Assembly (NCBI GenBank): GCA_905235605.1
Contig: CAJOMF010000004.1
Span: 1-48,381, forward strand
Length of the DNA stretch: 48,381 bases
Direction of reading: 5' to 3'
Source of the DNA: an uncultured bacterium
GTDB taxonomy: Bacteria; UBP6; UBA1177
The notes under the pieces were generated by a model. The model was given only the letters and a program-made list of their open reading frames with translations, was not told the origin of the DNA and did not search any database. The translations under genes and the position numbers were made by a program. Shown in pieces: positions 1 to 48,381 of this stretch (its first letter is position 1; each line of letters starts with the position of its first letter).

Positions 1-168
1 AATCGTATCATCATCAATCATAGTCGGCTCGGTCGAATCAGAATCATCCGTGATCTCCGAGCTGCCGTCATCTACTTCATCAACCGGAACAAATCTTGTT
101 GCACCCTCTTCACAGGCAATCAGGAAAAAGAACAAAGAAACAAGAGCCAAAATTTTAAAAAATCTCAT
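1..168 (-). CDS. Lipoprotein, N-terminal part only
   Basis: The minus-strand gene starts at 168 and runs off the left edge, so only 56 codons are visible. A strong AGGAGG site lies at 174-179, just upstream of the ATG. The N-terminus is a short basic stretch, a Phe/Leu-rich hydrophobic core and a lipobox L-I-A-C at residues 16-19, so the mature protein should be a lipidated envelope protein. After the Cys comes an Asp/Ser/Glu/Thr-rich linker like those in the other lipoproteins of this window. The functional domain lies outside the window and cannot be named. Confidence 0.8.
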   Translation of the reverse strand, partial: MRFFKILALVSLFFFLIACEEGATRFVPVDEVDDGSSEITDDSDSTEPTMIDDDTI

Positions 169-202
169 ATCTGCCTCCTATAAAAAAACTCACAAACGCA
201 TT

Positions 203-230
203 ATTATACGGCTTTTTAAAAAATTGTAAA
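203..230 (-). promoter_or_regulatory. Promoter of the 168 lipoprotein gene
   Basis: Read on the minus strand, this is TTTACA, a 16-bp spacer and TATAAT, followed after about 25 bases by the AGGAGG site of the lipoprotein gene. Its -35 box overlaps the -35 box of the plus-strand promoter. Confidence 0.6.
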
Positions 231-252
231 GGTAAAGATTTTTCTGTATAAG
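224..252 (+). promoter_or_regulatory. Promoter of the phosphatase-yggS-tgt operon
   Basis: TTGTAA, a 17-bp spacer and TATAAG lie about 37 bp before the ATG at 290. The -35 hexamer shares five bases with the -35 of the divergent lipoprotein promoter, so the two polymerases should compete for the same DNA. Confidence 0.55.
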
Positions 253-289
253 CCACATGTTTTCAGTTTTTTGCAGAAGTGAGGTTTTT

Positions 290-856
290 ATGGCATCAAA
301 AGTGATAAAAAACAGTTACTGGGTGATTCCCGGCGAGATCATGGCAGGTCCGTTCCCGGGAAGCTCCGAAGAGTTCAACGCAAAGCTCCGCGTCCGCTCC
401 CTTTTTGACGCAGGAATCAGGGCTTTCATAAACCTTCAGGAAGAAGGCGAAATGGTGGCGAGAGACACGAAATACAACGAAAATTACTGGGATTTTTTCA
501 GACTTTTCCTCAAAAACAGCGGCGAAGAAGAAATCGAAGGCGGCGCGATCAGACGCTTTTCAGTCCCCGACAAAAATGTTCCGACTGTTGAACTTATGAA
601 GAAAATACTTGATGAAATCGATATGCTCCACGCGAAAAAAATCCCGATTTACATCCACTGCTGGGGCGGGATCGGCAGAACAGCAACCGTCGTAGGCTGC
701 TGGATGATGCGCCACGGAATTGCGACCAGAAGCACAGTTCTAGATGAAATTTTCACCCTGCGCCGGATCGGTGTCGATCCTGCTTATTTAGGGCTGAGGT
801 CACCTGAAACAGACGAGCAGGAACGCTTTGTCCTCGCATGGCAGAAAGGAGAATAG
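290..856 (+). CDS. Cys-based protein phosphatase (dual-specificity/PTP-like)
   Basis: The 188-aa protein carries the P-loop signature HCWGGIGRT at residues 123-131, with Cys124 as the expected nucleophile and Arg130 as the phosphate-binding residue of the C-x5-R motif. An N-terminal segment with a PGxxxxG stretch and a FINLQ segment resembles the DSP/PTP fold seen in bacterial tyrosine phosphatases. A longer frame opens at 257, but the ATG at 290 is preceded by GTGAGG and is the better start. It is the first gene of a tight operon with yggS and tgt. The substrate cannot be predicted: phosphotyrosine, phosphoinositide or RNA 5'-phosphate are all possible for this fold. Confidence 0.8.
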   Translation: MASKVIKNSYWVIPGEIMAGPFPGSSEEFNAKLRVRSLFDAGIRAFINLQEEGEMVARDTKYNENYWDFFRLFLKNSGEEEIEGGAIRRFSVPDKNVPTVELMKKILDEIDMLHAKKIPIYIHCWGGIGRTATVVGCWMMRHGIATRSTVLDEIFTLRRIGVDPAYLGLRSPETDEQERFVLAWQKGE

Positions 857-858
857 TT

Positions 859-2666
<1,808 letters not shown>

Positions 2667-2685
2667 CTGCAGGATTTTAAAAAAC

Positions 2686-2713
2686 TTGCCTTTCTTTCCT
2701 CTTTCCTTATTAT
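2686..2713 (+). promoter_or_regulatory. Promoter-like element before the heptamer repeat
   Basis: TTGCCT, a 16-bp spacer and TATTAT. A GAGGAG ribosome site (2733-2738) and a TTG codon (2745) follow, so the complete start signals of a gene are present. Confidence 0.45.
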
Positions 2714-2744
2714 ATGCAGTATTTGATTTTTTGAGGAGATAATT

Positions 2745-2840
2745 TTGTTAACAGAAAATATAAATTTTGCGGATCAGGAATCAGGAATCAGGAATCAGGA
2801 ATCAGGAATCAGGAATCAGGAATCAGGAATCAGGAATTAG
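2745..2840 (+). pseudogene. Stunted ORF: gene start running into heptamer repeats
   Basis: A TTG start six bases after GAGGAG opens a frame of 31 codons. The first ten (L-T-E-N-I-N-F-A-D-Q) look like ordinary coding sequence. The rest is three copies of a seven-residue repeat produced by the tandem heptamer, ending at a TAG made by one variant repeat unit. I read it as the 5' end of a gene whose body was lost or replaced at the island boundary. A short translated leader is the alternative. The parent family cannot be identified. Confidence 0.4.
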
Positions 2841-2848
2841 GAATCAGG
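2772..2848 (+). repeat. Tandem heptamer array, (AATCAGG) about 11 copies
   Basis: Eleven consecutive 7-bp units. Nine are exactly AATCAGG, the first is GATCAGG and the tenth is AATTAGG. The 7-bp period is not a multiple of three, so changes in copy number would shift any frame reading through it. There is no spacer structure, so it is not CRISPR. The AT-rich stretch from 2849 to 2964 holds no recognisable gene. Confidence 0.95.
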
Positions 2849-2964
2849 AATCCGCGTTCAATTATACCTAATTTAAATTTTAAGTCAAGTTTTTCGACTA
2901 AAAAAATTCAGAATTTTTCAATAATTTTAGGAACTTTACATCAACATTTTTAGGAGAAAAAGAG

Positions 2965-5235
2965 ATGAACATTTCTGCAAAAATCGACCAGATCATTGCT
3001 TTAAGAAAAAGCAAAATCAAAATTTTGAAGGAACAAAAAGAACGTTACAGCAAAATTAAAGAACGTGTCGCTGAGTTTGACAGATTCAAATCAATGCTCC
3101 GCAACAACCCGGAAAAGTTTGCTGCAATACAAGGTAATCAGGAAATAATCAACGGAATCACCGCTATTTCCACCGAAGATTTTCACTCCACCTTCAACAA
3201 CTATATGACAAAGTTAGATCAAATGATAAAACGTCTCGGCCGGGATAATCTCAACATCAGCTTTGTCGGTAGAGCAGGACAGGGGAAAAGCCTTGTAATG
3301 CAGAGAATCAGCGGATTGAACGGGGATATTATTCCAGCTTCTGACGGATCTGACTGCACCGGAACAAAATCTGTCATTCATAACTGTTCAGGCAGTAAGG
3401 TTGTCGCAACGATCAATTTCTTCAATGAATCCGAAATGGTAGGAAATGTTAACAAATATATAGATAAAATAAACAACGGTTCAAAAAGCAGCATAAAAAG
3501 GATAAATTCAGCGAGTGAAATACCGAATATAGACATATCATCAATTCGCAGCGCTATTCTGATGGATGATGTTGAAAGTAAATCTATCCTTGAACACTTA
3601 TCAAAATATGTAGAACATTATTCCGATTATTCACCCTATTTAGGAGAACAAAAAACTGTTTCCGAAACAGAAATAGAACGTTATGTCGCTCAATACAAAA
3701 ATGGAAATCCATCTGAAAAATATTTCCTCTATTTAGGAGTCAAATTTGCCGATATAATGTGCAGTTTTCCCCACTCCGATACAGGAAAAATTGAACTCGT
3801 TGATACAATAGGAATCGGAACAACATCTCTTGCAACGGAAGAAAAAATGCTTGACACGGTTGAAAACGACAGTGATGCCATCATTTTTATGTTCAGACCC
3901 GATGCATACCGTCCGAGGATAAGCAGTGACGAAATAGATGTTATAAAAAAGATTTCAGCAAGAGTAACCCCTGAATATTCCAAAGAAATGCTCTTTTGGG
4001 TTATAAACCGTGTAAATTCAGGGAAAGGTCAGAACTCAGCTTTTATTCCCGATATAGTCAGGCTGGCAGAAAGAGGCGATTATCCTGTCGCAAAAGTTCT
4101 TGATGTAGACTGCTTCTCAGATGATGAAGTTGAAAAAAAACTTCTTGTTCCTGTTTTGGAGCAGTTGGCCTCAAGAATCAAAGCTGTGGACAAGATGCTG
4201 ATAGAAAAACTCAATAAGTTGGGGGAAGATTCATATTCGGCATACCATCAAATCTGTAACGGCACCGAAAAAGCTTTGGCGAATTCCGCTTCGGAAGATA
4301 TGAAACGCCAGTTCTACAGTAAAATCGGAAAAACTAATGCAACATTGCTGAATAATCTTAGAGACCTTTTCCTCATTAAATATAACGAACTACGCAATCA
4401 GCCTTGCGTAGAATTTGAAGAAGCAAGCAACAAAAAACTCAAAAACATAATAACAAAATGTATCCCATCAAAAGAAGAAATAATGGAAATGCTCTGCAAC
4501 GGAAATAAAAACCAGCTGAATGTATATGAAGATTCGACCAATATTATGCGTATAAAAATCATTGACGACTTCAATGAACTCAACAATGTGCTGAACAGTG
4601 TAATCGAAAACATGAAAAAGGAAGTTCTCCATATTTTATCAGATCCAGATCTCGGCAATCTCTCTTTAATCGAACCTTTTAACGATCAGATATCTTCTTT
4701 CGAGTGGATAACACGATTCCTTGAAAAGACTAATGCTGAAGAAAAATATCCGGTTCTGGCCGACGCTTTGATGAAATTCAATGAGTATTCAATAAATGTT
4801 CAAGGGTTTCTGATTCATAAAATCCGCAACCAGCTTGATCCGATAGATTCGGCACTATCAGGAAGTATGCCAACAATTTACAGTCCGCTTTCTGACAAAG
4901 AAGACGTAGCGCAGGAAATTATTGTTCTGCTCCAAGAATGTGCGTCAAAAATAAAGGAAAATATAGATCATCAGATCTCAGATCTAAGCAGTGACCCGAA
5001 TCTTTCAATGTTTGCAGCAATAAAAGACCTCTACGACAGACTGACCTACGCCGGAGGAAACGACGAGACACAGACTCAGTGGCGTTATCTCTATGAAGAC
5101 TGGATGCATCTGATATGGAAAGATGAATACGAAGCAAAAAGCGGTCTTGTAACCGTGGCAAAGCAGTGGAACGAACTCGTTTCTCAGCTGAAAGATAACG
5201 ACAATCAAAAATATTTTGTTATATCGCAAGACTAA
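2965..5235 (+). CDS. Large dynamin-like GTPase, first gene of the three-gene cassette
   Basis: The 756-aa protein begins with a Lys/Glu-rich helical region (residues 1-95, probable coiled coil). A GTPase domain follows: G1 GRAGQGKS at 102-109, a candidate G2 Thr in DCTGTKS near 120-126, G3 DTIG at 280-283, and a weak G4 at INRVN (347-351) in place of NKxD. The wide G1-G3 gap and a long helical C-terminal half (about 400-756) without membrane segments fit the dynamin/GBP-like organisation rather than a Ras-like GTPase. The start follows AGGAG. The DNA is visibly AT-richer than the flanking housekeeping genes. It lies 12 bp before the second GTPase gene. The exact family was not recognised and the function is inferred from context only. 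Confidence 0.75.
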   Translation: MNISAKIDQIIALRKSKIKILKEQKERYSKIKERVAEFDRFKSMLRNNPEKFAAIQGNQEIINGITAISTEDFHSTFNNYMTKLDQMIKRLGRDNLNISFVGRAGQGKSLVMQRISGLNGDIIPASDGSDCTGTKSVIHNCSGSKVVATINFFNESEMVGNVNKYIDKINNGSKSSIKRINSASEIPNIDISSIRSAILMDDVESKSILEHLSKYVEHYSDYSPYLGEQKTVSETEIERYVAQYKNGNPSEKYFLYLGVKFADIMCSFPHSDTGKIELVDTIGIGTTSLATEEKMLDTVENDSDAIIFMFRPDAYRPRISSDEIDVIKKISARVTPEYSKEMLFWVINRVNSGKGQNSAFIPDIVRLAERGDYPVAKVLDVDCFSDDEVEKKLLVPVLEQLASRIKAVDKMLIEKLNKLGEDSYSAYHQICNGTEKALANSASEDMKRQFYSKIGKTNATLLNNLRDLFLIKYNELRNQPCVEFEEASNKKLKNIITKCIPSKEEIMEMLCNGNKNQLNVYEDSTNIMRIKIIDDFNELNNVLNSVIENMKKEVLHILSDPDLGNLSLIEPFNDQISSFEWITRFLEKTNAEEKYPVLADALMKFNEYSINVQGFLIHKIRNQLDPIDSALSGSMPTIYSPLSDKEDVAQEIIVLLQECASKIKENIDHQISDLSSDPNLSMFAAIKDLYDRLTYAGGNDETQTQWRYLYEDWMHLIWKDEYEAKSGLVTVAKQWNELVSQLKDNDNQKYFVISQD

Positions 5236-5247
5236 GGAGGTAAAATT

Positions 5248-6315
5248 ATGGAAGAAGTAAAAGTCAACGTTATGATGTTCGGGGGAAAACGCTGCGGAAA
5301 AACAAGCGTTATTGCAGCGATGAAAGACTGCTTCGGGGAAGTATTTAAGCAGGATTTATCTATTTTCTCTTCTGATGCGACATCTCCGATTCTGGAAGAC
5401 AAGCTAAACGAAATCAAAGATTCTTTCAATCTTGTAGATAAAGGAAGAACTTTCTCTGAAGATACTGCAGACTATAGCGGCACTTCAGAAATAAATGAAT
5501 ATAATATCTCGATTCAATTAAAGAAGTTACAAAAGGGAAAAAGCCTTATTAATCTGAACTTTATCGATTATCCGGGAGAATGGATAAAAAACAATCGCGG
5601 AGATGTCAGCGAGATAATGAAAAAAAGCCGCATCATTATGATTACAATTGACACTCCTTTTCTCATGGAGCATACACGTGACAACAAAAACGATTCAGTA
5701 GGCAGATACAATAATAAGAGAAATTCCTGTGATGCTATTGCAGATATGCTGCAAAACTCCTTTAGCGATGTAAACGACCAGACTTTTCCGATTATGATAA
5801 TGTTTGTCCCTCTTAAATGTGAAAAATATTACAATGCCGGAAAAATGAATCTTGTAAATGAGAAAATACATGCCGCCTACAAAAAAGTTTTCGATTTTGT
5901 GTCAGACAAATATCGGAAGATTTTTGAAGTTGCAATAACTCCGATCCTTTCTTTCGGCCCGAAAGGAATTGAATTCAGCCGTTTTGAAACCGATGAAAAT
6001 GGAGAAATAAAAGAAAACGCCGCAGGAATACCGGCAAATCCAATATATATTTTCAAAGCCCCCAAAAAAGAAGACAACAAATACTCTCCCCTGTATTGCG
6101 AACAGCCTATCCTCTATTCTCTGGCATATCTGTTGAGTGTTGCAGAAAAAGCAAAAAAAGAAGAACCTTGGTTGGTATGTTTTTTTACAGAATTCTTCGG
6201 CGGAGCTGCTTCTTTATATGATTTTATGGAACAAAAGAAAAAAATCATAAGAAATCTCAAAACAGAGGGCGACGGCTTCGAAATCTTTCAAGATCCGTTA
6301 GGATTTAAGGAGTAA
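5248..6315 (+). CDS. Second cassette GTPase, double-GTPase (DO-GTPase)-like family
   Basis: The 355-aa P-loop protein has G1 GGKRCGKTS at 12-20 and G3 DYPG at 107-110 followed by EW. A strand ending in IDTPFLME comes next, then VPLKCEKYY at 187-195 where NKxD would be expected, then ITPILSFGPKG, and a late YCEQPILY motif. The DYPGxW / VPxKCE / CEQP combination resembles, from memory, the TRAFAC GTPases called DO-GTPases that occur in predicted conflict operons. No membrane segments are seen. A TAAGGAGG site precedes the ATG. The gene sits 12 bp after the first GTPase gene and 2 bp before the third gene, so one transcript is likely. Confidence 0.7.
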   Translation: MEEVKVNVMMFGGKRCGKTSVIAAMKDCFGEVFKQDLSIFSSDATSPILEDKLNEIKDSFNLVDKGRTFSEDTADYSGTSEINEYNISIQLKKLQKGKSLINLNFIDYPGEWIKNNRGDVSEIMKKSRIIMITIDTPFLMEHTRDNKNDSVGRYNNKRNSCDAIADMLQNSFSDVNDQTFPIMIMFVPLKCEKYYNAGKMNLVNEKIHAAYKKVFDFVSDKYRKIFEVAITPILSFGPKGIEFSRFETDENGEIKENAAGIPANPIYIFKAPKKEDNKYSPLYCEQPILYSLAYLLSVAEKAKKEEPWLVCFFTEFFGGAASLYDFMEQKKKIIRNLKTEGDGFEIFQDPLGFKE

Positions 6316-6317
6316 AA

Positions 6318-7049
6318 ATGAAAACTCATATTTATGCGAGTTATAACAGATCGGCACCCGGTTTTTATTATGGCTGGTTCGATAACTCTCAAATTCAGTG
6401 TGATAAATTTCGCCCAGAAATTACGGATTCTCCCATATCAAAAATCTTTGAAACGGGCTACATTGATAATGTTGTCGGCAACATTTCCAAATACTGCAAT
6501 ATTGATTCCGGAGATTTTATTTTGTTGTATAAACGTCTGAAATATTCATATTCTGACGAAAAACTGGAATCCAAGCGTTTAAAATATAATTATGCCGACG
6601 AGAAAGACAAAGATCTCGGCAAAAATTTTATTATAAACATCGCCTTCACATTTGAAGGAAATGAAGTGAATAAATTCAAAAAATTCCACTCCTACTTCAA
6701 ACAGGAAGATGAAAAAACTATTGCCGAACTGCTTGCAGATTCCTTAATTCCCGACACAAACGATAACATTTTCGGATACTATATCGACGGCAAAATTTTC
6801 CAGCAATTTTTAGATGCAGCATCAAACCATCCATCTGATTCAAATAATTCTGAAAAAATAGAAGAATCTCTTGTTGTCGCAGTCAACAATTCTCAAGACA
6901 AGCGAGCCGATTTGAAAGAAAAATTTCATTTGCAAGACGACTGTCATTTCTCTTATGAAGCAAACAACAAACGTTACCGAGCTGAACAAGAACAAGCAAC
7001 TTCTTCTCAAAAGAATTGGTCAAACCATATAGTACAAAAGATTGGCTAA
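6318..7049 (+). CDS. Unrecognised third protein of the GTPase cassette
   Basis: The 243-aa soluble protein belongs to no family I recognise. The N-terminus (T-H-I-Y-A-S-Y-N-R-S-A-P-G-F-Y-Y-G-W) is aromatic and Gly-rich and may be an enzyme or ligand-binding core. Residues 72-85 and 86-99 form a diverged tandem duplication of 14 residues (KRLKYSYSDEK / KRLKYNYADEK). The C-terminal 50 residues are hydrophilic and probably flexible. AAGGAG precedes the ATG, 2 bp after the second GTPase stop. As the shortest, least conserved-looking member of the cassette it could be the adaptor or effector switched by the GTPases; that is inference. Confidence 0.65.
   Translation: MKTHIYASYNRSAPGFYYGWFDNSQIQCDKFRPEITDSPISKIFETGYIDNVVGNISKYCNIDSGDFILLYKRLKYSYSDEKLESKRLKYNYADEKDKDLGKNFIINIAFTFEGNEVNKFKKFHSYFKQEDEKTIAELLADSLIPDTNDNIFGYYIDGKIFQQFLDAASNHPSDSNNSEKIEESLVVAVNNSQDKRADLKEKFHLQDDCHFSYEANNKRYRAEQEQATSSQKNWSNHIVQKIG
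6531..6614 (+). repeat. In-gene tandem duplication, 2 x 42 bp
   Basis: Two adjacent 42-bp units encode KRLKYSYSDEK-LES and KRLKYNYADEK-DKD. Differences are spread over all codon positions, so the duplication is old rather than a fresh slippage event. Confidence 0.7.
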
Positions 7050-7092
7050 AATTGCCTGTATTGAAAAATCAGTGATTTCAAAAAGTTCACGG

Positions 7093-7156
7093 TGTCCGCA
7101 ACGCAGATCAGCGCACGGTTTCACGAAATAAGGGATTGAGGTTTTCAGCAGATTTT
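7093..7156. repeat. Imperfect direct repeat, left copy flanking the AbiE pair
   Basis: This 64-bp segment pairs with 8742-8804 at about 80 percent identity, including identical TGTCCGCAA and GCGCACGGTTTCAC blocks at a constant offset. It begins in the gap after the GTPase cassette and ends at the stop codon of the AbiEii-type gene. Confidence 0.8.
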
Positions 7157-8042
7157 AATTCCACCGTCCTTCTTCAGGATTCCATGTGGATATGACATCT
7201 GCTGTTTCTTCAAGAAGAGGTGTCACAAAGATTTTTATTCTTTCCATTGCATCAGACATCGATACTTGGATTAGTGCATTTTTCTTTTTCATAAAGGCTT
7301 TCCACCTTGTCCGGTGCATGGGATCAGAGAGGAAATCTTCACCGAAAGCAGCTGAATCCATCGTTATTTGAGTCTTTCGATTCCCGAATGTTTCTGTTAC
7401 GGCGTTTTTAAGTTCAGAAAAGGCAAATGAGAATTTTTTGGAGAGAACATAAATATCATAAAAATCCTTGTATCTGCTGTTCAGATATCCGTTGTGGATT
7501 ATCGCTTCCAGCTTTTCCGCGATTGACGACTCCAGCGAATAGGCATTGACTCGCGGCGGCTCCATGTCGAGAATTACAGGAAAATCCATTTTTACGGAAT
7601 TCGGATAGATGACATCACCGAAACCTATATCGATGCTTATCGGAATCTTTGTCCTGTCGAGGCAGGCAACCGCGGATATGCGAAGACCGTGATACTTCTT
7701 GAATTCTGCAATATCCTCGATCATAACTGAATCCGGAGCAAATATCAGCGCGTCATCTATTTCCTGCGAAAAAATATCCCGAAATATTTTTTCCATATCA
7801 TCTCTGCTGTTGGAGATTCTGCGTGCAAGCAGGTCAATATCCGTTGTGGCGCGTTCATAGCTGCGGTCAAAAACCGCATAGAGGAAAATCCCGCCTTTCA
7901 GAACAAAATGTTCGGAGTATTCGGAAACAGCGATTCTGTAAATCGTCCGCTCCAATCCGTAATATGTCAGTGCTTCCTGAAAAGTTATTCCGTTTTTGAC
8001 AGCAAAATTCTTAAGCCTTGCTTTTACCGATTCAGCATTCAT
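7155..8042 (-). CDS. AbiEii-type nucleotidyltransferase toxin
   Basis: The 295-aa protein has the DNA polymerase-beta-like nucleotidyltransferase signature of AbiEii/AbiGii toxins: LKGG at 48-51, then TTDIDL at 66-71 with the metal-binding Asp pair, a later ISIDIGFGD strand, and a KLEAIIHNG...RYKDFYDIY segment. Type IV AbiE toxins are paired with an AbiEi antitoxin encoded just upstream and stop growth during phage infection; related toxins add nucleotides to tRNA or other RNAs. The start shares one base with the AbiEi stop (TAATG), so the two are co-translated. The 3' end abuts the left copy of the flanking repeat. Confidence 0.9.
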   Translation of the reverse strand: MNAESVKARLKNFAVKNGITFQEALTYYGLERTIYRIAVSEYSEHFVLKGGIFLYAVFDRSYERATTDIDLLARRISNSRDDMEKIFRDIFSQEIDDALIFAPDSVMIEDIAEFKKYHGLRISAVACLDRTKIPISIDIGFGDVIYPNSVKMDFPVILDMEPPRVNAYSLESSIAEKLEAIIHNGYLNSRYKDFYDIYVLSKKFSFAFSELKNAVTETFGNRKTQITMDSAAFGEDFLSDPMHRTRWKAFMKKKNALIQVSMSDAMERIKIFVTPLLEETADVISTWNPEEGRWN

Positions 8043-8620
8043 TAAAGCAGCACCTCCAGATATATTCTGAGAATCTTTTCGCAGCGCAGACGCTTTGCAT
8101 AGTCGTAAAGCCTGTCGATCTGCCGGTCTTCGCGTTTAAGATAATTTCTAAGGATTTCGGACATTTCTTCGATTCCTACTTTGTTTCTGTAGTAGACAAT
8201 ATCGACCACAGTTTTTTCAATATCGAAAATATGAAAAATGTTGTCTCCTTCGCGAACTTCGGTGACTCCGATCTCCATTCTTGAAGAATCAAAGTAAAAA
8301 ATCCTGACTGCAGGCCATTCTGGAAGAGTGACGACCTTTTTACTGCGCTCGATCGCCACATCCACGGCATCAGGCAGAAAGTTGGTAAGCCCGTAATAGC
8401 GTGCGGCACTCATCAGACATATAACCCCGTTGCGGACAAAGGCTTCGGCACTGAAAAAATCGTTTTCATCGCCTTTATATGAAAGATTCTCGTAAGTTGT
8501 GCGGTTTATCCTGTGCAGAAAACCTTCATCTTCAAGTCTGCCGAGCTTGTAATAAGAAAACCCCAGACTTTTAAGTTCGTCGATCGTAACAAACTTTTTG
8601 CTTTCAGTAATTGCATTCAT
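8042..8620 (-). CDS. AbiEi-type antitoxin/transcriptional regulator
   Basis: The 192-aa partner of the downstream toxin. An N-terminal winged-helix-like region (about 1-60: a VTIDELKSLGFSYYKLGRL helix-turn-helix, then RINRTTYEN) is followed by the AbiEi C-terminal region (LMSAARYYGLTN, VDVAIERSKK, IFDIEKTVVDIVYYR). The frame is open to 8680, but the ATG at 8620 has GGAGG eight bases upstream and is preferred. Family members repress their own operon and neutralise AbiEii. A promoter and inverted repeat lie immediately upstream. Confidence 0.88.
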   Translation of the reverse strand: MNAITESKKFVTIDELKSLGFSYYKLGRLEDEGFLHRINRTTYENLSYKGDENDFFSAEAFVRNGVICLMSAARYYGLTNFLPDAVDVAIERSKKVVTLPEWPAVRIFYFDSSRMEIGVTEVREGDNIFHIFDIEKTVVDIVYYRNKVGIEEMSEILRNYLKREDRQIDRLYDYAKRLRCEKILRIYLEVLL

Positions 8621-8639
8621 GTCAATCACCTCCGCATAA

Positions 8640-8667
8640 ATCATACACTTTTCCTTACAAATTTCAA
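8640..8667 (-). promoter_or_regulatory. Promoter of the AbiE operon
   Basis: On the minus strand, TTGAAA, a 16-bp spacer and TATGAT. The predicted transcript would start only about 13 bases before the AbiEi ATG, giving a very short leader whose first bases are the GGAGG site. Confidence 0.5.
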
Positions 8668-8672
8668 CTAAT

Positions 8673-8698
8673 TTCTGCAATTATTTTTATTAGCAGAA
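8673..8698. promoter_or_regulatory. Candidate operator: inverted repeat upstream of the AbiE promoter
   Basis: TTCTGC and GCAGAA face each other across a 14-bp AT-rich centre, just upstream of the -35 box. Known AbiEi proteins bind inverted repeats in their own promoter, so this is a plausible autoregulatory site. The arms are only 6 bp and chance cannot be excluded. Confidence 0.3.
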
Positions 8699-8741
8699 TT
8701 TAATCAAAAAAAACTAAGAAACAGAATCAACATCTTGCTTC

Positions 8742-8804
8742 TGTCCGCAAAGCTAAATAGCGCACGGTTTCACAAAATAAAGGCTTGATTTTTCAGGAGA
8801 TTTT
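8742..8804. repeat. Imperfect direct repeat, right copy flanking the AbiE pair
   Basis: Partner of 7093-7156. It spans the last 35 bases of the ORF6N gene (stop at 8770) and the gap beyond it. The left copy therefore looks like a degraded copy of the ORF6N gene 3' end, whose reading frame partly survives (LLKTS against LLKNQ). Confidence 0.8.
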
Positions 8805-9465
8805 CAATCAGCGGCTTATAAATTTCATTGTCCGCAATAGTCGTAATTGAACAAACTCTGCTTCCTGCATCTTTTGAAGATGCACCGCAATGATAGATGA
8901 TCTCGTTTTCAGTGCCGAAATCTATAATGATGTATCTGTCGTGAAAAATGCCGTTCGTGCGTTTGAAAGAAATAACAACTTTCGGATATTCCTTGCAGAA
9001 ATCATCAAATTCTTTTTGATGCAGCCCCTTTTTCAAATTGTCGGTAAATATCGTGATTTTTAAATTTTCAGGTACAGATTTCAAAAGAACAAGCGTTTTC
9101 AAGCTGATGTAATTGTCAATCACAAAAAAATCACCGCGAAGAACTGTCATTAGCATGTAAATTCCTTGCTCGGTAAAGGCGTAAGGCTTATATTTTATGT
9201 TACTTCCACGACCAGTGTTCAAGGTCAAAATTTTTGACCTTGAACGTATCAATGAAATTTTTTCTAATTCTTCCCAAGTAACTTGGAAGCGAAAATCTTC
9301 ATCAAATTTCTCAATATTATTCTTCACTTGCTGATTAAATGCTTTGACAGAATAACCATAAATTTCAGCCAGATCAAAGTCGAGCATAACCTGTATTCCG
9401 CGAATCGTGTAAATTTTCGACCTCAAATCTGTTTCGCTGTGAATCATTACAATTTCATTTTCCAT
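8770..9465 (-). CDS. ORF6N-domain protein with PLD-like C-terminal half, probably internally shortened
   Basis: Residues 13-112 form an ORF6N (KilA-N-type, phage-associated DNA-binding) domain: IYTIRGIQVMLDFDLAEIYG, FRFQVTWEELE, YAFTEQGIYMLMTVLRG. The C-terminal half (115-231) has NYISLKTL, then FHDRYIIID and YHCGASSKDAG, an HxD-type phospholipase-D-like half-site known from longer ORF6N fusion proteins. In those relatives, from memory, several dozen residues separate the domains; here LMTVLRG runs straight into DFFVIDNYIS, which suggests an in-frame internal deletion. ORF6N proteins are typical of prophages and islands. The 3' end overlaps the right flanking repeat. The 256 bp between this gene and glmM hold no gene and no clear promoter. 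Confidence 0.75.
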   Translation of the reverse strand: MENEIVMIHSETDLRSKIYTIRGIQVMLDFDLAEIYGYSVKAFNQQVKNNIEKFDEDFRFQVTWEELEKISLIRSRSKILTLNTGRGSNIKYKPYAFTEQGIYMLMTVLRGDFFVIDNYISLKTLVLLKSVPENLKITIFTDNLKKGLHQKEFDDFCKEYPKVVISFKRTNGIFHDRYIIIDFGTENEIIYHCGASSKDAGSRVCSITTIADNEIYKPLIENLLKNQAFIL

Positions 9466-9721
9466 TTCGAACCTTAAAGAAAAATTTTCCGATAAAGAAA
9501 ATAAAAATTTAGATAAAAAATCAAGTTTTATTTTTTATATTTAAGAATTTTTTCCAATTTGTAGCATCGACTTACAGAAAGATAAAATGTCAAAAATGCG
9601 AATAAGTTTTTCAACACTATTGACATGATAAAAAATCGTAAAAATGCGTGGATTTTCTTAAAATATATGTGTATAGTTCCAGCGTTTTTTGTTTTGCTTG
9701 AAGCGTTAAAAGGAGAAAACT

Positions 9722-11086
9722 ATGGCAAAAAAACAGATTTTCGGAACAGACGGAATAAGAACAACTGCAAATGTTTATCCACTCACACCTGAATCGGCGG
9801 TAAAAGTCGGTAAAGCGGTGACGCGCTGGTTTCAGAAGAAGGATCCTGCGAAAAAGATCGTTGCTGCGATAGGAACAGACACGCGAATTTCTTCGGAAAT
9901 GCTGAGTGCCGCAGTCTCGGCGGGAATCATGAGCGCAGGCGGCAACATCACAGACCTCAAAGTGGTCTCGACCCCGCTCGTAAGCGACTTCGTCCGCACC
10001 AGCAAATGCGATTTCGGTATCGTAATTTCGGCAAGCCACAACCCTTTTGAAGACAACGGGATCAAAATATTCAACTCAAAAGGTGAAAAACTGAACGACG
10101 AGCAGGAACTTGAGATCGAAGCGATATTTTTTGACGCAAACGAAGCACAGAACCCGACGGGAAAAGAGATCGGAACTGCAAAAATCGCCGAAAATCCTGA
10201 ATTTGACTACGTTTCAAGAATAGTAAAGGCTTTTGAGACGCTGAAAGATTCCGAAATAAAAATCTGCATCGACTGCGCGAACGGAGCGACTGCAAAAATC
10301 GCGAAAAAAATATTCGCGGCATTTCCCAAAATGGAAAAATTCTTCTTTTTCACCGAAGCAAACGGCACGAACATCAACGACAACTGCGGCGCTCTTCACC
10401 CCGAAAACCTTGCTCCGAAGATACTTGAACACAAGTGTATTGCAGGTTTCGCATACGACGGCGACGGCGACAGACTCATCACGATAGATGAACTCGGAAG
10501 AGTCGTTGACGGCGACAAAATCATCGGAATAATCGCAAAATATCTGAGTAAAAACGGAAGATTAGCTAAAAACACGGCAGCAGTTACCGTTATGAGCAAC
10601 GCCGGGCTTGAAAAACACCTTGCAAACTGCGGGATAAGCCTTGAAAGAACGAATGTCGGCGACAGATACCTCGTCGAAAGGATAAATGAAAAAGGCTTAA
10701 GTCTCGCCGGAGAAAACAGCGGACACCTCATCATAAAGGAGATAAATCCTACAGGGGACGGCATCGTCGCATCGCTCATGATCCTCAAAATACTTGCCGA
10801 AAGCGGAAAAAAACTTTCGGTTCTTGCCGATGAGATCGAACTTTTCCCGCAGATCCAGGCAAAAGTCAGGATCAAAGGAGAAAAGACTCCGATAGAAGAA
10901 ATTCCGGGGCTCTGCGAGCTTATAAAATCGCAGGAAGCGCTTCTTGAGGGCGGCAGGATGCTTGTGCGTTACAGCGGAACAGAGCCTGTGATGCGCGTCA
11001 TGGCTGAAGGACCCGACAGCGCGAAAGTTCAGAATGCAGTCGATACGGTTGCAGATTTTGTCAAAAAATCCGATTCAAAAAAATAG
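9722..11086 (+). CDS. glmM: Phosphoglucosamine mutase
   Basis: The 454-aa alpha-D-phosphohexomutase converts glucosamine-6-phosphate to glucosamine-1-phosphate for UDP-GlcNAc. It has FGTDGIRTTAN at 7-17 (GlmM type), the phosphoserine loop ISASHNPFEDNGIKIF with Ser105, the metal loop DGDGDR from Asp246, ENSGH, and a C-terminal phosphate-binding RYSGTEP. Length and signatures are normal. AAAGGAG precedes the ATG. It lies 8 bp before mpl, forming a peptidoglycan-precursor operon. A TTGACA at 9620-9625 lies upstream, but I could not pair it with a convincing -10. Confidence 0.95.
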   Translation: MAKKQIFGTDGIRTTANVYPLTPESAVKVGKAVTRWFQKKDPAKKIVAAIGTDTRISSEMLSAAVSAGIMSAGGNITDLKVVSTPLVSDFVRTSKCDFGIVISASHNPFEDNGIKIFNSKGEKLNDEQELEIEAIFFDANEAQNPTGKEIGTAKIAENPEFDYVSRIVKAFETLKDSEIKICIDCANGATAKIAKKIFAAFPKMEKFFFFTEANGTNINDNCGALHPENLAPKILEHKCIAGFAYDGDGDRLITIDELGRVVDGDKIIGIIAKYLSKNGRLAKNTAAVTVMSNAGLEKHLANCGISLERTNVGDRYLVERINEKGLSLAGENSGHLIIKEINPTGDGIVASLMILKILAESGKKLSVLADEIELFPQIQAKVRIKGEKTPIEEIPGLCELIKSQEALLEGGRMLVRYSGTEPVMRVMAEGPDSAKVQNAVDTVADFVKKSDSKK

Positions 11087-11094
11087 GAGGCATC

Positions 11095-12528
11095 ATGGCA
11101 CTTAAAGGGAAAAAAGTTTTATTTGCGAGGATCTGCGGAACGGGCGTAAGTTCGCTCGCCATCATCTGCAAACGCGCCGGAGCAGAAGTCATCGGCACCG
11201 ACCTTGAATACTATCCGCCTGTAAGCACGAAACTTGAGGAAGAAAAGATCGCCTGCTACGGAATGGAAAAGTTCTACGACTTGGTCAAAGACGAGAAGCC
11301 AGACCTCATCGTCGTCGGGAACGCCCTCAACGGCAAATCGGAAGAGGCTGCCTTCATTCTGAAATGCGGGATCCCCTACTACTCGATGCCTTCTTTCATG
11401 GAAAACTTTCTCCTTGACGGCAAATCTCCCGTCGTAATTTCGGGAACTCACGGAAAAACCACGACTACGACAGTTTTCAGCGAAGTTCTTGCCGGTATCG
11501 GCAAAAATCCGTCATATATGATAGGCGGAATACCTGAATTTTCCGGCACGAATGCAGCTTTCAGCGATGGTGCGGGATACTTTGTCATCGAAGGCGACGA
11601 ATACGATACCGCGTTTTTCGACAAAGGGCCGAAATTTTTGCATTACAAACCCGAAACCACCATCGTCACTTCGATAGAATTCGACCACGCGGACATCTAC
11701 GATTCAGTAGACTCGATCTTCAAGAATTTCAAAAAACTTGTTGATATCACTAAGAAAAGAGTCATTCTTTCGCTTGACTTCGACTACAACTTGAAACTGC
11801 GCGAATTGATTCCGGCAAAAAAACTTTTTACCTACTCCATTTTGGACAAATCGGCTGATCTTTTTGTCAAATTCGAGGAAAGACACGGCAATCTGATGTA
11901 TTTCTCGGCTGAATTCAAAAACGGCGGAAAATATTTCTTTGAAACTCCCCTTTTCGGCAGCCAGAACCTTATGAATTTGGGTGCTCTTACTGCATTCCTC
12001 AAGTGCGAAGGCTTCGACCTCAAAGATGCGAAGATACTTGAAAGCATCAAAACTCTGAAAGGGATCAAACGCCGTCAGGAATACATCGGTTCCATCAACG
12101 GAGGCAGCATCTACAGCGATTTCGCGCACCATCCGACAGCGGTAAAACTCACGCTCGAATCGTTCATTGACTTCTTCCACAACAAGAAGATCAACCTTAT
12201 CTTCGACCCCGCGACGAACTCAAACGGCCAGAATGTCTTTGAAAAACAGTACACCGAAATATTTGCCGAAGCGGACAAAGTGGTCGTCGGATTCCCGCCC
12301 AAAGCATTCAAATTCCCGCCCGAAAACAGGTTCGAGCCTGAGCGCGTAGTTGCAACGATAAACGCGAAATTCCCCGGCAAAGCGCGCTACATCAAAGATA
12401 TCGACGAAACCATCAGCTGGGTCCGCGAAAACACTAGCAAAGACACCGTCACCGTCGTAATGTCGAACTCGGGATTCAGCGGATTCTTTACAAAGATCGG
12501 ACAGTTTTTTGATTTACAAAAATCCTGA
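11095..12528 (+). CDS. mpl: UDP-MurNAc:L-Ala-gamma-D-Glu-meso-DAP ligase, murein recycling
   Basis: The 477-aa Mur ligase has the ATP P-loop GTHGKTTTT at 117-125. The Mpl-specific stretch GDEYDTAFFDKGPKF at 167-181 distinguishes it from MurC, and it is followed by EFDHADIY and a C-terminal FAHHPTAVK segment. Mpl reattaches recycled tripeptide to UDP-MurNAc in the cytosol of Gram-negative bacteria, which implies meso-DAP peptidoglycan and a recycling pathway. AGGAGG precedes the ATG, 8 bp after glmM. MurC itself is not in the window, so a dual role cannot be excluded. Confidence 0.93.
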   Translation: MALKGKKVLFARICGTGVSSLAIICKRAGAEVIGTDLEYYPPVSTKLEEEKIACYGMEKFYDLVKDEKPDLIVVGNALNGKSEEAAFILKCGIPYYSMPSFMENFLLDGKSPVVISGTHGKTTTTTVFSEVLAGIGKNPSYMIGGIPEFSGTNAAFSDGAGYFVIEGDEYDTAFFDKGPKFLHYKPETTIVTSIEFDHADIYDSVDSIFKNFKKLVDITKKRVILSLDFDYNLKLRELIPAKKLFTYSILDKSADLFVKFEERHGNLMYFSAEFKNGGKYFFETPLFGSQNLMNLGALTAFLKCEGFDLKDAKILESIKTLKGIKRRQEYIGSINGGSIYSDFAHHPTAVKLTLESFIDFFHNKKINLIFDPATNSNGQNVFEKQYTEIFAEADKVVVGFPPKAFKFPPENRFEPERVVATINAKFPGKARYIKDIDETISWVRENTSKDTVTVVMSNSGFSGFFTKIGQFFDLQKS

Positions 12529-12570
12529 TTTCTTATAAAAGTAAAAGTTATGAATTTTGGGGGCGAGGCT

Positions 12571-13515
12571 ATGGAAAATGAATTAAATTCGACGTTGCGG
12601 CAAACTCAAATAACAGATCTGGGTACGGAACTGTTCTACTCTGTCCCCGAGAAACAGAGCGACATAAGGCATTATAAAAACGGTGAACTTTACCACCTTG
12701 ACTGTGTAGATTTTTTGCGTCAGATTGATTCAAGCAGTGTTGACACGGTCTTTGCCGATCCGCCGTACAACATCAAAAAAGCGGACTGGGATAACCTCGG
12801 CTCGGCAAACGAATATATTGCATGGTCAATGCGCTGGATTAAGGAATCCGCAAGAATTCTGAAAGAGACCGGCACTCTCTATATATGCGGTTTTTCCGAG
12901 ATTCTTGCCGATTTAAAATACCCATGTTCAAAACTCTTCAAAAAATGCAAGTGGCTTGTTTGGTATTACGACAACAAAGCAAACATGGGAACAGACTGGG
13001 GAAGGAGTCATGAAAGCATATTATGTCTAAGAAAAACAGATAGTTATACTTTCAACATCAACGATATTAGGATCCCCTACAATGCTCATACGCTGAAATA
13101 TCCGGAACGTCGGCAAAGCGGGAAAACAAGTCAGTTCTACAATCCTGAAACTGCCGGAAATTTATGGACTCCCAACCCTCTCGGAGCAAAACCGAAAGAT
13201 GTTTTGAATATTCCGACGACCTGCAACGGAATGGGCGAGAAGACAAAGCATCCCACTCAAAAGCCGGAAGAACTTCTCCGCAAATTGTTGCTTGCAAGCA
13301 CAAACGAAGGTGATTTGGTCGTAGATCCGTTTTCCGGTTCAGGTACAACCGCAGTTGTTGCAACACAGCTGAACCGCTTTTTCAAAGTAAATGACAAAAA
13401 CGAAGAATATAATCAAATGGCACACTCACGATTAAGCAATGTTGTAGAAAAAACCATTCAGGAATGGATCGAGTTCGACCGTAAAAACAATGAGCGCAGG
13501 AGAAGCATACGATGA
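12571..13515 (+). CDS. Type II DNA adenine/cytosine amino-methyltransferase (beta class)
   Basis: The 314-aa methyltransferase has the catalytic motif DPPYNI starting at Asp63 and the AdoMet-binding FSGSGTT at 254-260 with HPTQKP before it. DPPY preceding FxGxG defines the beta class, which methylates adenine N6 or cytosine N4. The frame opens at 12550, but the ATG at 12571 follows GGGGGCGAGG and is preferred. It overlaps the next gene by ATGA, so modification and restriction enzymes are coupled, with the methylase first. The pair interrupts a run of cell-wall genes and is AT-richer than them, which indicates acquisition. Confidence 0.9.
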   Translation: MENELNSTLRQTQITDLGTELFYSVPEKQSDIRHYKNGELYHLDCVDFLRQIDSSSVDTVFADPPYNIKKADWDNLGSANEYIAWSMRWIKESARILKETGTLYICGFSEILADLKYPCSKLFKKCKWLVWYYDNKANMGTDWGRSHESILCLRKTDSYTFNINDIRIPYNAHTLKYPERRQSGKTSQFYNPETAGNLWTPNPLGAKPKDVLNIPTTCNGMGEKTKHPTQKPEELLRKLLLASTNEGDLVVDPFSGSGTTAVVATQLNRFFKVNDKNEEYNQMAHSRLSNVVEKTIQEWIEFDRKNNERRRSIR

Positions 13516-14411
13516 GCAGAATAACACTATACCGACTTCTTGACGATCTTGAATCAGATAATAAGGATTTGAACTGGTTTTTGGATTTTGCAGGCAATTA
13601 TTTGGAATTCACACGCTTCGGAGAATCGATAAAGCCTAATATTCAAGCAGAAATAATATCAGTCAACGAAAGTAACTATCATTTTTTTCAGTATAAGGAT
13701 GACGGCAAAAATTGTATCACACGCCCGATAAACACGAACCTTTTTGTCACTTTTGCAAACTTTGACAGCGCCAAATCAAATTTTTTATATGCGTTAAAAA
13801 ACATCAGAGACATTTCCAAAGAAAACGCTCTGCGCCAAACAATAAATAAAGTGGTCTATACCTGCCAGCAGAGTATTGGCTGCACTCTCGATGCAATCAA
13901 CAACAATTCAGCGAAGAAAAAAAACGGGATTCTTTTCGAAGTTTTGATAAAAAACATTGTGGCAGGCTGCGGGATTGATGTTGATGACAACAGCGAGATT
14001 GTGCATTTGCCCGGCAGTCGGGAGACTATGAAATTTGAGCAGGATATTATTCTACTTGATTCAAATAGACACACAAAGGCCGTAGGACAGCTGAAGACAT
14101 CATCTAAAGATAGAATCGACAAAATTTTCTTAGACAAATTTATGTATAATAAATTGAAAGAAGTGGACATTCCGCACTTTGCCATTTTTTTGAATGATGT
14201 CCAGCGTAAAGACAGCAATCTGGCGAAATACGGAATCAGTTCGACATTCCTCCCCGGGCACTTTAAAGCTTACACCATCGCACTTAATCCTTTGGACGGA
14301 GTCTACTACATTGATTTACGTCCATCTATATCATCAGACAAATTCCTGAAAAAACATATCAAACAGTTTGACACATTTTTAACTGAAGATATGTGGGATT
14401 TCATCAAATGA
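13512..14411 (+). CDS. Probable type II restriction endonuclease (PD-(D/E)XK-like)
   Basis: The 299-aa protein is assigned mainly by its overlap with the methyltransferase. Internal features agree: KNGILFEVLIKNI (helix Glu near residue 143), a candidate catalytic core with Asp178, then GQLK at 192-195, then TSSKDR, a combination seen in PD-(D/E)XK nucleases. The middle acidic position is Gln193 instead of Asp/Glu, a known but less common variant. The recognition sequence cannot be read from the sequence. It ends 10 bp before uppP. Confidence 0.7.
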   Translation: MSRITLYRLLDDLESDNKDLNWFLDFAGNYLEFTRFGESIKPNIQAEIISVNESNYHFFQYKDDGKNCITRPINTNLFVTFANFDSAKSNFLYALKNIRDISKENALRQTINKVVYTCQQSIGCTLDAINNNSAKKKNGILFEVLIKNIVAGCGIDVDDNSEIVHLPGSRETMKFEQDIILLDSNRHTKAVGQLKTSSKDRIDKIFLDKFMYNKLKEVDIPHFAIFLNDVQRKDSNLAKYGISSTFLPGHFKAYTIALNPLDGVYYIDLRPSISSDKFLKKHIKQFDTFLTEDMWDFIK

Positions 14412-14421
14412 GGCTTAAACC

Positions 14422-15198
14422 ATGACGATCATTGATTCAATCATTCTGGGTATCCTGCAGGGGCTCACGGAGTTTCTGCCGGTAAGTTCTTCCGGGCATC
14501 TCGTTTTTGTGGAAAAACTGCTCGGGCACAGGGATGTGCCGCTTCTTTACGACATTCTGCTGCATGTTGCGTCGCTTCTTGCGGTCTTTATTTTCTTCAG
14601 GAAAAAACTGCTAACGCTCACAAAAGAGTGTCTCTCAACGACTTACAACAAGTCGCACAAATACGTGATGATGATACTCGTCAGCACGATAGTTACGACT
14701 GCGATGCTCGTTGTGACAAAGCCGATGATGAAATCGATAAAGGAAGAACCTGTTTATCTCACGGTCGCTTTCGCGTTCACGGCGATCCTTCTTCTTATCG
14801 CGCAGTCATTTTTCAAAAAGGCGATCCCGGATAAGGAGATTTCGTGGAAAGATGCCCTTGTCATCGGATTTTTTCAGGGAATTGCTGTCCTTCCAGGCGT
14901 TTCGCGATCAGGTTCTACGATAACGGGAGCACTTTTCAGAAAAATTCCTGCAAAAGATGCCGTCGAATTCTCGTTCATGCTGGCGATACCCGCTATTTTA
15001 GGCGCACTTCTGCTTGAACTTGTAAAAGGCGGATTTGCCGCGATAGATCCCGTTCCTTCGCTTGTCGGTTTCGTTGCTTCCTTCGCCGCAAGCCTTGCCG
15101 CGCTCAAACTTCTCGTCTTCATGATGAAGAAAACTGTACTTTATCCTTTTGCGATATACCTTTTCATCCTTTCGGCTCTTGTGCCTTTTGTGATTTAA
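14422..15198 (+). CDS. uppP: Undecaprenyl-diphosphate phosphatase
   Basis: The 258-aa polytopic membrane protein of the BacA/UppP family has both family signatures: GILQGLTEFLPVSSSGHL at residues 11-28 and the GFFQGIAVLPGVSRSGST region near 153-170, with the active-site Glu, Ser and Arg residues. About seven or eight hydrophobic segments are visible. It dephosphorylates undecaprenyl pyrophosphate to recycle the lipid carrier for peptidoglycan and polysaccharide export. Its last 39 bases and stop recur at 19785-19823. Confidence 0.95.
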   Translation: MTIIDSIILGILQGLTEFLPVSSSGHLVFVEKLLGHRDVPLLYDILLHVASLLAVFIFFRKKLLTLTKECLSTTYNKSHKYVMMILVSTIVTTAMLVVTKPMMKSIKEEPVYLTVAFAFTAILLLIAQSFFKKAIPDKEISWKDALVIGFFQGIAVLPGVSRSGSTITGALFRKIPAKDAVEFSFMLAIPAILGALLLELVKGGFAAIDPVPSLVGFVASFAASLAALKLLVFMMKKTVLYPFAIYLFILSALVPFVI

Positions 15199-15199
15199 T
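15161..15199. repeat. uppP 3'-end repeat, left copy
   Basis: The final codons and stop of uppP. 36 of 39 bases match 19785-19823 in the same orientation, so the block of lipoprotein genes between them is bracketed by direct repeats. Confidence 0.85.
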
Positions 15200-15246
15200 C
15201 AAAACTAGAACGTATTACAAATTTAAATCCCCCACCAAAAAAATAC

Positions 15247-15274
15247 TTGTTTTCAGGGCATTTTTTCTTATAAT
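15247..15274 (+). promoter_or_regulatory. Promoter of the tandem DUF1566 lipoprotein genes
   Basis: TTGTTT, a 16-bp spacer and a perfect TATAAT lie 36 bp before the ATG at 15311, with AGGAGG in the leader. Confidence 0.7.
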
Positions 15275-15310
15275 ATTCCGGTTTTTTGATAATTTTCATC
15301 AGGAGGTCTT

Positions 15311-17545
15311 ATGAAACGGAACATTATTTGTATTTTTACGGTTCTGATAATACCGCTGCTCTTCGTCTCATGCGGTGAATCGTCTACAAGACTGCCGGTT
15401 CCGGATCACGATTCAGAAAATGCGGCAATTCAAGAAGTGTGTGAAAAACGCGGAGCCGAATGCGGAGAGATTACGGTAAGAATCGAAGACAAACTTGGTA
15501 AAGTAAACTGCGGTGAATGCAAAACGGGATATATCTGCGATGAATCGACGAACAAATGTAAAATCGGAGCAGACGGCGATGAAGCGACGGATGACTCGGA
15601 TGATCCCGAAGACGATTCCGATGACATTCTGGAAGACAGCGATATTCCTCAGGACGATTCCGACGAACCGCTACCCGAATCTTCGCTGCCTCAATGCAGC
15701 CCCGCACATTCCACCCCGTGCAAAGACAATCAAAGCAGTCTTATCTGGTCGGATATATCAACTCTTGCGATGGACTGGAAAAGTGCAGAAACCTATTGCG
15801 ACAAGATGTCCGACGGCGGCTATTCAGACTGGAGATTTCCTAATATCGACGAGCTGAGGACTCTTGTCATGAACTGCCCGTCTACGATGCCGAACGGAGA
15901 ATGCCTTGTCAGCGAAAGAACAGACTGCCTCTACCTCGAATGCCGCGGCACAGCACCATGCTCATGCCCGATCGATGAAAACGGCAGATACAACAAATTC
16001 GGAGATACAAAAATATTATGGTCTTCTTCGCTCTTATCGGCAGATGAAGGGGCTGTAAACGAAGCCGCATGGGGCATTATATTCCGCAATGCAGGCATAG
16101 GCTCTACTGACATCGGACAAGAATACTTTGTCCGCTGCGTCAGAGGCGAAAACAAAACAGTCTATACGAACAACGACCTTCCGCCCGAACCGGAACCCGA
16201 TCCATGCGACCCTAATCCGTGCATCAGCATTGAAAACGCAGAAGGAACATGCCTGCCCAAAGAAAATGCCGGATATTACTGCCTATGCAATCAGGGATTC
16301 GGCTGGGACGGTATCACATGCTCACAGACGGATCTATGCGGCTGGGGAGATGATATTTTCCCGTGCATTGACAAGCAAAAAGAACTGATCTGGTCGGCAA
16401 AAACCGAAGAAAAAATCACTTGGGATGAAGCTTTACTATATTGCGCCGATCTGGAAGAAGGAGGCTTTTCGAACTGGAGACTTCCCGACATCGACGAACT
16501 GAGAACCCTTTTCAACGGCGCCGACAATTGTGAAGTCAGTTCGGAAAGCGGCTGCCTCTCCTTCAGCGGATGCAGGACGGACGACGACTGTTTCTGCGGT
16601 GAATGTCTGGAGGAATTCTGCTATGCCGGAAATCCCGGAAACAGCAACTACAGCAACTTCGATCAGCGTGAAATTCTGTGGTCTTCCTCACAAAACTATG
16701 ATGACAACGCCTATGCATGGTTTCTTGACTTCATTGCCGGAGACATAAACATACTCGACAAAAATGAAGAACTTTATGCACGCTGCGTTTGGAGCAACAA
16801 TTTCATGCACAACTGCGAAGAAAACTACACATGGAACGGCTCAAAATGTGCAGGCGACAAAAAGACCGTAAAATGCAAAGGAATTCCTAACTCTGCGGAA
16901 GGGACCGGATATATCGTCCAGACATGGAACGGAACGGAATGGCTTCCGTCTGAACAGTCGCAGTACAGCGAAGAAACGATTCCGAACAGCTGCACTTTCA
17001 AATGCAAAAGCGGTTATGTCTGGAACGGAACGGCCTGTCAGGCTTTGAATTTTTCATCCTTCCAGGAATGCAGCGCAACAAGCTCGTTCCCGTGCAAGGA
17101 TTCTTCATCCTACCTGGTATGGTCGGCAAGAACGGCATCCTCTCTCGACCTTGAATCCGCTCTTAACTATTGCGGCATCATGAACGAAGGAGGCTACTCC
17201 GACTGGCGTCTTCCAAACATCGACGAGCTGCGGACACTCATCATAAACAATCCCTACACAGTCACGGGAGGTTCGTGCAGCGTAAGTGAAAACGGCTGCC
17301 TGTCGTGGGCAGAAGGATGCGACTATGAATCATGCATAAACACAGAATATTACGAAAACGCTTTTCTGAACGGCGAAGAGTGCGTATTCAGCAAATTAGG
17401 AGACACGGAAGAGTTTCTGTCATCATCATACGATACAGACTATGCGGAACAGTGGTCAATCTACGAATATTATGTCGTCAACTTTCTTTCCGGATCGGTA
17501 TCAACGCAGAGCGCTTCCAACAAATATGTCCGTTGTGTCAAATAG
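15311..17545 (+). CDS. Modular DUF1566 (Lcl_C) lipoprotein with EGF-like segment
   Basis: The 744-aa secreted lipoprotein has a signal peptide ending in lipobox LFVSC (Cys21). In order it shows: a Cys-rich CGECKTGYICDEST module (about 38-83); an Asp/Ser-rich linker (about 90-125); a first DUF1566 domain (about 130-280, with GGYSDWRFPNIDELRTL and a closing FVRCVRG); an EGF-like CDPNPC...CLCNQGF segment (about 297-338); a second DUF1566 domain (about 345-495); a Cys module ending in CTFKCKSGYVWNG; and a third DUF1566 domain. It probably sits on the cell surface and binds a ligand or surface; no catalytic residues are seen. The following gene is its paralogue, 16 bp away. Confidence 0.85.
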   Translation: MKRNIICIFTVLIIPLLFVSCGESSTRLPVPDHDSENAAIQEVCEKRGAECGEITVRIEDKLGKVNCGECKTGYICDESTNKCKIGADGDEATDDSDDPEDDSDDILEDSDIPQDDSDEPLPESSLPQCSPAHSTPCKDNQSSLIWSDISTLAMDWKSAETYCDKMSDGGYSDWRFPNIDELRTLVMNCPSTMPNGECLVSERTDCLYLECRGTAPCSCPIDENGRYNKFGDTKILWSSSLLSADEGAVNEAAWGIIFRNAGIGSTDIGQEYFVRCVRGENKTVYTNNDLPPEPEPDPCDPNPCISIENAEGTCLPKENAGYYCLCNQGFGWDGITCSQTDLCGWGDDIFPCIDKQKELIWSAKTEEKITWDEALLYCADLEEGGFSNWRLPDIDELRTLFNGADNCEVSSESGCLSFSGCRTDDDCFCGECLEEFCYAGNPGNSNYSNFDQREILWSSSQNYDDNAYAWFLDFIAGDINILDKNEELYARCVWSNNFMHNCEENYTWNGSKCAGDKKTVKCKGIPNSAEGTGYIVQTWNGTEWLPSEQSQYSEETIPNSCTFKCKSGYVWNGTACQALNFSSFQECSATSSFPCKDSSSYLVWSARTASSLDLESALNYCGIMNEGGYSDWRLPNIDELRTLIINNPYTVTGGSCSVSENGCLSWAEGCDYESCINTEYYENAFLNGEECVFSKLGDTEEFLSSSYDTDYAEQWSIYEYYVVNFLSGSVSTQSASNKYVRCVK

Positions 17546-17561
17546 AAGAATGGAGAAAGCT

Positions 17562-19565
17562 ATGAAATCAAGATTTTTTATCATACCGGCAGTTTTGCTT
17601 CTCATTACTGCTTCATGCGGTTCATCAAAAAGCGGGAACAGTGCAGACTCGACTCCGGATCAGGAAACCGTCAGAAAACTCTGCGAAAAGTACGAAATCG
17701 AGTGTGGTGATTTTCTGGCAAAGACGGATGACGGCGTTATGAGAGACATTTTCTGCGGCGAATGTAAAACCGGATATTCCTGCGATGAAACCACAAGCAG
17801 GTGCCTTAACGAAAGAACTGCTGAATGCAGAGGACTTCCTGAAAATGCGAAATGGAACACTGTTTCATCCATAACTCAGAAATTCGACGGGGAAAAATGG
17901 ACTCCTGACACAGCCGGCTCATACAATGAAGAACCGAGCGAAACAGAGTGCCGCTTCAAGTGCCGAAACGGTCTTCCGTGGAACGGTACCGGATGCGTTC
18001 CTGAATCTGGTTTCCCCGAATGCAGCAGAGAAAATAACGGAGCGTGCGAAGACAGCTCTACCGGCATCGTCTGGTCTAACGAAGCACCGTCGAAAATGAC
18101 GTGGAAAAGTGCATCGGGATACTGCAACAATCTGACTGAAGGCCAATATTCGAAATGGCGGCTGCCGGATATCGACGAACTCAGGACCCTTATCGTAAAC
18201 TGTCCGGCTACTGCGACCGGAGGGGCATGCGGGATCAGCGAAACAGAAGAATGCCTTTCTTCCGACTGCGATACGGACAATTCGTGTTCTTCATGCAATA
18301 GCGGAGAATCGGATGTATCCTACAGCAAACTCGGCGATCTCGGCTTCTTCTGGTCAGGTTCGGCTCTTTCCGACAGGGCTGACTACGCGTGGCGCATCGG
18401 CTTCGGCAGCGCAACTGTATCATACGACTACAAAACCTCGGAAAACAAACTCCGCTGCGTAAAAGCGACTCTCTCACCGTGTGATCCGAACCCGTGCGAA
18501 GAAGTCGAAAACTCTGACGGTGAATGCACTGTCACGCCGAACGGAGAAAAATATATCTGCGGATGCAATGAACACTACACTTGGAAAGATTCCCGATGCA
18601 CAGCTGACACAAGGATCACGGAATGTTCCGGACTTCCGGAAAACACCGAGTGGAACATCGTTTCAGAGATACTCCAGACTTTTGACAAAACTGATTGGAT
18701 TCCTTCTGAAAAAACTGTTTTCAATCAGGAATCAAGCACCAGAGAATGCCGTTTCAAATGTAAAAACGGTTATGTCTGGAACTCCGAAAAATGTGTTCCC
18801 TACACGCCGTCAGGTCTGCCCGAATGCGGTGCAGATTCATCTTTTCCATGCGAAGACACATCCATGGGTATGATTTGGTCTGAAATAATCGATACCAGAA
18901 TGGACTGGGGCAACGCAAAAGCATACTGCTACGATCTTGACGAAGGCGGTTATTCCGACTGGCATCTTCCGAATGTCGATGAGGCGAGAACAGCAATAAG
19001 AAACTGCTCGACACTGATAACCGGCGGGGCATGCAGAGTGAGCGAATCGAATAACTGCCTGTCCTTCATGTGTAATATGGATCAGGATGCACCCGAATAC
19101 GAACACGCCTCGGACAGATGTAACTGCATGACGGATAACTCCGAACTCAACATATTCAAAGAGCATAACAAAGTATTCTGGACATCTTCTCCCGTCCCGG
19201 AATATCCGCAGTATGCATGGGCATGGTCATTTGCATCCCACTCTCTTGATCCGGAAAACAAAGAGGATATAAAATTTCTGCACTGCGTCAGATCGGACTA
19301 TTTCCTTACAGATTCACACTGCGGCAAACACTACACTTGGGACGGCACGGAATGTATCGCCGACACAAAGAGGGCAGAATGCACCGGACTTCCCGAAAAT
19401 GCGATATGGAACGCCGTTCCCAATATAATTCAGACATGGAACGGCTCGGCATGGCTGCCATCCGAGACAGGCTCATACAACGAAAATTCCAGTTCTTCGG
19501 AATGCCGTTTCAAATGTGCTGAAGGCTACACATGGGACGGTAACGGATGCGTCCTGTCTGAATAA
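17562..19565 (+). CDS. Second modular DUF1566 lipoprotein, paralogue of its neighbour
   Basis: The 667-aa lipoprotein has lipobox ITASC (Cys19). It repeats the architecture of the gene upstream: an N-terminal CGECKTGYSCDETTS module, then alternating units of a Cys module (C-x-GLPEN...W..., then ECRFKC, then GYxWxGxxC) and a DUF1566 domain (WRLPDIDELRTL at about 200; WHLPNVDEARTAI at about 470). Three copies of the Cys module are present, the last forming the C-terminus. The longer open frame from 17442 lies inside the previous gene; the ATG at 17562 follows TGGAG. Likely co-transcribed with the paralogue. Confidence 0.85.
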   Translation: MKSRFFIIPAVLLLITASCGSSKSGNSADSTPDQETVRKLCEKYEIECGDFLAKTDDGVMRDIFCGECKTGYSCDETTSRCLNERTAECRGLPENAKWNTVSSITQKFDGEKWTPDTAGSYNEEPSETECRFKCRNGLPWNGTGCVPESGFPECSRENNGACEDSSTGIVWSNEAPSKMTWKSASGYCNNLTEGQYSKWRLPDIDELRTLIVNCPATATGGACGISETEECLSSDCDTDNSCSSCNSGESDVSYSKLGDLGFFWSGSALSDRADYAWRIGFGSATVSYDYKTSENKLRCVKATLSPCDPNPCEEVENSDGECTVTPNGEKYICGCNEHYTWKDSRCTADTRITECSGLPENTEWNIVSEILQTFDKTDWIPSEKTVFNQESSTRECRFKCKNGYVWNSEKCVPYTPSGLPECGADSSFPCEDTSMGMIWSEIIDTRMDWGNAKAYCYDLDEGGYSDWHLPNVDEARTAIRNCSTLITGGACRVSESNNCLSFMCNMDQDAPEYEHASDRCNCMTDNSELNIFKEHNKVFWTSSPVPEYPQYAWAWSFASHSLDPENKEDIKFLHCVRSDYFLTDSHCGKHYTWDGTECIADTKRAECTGLPENAIWNAVPNIIQTWNGSAWLPSETGSYNENSSSSECRFKCAEGYTWDGNGCVLSE

Positions 19566-19676
19566 AATTTATTTCAAAATTGCAGAGACGCGCCCAGGCA
19601 CATCTCATTTGTGTATTTCACGGTTTCTTTGAAGACGTGTCAGGTCTCTACGGGAAAATCGAATAAAATCAGTAAA

Positions 19677-19784
19677 TCACGATTCATCTTTTCCTCTTAA
19701 GAATCTGCCGAAAAGGATCATTCCGAGCGGAGAGATGACTGCGACTGCGCCGACCCAGATCCAGATCATGTAATAATGCGAAAT
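19677..19784 (-). pseudogene. 3'-terminal fragment of an MFS transporter gene
   Basis: Read on the minus strand this is the last 35 or so codons and the stop of a gene very similar to the MFS transporter at 23065. Identity is about 90 percent, with mostly synonymous changes, and it ends FGRFLRGKDES against FGRFLRGKEES. It is cut off abruptly at 19784, where the uppP-tail repeat begins, and has no start. The divergence suggests a second gene copy that was under selection before it was truncated. The rest of the 344-bp gap (19566-19909) holds no gene. Confidence 0.85.
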
Positions 19785-19823
19785 TTTTCATACTTTCGGC
19801 ACTTGTGCCTTTTGTGATTTGAT
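19785..19823. repeat. uppP 3'-end repeat, right copy
   Basis: 39 bp with three mismatches to the end of uppP (15161-15199), including an in-frame stop (TGA instead of TAA). It directly abuts the MFS-tail fossil on its left and leads into the upstream region of the next gene on its right. Confidence 0.85.
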
Positions 19824-19909
19824 TTTTTTGACTTTTTAAAAAAAAAAGTTAAATGGTCAAAGTTTCATTTTTTTGACGATCTTTTAATCTTTTAATTTAG
19901 AGAGGAAGT

Positions 19910-21109
19910 ATGAATTTTAGTGTTGTGATCTGGAATGGAAAAGGATTCGCTTTTGACCTAAATGAAAAACTTTTAGGTCTGACACTTCTGGAAAGGCAGG
20001 TAAAAATCTATGAATCACTCGGAGCCGGTGAAGTTGTCGTAGCTGACGAAAACACAAAGCGCGATTTTTCTGGAAAGTGGATCTTTGTGAACGGAGCCTT
20101 CTTCATCCATCCTCAGGCTGTTCAGCAGCAATATCTTGAAGACGGAGAAGACCGCTTTGAAAAAGGAGGAATGTTCGGTTTCTGCGATGCCGAGAATCAT
20201 CGCGAAGATATCGCGGAATTCCTTAAAAACGGAGCCTTTCCCGAACAAATTTCTACCTTTACCGGCTACGGATACAGGATCGTAGTCGATGCTCCGAAAA
20301 AGAAAAAAGTTCTCACAAAAGCGCTCTTTTACGCAATGAGAAAGCCTGTTGACGGAATTATTGCGAGAACTTTGAACAAGGCGGTCTCCTTCTTTCTGAC
20401 CGAGCATTTTTTCATTCCGCTGCACTTCACGCCCAACATGGTGACGATCACTGCGATAATCACAGGTGTCCTTTCGGGTTTTGTCGCTTTCGGCGGAACA
20501 TACCGCCATCTTGTCGCAGCAACATTTCTGGCGCAGTTCGCATCGATCCTTGACGGGTGCGACGGTGAAACTGCAAGGCTGACCTACAGAATATCGAACT
20601 TCGGCAAATGGCTCGACAGTGTGGGAGATTCTTTCGTAAACACATCACTAACGCTTGGTTTAGGCTACGGTCTTGCCCGCTATTTCGCTGCAAACCCGAT
20701 GCAGGCTGAGATCCAGCCATACCTTGAAACATGGCCTATATGGATGGCATGGCTTTCTGTCGTGATAAACTGGTATCACAATTTTGTAAGTTACTTTGAT
20801 GTCATCGTCGTAAGGAAAACGACCGACATTTTTGCTTTCGTTTTCTGGTTTGAAAAGAAGGAACGCGTCAGAACAGTGGATCTTTCAAAGCCGGTTTACG
20901 GCAAAATCACCTTGTTTGAATTCCTCAAATACTTCTCAAGACGCGACTGTTACCTCTTTGTGTTGTTTGTTCTTGCCGTCATAGGACCTTTGGCCCTTCT
21001 TTTCGGATATATAGTTATGACGGCATTCATCATTCCTGTTTTCTTCATGACCACGATACACATCTATTTCGGAATAATCAAAAAGATGCGGAAAGCGAAG
21101 CCATTCTGA
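19910..21109 (+). CDS. CDP-alcohol phosphatidyltransferase with nucleotidyltransferase-like N-terminus
   Basis: The 399-aa membrane enzyme has the full CDP-alcohol phosphotransferase motif: Asp218-Gly219-x2-Ala222-Arg223-x8-Gly232-x3-Asp236-x3-Asp240, in DGETAR...GKWLDSVGD. About six membrane segments follow residue 170. The first 130 residues (LGLTLLERQVKIYESLGAGEVVVADE) resemble the cytidylyltransferase half of bifunctional inositol-phosphate cytidylyltransferase/DIPP synthase proteins, but I do not see the usual Gly-rich nucleotide-binding signature, so that half may be degenerate. A product such as di-myo-inositol phosphate or an inositol phospholipid is possible but not shown. GAGAGGAAG precedes the ATG. 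Confidence 0.75.
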   Translation: MNFSVVIWNGKGFAFDLNEKLLGLTLLERQVKIYESLGAGEVVVADENTKRDFSGKWIFVNGAFFIHPQAVQQQYLEDGEDRFEKGGMFGFCDAENHREDIAEFLKNGAFPEQISTFTGYGYRIVVDAPKKKKVLTKALFYAMRKPVDGIIARTLNKAVSFFLTEHFFIPLHFTPNMVTITAIITGVLSGFVAFGGTYRHLVAATFLAQFASILDGCDGETARLTYRISNFGKWLDSVGDSFVNTSLTLGLGYGLARYFAANPMQAEIQPYLETWPIWMAWLSVVINWYHNFVSYFDVIVVRKTTDIFAFVFWFEKKERVRTVDLSKPVYGKITLFEFLKYFSRRDCYLFVLFVLAVIGPLALLFGYIVMTAFIIPVFFMTTIHIYFGIIKKMRKAKPF

Positions 21110-21204
21110 GTATGAGCAAAGAATCTATGAGATCTTTCCATGCGCTCAAGATCACAAAAATACGACTCTTCTTTCCCCCTCAGGAATCTTATTGCATTTT
21201 TTCA

Positions 21205-21233
21205 TTGCCATGAAAAGACTTAGATATTAAAAT
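21205..21233 (+). promoter_or_regulatory. Promoter upstream of the decayed lipoprotein region
   Basis: TTGCCA, a 17-bp spacer and TAAAAT. It precedes the mini-ORF at 21277 and may now drive the lipoprotein gene at 21444. Confidence 0.5.
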
Positions 21234-21276
21234 TGCTCATGGATGTTTTTTAAAACTTAATTCTGCGAGGTTCAAA

Positions 21277-21324
21277 ATGTTTAAGACAATCTTTTTGGGC
21301 TTTTTTTGTTTTTTATGTATTTAG
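21277..21324 (+). pseudogene. Orphan signal-peptide ORF
   Basis: GCGAGG, then an ATG and 15 codons (M-F-K-T-I-F-L-G-F-F-C-F-L-C-I) ending at TAG. This is a typical start of a lipoprotein signal peptide, cut off by the stop. With the promoter upstream and the fragment at 21347 it looks like the remains of one gene. Confidence 0.4.
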
Positions 21325-21346
21325 CGGTTTACTTAAATTTAAATGA

Positions 21347-21430
21347 TATATAGGCGGTACGGCAGTATGCAACCCGACATGCAGAGGTTATGATGAAAGC
21401 AGCTGCGAAGCAAGTGACGGCTGGTTCTAA
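21347..21430 (+). pseudogene. Cys-rich C-terminal coding remnant
   Basis: An open stretch of 27 codons ending in TAA reads YIGGTAVCNPTCRGYDE then SSCEASDGWF, with three Cys, like the Cys-rich lipoprotein modules nearby. It has no start of its own. Together with 21277-21324 it accounts for most of the gap between 21110 and 21443; the remaining bases hold only the promoter at 21205. Confidence 0.4.
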
Positions 21431-21443
21431 GCGGGGTGTAAAA

Positions 21444-23051
21444 ATGACTAACTGTCTAAGAATATTAATATTTATTGTCGTTATATCTCTTGTTGCCTGC
21501 TCGTCAGGCAACAAGGCAAAAAACGATTCCGACACTGTTCCGGATTCAGATTCCAACACTCAGGATTCGGAAACGACGGATTATGATTCCGACATTCAAG
21601 ATTCGGAAATTGTTGATGATACTGTCACCGATATTGACGATACCGAAACCGACGATTCAGACATCGACACTGATGAACCTCTTGATGTCAACTATCAAGG
21701 TGCGGAAGATTGCCCTGAACTTTCAAAAGCCAAATTCCCTTACTACAACGATGACAAAACAATCTATTTCTGCCGCAAGTGCGACACTCCGACAGTCAAA
21801 GATCCGCAGTGCATGGCAAATCTATGGAAAGAAGCTGCCGCTAAACTTTATGCAGTTTCTCCGGAATCGGAATGTAAAGACGGCTATCCGTGTGATATGC
21901 CGGATCTTGTGCCAATTACCCAGGCTGAGTGGGATGAAGAATGGTCTGACCCTAAATATCCCAAACTTCCCTATCGTCCTCATCAATGTGATCTTATTCT
22001 TGATGCAAATTCTATTTCAACAAAAGATCCTTGGGCAACAGACGGGACAGCCGGTTCGTTTAAACACTTCAATATAAGCGAGGGGAAAATCGGAATTAAG
22101 TTGAAGAATGTTTCAACTTCTCTTGGCAATTATACCACGACATCTAAAGTTATGATTTATGACCCTGCCGAGAAAAAATATAAGGCTGTTGCCCCGATGT
22201 TTGCTGATGAACTTGCATATAAGGATGCTTTCTTTACATGGGTGTAGATTTCAGATCATTCGACGATTTCGACAACAGGTATTTGTTTTATGTATGTGAA
22301 GACGGCTCAAGAAAAGTTGTTTATCCAGGAAAAATTAATTTTCTATCGTATACTCCCGCACTCAGTGAAAAGTGGGCTGTTGCAAATATCGCGGAAACAG
22401 AAGATGGAGGCTCTGCCACGATGTATGCCAAAGTAGGCGAATGGAAGTGGACAAAACTGATGAAAGGGCTTTCTTACGGCCCCCAAATTGTAAATGACAA
22501 GATTGTTTTTTATGACGATTATTTTAAGGCATACTACTGTGATTTATCGAAAAATCCTCAAAGTGTTGCTGACTGTATTATAGTAAATGAAACAGAGAAT
22601 GAAGAAATCAGAACGCCTGTAATAAACGAAGACGATGAAACAGAAGTAATTTATGAATCAGATATTTCTGAAAATATGTCAATGAAATGCCTGAAAATCG
22701 GAGCAAACGGAAAGAAAGAGTATTCATTGGTTACAGACAAACATGAATCAGCTGACGATGTTTGGGAAGGCGGTGGATTCGGAATAAAGAAAGTAACTAA
22801 AGACTCTATTTTTTACAATGAATCTTTGTACGGGAACGGAGAAAGAGACGGAAATGCCTGCTTCCACAACAGAAGAACTAAAAAAAACAACTTGTATGAA
22901 ACGAGTTGAAGGAATGAAAAAATATTATTTCGGTTTTGACGAGTGGGAAGGAAAATGGCTTCTTTACCAATTCAAAGGAGTGGCTTTACAGGCTGTTAGA
23001 GATCTTGACTGCTACTGCGAAAAGGAAGGAGTCTGCCCGTTTGAGGAATAA
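21444..23051 (+). pseudogene. Asp-rich lipoprotein gene broken by two frameshifts
   Basis: The first segment (21444-22247) begins with a signal peptide and lipobox LVAC (Cys19), then a D/S/T/E linker and a Cys-containing domain. It stops at a TAG right after AFFTW. The next frame continues naturally (GVDFRSFDDFDNRYLFYVCEDG) to a stop at 22909, and a third frame carries on (TTCMKRVEGMKKYYFGFDEW) to 23051. The junctions fall at a G run (22240-22242, one G missing) and a run of eight A (22880-22887, one A too many). With both corrected, one protein of about 535 residues results, its second half resembling a beta-propeller. Sequencing or assembly error is an alternative to true decay. Confidence 0.75.
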
Positions 23052-23064
23052 TCTATTTCTAATC

Positions 23065-24645
23065 CTAAGATTCTTCCTTTCCTCTGAGGAATCTGCCGAA
23101 AAGGATCATTCCGAGCGGAGAAATGACGGCGACTGCGCCGACCCAGATCCAGATCATGTAGTGATGCGAGATGTCGCCCACCTGCAAGCTCTTCACACCT
23201 GCTTCGTTCACTACTTCAGTCGCCGGTGTGTAGGCTGAAAGAAGCGCGCCGGACATCCATGCAACAAGAGGCTGCGAGATGAATTTAGGAAGAAGCGAAA
23301 GGCTCAAATAGCTTGCCTCCTGCCCTTTCGGCGCGATCTTTGCGGTGTATTCCATGAGTCGCGGCGACCAGATTGCTTCGCCAATAGTAAAAAGAACGAC
23401 AAAGAAGCAAAGACCTAAGCATATCGCGATCGTTGAAAGCGACGATCCGTCGGGAAGAGCGAGCCACTTCTGCCAGATGAGTCTGCCGAAAAGCGAATCG
23501 GCGATCGGAGCGTAGAATTCATCGGGAAGGACTACGAAAAATACCGATGCGGCCGAGATCAGAGAGCCGATCGTTATCATTTTGTAGGCACTCCATTTTC
23601 TCGTGAGCCAAGCTATAGTCGGAACGAAGAAAATGACGATAACGGGGTTCAGAACTCCGTAAATGTTGCCTATTTTTGCCCCTTCGCCGAGGACGCGGAT
23701 GCCGTATTTCGGGAACGTGTAGTGGAAATGGTAGAAGACGTAGTTTACACCCAAAAGTATCGCAAGAAGCGCCATGAACTTCCAGAAAGCCTTCTGTTTC
23801 GCAACAGTTACAAAGATTTTCCCGGCATCGGCAAACGAATCTTTGATCGAACCGAAAATCGAAATGAGCATGTTCCCTTCTTTTTTGGCGCGTTCGTTCT
23901 CGATGTGCTTTACAAGCTGACCTTCGTCGTTAAGGTCGATGTTGTCACGGATTATCGCAACGAAGAAAAGCGTCGGGATGCTGATGAGGAAAGCGACGAG
24001 AAGGATGAAGCGGTAGGTCGAGATCTCGCCCAGAAGCGGGATGGCGATGTTTCCGTATTCGCCGTAGACTTCGCGGATACCGTCAAAAATAAGGCCGCCC
24101 ATCGCGAAACCGACGTTCATCAAAGTGTAGAACATCGCGAAACCGAGAGCCGAAGTGTCAGATTTCGTGTATCTTTTGAGTGCGACCGAAATGACGGGGC
24201 TCATAAATGCGACAGAGACCGCCTGCGGAACGAAGCCGAGAAGCGTTACAACCCAGAAATTGGTCGTGAGGAACAGAAAAAACCTCGAAAATATTGCCAA
24301 AATCGTGCCGATAAGAAGGACTTTCTTGATGCCTACCGCGTCAACCAGCGAACCTACTCCGAAAATAAGGAGCGTATAGGCTAAATTCCACGTTCCCATG
24401 TAGTTTCCCGCGGCGACATCACTCAAACCGAGATCGCTCGAAAGAAAGAGCGTGAGCGTCATCAACATTATGGAATATGCAGTATATTCAATGATCTGCG
24501 AAATCGAAACGAACCATATCTCACGCGGAGAAGTTTTGAGACCGCGCTTGTAGTTGTAGACGATGTAGATGAAATAAATACCTGCCGCCGCAACAAGCGA
24601 CCAGAGAAGATACGGGATCCACTCAGGGAATTCGATATAGGACAT
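23065..24645 (-). CDS. MFS transporter
   Basis: The 526-aa membrane protein has at least 12 hydrophobic segments and major-facilitator features: a GxLVDAxGxKK-type loop (GVGSLVDAVGIKKVLL) between helices 2 and 3, and a long cytoplasmic loop near 260-290 with charged residues. An unusual first helix (IPYLLWSLVAAAGIYFIYIVY) precedes the standard set. The frame is open to 24729, but the ATG at 24645 follows GGAGG and is preferred. It lies 52 bp downstream of the GAPDH gene on the same strand, so the two may share a transcript. The substrate is unknown. A second, truncated copy of its 3' end sits at 19677-19784. Confidence 0.85.
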   Translation of the reverse strand: MSYIEFPEWIPYLLWSLVAAAGIYFIYIVYNYKRGLKTSPREIWFVSISQIIEYTAYSIMLMTLTLFLSSDLGLSDVAAGNYMGTWNLAYTLLIFGVGSLVDAVGIKKVLLIGTILAIFSRFFLFLTTNFWVVTLLGFVPQAVSVAFMSPVISVALKRYTKSDTSALGFAMFYTLMNVGFAMGGLIFDGIREVYGEYGNIAIPLLGEISTYRFILLVAFLISIPTLFFVAIIRDNIDLNDEGQLVKHIENERAKKEGNMLISIFGSIKDSFADAGKIFVTVAKQKAFWKFMALLAILLGVNYVFYHFHYTFPKYGIRVLGEGAKIGNIYGVLNPVIVIFFVPTIAWLTRKWSAYKMITIGSLISAASVFFVVLPDEFYAPIADSLFGRLIWQKWLALPDGSSLSTIAICLGLCFFVVLFTIGEAIWSPRLMEYTAKIAPKGQEASYLSLSLLPKFISQPLVAWMSGALLSAYTPATEVVNEAGVKSLQVGDISHHYMIWIWVGAVAVISPLGMILFGRFLRGKEES

Positions 24646-24697
24646 TTTTACCTCCGTGAAAAAAGGAGTTGAAAAAAATTGGGAAAAAGATTTCAAA

Positions 24698-25912
24698 CTA
24701 TGCAATGGCTTTTGAAACGTAGACTGCAAGTTTGGTGAGGCAGTTTACATAGCTGCCGAGCTCGTTGTCGTACCAGCCGAAAATCTTTGCGTGGGTGACA
24801 GGAACATTCGACAACGGGGGAATATCAACAAATCCCGTTCTCGTGTGGGTGTCGTTGCCTTCGATGACGCATGCAGCCATCTGCCCTTTGAGGTCGCTCG
24901 AAACGTTCTGTCTTTCCGAAAGGTAGAGCAGATCCTTCTGCATTCCTGCAGCAGCTTCGCGGTAGACGTTGTTTATGAACTCGCGGTTGATCTTCGGGAA
25001 ACCGTCCTTGTCAAGCGGCGTGTGGAAAGTGAGGTTGAGGTTGATGAGAGAGACCGTCTGGACCGGAACGCGGACCGAATCAGCCATGAAGCCGATATTC
25101 TTCATTACCGGAAGGATGTATTCGAGAGCCTTTGCAGCGCCGGTCGTCGAAAGGATGATGTTGTATCCTGCAGCTCTGTTCTTGCGGAGATCGCTCGTTC
25201 CGCTTTTTGGAACTGCGTCGAGAACATTCTGCGAATTGGTCATCGAATGGATCGTTGACATGCTTGCAGTGAGGATCGCCGAAGTCTCCTCGTGGTCAAG
25301 GAGAGGCTTCATCATGTGTGCAAGCGCCGTAGTCGTGCAGGATGCAGCCGAAATTATGTGGTGGTTCATCGGATCGAAATTCATGTGATTGACGCCGTAG
25401 ACCATCATCACTGCGTCTTCCGGAAGAGTTTTCGACTTTCCTTTGAGTTTGAAGGGAGCCGAGAGAATGACTTTTCTCGCGCCGCCCGCAATGTGGCCTC
25501 TGAGAGTGCCGTTTGCCGAAGATTCATCGCTCGGATCTACGAATTTTCCGGTCGTATCGATAACGACTCTCGCACCTTCCTGACCCCACGGGATCCTTTC
25601 AGGATTCCTTTCGCTTCTCAAAAATTTAACTTTTTTGCCGTAGAAAGTGACTTCACCGTTTACTTCATCGGTTATCTGAACATCCGGCTCTTTTCCGCCG
25701 CCGAAACCGAAAAGAAAATTGTGAAGAGTGCCGTAAGTCGAATCGTAGACCGCATAATCGACAAGATCGACAAGCGATTTGCCTACTTCACGCCCGAGAT
25801 TGATGACGATCCTGTCGAAATCGTCCTTGAGAAGCATGTTCCAAAGAGTAAGTTTTCCGATCCTGCCGAATCCGTTGATGCCGATTGTAGCCTTGCAGTT
25901 GATGTCAATCAT
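24698..25912 (-). CDS. gap: Glyceraldehyde-3-phosphate dehydrogenase, long variant
   Basis: The 404-aa enzyme has the NAD-binding NGFGRIGK (13-20), TTGKFVDPSDE, the catalytic Cys192 in SAASCTTTALAH, a His in the STIHSMTNSQ region, and the C-terminal GWYDNELGSYVNCL. It converts glyceraldehyde-3-phosphate to 1,3-bisphosphoglycerate. It is about 65 residues longer than classical GapA, with insertions near 60-80 and in the FKLKGKSKTLPED region. The usual SCTTNCLAP is SCTTTALAH, so it belongs to a divergent subgroup. AGGAGG precedes the ATG. Confidence 0.92.
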   Translation of the reverse strand: MIDINCKATIGINGFGRIGKLTLWNMLLKDDFDRIVINLGREVGKSLVDLVDYAVYDSTYGTLHNFLFGFGGGKEPDVQITDEVNGEVTFYGKKVKFLRSERNPERIPWGQEGARVVIDTTGKFVDPSDESSANGTLRGHIAGGARKVILSAPFKLKGKSKTLPEDAVMMVYGVNHMNFDPMNHHIISAASCTTTALAHMMKPLLDHEETSAILTASMSTIHSMTNSQNVLDAVPKSGTSDLRKNRAAGYNIILSTTGAAKALEYILPVMKNIGFMADSVRVPVQTVSLINLNLTFHTPLDKDGFPKINREFINNVYREAAAGMQKDLLYLSERQNVSSDLKGQMAACVIEGNDTHTRTGFVDIPPLSNVPVTHAKIFGWYDNELGSYVNCLTKLAVYVSKAIA

Positions 25913-25953
25913 AACGACCTCCTGAAAAATTGGTAAAAAATCAAAAACGCAGT

Positions 25954-25981
25954 ATTTTAGGAATATTCAGATATTTTGCAA
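25954..25981 (-). promoter_or_regulatory. Promoter of the gap-MFS pair
   Basis: On the minus strand, TTGCAA, a 16-bp spacer and TAAAAT, about 42 bp before the gap ATG. Confidence 0.5.
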
Positions 25982-26015
25982 ATTTAATCGGAAATCATGC
26001 AAAAATTCCATGTGT

Positions 26016-26044
26016 TTGACAATAAAGTACTTTTTGAGTAATAT
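26016..26044 (+). promoter_or_regulatory. Promoter of the 26079 lipoprotein
   Basis: A perfect TTGACA, a 17-bp spacer and TAATAT, 35 bp before the ATG at 26079. It is divergent from the gap promoter. Confidence 0.7.
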
Positions 26045-26078
26045 TAAAAGGTTTATGGTTAGTTTTTTGGAGAGTCTG

Positions 26079-27299
26079 ATGAAAAAAGTTTTATTTGCTG
26101 CATTTATGATTTTTGCTGTATTTTTTATCGTCTCCTGTTCCGGAGAAGATGAGATAGCAAACGCTCTCGGCCAATCCTGTTCCGTCGAAGGCGGGGAAAC
26201 CTGCTCGGACGACAATTCTCAGATTTTGATCTGCCGCGATTTTTCCTGGCAGGTAAAAAAGAGCTGCAACCTCAATTTCGGTCAATACTGCCGCCAGACT
26301 GAAAGCGGTTCTTACAGCTGCACGGACAGCGGAAATACCACAGAACCGACAGATCCGACTAACGAACCTGACGAAACTGAACCTACCGATCCGGAATCGA
26401 ACGACAGCGAACCGGCAGACAATGATCCGACTGATAACGAACCGGCTGACAATGATCCGACTGACAACGAGCCGGAGGACAATGAGCCGGCAGACGACAC
26501 AGATACAGAACCTGAAGAACCTGTTGTTCAGGATATAGAAACATGTGCCGGAATTTTTGAATGTATGGCAGCGTGTACTACAAGCGAATGCTCCAGTAAG
26601 TGCTATAAAAGAGGAAAAACCGAAGCGCAGAACGATTATTACGAACGCAACCAGAAATGCCCGACTTATACTGAACTTGATGATTTGAAACACTGTCAGG
26701 AACTTTATGTAAAATGCGGCATAAAAGGTGATACCACCTACAGCACACCTTACGGACACGCTGTCATAGACGGATCATTTCCTCAAATTCACGAAGCGGG
26801 AACGACTTCTTTTGCACAAGGCACATACATTGCCGCTTTTGTACTCGGAAATTTCGGCTTAAGCGGCAACATTCCGGATCCAACGGCTGGAGATGCCACT
26901 TTTTCCATGGCATACCTCAACCAGACCGGGAACTATATTATTCTACGCCAGACATACAATTCGAATACAGCAACAGGAAAAACACCTGATGTCATGTTTA
27001 TAATAGATGCCCACTCTCCGGGGACTTATTCGGTCGGTCTCAGCAATAAAGACAATGTTCAAATGATCATTTCGGAAAATATCGAAAACGAAGATGATGC
27101 CTGCGACCACGGCTTCGGATACGGTTTCGTAGAACTTTCAGGGGCAGGACTCACCGAAACATACACGGTCGGAGCAAATACAGTCAACATAAAAGGCGAA
27201 GTTGACATTTACAGCTACAAAAACGCCCCAATGTATCAGGGAACTTCCCATAACGGCGACATCACAAATGAAAACTTGGTTGCCTGCCAGCCGAAATAA
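26079..27299 (+). CDS. Lipoprotein with Asn/Asp/Pro/Glu repeat linker
   Basis: The 406-aa lipoprotein has lipobox FIVSC (Cys20), then a Cys-rich module (SCSVEGGETCSDD...CRDF...CNLNFGQYC). A low-complexity linker of about 60 residues is built from DNDPTDNEPA-type units, then comes a Cys-rich helix (IETCAGIFECMAACTTSEC) and a C-terminal domain of about 180 residues, rich in beta-strand-like segments, with no recognised family. The start is the ATG after TTGGAGAG; the upstream open frame to 26010 overlaps the promoter. Likely surface-exposed. Confidence 0.8.
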   Translation: MKKVLFAAFMIFAVFFIVSCSGEDEIANALGQSCSVEGGETCSDDNSQILICRDFSWQVKKSCNLNFGQYCRQTESGSYSCTDSGNTTEPTDPTNEPDETEPTDPESNDSEPADNDPTDNEPADNDPTDNEPEDNEPADDTDTEPEEPVVQDIETCAGIFECMAACTTSECSSKCYKRGKTEAQNDYYERNQKCPTYTELDDLKHCQELYVKCGIKGDTTYSTPYGHAVIDGSFPQIHEAGTTSFAQGTYIAAFVLGNFGLSGNIPDPTAGDATFSMAYLNQTGNYIILRQTYNSNTATGKTPDVMFIIDAHSPGTYSVGLSNKDNVQMIISENIENEDDACDHGFGYGFVELSGAGLTETYTVGANTVNIKGEVDIYSYKNAPMYQGTSHNGDITNENLVACQPK

Positions 27300-27337
27300 C
27301 CGATATTATCAACAATTTACATTAAATGGAGAACAAC

Positions 27338-28435
27338 TTGTCAGACAACAATTCAGGATCGACTTCAAGACTCATGCAGCTTTGCTTCGGCTACTTCTTT
27401 TTCTACATCATAACCGGTGTCGGAGTTAAATTTTTCCTTAAAACAGGTGAAGGTTTTCCCGGTCTTCCCGGCATGGAATACCTTTTCTACAGCACACTTG
27501 CATCGACTGTTCTCGTCACCGCGATCGTTCTCATCCTGCGCTGGTACCGCCTTGATTCAGTAAGAAAAATCACGGTTTGCGGCATAACGATGCCGAGCGA
27601 ACTGCCCTACATCGTCTTTTCGGGTATCTGCACCGCAGTCGTAGTTCCGACGACCACCCTGCTCTACACTTTCGACCATATTTCGGTCATGGTCGCAATG
27701 ATAATCATGCGCGGATCTGTCATCATCATCGGCAGGATCGTCGATGCGATCCAGATCAAACAGGGCATCCTGAAGAAAAAAGTTTTCATGGAAGAGAACA
27801 TCGCGATGTGCATCGCCCTTTTCGCAGTCCTCATCAAGGCTTTCACCGGAGGCAGCGACGGCAAGGAGAGCCCATTCTCATCGATCCCGTTCATGGTTAT
27901 TTTCTTAAGCTACATCCTGGCTTACATGTTCAGGATCTACATAATGAACTACTACAAAAATACCCGTCCGGCTGAGGAAAAAGCGGCAAAGAAGGACAAC
28001 AACAAGGCATTTTTCGCAATCGAGCAGATCGCATCCTTCACCACGATGCTGCTTGTCACGATCTGCGTACTCATCGCAGCCGGCAAATTCGGCGTTACAG
28101 GTCCGAGGATCGACCCGTTCTCAAAGGCGTTCTTCAACACAAACTGGGACTGGGCGATCTGGGCAGGAATCGTCGGATGCGCTTACGGGATCAACGCGTT
28201 CTTCTCAGTTTTCATCTTCATGTTCAAAGGAAGAACGGCGACTTTCGCAAACCTTGCGAACCGTCTGACATCGCTCATCGCGGGAACGCTTTCGACTGTC
28301 ATCTTTGCAGCTGTTTTCGGCGGAAAATATCCGGCTCTAATCGACTGGGTATCGCTCGGCTTCATCTTCCTCGCGATCTGGTTCATGGCTAAAGCAGAAA
28401 AAAGAAGAAAAGCCGAAATGTCGGCGGCAAAGTAA
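27338..28435 (+). CDS. Polytopic membrane protein, DMT/EamA-like
   Basis: A protein of about 365 residues with roughly ten hydrophobic helices and small polar loops, shaped like a drug/metabolite-type transporter, though no signature is decisive. I favour a TTG start at 27338 because TGGAG lies seven bases upstream; an in-frame ATG at 27326 has no ribosome site. It lies 38 bp after the lipoprotein gene and may be co-transcribed. The C-terminus is basic (KAEKRRKAEMSAAK), consistent with a cytoplasmic end. The substrate is unknown. Confidence 0.65.
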   Translation: MSDNNSGSTSRLMQLCFGYFFFYIITGVGVKFFLKTGEGFPGLPGMEYLFYSTLASTVLVTAIVLILRWYRLDSVRKITVCGITMPSELPYIVFSGICTAVVVPTTTLLYTFDHISVMVAMIIMRGSVIIIGRIVDAIQIKQGILKKKVFMEENIAMCIALFAVLIKAFTGGSDGKESPFSSIPFMVIFLSYILAYMFRIYIMNYYKNTRPAEEKAAKKDNNKAFFAIEQIASFTTMLLVTICVLIAAGKFGVTGPRIDPFSKAFFNTNWDWAIWAGIVGCAYGINAFFSVFIFMFKGRTATFANLANRLTSLIAGTLSTVIFAAVFGGKYPALIDWVSLGFIFLAIWFMAKAEKRRKAEMSAAK

Positions 28436-28448
28436 ACTCCGGGATCCA

Positions 28449-28463
28449 GGGATTCCGAGATCA
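28449..28463. repeat. Dispersed intergenic repeat, copy 1
   Basis: GGGATTCCGAGATCA lies in the gap between convergent genes, inside a longer stretch of related words (GAGATCAC twice, then the palindrome ATCACGTGAT). The same 15-mer occurs at 35671-35685. Confidence 0.6.
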
Positions 28464-28523
28464 CGAGATCACGTGATGCCGCCGGGATAACGAGATTACG
28501 GCAAGTTCTCGGCGCCGATTTGA

Positions 28524-29465
28524 TTATTTTTCGTTTTCAGGTTCTTTTTTGACAGGAGTTTCTGCCTCTTTCGCAGCTTTTTCTTCAGCTTCTTTTTTAG
28601 CCTTTTCAGCCTGCTTCTGAGCGTACTGACGGTCTCCCTGGGAAGTTGTTTTTACGATCCTGTCATCTTCATCGTAATAATATTCTCCGCCGTAGACATC
28701 TTCAGGAATCTTTTCTATCAGCTTCGATTTGACCAGCTCTGTCAGTTCTTTGTCGGGCGACACCTTATATTTTTTGTAGTATTCTTCGGCTGCTTCACTC
28801 AAAACAATAAGATTTGCAAAATGCCGTAGTTCCTTTTCAAACTGGTCGTGCATATATTTGTCTTTTACTGTTTCAAGCCGCGCTTTTGTGTATTCGTAAC
28901 CCAGCCTGTAACCTCCGCCCATAGTTGCAATGTGGTTTACGAGCCAGATTATCCTCTGCGGTGCACTTTTCATGCTTACGGCTTCGTACATCAAAGGATA
29001 AGCCCTTGCCATGTCGTTCAAATAAATAAAGTAGTTATATCCCTGATTGAACACATAGTAGTAGTCGTCGGGATAAAGTTCGTGCCCGAGCCGAAGCAGC
29101 GAATTTGCCGATTCGATCGCACTTTCAGTCCTCATCGAAGATATCGCCGCCTCGCCGAAGGGAATTGCATATTCAAGGCTCGGATTGAGCGCCAGAATAA
29201 CACGGATCATCTGCTCCAGCAAAAGGTATGTTCCGTCGGTAACGTAGTGACTTCCGTAATAATATTGGGATCTTGCAAAAAGAAGATCGGCGGCGAAAGC
29301 ATTAAGTCCGAGGAACATTATTTTTGCGACTTCCGGCTTGGGATAAGCCGCGATCGTCTCTACTTTCGGCTTTTCGTTTTCAATAAGGTGCTTTCTGACA
29401 AAATAAAAAGGAAGGAGTGTCGCAATGATCAGAATGATTGCTATAAGTGTTGATATTTTCTTCAT
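28524..29465 (-). CDS. Membrane-anchored TPR-like protein
   Basis: The 313-aa protein has one N-terminal membrane helix (ISTLIAIILIIATLLPFYFV, a signal anchor), a helical body with TPR-like spacing (ALNPSLEYAIPFGEAAI, LGHELYPDDYYYVFNQGYNY) and a C-terminal tail of Lys/Glu/Ala repeats. It probably faces the periplasm. The start at 29465 overlaps the stop of the upstream glycosyltransferase gene by ATGA, so the two are coupled; the four codons added by the 29477 start lack support. It may organise an envelope polysaccharide or lipid-glycosylation step, which is inference from the partner. Confidence 0.7.
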   Translation of the reverse strand: MKKISTLIAIILIIATLLPFYFVRKHLIENEKPKVETIAAYPKPEVAKIMFLGLNAFAADLLFARSQYYYGSHYVTDGTYLLLEQMIRVILALNPSLEYAIPFGEAAISSMRTESAIESANSLLRLGHELYPDDYYYVFNQGYNYFIYLNDMARAYPLMYEAVSMKSAPQRIIWLVNHIATMGGGYRLGYEYTKARLETVKDKYMHDQFEKELRHFANLIVLSEAAEEYYKKYKVSPDKELTELVKSKLIEKIPEDVYGGEYYYDEDDRIVKTTSQGDRQYAQKQAEKAKKEAEEKAAKEAETPVKKEPENEK

Positions 29466-30385
29466 TTTTTCCCCCAATCATCTTTCATTTTCTTAATGTC
29501 GTCACGAATACTGACAATAAGTTCCGCCAAAAATCCCATAAAAATAAAAATAAGACCGGACAAAAACAGCCCGAGACTGAAATATAGCAGCGGACGCATT
29601 CTGAACACCGGATTTCCGAGAACAAACTGACCGTAAAGCAGCCATGCTACAATGACTAAAGAAGCAAGAAGCTGTATGAATCCCATCGAGCCGAAGATAC
29701 GCATCGGCGCTTTCGTGAAAGTGAGAATGAACTTGACCGCTATCGAATCGAAGAACGAGATCGGGATCCTTTTGAGACCGAAATGGCTGTGACCGCTTTT
29801 ACGTCTGTGCCACAAAACGGGCACTTCGACCGCATTGTAGCCTTTTGCGTGGAGAATCTGGACGATAAAGCGGTGCCAGTCGCTGCGAAGTTCAAGATCT
29901 TCGAGACATTCGCGTCTGAAAGCCTTTATCCAGTTCATGTCGCCCAACTTTATTCCGAAAAGGAACATGCTGATTTCATTATAGATTCTTGACAGAAAAA
30001 CTTTAAATTCGCGCCTTTTTTCCCTTTTTCCGCAGACGATGTCTACACCCGGCTCAAAAGCCTTGAGAAGCGCCGGGATATCTTCATCGGGATAAGATTC
30101 GAGGTCTGCGGGCAGAAAAACTATGATCTCGCCGCGGCACTCCTTGAAACCGGTATTCATAGCCTCGGTAAGCCCTTTGTTTTTGCGGTGCCTGAAAAGG
30201 CGAACCCACGGTCTCGTTTCAGCCGCTTTTTCGACAACTTCGGCACCGCCGTCAGTCGAACCGTCGTCAACCATAACAAGTTCGACATCGACATTCGCCG
30301 CGACCGCACCTTTTTCAGTTCTATCAATGATTTCAGCTAAATTGTTCTCTTCGTTGCAGAAAGGAATGAAAACCGAAACAAGCAT
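29462..30385 (-). CDS. GT2 glycosyltransferase with C-terminal membrane helices
   Basis: The protein (about 307 residues) starts SVFIPFCNEENNL, carries VMVDDGSTDGG (nucleotide-sugar binding), a metal-binding PADLE in place of the usual DADL, and an acceptor-side MNWIKAFRR, all GT2/dolichol-phosphate-mannose-synthase-like. Two membrane helices follow (LLASLVIVAWLLYGQFVL and LLYFSLGLFLSGLIFIFMGF). Such enzymes move a sugar from a nucleotide donor to a lipid carrier. The frame extends to 30469, but the start with GCGGGG upstream at 30385 gives the normal GT2 N-terminus. It overlaps the next gene by ATGA. Confidence 0.85.
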   Translation of the reverse strand: MLVSVFIPFCNEENNLAEIIDRTEKGAVAANVDVELVMVDDGSTDGGAEVVEKAAETRPWVRLFRHRKNKGLTEAMNTGFKECRGEIIVFLPADLESYPDEDIPALLKAFEPGVDIVCGKREKRREFKVFLSRIYNEISMFLFGIKLGDMNWIKAFRRECLEDLELRSDWHRFIVQILHAKGYNAVEVPVLWHRRKSGHSHFGLKRIPISFFDSIAVKFILTFTKAPMRIFGSMGFIQLLASLVIVAWLLYGQFVLGNPVFRMRPLLYFSLGLFLSGLIFIFMGFLAELIVSIRDDIKKMKDDWGKK

Positions 30386-30472
30386 AAAAAACCCCGCACA
30401 AACAATAAACCCGCAGATTTTATCCGTGTTCGGCATTGCTTCAAGTTTTTTTCCACGAAACAGAGGCACTAG

Positions 30473-30501
30473 TTGTCAAACCTCTTCTTTTCTGTTATAA
30501 A
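30473..30501 (+). promoter_or_regulatory. uvrC promoter
   Basis: TTGTCA, a 17-bp spacer and TATAAA, 24 bp before the TTG start, with GGAGG between. Confidence 0.65.
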
Positions 30502-30524
30502 TCGAGCCGTTTTTGGAGGCGGTC

Positions 30525-32291
30525 TTGGCTGAAAATATCGGTAATTCCTACATAATTGATGATAATCTGCTCAAAAAGCTGCCTGAAACTCCCGGCGTTT
30601 ACCAGTTCAAAAACAGACTCGGCAAAGTGATCTATATCGGCAAGGCGAAAAATCTGAAAGCTCGCGTTTCGCAGTATATTTCAGGGACTGACAGCCGCCC
30701 GATGGTCAGTTCGCTTATGAAAAACGCGGGAAGCGTCGAAATAATCATGACGAATTCGGAATCGGAGGCGCTTATCCTCGAAAATCTGCTGATAAAGAAC
30801 AGGCAGCCTATGTTCAACATCAACCTGAAGGACGACAAGACTTATCCGTATCTTGCCGTGACCGACGAAGAGTGGCCTCGCCTCATCACGACAAGGCGTC
30901 TCACGAAAAAACTGAAGTCTTTCCGCGGTCCTTTCACGCAGATCCATCTTTTAAATTCGCTGAAAAAGCTGATCCAGACGCTTTATCCGCTCAAATACTG
31001 CTCTGACCGTCATCCGAAAGGCTGCATCAATTCCCAGATAGGGCTCTGTCCCGCTCCGTGCAGGAAAGATGCCGACAAAAATGCCTATTCCGAAAACGTA
31101 AAAAACACGATAGATGCGCTTCAGGGAAAAAAGTGGAACGAGATCGAAGCAGTCATAAAAAACGGGATCGCGGAAAGCGTGAAGGTGCTCGACTTTGAAA
31201 AAGCGGCTAAGTTGCGGGATTTATTGCAACTTTTACCGGATATCAGACGAAAGTACAGCGTTGAGTTTTCGGGAAGCGGTGCCGAAGACTTCTTCTGCTT
31301 CAAAAGAGAGGGCGACACCCTTTTCGCAGCTGCGGCGCGCTACAGCGAAGGAAAGCTGATGACGCTCAAATCCTACTCCGCTTCAGGAATTTTCGAAGAG
31401 ATGTCAAGCTGGACCGCGACTTTTCTCACTGCGTTCTATTCGGGAAAAGAAACGCCGGACAAAATTTTTCTATACCCTGAAACACTCACGAAAGACGAGA
31501 TTTCTGCAATATTACAGCGGAAAATTAGAAAAACAGGGGCAACGGGCGGCGAAATACTCAAAATGCTCCAGACAAATATCGACCAGAATATGCGCGTTTT
31601 CTTCAACGACACAGAAAAGACGAACAAGGCACTTTCAGTGATTTCGAAATTCCTCAAAACGCCCGTTTCTTCGATACAGTGCCTCGATATTTCAACGCTT
31701 TACGGCGAATACAACGTCGCCGGCGCAGTGTGGTGGGAAAACGGAAAATTCAACAGGCAGAAATACAGAAAATACAAGATCAAAACAGTCATTGGAGTCG
31801 ATGATTTCGGCAGTCTGCGCGAAGTTGCAACACGTCTGCTCAAACGCTGGCAGGAAAATTCGCTCGAAAAACCGACGCTGCTGCTTATCGACGGCGGCGA
31901 AGGTCAGGTTTCGTCTGTAAATTCGGTAATTCAGGGTTTCGTTCCGGTTGCCGGGATCATCAAAGACCGCCACAACGTAAAAGGAATGGAACTTCTGATC
32001 GACGGGAAAGGAAACGAACTCGTGCTGCAGGACGCCGCTTTCGCAATGCTTCTGAAATCTATCAGAAACGAAACTCACCGTTTTTCAATAACTTTCAACA
32101 GAGAGCAGCGCAAGGAAAAACTCGAGCTGCCCTTTTCCAAAATCAAAGGGATCGGCAGAGCACGCGAAAACGCACTTCTTGAAAAATTCCGCACTATTGC
32201 CGCAATAAAAGAGGCAAGCGTTCAAGAATTGACCGTAATTCCCGGAATCACAGAAGAATTAGCAGAAGAAATTCTCAAATCGCTGGAATAA
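30525..32291 (+). CDS. uvrC: Excinuclease ABC subunit C
   Basis: The 588-aa nuclease makes both incisions in nucleotide excision repair. It has an N-terminal GIY-YIG domain (LPETPGVYQFK, VIYIGKAKNLKARV), a Cys cluster (CSDRHPKGC...CPAPC), a UVR-like LDFEKAAKLRDLL, an RNase H-like domain with the acidic residues in LDIST, VDDFG and LIDGGEGQ and the His in ETHRFS, and paired helix-hairpin-helix motifs at the end. The usual DISH is DIST here, but the catalytic acids are kept. The start is TTG, with GGAGG five bases upstream; the TTG at 30513 lies before the ribosome site. The convergent mfd gene, also repair, lies 3 bp downstream. Confidence 0.95.
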   Translation: MAENIGNSYIIDDNLLKKLPETPGVYQFKNRLGKVIYIGKAKNLKARVSQYISGTDSRPMVSSLMKNAGSVEIIMTNSESEALILENLLIKNRQPMFNINLKDDKTYPYLAVTDEEWPRLITTRRLTKKLKSFRGPFTQIHLLNSLKKLIQTLYPLKYCSDRHPKGCINSQIGLCPAPCRKDADKNAYSENVKNTIDALQGKKWNEIEAVIKNGIAESVKVLDFEKAAKLRDLLQLLPDIRRKYSVEFSGSGAEDFFCFKREGDTLFAAAARYSEGKLMTLKSYSASGIFEEMSSWTATFLTAFYSGKETPDKIFLYPETLTKDEISAILQRKIRKTGATGGEILKMLQTNIDQNMRVFFNDTEKTNKALSVISKFLKTPVSSIQCLDISTLYGEYNVAGAVWWENGKFNRQKYRKYKIKTVIGVDDFGSLREVATRLLKRWQENSLEKPTLLLIDGGEGQVSSVNSVIQGFVPVAGIIKDRHNVKGMELLIDGKGNELVLQDAAFAMLLKSIRNETHRFSITFNREQRKEKLELPFSKIKGIGRARENALLEKFRTIAAIKEASVQELTVIPGITEELAEEILKSLE

Positions 32292-32294
32292 AAA

Positions 32295-35200
32295 TCAGCA
32301 TATTTCTTTGATTTTCCCGATGATTTCTTCAATTCTTCCGATATTTTCAGCTTTGAATTTTATCGAACTTTCCCCTTGGAAAGAGCCTCCGTTTTTTTCA
32401 AGGAAATCGAATAGCACATCCATGCTCTTCGGGATGAACGATGCTCCCAGAGTTATTGTAAAATCGTTTTTACCTACTGAAATAGCGGCTGCTCCGCATT
32501 TCACGGCCAGAATTTTGATGCGTGTGAGATTTATCAGGTTTTCAGTTTCTTCAGGGATCTTTCCGAACATTTCAAGAAGAGTATCTTTTATCCAGTTCAG
32601 TTCATCCAAAGTACGCAAGTCTGCTATTTTCCTGTAAAATCCCATTCGTACTTCGGTGTCTGAAATGTAGCTTTCGGGAATATTTGCGTTCAGATCGGTC
32701 GAAATTTCGAATTCGTTTTCTATGTGCGGAGTCCCGTTTTTAAGCTCGTCGATCCTGTCTTTAAGCATCTCGAGATACATGTCGTAACCCACACCTTTGA
32801 GTTTTCCCGACTGGCTTATTCCCAGAATGTTGCCGCCGCCGCGTATGTTGAGGTCTTCCATCGCGACATCGTAGCCGTGACCAAGTTTATCGAAGCGCTT
32901 GATCGTCGAAAGTCTGGCGTATGATTCCTGCGTGAGATTGTTGAGATTGGGAACAAAAAGATAAGCCTTAGCCTCTCTGTTCCAGCGCCCGACTCTGCCG
33001 CGGAGCTGGTAAAGCTGCGCCATTCCGAACATATCGGCGCGGTTGATGATTATCGTGTTGACAAGCGGAATGTCGATGCCGGATTCGATAAGCGAAGTTG
33101 CAAGAAGAAGGTCGTAATCGCGGTTTACGAATGAGACCATCACTTTTTCAAGCTGCTCAGGCTCCATCTGACCGTGCGCCACGGCAATTCTCAAGCCCGG
33201 AATAAGCTGTGTGAGCCTCAGTTTTATGTCATCGAGCCCTGCGATCCGGTTGTGGACAAAATAGACCTGGCCGTCACGCGCGAGTTCTGCAAGGATCGCC
33301 TCTTTTATGATCTCCTCGCTGTATTCAAGAACAAAAGTCTGGATGTTTTTTCTGTCGCTCGGAGCAGTCTTGATAAAAGAGGATTTTCTTATCCCCAAAA
33401 GCGACATCTGAAGCGTCCTCGGGATCGGCGTCGCAGTCATCGAAAGAGTCGCCACATCACGCTTCATCTCTTTTATAAGCTCTTTGTGCGTGACTCCGAA
33501 GCGGTGTTCCTCGTCGATCACCAGAAATCCGAGATCGCGGAATTTCACATCTTTTCCAAGCAGTCTGTGAGTTCCGACAATGATATCGACTCTGCCGTTT
33601 TCGAGGTCGCGCAGCACCTGATTCTGCTTCGATTTGTCGTACAGGCGCGAAAGCATCTCTATTCTGACCGGCAGTTTGGCGAAACGCTCTCTGAAAGTAC
33701 GCAGATGCTGGAATGCAAGGACCGTTGTCGGAGCAAGCACCGCCGCCTGTCTGCCGTTTGCGACAGCAATCATGCAGCCCCGCATCGCCACTTCGGTCTT
33801 TCCGAATCCGACGTCTCCGCAGAGAAGCCTGTCAGTTATCTCACGCCCCGAAAGATCGTGCTCAAGCTCGTTTATCGATCTCTCCTGATCGGGTGTTTCG
33901 CGGAACGGAAAATCCCTCAAAAATTCGCCGTAAAGCGGAGTTTCGACCTTCATCGGCTCGACACTTTCGACACTTCTCTGCGCGTAAAGTTCAAGGATCT
34001 GCGCCGCTACTTTCTCGATTTCGCGCTTTACCCTCGACATAGTCTGCTGCCAGAGCGCAGTGCGGATGGAGCTTATCTTCGGGAAAACGCCTTCTTCCCA
34101 GCGGTAGCGGTAGATATAGTGCATGTTGTAAACTGGAATGTAGATCCTGTCGTCGTTTTCGTAGCGCAGGGCAAGGCAATCAGTTCCGTTCATGACGGCT
34201 GTTCCCTCATAAACTCCGATCCCGAATTTGTAGTGGACGACGAGTTCGCCGGGTTTGAGTGAATTAAGTTCGAATATCCTGTTTTCAAAATTTTCTTCAT
34301 GTTTTATTTCTCTTTTCTTATTTTTTGAAACAGACAACTTGAATATTTCAGACGAAACGAAAGCTGTTTCAAAATCAGGGAGAGTCACTATCTCGTCGGA
34401 AGCGAACCACTCTTTTTTCTCGACAAGGAATACATCTCCATAATTCAGATCAAGCGGAAGTGCTTCTATATTCACCATCGAAATATCGTTTTTTTCGCCG
34501 ACTTCCTTCAAAACGTCAATTTCATTCGGCTTTGCAAAAATGACCAACACGCTGTTTTCCTTATGCAATTTGTTAAGAACGAATGCCGTGTCACTTTGCA
34601 GCCTGACCGGAACTGCTTTATGGGTCACCGGAAATTTTTTTATCGCTTCGGCTGAGGAAAAGAAGGAGCTCACTTCGAAATCGAACTCTCTCGATTCATC
34701 GGAAAAGCAGCTTTTTATTTCAAACGGAATAAAATGACCTTCAGAAATTCTTTTTTTTCTTTCCGTATCAATTTTTTCAAAATCATCGGCAATATAAGTC
34801 TCAGCTTTCAACTTCTCGAAGCGTACACTTTTCACCTTGAATTTCGAGTAGAGAGTTTCGTTGCCGGCGATCAGAGGAAAAATATCCCACTTCGGCAGAG
34901 TTCCGGAAGAAACAAGCTCTTCGGTCTCGATTATCTGCTGCATCGAAAGCCCTTCAGCCTTTTCTTCAAGCACTTTCTGCCAGTCACTCCGCAGAATTTC
35001 GGGAAACATGAGCTGCGGCACGGTGATTTCATCCAGCGGTCTGCCGTTTCTCTGGTTTGAAAGCCAGAAAAGCGAAATATTTTCGAGCTCTTCATCGAAA
35101 AATTCGAGACGGACACCCTTCCCGGCAACAAAGATCCCGATGTCGATGATGTCGCCGCGCACCGCGAACTCTCCTGCATCACGCACTATCTGAACTTTTC

Positions 35201-35570
35201 TGTAGCCGAGCTCCGTGAGTGACCTGACGACTTCAGATATCCTGTAGTAGGAGTTCTTTTTGAAGACAAGTTCAGTGGAATTGTCAGGCAGGTAAAGCCT
35301 CCCGCCGAGCGGAGTCGTCACTATGACATCAGGATCAGACGCAAGCTCGGCATACGATTTCTGCGCGTCGGTGTCTTCGCCGCTCCTTTCAAGCAGCAGG
35401 AACTGCGGAGCAAAAAGAAGTGTTCTCAGCCGGAAAGCCGACAGCGCCGACACAAGGACGGAAGCATCCCTGAAATTCGGCATTTCTACTATCAACCTTC
35501 CGTATTTATTGAACAAATCAACGGTTATTATCGGAAAAGCATCCGGAGAAGTTTCGATAAATTCAGTCAT
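32295..35570 (-). CDS. mfd: Transcription-repair coupling factor
   Basis: The 1091-aa ATPase dislodges stalled RNA polymerase and recruits UvrA. The UvrB-like N-terminal part is followed by the RNA-polymerase-binding CarD-like domain (LKPGELVVHYKFGIGVYEG, about 430-490), RecG-like helicase lobes with Walker A GDVGFGKTE and DEEHRFG, SMTATPIPRTL, SLIESGIDIP, QLRGRVGR, and the TRCF C-terminal domain. The start at 35570 follows GAGGTGAG; the upstream extension to 35606 is unlikely. It lies tail-to-tail with uvrC, only 3 bp apart, with no visible terminator. Confidence 0.96.
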   Translation of the reverse strand: MTEFIETSPDAFPIITVDLFNKYGRLIVEMPNFRDASVLVSALSAFRLRTLLFAPQFLLLERSGEDTDAQKSYAELASDPDVIVTTPLGGRLYLPDNSTELVFKKNSYYRISEVVRSLTELGYRKVQIVRDAGEFAVRGDIIDIGIFVAGKGVRLEFFDEELENISLFWLSNQRNGRPLDEITVPQLMFPEILRSDWQKVLEEKAEGLSMQQIIETEELVSSGTLPKWDIFPLIAGNETLYSKFKVKSVRFEKLKAETYIADDFEKIDTERKKRISEGHFIPFEIKSCFSDESREFDFEVSSFFSSAEAIKKFPVTHKAVPVRLQSDTAFVLNKLHKENSVLVIFAKPNEIDVLKEVGEKNDISMVNIEALPLDLNYGDVFLVEKKEWFASDEIVTLPDFETAFVSSEIFKLSVSKNKKREIKHEENFENRIFELNSLKPGELVVHYKFGIGVYEGTAVMNGTDCLALRYENDDRIYIPVYNMHYIYRYRWEEGVFPKISSIRTALWQQTMSRVKREIEKVAAQILELYAQRSVESVEPMKVETPLYGEFLRDFPFRETPDQERSINELEHDLSGREITDRLLCGDVGFGKTEVAMRGCMIAVANGRQAAVLAPTTVLAFQHLRTFRERFAKLPVRIEMLSRLYDKSKQNQVLRDLENGRVDIIVGTHRLLGKDVKFRDLGFLVIDEEHRFGVTHKELIKEMKRDVATLSMTATPIPRTLQMSLLGIRKSSFIKTAPSDRKNIQTFVLEYSEEIIKEAILAELARDGQVYFVHNRIAGLDDIKLRLTQLIPGLRIAVAHGQMEPEQLEKVMVSFVNRDYDLLLATSLIESGIDIPLVNTIIINRADMFGMAQLYQLRGRVGRWNREAKAYLFVPNLNNLTQESYARLSTIKRFDKLGHGYDVAMEDLNIRGGGNILGISQSGKLKGVGYDMYLEMLKDRIDELKNGTPHIENEFEISTDLNANIPESYISDTEVRMGFYRKIADLRTLDELNWIKDTLLEMFGKIPEETENLINLTRIKILAVKCGAAAISVGKNDFTITLGASFIPKSMDVLFDFLEKNGGSFQGESSIKFKAENIGRIEEIIGKIKEIC

Positions 35571-35670
35571 CTCACACCTCGAAAAAAGTGTTGCCTTATA
35601 GCACAAAAATCTTTTTTGGCAAAATTCCGTCGCGCCTGATTTTAACGAGATCCCGTGCTCCCGAGATCAC

Positions 35671-35685
35671 GGGATTCCGAGATCA
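35671..35685. repeat. Dispersed intergenic repeat, copy 2
   Basis: GGGATTCCGAGATCA, identical to 28449-28463. The preceding CCGAGATCAC is a second partial copy 16 bp upstream. Confidence 0.6.
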
Positions 35686-35771
35686 TGGCGAAATCCGGCG
35701 CGCCTCTCAAAAAATTGAGTTTAAAGATATTATCAATATCATTTGCGGTCATTTTTTGTTGTGAGGTCTTT

Positions 35772-36740
35772 TTGGATATTTACGGCTGCGGCATAACTTT
35801 TTCACTTTTAAGCGATGAAAACACCAGAGCCGATGTTCTTATCTCCTCTATTCTCGGACTTTCCAGAACTTTAGTTCAGAAAAACATCAAAAACGAGAAC
35901 CTCACGTTGAACGGGAAAATCCTCACGAAAAGCAGTTTTTCCAAGTTTTCTAAAAGCGATGTTTTTGAGTTTGAAGCAGACGCGCCCGAGCAGATTTCAG
36001 CGGAGCCCGAAGATATTCCGCTCGACATAGTTTTTGAAAACGACGACTTCTTAATCGTCAACAAACCGGCGGGTCTGCTCGTCCATCCAGGAAACGGACA
36101 TCCGAAGGGAACGCTGCTGAACGGTTTAGTCAACTATTTGAATTTACAGGACAAATCAAAAGACAACCCCGACTTTCGCGCAGGGCTCGTCCACAGGATA
36201 GACAAAGACACAACAGGTCTTCTTGTTATTGCGAAAAACGAAAAGACTCTGACGGAACTTCAGGAAAAATTCTCGCGTCACGACATTGTGCGCGAATATA
36301 CCTGCATCGTCTGGGGAAAACTGAAAGATGCGAAGGGAACAGTTAAAACTTTTCACGGCAGAGACCCGAAAAACCGTCTCAGATTTTCTCCGAATGTCAC
36401 AAACGGCAGAAAAGCGGTAACACACTACGAGGTCGTAACGGAATTCAAATACGCCTCGCTGCTCAAAATCACGCTCGAAACAGGTCGTACCCACCAGATA
36501 AGAATGCACATGAACTATCTCGGGCACCCGATTTTGAACGATGAACTTTACGGAGGCCTGCGCAAGTCTCCGGATCCAGTGCTCAATAAACTTTTTGCCG
36601 CTTCGGGGAGACAGCTTCTGCACGCCGGAACTCTGGGATTTACTCTTTCAGGCAAAGATTTTATTTTCAAATCACCGCTTCCGGAAGACATGAAAACGGT
36701 AAAAGACTATCTCGAAGACATTTCATTCAAACAGGTTTAG
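35772..36740 (+). CDS. RluA-family pseudouridine synthase
   Basis: The 322-aa protein has an S4 RNA-binding domain (TRADVLISSILGLSRTLVQKNI, about 18-60) followed by the RluA catalytic domain, with the nucleophile Asp in AGLVHRIDKDTTGLLVIAK and the TGRTHQIRMHM motif. The S4-plus-catalytic layout matches RluD/RluC, which modify 23S rRNA. The frame opens at 35655, but those first 39 residues look like a spurious hydrophobic leader. The TTG at 35772, with GTGAGG upstream, gives the normal family N-terminus. The sequence does not decide which rRNA position is modified. Confidence 0.88.
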   Translation: MDIYGCGITFSLLSDENTRADVLISSILGLSRTLVQKNIKNENLTLNGKILTKSSFSKFSKSDVFEFEADAPEQISAEPEDIPLDIVFENDDFLIVNKPAGLLVHPGNGHPKGTLLNGLVNYLNLQDKSKDNPDFRAGLVHRIDKDTTGLLVIAKNEKTLTELQEKFSRHDIVREYTCIVWGKLKDAKGTVKTFHGRDPKNRLRFSPNVTNGRKAVTHYEVVTEFKYASLLKITLETGRTHQIRMHMNYLGHPILNDELYGGLRKSPDPVLNKLFAASGRQLLHAGTLGFTLSGKDFIFKSPLPEDMKTVKDYLEDISFKQV

Positions 36741-36749
36741 GAGGATAAT

Positions 36750-37715
36750 ATGGCATCAAGAACAGCCCTTGTTTTGGAGACAAACCCCGTCATCACGGAA
36801 AGGTATCTCGACTATACGCACGATTCGGACTGGCGCATAATGCTGAAAGATACTCTGAACGATTTTCTGGAAAAGCTGCAGCATGAGAAATTCAACCTCA
36901 TCGTGGCGGAAGAGTCGCTTCTGCCGCAGGGAATAATCCAGATGATGAAGTCAACGGGAATTCCCTTTCTTCTGGCTTCGAACAATAAAAATCCTGAAAT
37001 CCCGACTTTGCCGAGAAACTTCAACCGAACGGAACTGCTGACTGTTTTCGACAGGCTCGTTCCTTTTGTCCCCGAAGATCCGGAAACAAAAGATACCATG
37101 CAGAACACCGTTGTAGACGATATTCTCTCGGGGCTTGAAGACGAAGAAGAGACTTTCGAACTCACTGCCGATGCTGTGGTTACGGAACAGACAAAACCGG
37201 TCGAACTTGAAGAAGAAAAACAGGACGAAGCGGCTGATTCCGTCTCAGACTTCTTCGGAGACGGCGAACTTTTCGGAGATGATGACAAAGCCTGGGAAAA
37301 GCCTGCTGAGGAGAGCGGGTTATTCGATACACTCAAACCGGAACCAGACGAAGACAGCGGATTGTTCGATACACTCAAACCGGCGGTAGAGGTTTCTGAA
37401 AGCGAAAAAAGCGCTACCTTCGCTCCGCCTTCATTCAACGACGGCGATATAGACAGTTTCGTAAATTCGCTTTCACTCGAAAAAGAAGAGGAAAAACCGG
37501 TTGAAGCAGATGAATACAAACCAACAATAACGGAAATTACCCCGAATCCGCTTCAGAACGAAGTGAAACCTGAAGAAAAACCGGAAAAAGCAGAACTTTC
37601 CGACGATGTGATAAAGGCTGAAATATCGGCATGGCTTGAAAAGAACGCAAGAAACATAATCAAGGAAATAGTTATTGATCAGCTTGCCTCGCTTTCAGGG
37701 AAAAACGATGATTAA
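36750..37715 (+). CDS. Acidic protein with receiver-like N-terminus and PopZ-like C-terminus
   Basis: The 321-aa protein has three parts. Residues 1-110 look like a degenerate response-regulator receiver (LVLETNPVITERYLDY, then LIVAEESLLP, FLLASNN). Residues 115-285 are a highly acidic, disordered-looking linker containing a repeated SGLFDTLKP (about 190 and 208). The last 35 residues (EISAWLEKNARNIIKEIV, then IDQLASLSG) resemble the short C-terminal helices of PopZ/DUF2497 polar-organising proteins. AGGAGG precedes the ATG and the gene lies between rluA-like and ruvX genes. A polar scaffold or hub role is inference. Confidence 0.55.
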   Translation: MASRTALVLETNPVITERYLDYTHDSDWRIMLKDTLNDFLEKLQHEKFNLIVAEESLLPQGIIQMMKSTGIPFLLASNNKNPEIPTLPRNFNRTELLTVFDRLVPFVPEDPETKDTMQNTVVDDILSGLEDEEETFELTADAVVTEQTKPVELEEEKQDEAADSVSDFFGDGELFGDDDKAWEKPAEESGLFDTLKPEPDEDSGLFDTLKPAVEVSESEKSATFAPPSFNDGDIDSFVNSLSLEKEEEKPVEADEYKPTITEITPNPLQNEVKPEEKPEKAELSDDVIKAEISAWLEKNARNIIKEIVIDQLASLSGKNDD

Positions 37716-38166
37716 ACGGGTGGTCTCTCTGGACATAGGAATGAAGTTCGTCGGAATCGCTGCAACAGATCCGACATGGAATTTTCCAGTGATAATCGGC
37801 ACTTTAAAAAGAAAAGACTCTATCAAAGACGATCTGGAGAGACTTTCTGAAATGCTTGATTTCGATATCGCCGCATTTGCGATCGGTTATCCGATGCAGA
37901 GCAACGGCGAGGAAGGCTCTTTCATGCCTGTGGTCAAAGGGTTCGAGCGGAGACTTAAGGAAATTTACACAGAGGTACCTTTTTTCGGAGTCGATGAATT
38001 TCTCTCTTCGAAGGAGGCTCTCGAAATAAAAAGCGTAAAGGCAAAAAACTACCGCGAAAAAAAGCGCTCCGGCGTGATAGATTCTACTGCGGCTGCCGTT
38101 ATCCTCGAAAGATTCATGGATTCGGCTGATTTCAAAAAACTGAAGGAAACTCTTATGGAGAATTGA
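37708..38166 (+). CDS. ruvX: RuvX/YqgF-family Holliday-junction resolvase-like nuclease
   Basis: The 152-aa RNase H-like protein starts SLDIGMKFVGIA (the first catalytic Asp), has the FAIGYPMQSNGEEG motif (usually GLPxxxDG) and ends with the acidic GVIDSTAAAVIL. The family processes the 5' end of 16S pre-rRNA and may act on junctions. It overlaps the upstream gene stop (37713-37715), so translation is probably coupled; the longer frame from 37675 lies in the upstream gene. yhbY, another ribosome-linked gene, follows after 1 bp. Confidence 0.88.
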   Translation: MIKRVVSLDIGMKFVGIAATDPTWNFPVIIGTLKRKDSIKDDLERLSEMLDFDIAAFAIGYPMQSNGEEGSFMPVVKGFERRLKEIYTEVPFFGVDEFLSSKEALEIKSVKAKNYREKKRSGVIDSTAAAVILERFMDSADFKKLKETLMEN

Positions 38167-38167
38167 A

Positions 38168-38464
38168 ATGGAAAAACTCAGCGGAAAAGAGAAAAAATAT
38201 CTGCGCGGTCTTGCCCACGCGCTGAACCCGGTCGTCCTCATCGGACGTAACGGCTATACCGATCAGGTCGCTTCTCAGATAGACGAGGCTCTTACGGCTC
38301 ACGAGCTGATAAAAATAAAATTCATCGACTATATCGACGAAAAAAAGGAGATCGCCGCGGAGATAGTTGAAAAACTGCAATGCGAATGCTGCGGCTCGAT
38401 CGGACACACTTTCATTTTCTTCAGGCAGAATGAAGATCCTGCAAAAAGAAGAATTGAGTTTTAA
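38168..38464 (+). CDS. yhbY: YhbY/CRS1-CRM RNA-binding protein
   Basis: The 98-aa CRM-domain protein matches YhbY: a basic N-terminus, LRGLAHALNPVVLIGRNGYT (the GxxG RNA-binding loop), then ALTAHELIKIKF. It associates with pre-50S ribosomal particles. GGAG lies just before the ATG, one base after the ruvX stop. Confidence 0.92.
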   Translation: MEKLSGKEKKYLRGLAHALNPVVLIGRNGYTDQVASQIDEALTAHELIKIKFIDYIDEKKEIAAEIVEKLQCECCGSIGHTFIFFRQNEDPAKRRIEF

Positions 38465-38485
38465 TATCTTTTTGTCGGTAGCCGC

Positions 38486-41416
38486 TTGAACAAGTATCGG
38501 TTTTTATTACTACTTTTTTTGATTTTTCTGCTATTTCCGCTTTTCGGTGCAGAGATCGTGGACGAGGTTGTCTGGGAAAGTCCGCTCGCCTATTCCGACT
38601 TTGCGGGACTCGTCAAGATCAAGGAAGGCGATCCGCTGTCGATCAAAAAAATCAGGCGAACGGTCAAACTGCTTTACGCATCGAAAAAGTTCGAAAAAAT
38701 CGATGTTTATTCCGAAAAAACAGGAAACGGCAAAGTCAGGATCACGATCAAAGGCACGCCGCAGCTCATCATTGAAAAGATAAAAATCAAAGGAAACTAC
38801 CACCTGACCGACAGAGAACTCAAACTCGCTTCCGGCATCGGGCTCAACTCGCTCTACTTCGAAGACAACATCACGAAAATCAGGGAAGAAATCATCTACT
38901 ACTACCGCGAAAACGGCTATTTTTCAGTCCGAGTCAGCATCGCGACAGAAAAAATTTCGCCGACAGCGATCAAAATGACGATAGATGTCAAGGAAGGACC
39001 TCAGGAAAAGATAAAAAAATTCGTTCTTAAAGGAACTTTCAACAAAACCGAATTCAAAAAGCTGAAATTCGATCTTGAAGCGGCTTTCAAAGGCCGCCCC
39101 TACACAGACAAAAACATTACTGAAATCGAATATTTCGTGACAGACCGCTACCAAGAGGAAGGTTATCTCAACATTTCGGTATCATCAGACAAGCGGAAAA
39201 ACGGAACAGTCGCACTCACCGTAAGAAAAGGCAGTCATTTTTCTATAAACATCGAAGGAGCCTACGCATTTTCGCCTGACACGATAAAAAAAGTTACGAA
39301 AGATGTTCCGAACTACCATTTCGATACGGCTGGAATTCAGAAAAAACTTGAAATACTTTATCAGGCTTACGGCTTTCATGATGCGGAAATAAAGGCTGAA
39401 ATCCTGGAAAAGACCGTTTCAGGCGAGGATTTCAGCACCATAAACATCAAAATAAAGGAAAACGAGCGGAGATTCATAAACGAAATAGTAATCAACGGCG
39501 TCGGAAACGAGAGGAACAGAAAAATCGTTACGCAGAGGCTGACAGACTTTATCGACGACAGGATCGACGAAGAGAATTTTCCGCTTATTATGATAAACAG
39601 GACAACTACCGGCGGCGGTTACATCGATTCGAACGGAAAAAGGGAACCCACTCTCAAAGACAGCCGGAAAGACAAGATCGGACGCCCCGATTCCCCTCAC
39701 GCGATCCCAAAGGCATATTTAGAAGAAATACGTGAAATTACTGAAAAAATTTATCAAAACGGTGGTTATGCCGATGTCGAGGTCGGCAATGCACAGATAA
39801 TTGATCAAAACGGAAAACTGTCCCTGAATATCGATGTCAGGGAGAACACACAGTATTTCCTTTCGGGTGTAGAAGCCTTTTCGGGTGACGAAAAGCTCGA
39901 CAAGGCGATGAAAAAGAAGATAAAACTGCCGAAACCTGTTCCTTTCAACGAAAGGATAGTTCAGGCTTACCAGAAGAGGATCTCGGAATTTCTGACCGAC
40001 GAAGGTTATATTTTTCACATGGTGACTCACGAAGAAAAGCATGACGGCGACAAAGTCTACCTTACTTTCAATGTCGAATATCTTTTCAAAGTCAAAATCA
40101 CCGAAGTCGTAATTGCAGGAAACTACCTGACAGCAACCTGGGTCGTACGCCACATTTTGAGAATCGATCCCGGCGATGTTCTTGACGGAGATTCATTCCA
40201 GTACAGCCGGAGGAATATGCTCCAGACCGGCATTTTCCAGTCGGTAGACATCGATTTCATCGATCCTGAGATACCGAACAGCGAAAAAGACATGGTCGTA
40301 ACGGTTAGTGAATCGGAGCGTTTCAGACTTTCGCCCAGTGTCGGAATCAGTACAGACGAAGGCGTCCGCTTTCTCGGCTCTTTCGAGTGGAAAAACATGG
40401 CAAAATCAGGTATTTCGTCAAAACTCAGCCTCAAAGTTTCCAGCAAAATAGATCTTTTCATGAATGACAGGTTCAAAAAGTATTACGATGAAGACTTTAC
40501 TGAGTGGCAGCGTACCGAAAGAAAGCTCAATCTTACGTTTTTGTTTCAGGACACATACATTCCGAAAGTGCCGCTCTCCGCGCAGATCGATGCGTTCCAC
40601 GTACATGAAATAAGAAGTAACGGCGGTCTGCCCTACATGATCGACAAAAACGGTTTATACTTCAGCATCTTCAGGCGTTTCAGCAACAAATACTTCATTT
40701 CGACCGGTGTCGAAGTCGCATACCGCTATGAAAAAGACTACGAGGTCGCAGAAAGCGGAGACGTAGCTTATGAAACTCTGCAGCGTTTCGTCATATCGCC
40801 GGAAATCAGAGGATACATAGATTTCAGAGATTCCCTGTTCTTCCCGACGAAGGGGTGGAAACTGTCGCTCAGATACCAGAACACTTCTTCTGTCGCCGGT
40901 GACACAAACCAGTATTCGCTCTTTGAAGGAAACATCGCAATATACATTCCGCTACACTACAAAACCAATTTTGCGGGAGACATCATATCGACCGACAGAC
41001 TGATATTCCACTCGTTTCTGGCTTCGGCATTCCTGCTGCCTCACTCCGGTGAACTCTCCTCGGACGACGTCCTGAAACTCGGCGGCAATACAACGATGCG
41101 CGGATTCTACACGAACGAACTTCTCCCCATCGACCAGAAAGGAGAGACGGCGGAAGGAAAATTTTATATGTTTATCAGAAACGAACTGAGAGTTAAGCTC
41201 ATAACCGACCTTTATCTCATAGGATTCTGCGATATAGGCAACCTTTGGGAAGAAGTGTCTCATGTAGGCGAAGGCGAACTTTTCCGATACGCTTCGGGAG
41301 GCGGACTGCTCTACTCCTCGCCGATCGGTTCGATAACAGCTCAGGCAGGATTCAATCTAAAACCGCACGAAGGAGAAAACACATGGACGATTCATGTATT
41401 TCTTTCAACGCTGTAA
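38486..41416 (+). CDS. bamA: BamA/Omp85-family outer-membrane protein
   Basis: The 976-aa protein has a signal peptide (MNKYRFLLLLFLIFLLFPLFGA), then about 575 residues of successive POTRA-like modules (each with an xVxIxG core, e.g. IEKIKIKGNYHL, INEIVINGVGN, ITEVVIAGNYL), then a beta-barrel half with alternating hydrophobic strands and LGGNTTMRGFYTNELLP, the Omp85 loop-6 motif region. It is longer than E. coli BamA (about 810 residues), with one or two extra POTRA-like repeats and an unusual Gly/Arg-rich insertion near 370-410. A TTG start lies close to the signal sequence, but the ribosome site is weak. The terminal residues are FLSTL, not the usual aromatic. TamA-like function is an alternative. 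Confidence 0.8.
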   Translation: MNKYRFLLLLFLIFLLFPLFGAEIVDEVVWESPLAYSDFAGLVKIKEGDPLSIKKIRRTVKLLYASKKFEKIDVYSEKTGNGKVRITIKGTPQLIIEKIKIKGNYHLTDRELKLASGIGLNSLYFEDNITKIREEIIYYYRENGYFSVRVSIATEKISPTAIKMTIDVKEGPQEKIKKFVLKGTFNKTEFKKLKFDLEAAFKGRPYTDKNITEIEYFVTDRYQEEGYLNISVSSDKRKNGTVALTVRKGSHFSINIEGAYAFSPDTIKKVTKDVPNYHFDTAGIQKKLEILYQAYGFHDAEIKAEILEKTVSGEDFSTINIKIKENERRFINEIVINGVGNERNRKIVTQRLTDFIDDRIDEENFPLIMINRTTTGGGYIDSNGKREPTLKDSRKDKIGRPDSPHAIPKAYLEEIREITEKIYQNGGYADVEVGNAQIIDQNGKLSLNIDVRENTQYFLSGVEAFSGDEKLDKAMKKKIKLPKPVPFNERIVQAYQKRISEFLTDEGYIFHMVTHEEKHDGDKVYLTFNVEYLFKVKITEVVIAGNYLTATWVVRHILRIDPGDVLDGDSFQYSRRNMLQTGIFQSVDIDFIDPEIPNSEKDMVVTVSESERFRLSPSVGISTDEGVRFLGSFEWKNMAKSGISSKLSLKVSSKIDLFMNDRFKKYYDEDFTEWQRTERKLNLTFLFQDTYIPKVPLSAQIDAFHVHEIRSNGGLPYMIDKNGLYFSIFRRFSNKYFISTGVEVAYRYEKDYEVAESGDVAYETLQRFVISPEIRGYIDFRDSLFFPTKGWKLSLRYQNTSSVAGDTNQYSLFEGNIAIYIPLHYKTNFAGDIISTDRLIFHSFLASAFLLPHSGELSSDDVLKLGGNTTMRGFYTNELLPIDQKGETAEGKFYMFIRNELRVKLITDLYLIGFCDIGNLWEEVSHVGEGELFRYASGGGLLYSSPIGSITAQAGFNLKPHEGENTWTIHVFLSTL

Positions 41417-43629
41417 GAACAATCACATTATTGATTTTATTAACATTTTCGTCAATCATCGTATCGTGCGGGAGCGAAACCTCCGGCAATTACTGCCAGG
41501 GAACAACCGTATCGGTCTCAGGACGCGCCGAAGACGACCTGTACATAAAAAGTTCTTTCAACAACTGGTCGCTCTCTACACCGATGACCTACAAAGACGG
41601 TCTCTGGAGCGTCGAACTTTTTCTCGCTCCGGGCAGTTACCCTTACGAATTTTTCTCGGCAAAAGCATCAAAACGGTTTCTGGACACTTCCAATCCCCTC
41701 ACGATGTTCGACAAAGATATCCGATACAGCAAGCTCGTTGTCAAAGACTGCCGCTATCCGTCGATAGAACTTGCCGGGCGTCCTGAAATCAACGGAAAAA
41801 ACATCAGATTCCAGATAAAATTCACTCCCGGAATATCCGGCAAAAACCCAGATTTCAGCAAGTCGGAAATACTGCTCGGACGGGATGCTGCCGACTACTC
41901 TTTCGACAAGAAAACGGGAATTATCTCGATAGACCACACTGCCGGAGACTTCGGCAAATACACCTGGTTTTTCAAAATTTTCGACGGCGACGGATTCGCC
42001 ACGGAAGTCCTCACGGTGCCTGTCTGGATCGAAGAAAAAGAGTTCGAATGGCAGAACGCCTTCATGTACCAGCTCATGACCGACCGCTTCAGCAACGGCG
42101 ACAAAAGCAACGACGACCCTCTGCCCGGCATCGACGAAAAGGCAAACTGGCAGGGCGGTGACTTTCAGGGGATCATCAACAAAATCGATGACAACTACTT
42201 CACCGACATGGGCGTGAATGTCCTCTGGATAAGCTCTCCCGTTGCAAACACCGAAAATCCGGGCAAGGGGATGGGCGGCGACACACGCTACTACGCACCT
42301 TACCACTCATACTGGCCGATCGCGACAGGCTGGACGAACGAGCTGCACATCCCGGGACTCGATTCGCCGATCGAAAAGCACTTCGGAACCGAAGAAAAAC
42401 TCCATGAACTCATACATAAAGCCCACAAAAAAGGGATCCGGATCATGTTCGATTTCGTGCCGAACCACGTCCACACCGATTCATACCTCTGGAAGACCTA
42501 CAAAAATCAGGGCTGGTTCAACATGGCTGCAGACGGACTTCCGGCAAACTCGAGCGGCGGCTACACCTGCGGCTGGGAAAGGCCTGTTGACTGCTGGTTC
42601 ACCGACTATCTCGCCGATATAAACTACCGCAGCGACGAGGCGACCGAAGCGGTGATAAACCATCTTATCTGGATGATTCAGGAGTTCGACATCGACGGGC
42701 TCCGTCTTGATGCGATAAGGCTCATGGAACTCGACTTCACAACTACTTTGAAAACGGCGATACAGCGAAAAGTCACGACCACCGGTATCCTTTTCTACAT
42801 GATAGGCGAAACTTTCACCGGGGATATGGGCTGGGACGAGATCGGCTACTATCTCGGCGAAAACAAGCTCGACGGGCAGTTCGACTTCCCGCTTTACCAC
42901 CACATAGTGCGGACGTTCCTGCTTCAGAGCGAGGATTTCAGGACTTTCACAAAATTTCTTGAGACCAATGACTACCGTTATCAGAACGACTTTTACAAAG
43001 GCTCGATCATGGGCAATTTCATCGGGAACCACGATGTCGCCCGCGCCCTGAGCCTTGCAAACAAGGATTTTGACGGTGTTTCGTCGCAGGGTGGAGCCGA
43101 AGCAGACCAGAAAGTCTGGGAGAACTCTCCTGAACTGCCTGAAGAGGAACTTCCTTTCAAGAAAATGCGCAATGCTCTGACGTTCATGTTCACCCATCCC
43201 GGGATCCCGATAATCTATCAGGGTGACGAGTTCGGAATGCCCGGAGCCAACGATCCTGACAACAGAAGGATGGCTCTTTTCGGCGACGATCTCAGCGAGA
43301 ACCAGAAGAAAAACCTTGCACATACGCAGATTTTAGGCAATTTCCGCAAAGAGCACCCGGCACTCATGCACGGAACGAGGAAAGACCTGATTGTGGAAGA
43401 GAACATTTATGCCTTTTCAATGAAAAACGGGAATGACACCGTTATAGCCGTTTTCAACAACGGAGACAAAACGGAAAAAGTGACTATAGATCTTGACGAA
43501 AGCGGCTTTAAAGGCGAAGCAGAAACTCTTTTTTCAGAAGAAAAACCCGAAACAAAAGACAATAAAATCACGATCGAACTTGAGCCGTTCAGTTCGGAAT
43601 TGATTTACGGAAGAAACAACATTATATAA
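41383..43629 (+). CDS. GH13 alpha-amylase-family lipoprotein with N-terminal CBM48-like domain
   Basis: The 748-aa lipoprotein has a signal peptide with lipobox IVSC (Cys29). A CBM48/E-set-like domain follows (YIKSSFNNWSLSTPM, about 55-115), then a GH13 catalytic barrel with MYQLMTDRFSNGD, FDFVPNHVH, GLRLDAIRLM (nucleophile Asp about 443), the acid/base Glu in IGETFTG (about 476) and FIGNHDVAR (about 548), and a C-terminal beta domain. All three catalytic acids are present. It probably hydrolyses or transfers alpha-glucans at the cell surface or periplasm. The gene overlaps the bamA-like 3' end by 34 bp; the ATG at 41383 follows AAGGAG. Confidence 0.9.
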   Translation: MDDSCISFNAVRTITLLILLTFSSIIVSCGSETSGNYCQGTTVSVSGRAEDDLYIKSSFNNWSLSTPMTYKDGLWSVELFLAPGSYPYEFFSAKASKRFLDTSNPLTMFDKDIRYSKLVVKDCRYPSIELAGRPEINGKNIRFQIKFTPGISGKNPDFSKSEILLGRDAADYSFDKKTGIISIDHTAGDFGKYTWFFKIFDGDGFATEVLTVPVWIEEKEFEWQNAFMYQLMTDRFSNGDKSNDDPLPGIDEKANWQGGDFQGIINKIDDNYFTDMGVNVLWISSPVANTENPGKGMGGDTRYYAPYHSYWPIATGWTNELHIPGLDSPIEKHFGTEEKLHELIHKAHKKGIRIMFDFVPNHVHTDSYLWKTYKNQGWFNMAADGLPANSSGGYTCGWERPVDCWFTDYLADINYRSDEATEAVINHLIWMIQEFDIDGLRLDAIRLMELDFTTTLKTAIQRKVTTTGILFYMIGETFTGDMGWDEIGYYLGENKLDGQFDFPLYHHIVRTFLLQSEDFRTFTKFLETNDYRYQNDFYKGSIMGNFIGNHDVARALSLANKDFDGVSSQGGAEADQKVWENSPELPEEELPFKKMRNALTFMFTHPGIPIIYQGDEFGMPGANDPDNRRMALFGDDLSENQKKNLAHTQILGNFRKEHPALMHGTRKDLIVEENIYAFSMKNGNDTVIAVFNNGDKTEKVTIDLDESGFKGEAETLFSEEKPETKDNKITIELEPFSSELIYGRNNII

Positions 43630-43659
43630 TTACCGGTTTTTGATTTTTCAGAGGTAAAA

Positions 43660-44268
43660 ATGGAAAGAATCAAGGTCCACACCGAGAATCCCGAAAAAAG
43701 AGTGATCGATAAGGCTGTCAGCGTGTTGGAAAGCGGAGGAATCGCGCTTCTGCCCGGCGACACATCATACCTTCTCGCAGTCAAGATCGGCAAAAAAAAT
43801 GCGTTGGAGAAGCTCAACCGGATAAAACAGACGAAAAAACGGAAGTTCTACTCCCTCGTTTTCAAGGATCTGAGCGACATTTCGCGTTACGCCGACATCG
43901 ACAACCGTCATTTCAACCTGCTTAAACGCTGTCTGCCCGGCGCTTACACATTCATTCTTTCTGCCAGCCGCGAAATTCCCAAGATCATGCTCGAAAACAG
44001 AAAGGAAATCGGAATAAGGATCCCCGAAAGCCGCTTTCTGAACGATCTTGTCGAAGCAATGGGTGAACCGATCGTCGTTTCCACCGCATCCAATGAGGAC
44101 GGAGAAGAGTTCTGCGATCCCGAAGAAGACAGCCCCGACTGGCTCGGTTTCGTCGATCTTTTAGTCGACGGCGGCTATATTGCGATGGATCTCACGACCA
44201 TCGTACAGCTTTCGGGTGACGAATACGAGATCGTCCGCGAAGGGAAAGGCGATGTTGATATTTTTTAG
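43660..44268 (+). CDS. YciO/YrdC/Sua5-family protein
   Basis: The 202-aa protein carries the YrdC-like fold: GGIALLPGDTSYLLAV, RIKQTKKRKFYSLVF, CLPGAYTFIL, GIRIPES, PIVVSTASNEDG. Sua5/TsaC make threonylcarbamoyl-AMP for tRNA t6A. The SGGIALLPGDTSY variant and the short length are closer to YciO, whose activity is weak or different. AGAGG precedes the ATG. It is transcribed 30 bp after the GH13 gene. Confidence 0.85.
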   Translation: MERIKVHTENPEKRVIDKAVSVLESGGIALLPGDTSYLLAVKIGKKNALEKLNRIKQTKKRKFYSLVFKDLSDISRYADIDNRHFNLLKRCLPGAYTFILSASREIPKIMLENRKEIGIRIPESRFLNDLVEAMGEPIVVSTASNEDGEEFCDPEEDSPDWLGFVDLLVDGGYIAMDLTTIVQLSGDEYEIVREGKGDVDIF

Positions 44269-44297
44269 ACCAAATTCTTAAACGAACAAAAAAAATC

Positions 44298-44326
44298 TTG
44301 ATTTTCTCCAATAAATGCACTAAAAT
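44298..44326 (+). promoter_or_regulatory. Promoter of the second AbiE pair
   Basis: TTGATT, a 17-bp spacer and TAAAAT. The GTG start lies 20 bp further on, with GGAGG between. Confidence 0.6.
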
Positions 44327-44346
44327 TGCAGTTGGAGGTGAAAATA

Positions 44347-44934
44347 GTGATTATTTCAACTCAAATGCTTTTGGAAAAATATCGAGATTACGCCAATCCG
44401 CATAGCAAAATCAAGCGGTTGAACGACAAAGGCGAAATTTTTTATCTGACACGCGGACTCTACGAAACAGACAAAAACACCCCAGGATACTGCCTTGCCG
44501 GAGCGATATACGGCCCCTCTTATCTTTCATTCGACTACGCGCTTTCACGCTACGGCCTTATTCCCGAAGCGGTCTACGCCTTTACATCGGCCACTTTTGA
44601 AAAGAAGAAGGCGAAAAAATACGAAAATCACTTCGGCACTTTTCTATACCGCGACGTTCCTTCCGCCGCCTATCCTTTCTGGATCCTCATCAAGGAAGAA
44701 AACGGCTCTTTTTATCAGATCGCGGAACCGGAAAAGGCGCTCTGCGACAAACTCTACACCATGCCGCCCGTAACAAGTCAGAAAGATATTGAAAAAATGC
44801 TTTTTGAGGATCTGCGGATCGACGAAACTGAGTTCGCGAAACTAAATACCGGCAATATTTTGATGATCGGCGAAAAATATCGCTGCAACAACCTGAAATA
44901 TTTGATGAAATTCCTGCGGAGAAACACGAAATGA
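44347..44934 (+). CDS. AbiEi-like antitoxin of the second pair
   Basis: A protein of 195 residues that starts at a GTG after GGAGG (the upstream ORF start at 44326 lies in the promoter). It begins IISTQMLLEKYRDYANPHSK, a winged-helix-like region with RGLYETDK, continues with a GPSYLSFDYALSRYGL core and an AEPEKALCDKLY motif, both of the AbiEi/regulator class, and differs clearly in sequence from the AbiEi at 8042. The toxin gene overlaps its stop (ATGA). It probably represses the operon and neutralises the toxin. Confidence 0.85.
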   Translation: MIISTQMLLEKYRDYANPHSKIKRLNDKGEIFYLTRGLYETDKNTPGYCLAGAIYGPSYLSFDYALSRYGLIPEAVYAFTSATFEKKKAKKYENHFGTFLYRDVPSAAYPFWILIKEENGSFYQIAEPEKALCDKLYTMPPVTSQKDIEKMLFEDLRIDETEFAKLNTGNILMIGEKYRCNNLKYLMKFLRRNTK

Positions 44935-45794
44935 ACGGGATAGTCACCGAAATGCTGAAAAAATACAGCACAGAATCAGTTTTTGACAAAAAAAACGCCG
45001 TTAAGGAAATCATGCAGGAACTTGTTCTATGCGGTCTTTCGCGTGCAGGCTTCTTCAAACACGCCGCATTTTACGGCGGGACCGCGTTACGCATCTTCTA
45101 CGGCCTCGACCGTTTTTCGGAAGATCTGGATTTTTCCCTTACGGCACCCGATCCTGATTTCGAACTTTCGGAATATTTCCCCGATTTGAAAAAGGAACTC
45201 GCTTCATACGGGCTTAATGTCGAAATATCGGAAAAGCGGAAAACCAAAGAATCGCCTGTCCGCTCGGCATTTTTGAAAGGCAATACCAAAGAACATTTTC
45301 TTCTTTTCTACGCATCATACTCCGCAGCAGCCGGAATCGCCGGAGACGAAATGATAAAAATCAAATTCGAAGTCGACACCAATCCGCCGGACGGAGCGAA
45401 TTTCGAACACAAATACCGCCTTCTCCCCTCGCCTTACGAAATCACGCTTTACGACATGCCGTCACTTTTCGCGGGAAAAGTCCATGCCGTGATATGCCGC
45501 GCATGGAAAAGCCGCGTCAAAGGCCGTGATCTATACGACTACATATTTTATCTTTCACGCGGAACAAAACTTAACACCGGACATCTGAAAGCCCGGCTAG
45601 TGCAGTCGGAAGCATGGAAAAATGAAGACAACTTCACAGTTGAAGACGCCAAAAAGCTGCTATGCGAACGTTTTGACACTATCGACTACGAACAGGCGAA
45701 AAACGATGTCCGCCCGTTCATAAAAGACGCTGCCGCGCTCGGTATCTGGAACGCAGATTTTTTCAAGCGGATAACTATAGAGGCGGGTTTATGA
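44931..45794 (+). CDS. AbiEii-type nucleotidyltransferase toxin of the second pair
   Basis: The 287-aa nucleotidyltransferase has the AbiEii signature AFYGGTALRIFYG (46-58) and FSEDLDFSL (62-70), with a later MIKIKFEVDTNPP strand supplying another acidic residue and GRDLYDYIFYLSRG. The family transfers nucleotides to RNA and arrests growth. Its start overlaps the antitoxin stop. It is a different subfamily from the AbiEii at 7155, where the core reads LKGG...TTDIDL. Confidence 0.9.
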   Translation: MNGIVTEMLKKYSTESVFDKKNAVKEIMQELVLCGLSRAGFFKHAAFYGGTALRIFYGLDRFSEDLDFSLTAPDPDFELSEYFPDLKKELASYGLNVEISEKRKTKESPVRSAFLKGNTKEHFLLFYASYSAAAGIAGDEMIKIKFEVDTNPPDGANFEHKYRLLPSPYEITLYDMPSLFAGKVHAVICRAWKSRVKGRDLYDYIFYLSRGTKLNTGHLKARLVQSEAWKNEDNFTVEDAKKLLCERFDTIDYEQAKNDVRPFIKDAAALGIWNADFFKRITIEAGL

Positions 45795-45832
45795 CAAAAC
45801 ACACAATTCCTTCAATTTTGCACAAATTTTGT

Positions 45833-45863
45833 TATAATCGCCCGTTGTTGCCTTCCAAGGCAA
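45833..45863 (+). promoter_or_regulatory. Extended -10 promoter element followed by a leader hairpin
   Basis: TGTTATAAT (extended -10, 45830-45838) is followed at once by TTGCCTT-CC-AAGGCAA (45848-45863), a perfect 7-bp inverted repeat near the predicted transcript start, then a T-rich stretch. It could be a stabilising 5' hairpin or a weak attenuator in the leader of the gene at 45904. Confidence 0.4.
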
Positions 45864-45903
45864 TATTTTCATTGATATTTTTTAACAATTTCAGGTGCTT
45901 ATA

Positions 45904-47304
45904 ATGAGAAAACTCAATTTTTCAGTTCATTTTTTTCTTTATTCGATCTTAGCCTACATTTTTTACATCATCTATTTCGTACTTATCAAAAAGGTCGATT
46001 ACTTTTTCGGGCTTTACTACTTCACTCCCGCATATATATTTGTTTTCATTAAACTTTTTTCAACCGGAATCAAAAAGCTGCCTTGGGTCGCACTTTTTGC
46101 GCTCATTCCTTTCGCAGTTTCGGTCTTTCTCACTTTCGCAGACCATCCGTTTCAGGGATGGGAAGTTTCCGGCTTCATTCCGGTAGTGATCTTGTCTTCA
46201 TATCTTTTCAAAAGCTCCAAAGGCTCGCCTACCCCGCTCGGGATCAAGGTGATGCCGAAGATCATAAAGTACTTTTTAGCGATAGTTCTAATTTTCGGGC
46301 TCATCCACTTTTTCAAGACAAAATCGCTTTATGACGCACTTCTTCTCGTTGTAACCATCTGGTCTCCCGCTCCGATAGCGGCTGCGACCGCCCTTTTCAT
46401 AAATTTCATCGTTACGACGACAGCAATTTCAGTGCTTTTAAACAACATGAAGTTTTTCAACAACGAGACCAAAATTTCGAGACTTGTTTTTGATACCGAC
46501 AAGTATCTCAATATCCCGCACCTCAACCTTTCCGGGATCGAGACAGTCGCGGATATCAAAAAAGAAGATTTCATGCACATGATAGCCAAACTCAATCAGG
46601 CTGCCGAAAACGACCCCGAACAGACTAAGGACATCAGCAAAAACAAATGTTTTTCGCACACTTTCGCGGACGGGAAAACACTCACGATGGGACCGCTCCA
46701 TGTTCTGATCTCCGAAAAACACTGCTCGGTTGAAGGGCTTTCAGTTCCGAAAAAAGAGGCCGACAGCGAATACATCGCCCTTGCCGAAGGAACAAGAGTC
46801 ATCGGCTACTACGCGATCGACAAGGTAAGACCGGCCGAAAACGCGGCATTCCTCGAACTGTTTGACAAAAAATTCGGCATAAAGACAGTTATCGCAAACC
46901 CCGTGAAGCCGCAGCTCTGGCAGAACATCGGGACAACAGCTTCGCTTGATGAAATTGAACTCAACTGCAACGACATACTTATCACTGAGCATGAGCACGA
47001 AAATACTGCGGCAGTTCAGGCGCTCTGGGGCGGAGCCGACACAGCGAAAGGCGACATTTTTATCACGAAACCTTTCACGAAAACGCTCTTCAACTTCATC
47101 ATAGTTTCGAGGAATATTCCCGAAAAGATCGTGAAAGGAGCTATTTTCTGCTCAATCCCCTTCATGATCCAGCTTTTTGCAGTATCGTTCGGTGTCGTCA
47201 CGCCGCAGCTCTCGTCAGTCATAGTTCTGATGTCGTTTTTTATGACAGTCATCTACATTTTCTACATCAAACCGGTCTCGAAAAACACGCTCTCGGATAA
47301 GTAG
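45904..47304 (+). CDS. Catalytically degenerate P1B-type ATPase homologue
   Basis: The 466-aa protein has eight predicted membrane helices in the P1B-ATPase pattern: six N-terminal, a cytoplasmic region, then two C-terminal. SPAP at 154-157 occupies the place of the metal-binding CPC and FDTDKY at 196-201 the place of the phosphorylation motif DKTGT. The 43 residues from Ser154 to Asp197 match normal P1B spacing. A later IGYYAIDKVRP stands for the GxxxxxDxxRP segment, ANP (331-333) for TGD, and ADTAKGDIFI...IIVSRNIPEKIVKG for the conserved hinge region before the last helices. The actuator-domain TGE and the GDGxND motif are absent. It should be non-pumping; a regulatory or sensing role is inference. 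It is followed by a CPBP protease. Confidence 0.7.
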   Translation: MRKLNFSVHFFLYSILAYIFYIIYFVLIKKVDYFFGLYYFTPAYIFVFIKLFSTGIKKLPWVALFALIPFAVSVFLTFADHPFQGWEVSGFIPVVILSSYLFKSSKGSPTPLGIKVMPKIIKYFLAIVLIFGLIHFFKTKSLYDALLLVVTIWSPAPIAAATALFINFIVTTTAISVLLNNMKFFNNETKISRLVFDTDKYLNIPHLNLSGIETVADIKKEDFMHMIAKLNQAAENDPEQTKDISKNKCFSHTFADGKTLTMGPLHVLISEKHCSVEGLSVPKKEADSEYIALAEGTRVIGYYAIDKVRPAENAAFLELFDKKFGIKTVIANPVKPQLWQNIGTTASLDEIELNCNDILITEHEHENTAAVQALWGGADTAKGDIFITKPFTKTLFNFIIVSRNIPEKIVKGAIFCSIPFMIQLFAVSFGVVTPQLSSVIVLMSFFMTVIYIFYIKPVSKNTLSDK

Positions 47305-47306
47305 TA

Positions 47307-47948
47307 ATGGAAGAAAAAAGACGTTACAGATTCTTTATTGCATTCATCCTCATCACTATGATATCCATTCTTTCGTTTTTTATGAACAAATACCGCTTTC
47401 CGGCTCGTCACTTCATATTTCCGGCGGCGCTTTTTCTCCTTCCTCTGATAAGCGACAAGGCTTTCAGACCTAAAAAACTCTTTCTCCCATCGATCAAGGG
47501 CTTAAAACTCTTTCTCTGGGTCACAGTCGCTACACTCGTCTTCTATCCGCCGCTATTTTTCGCATACAACATCGGCTTTCTGCACCGCGCAATAGCATCT
47601 CTTACGACTCAAGAACTTATGCGGGCACTGACAAAAGGACTCATCGCGATAGCTGTCGCTGCGATCCCCGAAGAATTCTTTTTCCGCGGATATATTCAGG
47701 AGCATGTTTTTGCAGGTTTCGACAAAAAGATCCTGAAAATAATCTCACTCAAAAACCTCTTCACATCGCTTCTTTTCGGGCTTGTCCACGCACTGGCATT
47801 TCTCGACATAACGCGGGCGGCGACCTTTTTTCCGTCGCTTCTCTTCGGGCTTTTCACCGAAAAAAGCAGAGGAAGGATCTTTTATAGCATCTCTTACCAC
47901 GTCGTTTCGAACATATTAGCTTTCATTCTTTGGACATTTATAAAATAA
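47307..47948 (+). CDS. CPBP/CAAX-type intramembrane metalloprotease
   Basis: The 213-aa polytopic protein has the Abi/CAAX-protease motifs PEEFFFRGYIQ (Glu122, Glu123, Arg127), GLVHALAF (His161) and SISYHVVSN (His198), which form the glutamate/histidine active site of this membrane peptidase family. Members take part in bacteriocin immunity, peptide processing or stress responses. It starts 2 bp after the stop of the ATPase-like gene, so the two are an operon, which suggests a shared membrane function. Confidence 0.85.
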   Translation: MEEKRRYRFFIAFILITMISILSFFMNKYRFPARHFIFPAALFLLPLISDKAFRPKKLFLPSIKGLKLFLWVTVATLVFYPPLFFAYNIGFLHRAIASLTTQELMRALTKGLIAIAVAAIPEEFFFRGYIQEHVFAGFDKKILKIISLKNLFTSLLFGLVHALAFLDITRAATFFPSLLFGLFTEKSRGRIFYSISYHVVSNILAFILWTFIK

Positions 47949-47959
47949 TGGAGGAAATC

Positions 47960-48381
47960 ATGGAAAAACTGAAAAACGCGGCTTCATACATTGCCGGAAA
48001 GGTAAAAGAAAAAAATCTTGAAATGCCTGAACTGCTCATAACTTTAGGGAGCGGTCTCGGCGCTTTTGCGGAAAATGCGGAACAGAAACTCGTCATTCCT
48101 TACAGTGAGATCCCTGATTTTCCGTCATCGACCGTAGCCGGTCACAAAGGGAGGCTGATCCTCGCTTCCGACAAAGATTCCGGCAGAAACTTCTGGATCA
48201 TGCAGGGCCGCATCCACTATTACGAAGGCTATCCGATGGAAGCTGTCGTTTTTCCGCTGCGCACACTGATCCTTCTCGGAATCAAGAAATTCGTCGTCAC
48301 GAACGCTGCCGGCGGCATAAACAGGAACTTTGAGGCAGGCGATTTCATGATAATCCGCGACCACATAAACCTGATGGGAAC
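47960..48381 (+). CDS. punA: Purine nucleoside phosphorylase, N-terminal part
   Basis: The gene runs off the right edge; 140 codons are seen. TLGSGLGAF, AGHKGRL, MQGRIHYYEGYPM and VVTNAAGGIN match trimeric purine nucleoside phosphorylases, which split inosine and guanosine with phosphate for purine salvage. GGAGG precedes the ATG, 12 bp after the protease gene stop. Methylthioadenosine phosphorylase is related but less likely from the motifs. Confidence 0.9.
   Translation, partial: MEKLKNAASYIAGKVKEKNLEMPELLITLGSGLGAFAENAEQKLVIPYSEIPDFPSSTVAGHKGRLILASDKDSGRNFWIMQGRIHYYEGYPMEAVVFPLRTLILLGIKKFVVTNAAGGINRNFEAGDFMIIRDHINLMG

Follow-up and report, generated by a model that had tools for sequence, protein, structure and literature searches.

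Does a short run of three genes, two of them encoding GTPases, form a self-contained system, and if so, of what kind? The question is raised by a 48,381-nt stretch of DNA from an uncultured bacterium (GCA_905235605.1, CAJOMF010000004.1:1-48381; the whole stretch analyzed is here called the window), for which an original prediction had proposed an undescribed conflict or defense system in which two GTPases together gate a third protein.

The cassette and its insertion site

All three genes were found as open reading frames on the plus strand, exactly where a three-gene cassette with gaps of 2 to 12 bp had been predicted. Gene 1 (2965 to 5235, 756 aa) encodes a dynamin-like large GTPase with a GxxxQGKS P-loop and a DxxGxG motif, gene 2 (5248 to 6315, 355 aa) a DO-GTPase2/YcjX-like switch GTPase recognized by the Pfam model DO-GTPase2, and gene 3 (6318 to 7049, 243 aa) a fast-evolving third protein placed by its operon position; 12 bp separate genes 1 and 2, and 2 bp separate genes 2 and 3. 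The predicted motifs are present as well, i.e., GRAGQGKS (residues 102 to 109, including Lys108) and DTIG (280 to 283) in gene 1 and the P-loop Lys18, DYPGEW, VPLKCE, and CEQP in gene 2. A GC content of 0.36 to 0.38 over the cassette, compared with about 0.44 to 0.52 in the flanks, agrees with the AT-richer island that had been described.

This island (2667 to 9721) sits between tgt and glmM and contains, in addition to the cassette, an AbiE pair and an ORF6N gene, neighbors already named in the original prediction and confirmed by Pfam and PADLOC matches. They lie outside the trio on the minus strand and comprise an AbiEii toxin-type nucleotidyltransferase (7155 to 8042; Pfam PF08843, 4e-42), its AbiEi-type partner (8042 to 8680; PADLOC AbiEi, 3e-85), and an ORF6N-domain gene (8770 to 9465; Pfam, 4e-30) that corresponds to the PADLOC candidate PDC-S05. 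Upstream of gene 1, the heptamer ATCAGGA forms a tandem array of 11.4 copies (2773 to 2852).

The tgt-glmM junction is empty in the sister species G006, G007, and G011, where 12 bp lie between the two genes, and the window therefore carries a 7-kb insertion (2667 to 9721). In G012, the same junction holds another insert, about 5 kb long, and in G009 tgt and glmM are separated, with a copy of the cassette on another contig. Since the junction is empty or filled differently across sister species, it is a reused integration spot. The G012 insert (L130, 2135 to 6461) contains ORF6N-related genes, a RhuM-like gene, and a DUF1016-like gene that is of the PDDEXK type by eye; downstream of tgt in G009 (L131, 1840 to 7974) lie two large genes whose predicted products are lipoprotein-like and contain many GDPIM repeats.

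Further genes of the window deserve mention in their own right. A PTP-SAK/DSP-type phosphatase gene (257 to 856; Pfam, 9e-14), which also matches the model of the Tc-R-P polymorphic-toxin-system phosphatase, lies immediately upstream of yggS and tgt. In a region of lower GC content, a DNA methyltransferase gene precedes one that resembles type II restriction enzymes (12550 to 14411; PADLOC REase_II, 3e-64). Far from the AbiE pair of the island, two genes at 44326 to 45794 resemble a second AbiEi/AbiEii pair by eye.

Two GTPase families in a recurrent, mobile trio

By its sequence, gene 2 is placed among the DO-GTPase2/YcjX-like GTPases: it scores 30.7 bits against the Pfam family DO-GTPase2 (cut-off, 27), with DUF463/YcjX below the cut-off, and DO-GTPase2 matches 13 of the 14 members of the gene 2 family. 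The hallmarks of this family are D-Y-P-G-[EGK]-[WY], P-[VLI]-[KR]-C-E, and [ED]-Q-P-[LI], and in some relatives the G3 motif reads DPSGE. At the position of the DO-GTPase Walker B glutamate, the window protein has E (DYPGE), and the wider family has E (28), G (24), or other residues.

For gene 1, the match of the window protein alone to Dynamin_N is weak (E value of 0.09), and the model matches 11 of the 14 members of the family alignment, with a best value of 2.4e-10. The claimed GTPase identity of both proteins was thus recovered, via the family alignment for gene 1 and above the Pfam cut-off for gene 2. GxxxQGKS and D-x-[PI]-G-[LI]-G are present in all 82 gene 1 relatives, and because the motifs of genes 1 and 2 recur across relatives in this way, they are regarded as family hallmarks and not as chance; the invariant glutamine of GxxxQGKS can be taken as the mark of the gene 1 family. 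The closest PADLOC family to the gene 1 relatives is LeoBC, with weak matches (best, 5.6e-9). Profile matches in the PDB are likewise weak and include immunity-related GTPases, mitofusin, and, probably by chance, helical apolipoproteins. No transmembrane segment is predicted in gene 1, whose product, with its GxxxQGKS P-loop, is classified as a bacterial relative of the dynamins.

When 84,980 species genomes were scanned for degenerate patterns with the gene 1 alignment, 159 relatives were found, and 79 of these loci were examined. The hosts are mostly cyanobacteria, many of them filamentous, together with some Chloroflexota, one Pseudonocardia, and two proteobacterial metagenome-assembled genomes. 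Genes 2 and 3 follow in order beside gene 1 at 62 of the 73 loci where 2.5 kb or more of sequence lies downstream of gene 1, usually with gaps of a few tens of bases; the gene 1 relative stands without genes 2 and 3 at 11 loci with enough sequence. An independent search starting from gene 2 led to three distant genomes, each of which has the full trio. The neighborhood survey proposed with the original prediction therefore found the trio co-occurring elsewhere, the opposite of homologues that never co-occur. When the window and its sister were left out of the profiles, the window proteins scored 4e-98 (gene 1) and 3e-49 (gene 2); the window and sister copies form a deep, separate branch.

Pairwise divergences of the three genes are correlated (Mantel r of 0.78 for genes 1 and 2, 0.79 for genes 1 and 3, and 0.84 for genes 2 and 3; 2000 permutations, all p<=0.0005), a correlation to which shared host descent contributes. 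The flanking genes vary between loci, gene 1 relatives are found on ten plasmid records, and the cassette is sporadic, occurring in 2 of 15 genomes of the genus and in 5 of 386 genomes of a wider sample. No constant fourth gene accompanies the trio; lineage-specific genes of about 150 aa were seen in just two groups of cyanobacterial loci. Taken on these comparisons, the trio is a real, conserved, horizontally mobile three-gene unit. A viral origin was considered and rejected, with no relatives in the IMG/VR contigs and gene 2 absent from phage records.

The DNA block common to the copies in the window and in G009 extends from 2773 to 6992, its 5' boundary being the ATCAGGA array. Synonymous divergence between the two copies (dS of 0.25 for gene 1 and 0.20 for gene 2) is far below that of yggS (0.59), glmM (0.74), and tgt (0.84) of the same species pair; the cassette therefore moved between the two sister species after their split. 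The dN/dS ratios of 0.10, 0.05, and 0.23 for genes 1, 2, and 3 show that all three are under purifying selection. Gene 3 is uneven in this comparison: its dS is 0.41 at the 5' end and 1.23 over the last third, where amino acid identity drops to 55%, a sign of recombination or of rapid change there. ATCAGGA arrays are present at four other places in the genome (contigs C13, C33, C109, and C115), which rules out a cassette-specific switch. Because the shared block starts exactly at one array and copy numbers differ between the window genome and the sister species, the data suggest that these arrays serve as recombination points.

The third protein

Gene 3 of the window has no Pfam, no PADLOC, and no significant NCBIfam match. 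A housekeeping protein was thereby ruled out, and the protein remains as unrecognized as it had first been described. At distant loci, the gene directly after gene 2 (family A11) encodes a domain of about 220 aa that is also without a Pfam match. One C-terminal membrane helix is predicted in 57 of 62 gene 3 relatives; since it is lacking in the other five, it is usual but not defining. Gene 3 of the window and of the sister copy is without this helix. The tails are variable and comprise Ig-like repeats (L055), WD40 (L050), pentapeptide repeats (L066, without a helix), and coiled coils.

The AF2 model of the distant domain is of high quality (pLDDT, 92.3; pTM, 0.89). That of the window protein, guided by a joint alignment with the family, reached a pLDDT of 61.7 and a pTM of 0.56, with a core (residues 101 to 170) at a pLDDT of about 72 to 88. 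A Foldseek search of the family domain against the PDB gave no significant match (all E values >= 0.01; TM-scores, normalized to query length, around 0.3 or lower). The weak list includes many GTPase regulators of the longin/DENN type (FLCN, FNIP2, GATOR1, KICSTOR, SEAC, DENND10, and VAMP7), as well as TagF; PAS/LOV folds score like the longin-type matches. Longin domains again head the weak list for the alignment-guided model of the window protein, and a fold search of a viral library returned nothing usable. A profilin/longin-like alpha-beta scaffold is therefore proposed for the domain with low confidence, the fold class being tentative because of these E values, these TM-scores, and the equal standing of PAS/LOV.

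Is gene 3 of the window a member of this family at all? A HMMER search with the family profile did not find it. In a single profile-profile comparison, it is co-linear with the family over 71 columns (E value of 0.015), and its single-sequence hhalign score was equaled by 8 of 167 unrelated controls (p about 0.05). It shares position, spacing, and predicted core topology with the family, the topology being taken from the alignment-guided model. Bridging relatives were found neither in 25 genomes of its class, apart from the sister copy, nor in plasmids. Homology of the window protein to the third-gene family, linked mainly by position, is nevertheless likely.

In the distant relatives, the weakly longin/profilin-like model and the C-terminal membrane anchor suggest that the third protein is a membrane-bound regulator or adaptor more than the gated effector of the original prediction, and the dynamin-like product of gene 1 is the likelier membrane-acting output.

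Known systems, proposed function, and rival explanations

None of the three families is listed as a system in PADLOC, which gave a weak LeoBC-like match for gene 1 and none for genes 2 and 3. The Leo/Eleos system (LeoA and LeoBC; PMC4159319) resembles the trio in its large dynamin-like GTPase, its short operon, and the weak LeoBC matches of the gene 1 relatives. The trio differs in lacking the LeoA-LeoBC pair, in having a DO-GTPase2/YcjX-like protein as the second GTPase, and in a third gene that does not encode a GTPase. DynA, SynDLP, and other bacterial dynamins (PMC8844932, PMC10104851) share membership of the dynamin superfamily, whereas the papers found contain no description of a GxxxQGKS family with two fixed partner genes. 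Roadblock/longin regulators such as MglB, GATOR1, and FLCN are weakly similar to the model of the third-gene domain, which is set apart from them by low TM-scores and the lack of a sequence match.

The GTPase-centric conflict systems defined by a DO-GTPase and GAP1 (Kaur et al. 2020, PMC7159879) are close in organization: a DO-GTPase2 gene is present, a small operon joins the switch GTPase to a partner with variable and often membrane-bound extensions, and both kinds of system are frequent in multicellular bacteria. The kinship of gene 2 with these predicted systems upholds the link to double-GTPase conflict operons drawn at the outset. Unlike them, the trio has a constant dynamin-like GTPase partner and no GAP1 domain at any trio locus scanned. 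No GASH or FNIII component was seen, and no conserved extra gene lies beside the trios, whose flanking genes vary; dynamin is not mentioned in the text of Kaur et al. The trio would thus work like the DO-GTPase/GAP1 systems and may share ancestry with them, and it fails the defining GAP1 test.

We propose that the trio is a mobile, self-contained conflict system, most likely directed against phages and related to but distinct from the DO-GTPase/GAP1 systems, a proposal for which we see about an even chance. The anti-phage role is derived from the island location, mobility, and patchiness of the cassette, its AbiE and ORF6N neighbors, the kinship of gene 2, and the precedent of DynA, which delays phage lysis and protects membranes against antibiotics in Bacillus (PMC8844932). 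In this scheme, the gene 2 protein would be a nucleotide-dependent switch that holds a threshold, and the gene 3 protein a regulator or adaptor that binds a GTPase, detects the trigger, and relays it to the switch, being in most relatives presumably tethered to the membrane by its one C-terminal helix and bearing variable tails. Once released, the dynamin-like protein would assemble on the membrane and remodel or seal it, so that phage release might be limited or the infected cell shut down. Gene 3 of the window has lost or never had the helix, and membrane contact would therefore come from gene 1.

The main rival, possible though somewhat unlikely in our judgment, is an envelope-stress or membrane-maintenance module, in which the dynamin mends or remodels the membrane when the switch formed by the DO-GTPase and the third protein senses damage of any kind. 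The two activities of DynA, i.e., protection against antibiotics and delayed lysis, fit this explanation, as do the DO-GTPase gene reported in phage-shock-protein operons (PMC11237479) and the membrane anchor of the third proteins in relatives; the patchy spread, the plasmid copies, the island, and the recent transfer between sister species would be unusual for general upkeep. An upkeep or transfer function for the plasmid or island itself, by addiction or by a manipulation of the host membrane that benefits the element, would account for movement between sites and for plasmid-borne copies, two of which lie beside a TrsK-like transfer gene. Most copies have varied neighbors without recurrent transfer genes, however, and viral contigs and, for gene 2, phage records gave no match, which makes this function quite improbable.

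The trio could also be a variant of the DO-GTPase/GAP1 systems with gene 3 as a drastically diverged GAP1-N domain. It would occupy the same genetic slot beside the DO-GTPase, and GAP1-N2 proteins of the actinobacterial type have a gene 3-like size and layout (240 to 257 aa, or 373 to 403 aa with a C-terminal helix). The top hhalign segment even pairs the D-x-x-x-R hairpins of GAP1 and the third-gene family, but its scores are at the decoy level, and the GAP1 profile scores 15.7 against the family, hardly above the 14.8 of a reversed decoy. There was no GAP1 profile hit at the trio loci, no GAP1 family among the matches listed for 45 gene 3 members, and no relative of genes 1, 2, or 3 at four GAP1 loci; GAP1-N2 was also not found in the genus or among 59 genomes related to G074, a genome with the trio; three of those 59 have the trio themselves. 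A further point in favor is the Stanieria plasmid pSTA7437.02 (L162, 5761 to 13667), where a gene 1 relative (1.7e-211) and a DO-GTPase1-like gene below the Pfam cut-off are accompanied by a 992-aa protein that is GAP1-like by eye only and then by a 473-aa protein; this locus may link the trio to the GAP1 systems. Overall, we consider such a diverged GAP1-N domain improbable; gene 3 as a plain GAP1 was ruled out with a cleaned set of 42 GAP1 sequences, which gave decoy-level scores. Stand-alone GAP1-N2 proteins of 240 to 257 aa were also seen at L194 to L199, each beside a P-loop GTPase-like gene of about 300 aa in a minimal two-gene layout; the genomes are of the actinobacterial type.

If the trio is an anti-phage defense system, dynamin-mediated protection and a DO-GTPase threshold switch would be joined in one portable three-gene unit that includes an undescribed third-domain family. 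Such a unit would offer a compact system in which to study how a membrane-remodeling machine is armed by a GTPase switch, a question shared with eukaryotic Mx, GBP, and IRG immunity. In a more far-reaching version, which is in our view rather unlikely, the trio would represent a widespread and undescribed class of immune switch: an antiviral dynamin would be controlled by a switch of the DO-GTPase type and by a longin-like regulator tethered to the membrane. If true, this would be a bacterial parallel of eukaryotic dynamin-family immunity (Mx, GBP, IRG) under longin-type control.

Other arrangements of related GTPases were observed. Contig C9 of genome G000 (L093, 4596 to 11201) carries, as a second and distinct cluster, genes for three large GTPases (859, 754, and 573 aa), the middle one being a distant gene 1 relative (E value of 6e-71), with a RhuM-like gene and an unidentified 532-aa protein nearby. 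On plasmid pNsp_h of Nostoc ATCC 53789 (L163, 3134 to 8646), a dynamin of the gene 1 type (881 aa) faces three divergent DO-GTPase-like genes.

Follow-up and report, generated by a model that had tools for sequence, protein, structure and literature searches.

A putative pseudoenzyme of P1B heavy-metal ATPase descent is retained across an order of rumen UBP6 bacteria

Among kinases and proteases, pseudoenzymes are a familiar phenomenon. Does the same fate await an ion pump, and what would a pump do once its motor is gone? The question is raised by a 466-aa protein, here called the pseudo-P1B-ATPase, encoded in the 48,381-nt stretch of DNA that we analyzed (the window), contig C4 in a draft genome of 2.67 Mb. 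The host order is a rumen UBP6 lineage, and the closest relatives of the genome are rumen and gut UBP6 bacteria. A preliminary description of the locus proposed that the protein has the build of a P1B ATPase, cannot pump by the usual mechanism, and forms a sensing or regulatory pair with the membrane protease encoded next to it. The coordinates given there are correct: the reading frame has its ATG at 45904 and its stop at 47304, and the protease gene begins 2 nt later. The features of the locus are collected in Table 1.

Table 1. Genes and protein landmarks at the pseudo-P1B-ATPase locus (window coordinates).
Feature	Position	Strand	Basis or remark
YciO-type member of the Sua5/YrdC/YciO family	43660..44268	+	PF01300, 130 bits; TIGR00057; synteny
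AbiEi-like gene, 44326-44934; AbiEii nucleotidyltransferase gene, 44931-45794	44326..45794	+	AbiEii: PF08843, 109 bits; AbiEi: by position only, no family match
Pseudo-P1B-ATPase, 466 aa, 8 predicted TM helices (4+2+2), without A domain	45904..47304	+	ORF; start kept in homologues; hhalign to P1B ATPases; family-average TM peaks
Short loop SKGSPTPLGIKVMP (about residues 105-118) in the position of the missing actuator domain	46216..46257 (approximate)	+	A-domain gap in global profile alignment; P111 L112 (PL) invariant in family
SPA (residues 154-156), aligned with the CPC metal site	46363..46371	+	43 residues ahead of D197
FDTDKYL (residues 196-202), aligned with FDKTGTL	46489..46509	+	D197 present in 17 of the 18 relatives
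VIGYYAIDKVRP (residues 299-310), facing 'LGxxxxxDxxRP' of P1B ATPases	46801..46836	+	G301 Y302 Y303 invariant in family
IANP (residues 330-333), aligned with TGD	46891..46902	+	Aligned register
DILITEHE (residues 357-364), aligned with VGDGIND; without GDGxND	46972..46995	+	Aligned register
CPBP/Rce1-like glutamic intramembrane protease	47307..47948	+	PF02517, 48.4 vs 22.4 bits; EEFFFR, FGLVH and HVVSN motifs
Purine-nucleoside-phosphorylase-type gene, start; runs off the window	47960..48379	+	PF01048, 55.5 bits

To judge descent we compared the family with a home-made reference set of 28 diverse P1B ATPases, and the case for homology rests on profile statistics with shuffles. The family profile scored 53.9 over 278 columns in profile-profile alignment, against 18.7 +- 3.1 (maximum 29.7) for 60 zone-preserving column shuffles, with reversed sequences at about 19, which bears out the similarity that the preliminary description expected from an HHpred-type search. 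The soluble domain alone scored 40.3 vs 16.1 +- 2.6 for its shuffles, and control families from the same locus reached 15-17. Further support for a shared origin is provided by two sub-families which, taken separately, scored 40.1 and 38.7 in identical register; overall, the register was consistent in 8 of 9 pairings. Descent from a P2-type ATPase was considered and rejected, the P2 profile (a set of 3 sequences) scoring 26 vs 35-54 for P1B. When a family-profile search was run on 386 genomes, the best match among the 361 outside the order was a genuine 687-aa P1B ATPase (E 6.6e-4, residues 111-253).

Searches with curated models point in the same direction, at low scores. With TIGR01494, the model for P-type ATPases in general, 11 of the 18 aligned members gave weak matches (best E 1e-4); TIGR01525 matched eight and TIGR01512 five, and no other family recurred among the model matches of these 18. 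The window's protein itself reached 15.2 bits (E 0.005) with TIGR01494, whose cut-off is 62.3, and 9.4 with TIGR01525 (cut-off 346). Because all model matches lie far under the curated cut-offs, the homology to P1B ATPases is remote. Pfam gave no match in the pseudo-P1B-ATPase, phmmer and hmmsearch returned nothing relevant from the PDB, and AlphaFold predicted the full protein (12 sequences) at a pLDDT of 35 and residues 184-398 at 38, both low, since the input was limited to close relatives. The small single-sequence score, the empty Pfam result and the missing structure would suit a unique membrane protein that resembles P-type ATPases by chance. We regard such a coincidence as very improbable, as it runs against the shuffle and reversal controls, the register recovered independently in two sub-families, the matching helix plan and the identity of the best match outside the order. 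At the level of sequence, descent from a P1B ATPase is well supported.

The frame of the pump is still recognizable. Family-average hydropathy, the one basis for this arrangement, gives TM peaks at residues 10-28, 34-52, 61-79, 83-101, 116-134, 148-179, 413-431 and 436-454. These eight predicted helices fall into the 4+2+2 plan of P1B ATPases, in agreement with the eight helices first described. The interval between TM4 and TM5 is only about 12 residues long, and a forced global profile alignment gaps the entire A domain, leaving four helices ahead of the gap and four behind. The actuator model PF00122 gave a best E of 1.2, in one member, among the pseudo-P1B-ATPases. With the entire A domain gone, TGE is gone too.

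The motifs of the motor and of the metal site have gone as well: none of DKTGT, TGE, TGD, GDGxND, HP and CPC occurs in any of the 18 aligned members. In the hhalign register, ISRLVFDTDKYL faces TTIVFDKTGTLT in P1B ATPases, TVIANPVK faces VLMISGDN, DILITEHEHE faces AMVGDGIND, and WGGADTAKGD faces IGTGTDVAMEASD. The place of the N-domain HP is taken by NDP in the window's protein and is not conserved across the family, and the place of the metal motif varies (SPA, TPA, SLT or SPV), with neither CPC nor CPx or SPC. The substitutions first noted at the DKTGT, CPC and TGD places, and the absence of TGE and GDGxND, are thus upheld in aligned register. The spacing between metal site and phosphorylation site needs a correction: S154-P155-A156 lies 43 residues from D197, as had been counted, but the P1B standard is 44 (27 of the 28 reference ATPases), so that the protein is one residue short. 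As far as sequence can show, phosphorylation-driven pumping by a Post-Albers cycle would be impossible for the pseudo-P1B-ATPase, and the earlier view that it cannot pump in the usual way is supported; all 18 aligned relatives share the motif loss.

Are these losses real, and is the gene still in use? The preliminary description had named a sequence error that restores the missing motifs as a result that would overturn it. Eighteen aligned relatives, each assembled separately, show the same losses, and sequencing error is therefore rejected. The pseudo-P1B-ATPase was found in 25 of 25 order genomes examined (the window's and 24 of 24 others), as a single copy, two of them partial at contig ends. 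These 25 were the only carriers among the 386 genomes searched; none of the 361 genomes outside the order had the gene, and three genomes of the sister family f4, from the same phylum, lacked it, no counterpart being found there beside the Sua5-family genes either (regions on three contigs). Within the genus, dN/dS is 0.06-0.11 for the pseudo-P1B-ATPase and 0.05-0.08 for the neighboring YciO-type gene. This argues against a decaying gene and indicates a functional one. The family has 32 invariant residues, which are not those of the ATPase motifs; examples are W86, E87, P111, L112, G301, Y302, Y303, N313, D357, D384, P390, P419 and P434. Such a pattern, with the motifs lost and other residues invariant, is that of a repurposed protein and not of a decaying one.

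Several of the invariant residues (W86, E87, P111, P419 and P434) lie in the membrane part, and the eight-helix frame has been kept while the motor motifs have gone. Both observations would fit a passive conduit, a channel or facilitator whose helix bundle moves a substrate downhill after loss of the motor. Against this stand the loss of the canonical metal-binding residues (CPC and the M5/M6 ligands), the lack of any invariant Cys, His or Met in the membrane part of the family, and the conservation of the cytoplasmic body, which a conduit leaves unexplained. We consider it unlikely, if the least unlikely of the alternatives weighed here.

The near-invariance of one aspartate leaves room for residual chemistry. 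This residue, D197 of FD[TS], is shared by 17 of the 18 relatives, and in family f1 it forms part of a D-x-D (FDTD) as in HAD phosphatases, so that the protein might be a HAD-type enzyme of changed chemistry, a phosphatase or phosphotransferase, that still uses D197. The second acid is confined to f1, however, and absent from f2 and f3; in one member D197 itself is replaced by Ala, HAD motifs II, III and IV are not conserved among the 18 members, and the HAD model PF00702 matched no member. On this evidence a surviving HAD activity is improbable.

Nor does the distribution of genuine pumps favor a role as regulator of a resident metal pump. No genuine P-type ATPase was found in the genomes of genera g2, g3, g4, g5, g7 and g8, all of which keep the pseudo-P1B-ATPase (these are drafts and the absence is tentative); with carriers that lack a detectable P-type ATPase, the regulation of a resident pump is not needed, and we rejected this candidate with the same reservation. 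Most order genomes outside the window's genus appear to have no P-type ATPase at all, which is unusual for bacteria and to which draft quality may contribute. Retention across the order under strong selection, with motor and metal site lost, implies that the protein probably has a new, non-pumping job.

Could that job be shared with the protease? The adjacent gene encodes a CPBP protein that matches PF02517 and carries the EExxxR, FxxxH and HxxxN motifs; with the myxosortase (Mrt) core model Mrt_core it scored 77.7 bits, under the cut-off of 100. The two genes are co-oriented with the 2-nt gap, and they adjoin throughout the window's genus, as a sensor or regulator paired with its protease would suggest. 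In every other genus, however, the protease gene lies elsewhere, on a different contig, and each of the 28 phylum genomes examined has one orthologue, including three without the pseudo-P1B-ATPase. On synteny we reject CPBP as a general partner. The cross-genome comparison that had been suggested gave a divided answer, with the variant protein conserved in all 25 order genomes and the protease adjacency confined to the genus. The proposed partnership is not supported as a property of the family, and we give a sensor pair with the protease little credence. Downstream of the pseudo-P1B-ATPase in other genera we find, by eye, a small HIT-like gene followed by an HtrA-like gene, or an adenylate kinase gene, or nothing recurrent. 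At three loci from genera g2-g4 (L117, L119 and L120) the small HIT-like gene lies directly 3' of the pseudo-P1B-ATPase; it encodes 112 aa in L117 and L119 and overlaps by 4 bp in L117, and the HtrA-like gene comes next in L119 and L120.

The upstream side is more constant. A co-oriented YciO-type gene is linked to the pseudo-P1B-ATPase in families f1, f2 and f3, with a gap of mostly about 15-25 bp. The gene is assigned to the YciO type because it exceeds the TIGR00057 cut-off (158 vs 123 bits), fails that of the TsaC equivalog (47 vs 175) and lacks, by alignment, the SxN of TsaC, which is kept by a second, unlinked copy in each genome. YciO has been termed an inactive paralogue of TsaC (PMC10321239). 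The linkage is interrupted in places. In genus g6 a TPR-like lipoprotein gene sits between the two genes, and defence-like or toxin-antitoxin genes separate them in the window and some congeners; the AbiE toxin-antitoxin in the window is an insertion, missing in several congeners that have a short gap. This junction (44269-45903 here) behaves as an insertion hotspot in the genus, with several congeners free of any insert. By eye, loci L008 and L012 carry an 87-aa HTH gene and a gene for a 684-aa nuclease-like protein, L161 a larger cluster, and L010 a nitroreductase-like gene.

Overall these results lead us to favor, by a modest preponderance, a pseudoenzyme derived from a P1B heavy-metal ATPase that works as a non-catalytic membrane protein, binding a ligand or partner and signaling or scaffolding, with YciO as the best candidate partner. 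A P1B ancestor would have had its actuator domain excised between TM4 and TM5; from its P domain the motifs for phosphorylation and Mg would have disappeared, from its N domain those for ATP, and from its membrane part the metal ligands. The 4+2+2 helix frame and a recognizable P/N-like cytoplasmic body would have been retained. On binding of a ligand or of a partner protein, this pseudo-P/N domain may signal to the membrane or tether the partner there. From synteny, the partner may be the product of the upstream YciO-type gene, and the CPBP protease would be a genus-level addition at most. We infer that a sensor or scaffold role, with whatever ligand or YciO contact it involves, is the most likely one, and the sensing or regulatory role first suggested was a reasonable guess. 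A more far-reaching proposal, in which order-specific pseudo-P-type ATPases, with the actuator excised and all catalytic and metal residues lost, act at the membrane as sensor or scaffold jointly with a YciO-type protein, in a pathway not yet described, is speculative, and we would put it well short of an even chance.

We found no description of a bacterial pseudo-P-type ATPase in the open-access literature, and the nearest precedents are eukaryotic: human TMEM94, which is contested, and the P4-like domain of Plasmodium GC-beta. TMEM94 is P-type-ATPase-like with degenerate motifs, and its structures lack TGES and give no sign of a phosphorylation cycle (PMC12134183); its role is contested (PMC13322241), and its status as a pump is disputed. 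As a precedent, compared here by description only, it differs in being eukaryotic, in having ten helices and in keeping an A-like domain. The P4-ATPase-like domain of GC-beta has lost most ATPase signature residues to degeneration in a protein that is conserved (PMC6592433), but it belongs to the P4 class and is fused to a guanylate cyclase, whereas the window's protein is stand-alone and P1B-like. YciO, the TsaC/Sua5 paralogue, is of the same type as the upstream gene, but YciO families elsewhere come without a pseudo-P1B-ATPase, as does the YciO-type gene of the sister family f4; the present family gives a lead on this widespread paralogue. The closest comparison is with the P1B heavy-metal ATPases of the CopA/ZntA type (TIGR01525, TIGR01512 and TIGR01494). 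The pseudo-P1B-ATPase resembles them in the order of its parts from TM1 to the C-terminus, in the 4+2+2 helices, in the spacing of 43 vs 44 and in its P/N body, and differs in lacking the A domain, DKTGT, TGD, GDGxND, HP, CPC and the N-terminal metal-binding domain and in scoring under the family cut-offs. Here the frame of an ion pump, without motor or metal site, has been selected across a whole order, including genomes without a detectable P-type ATPase, and the family offers a natural experiment on the uses of the P1B frame other than pumping.
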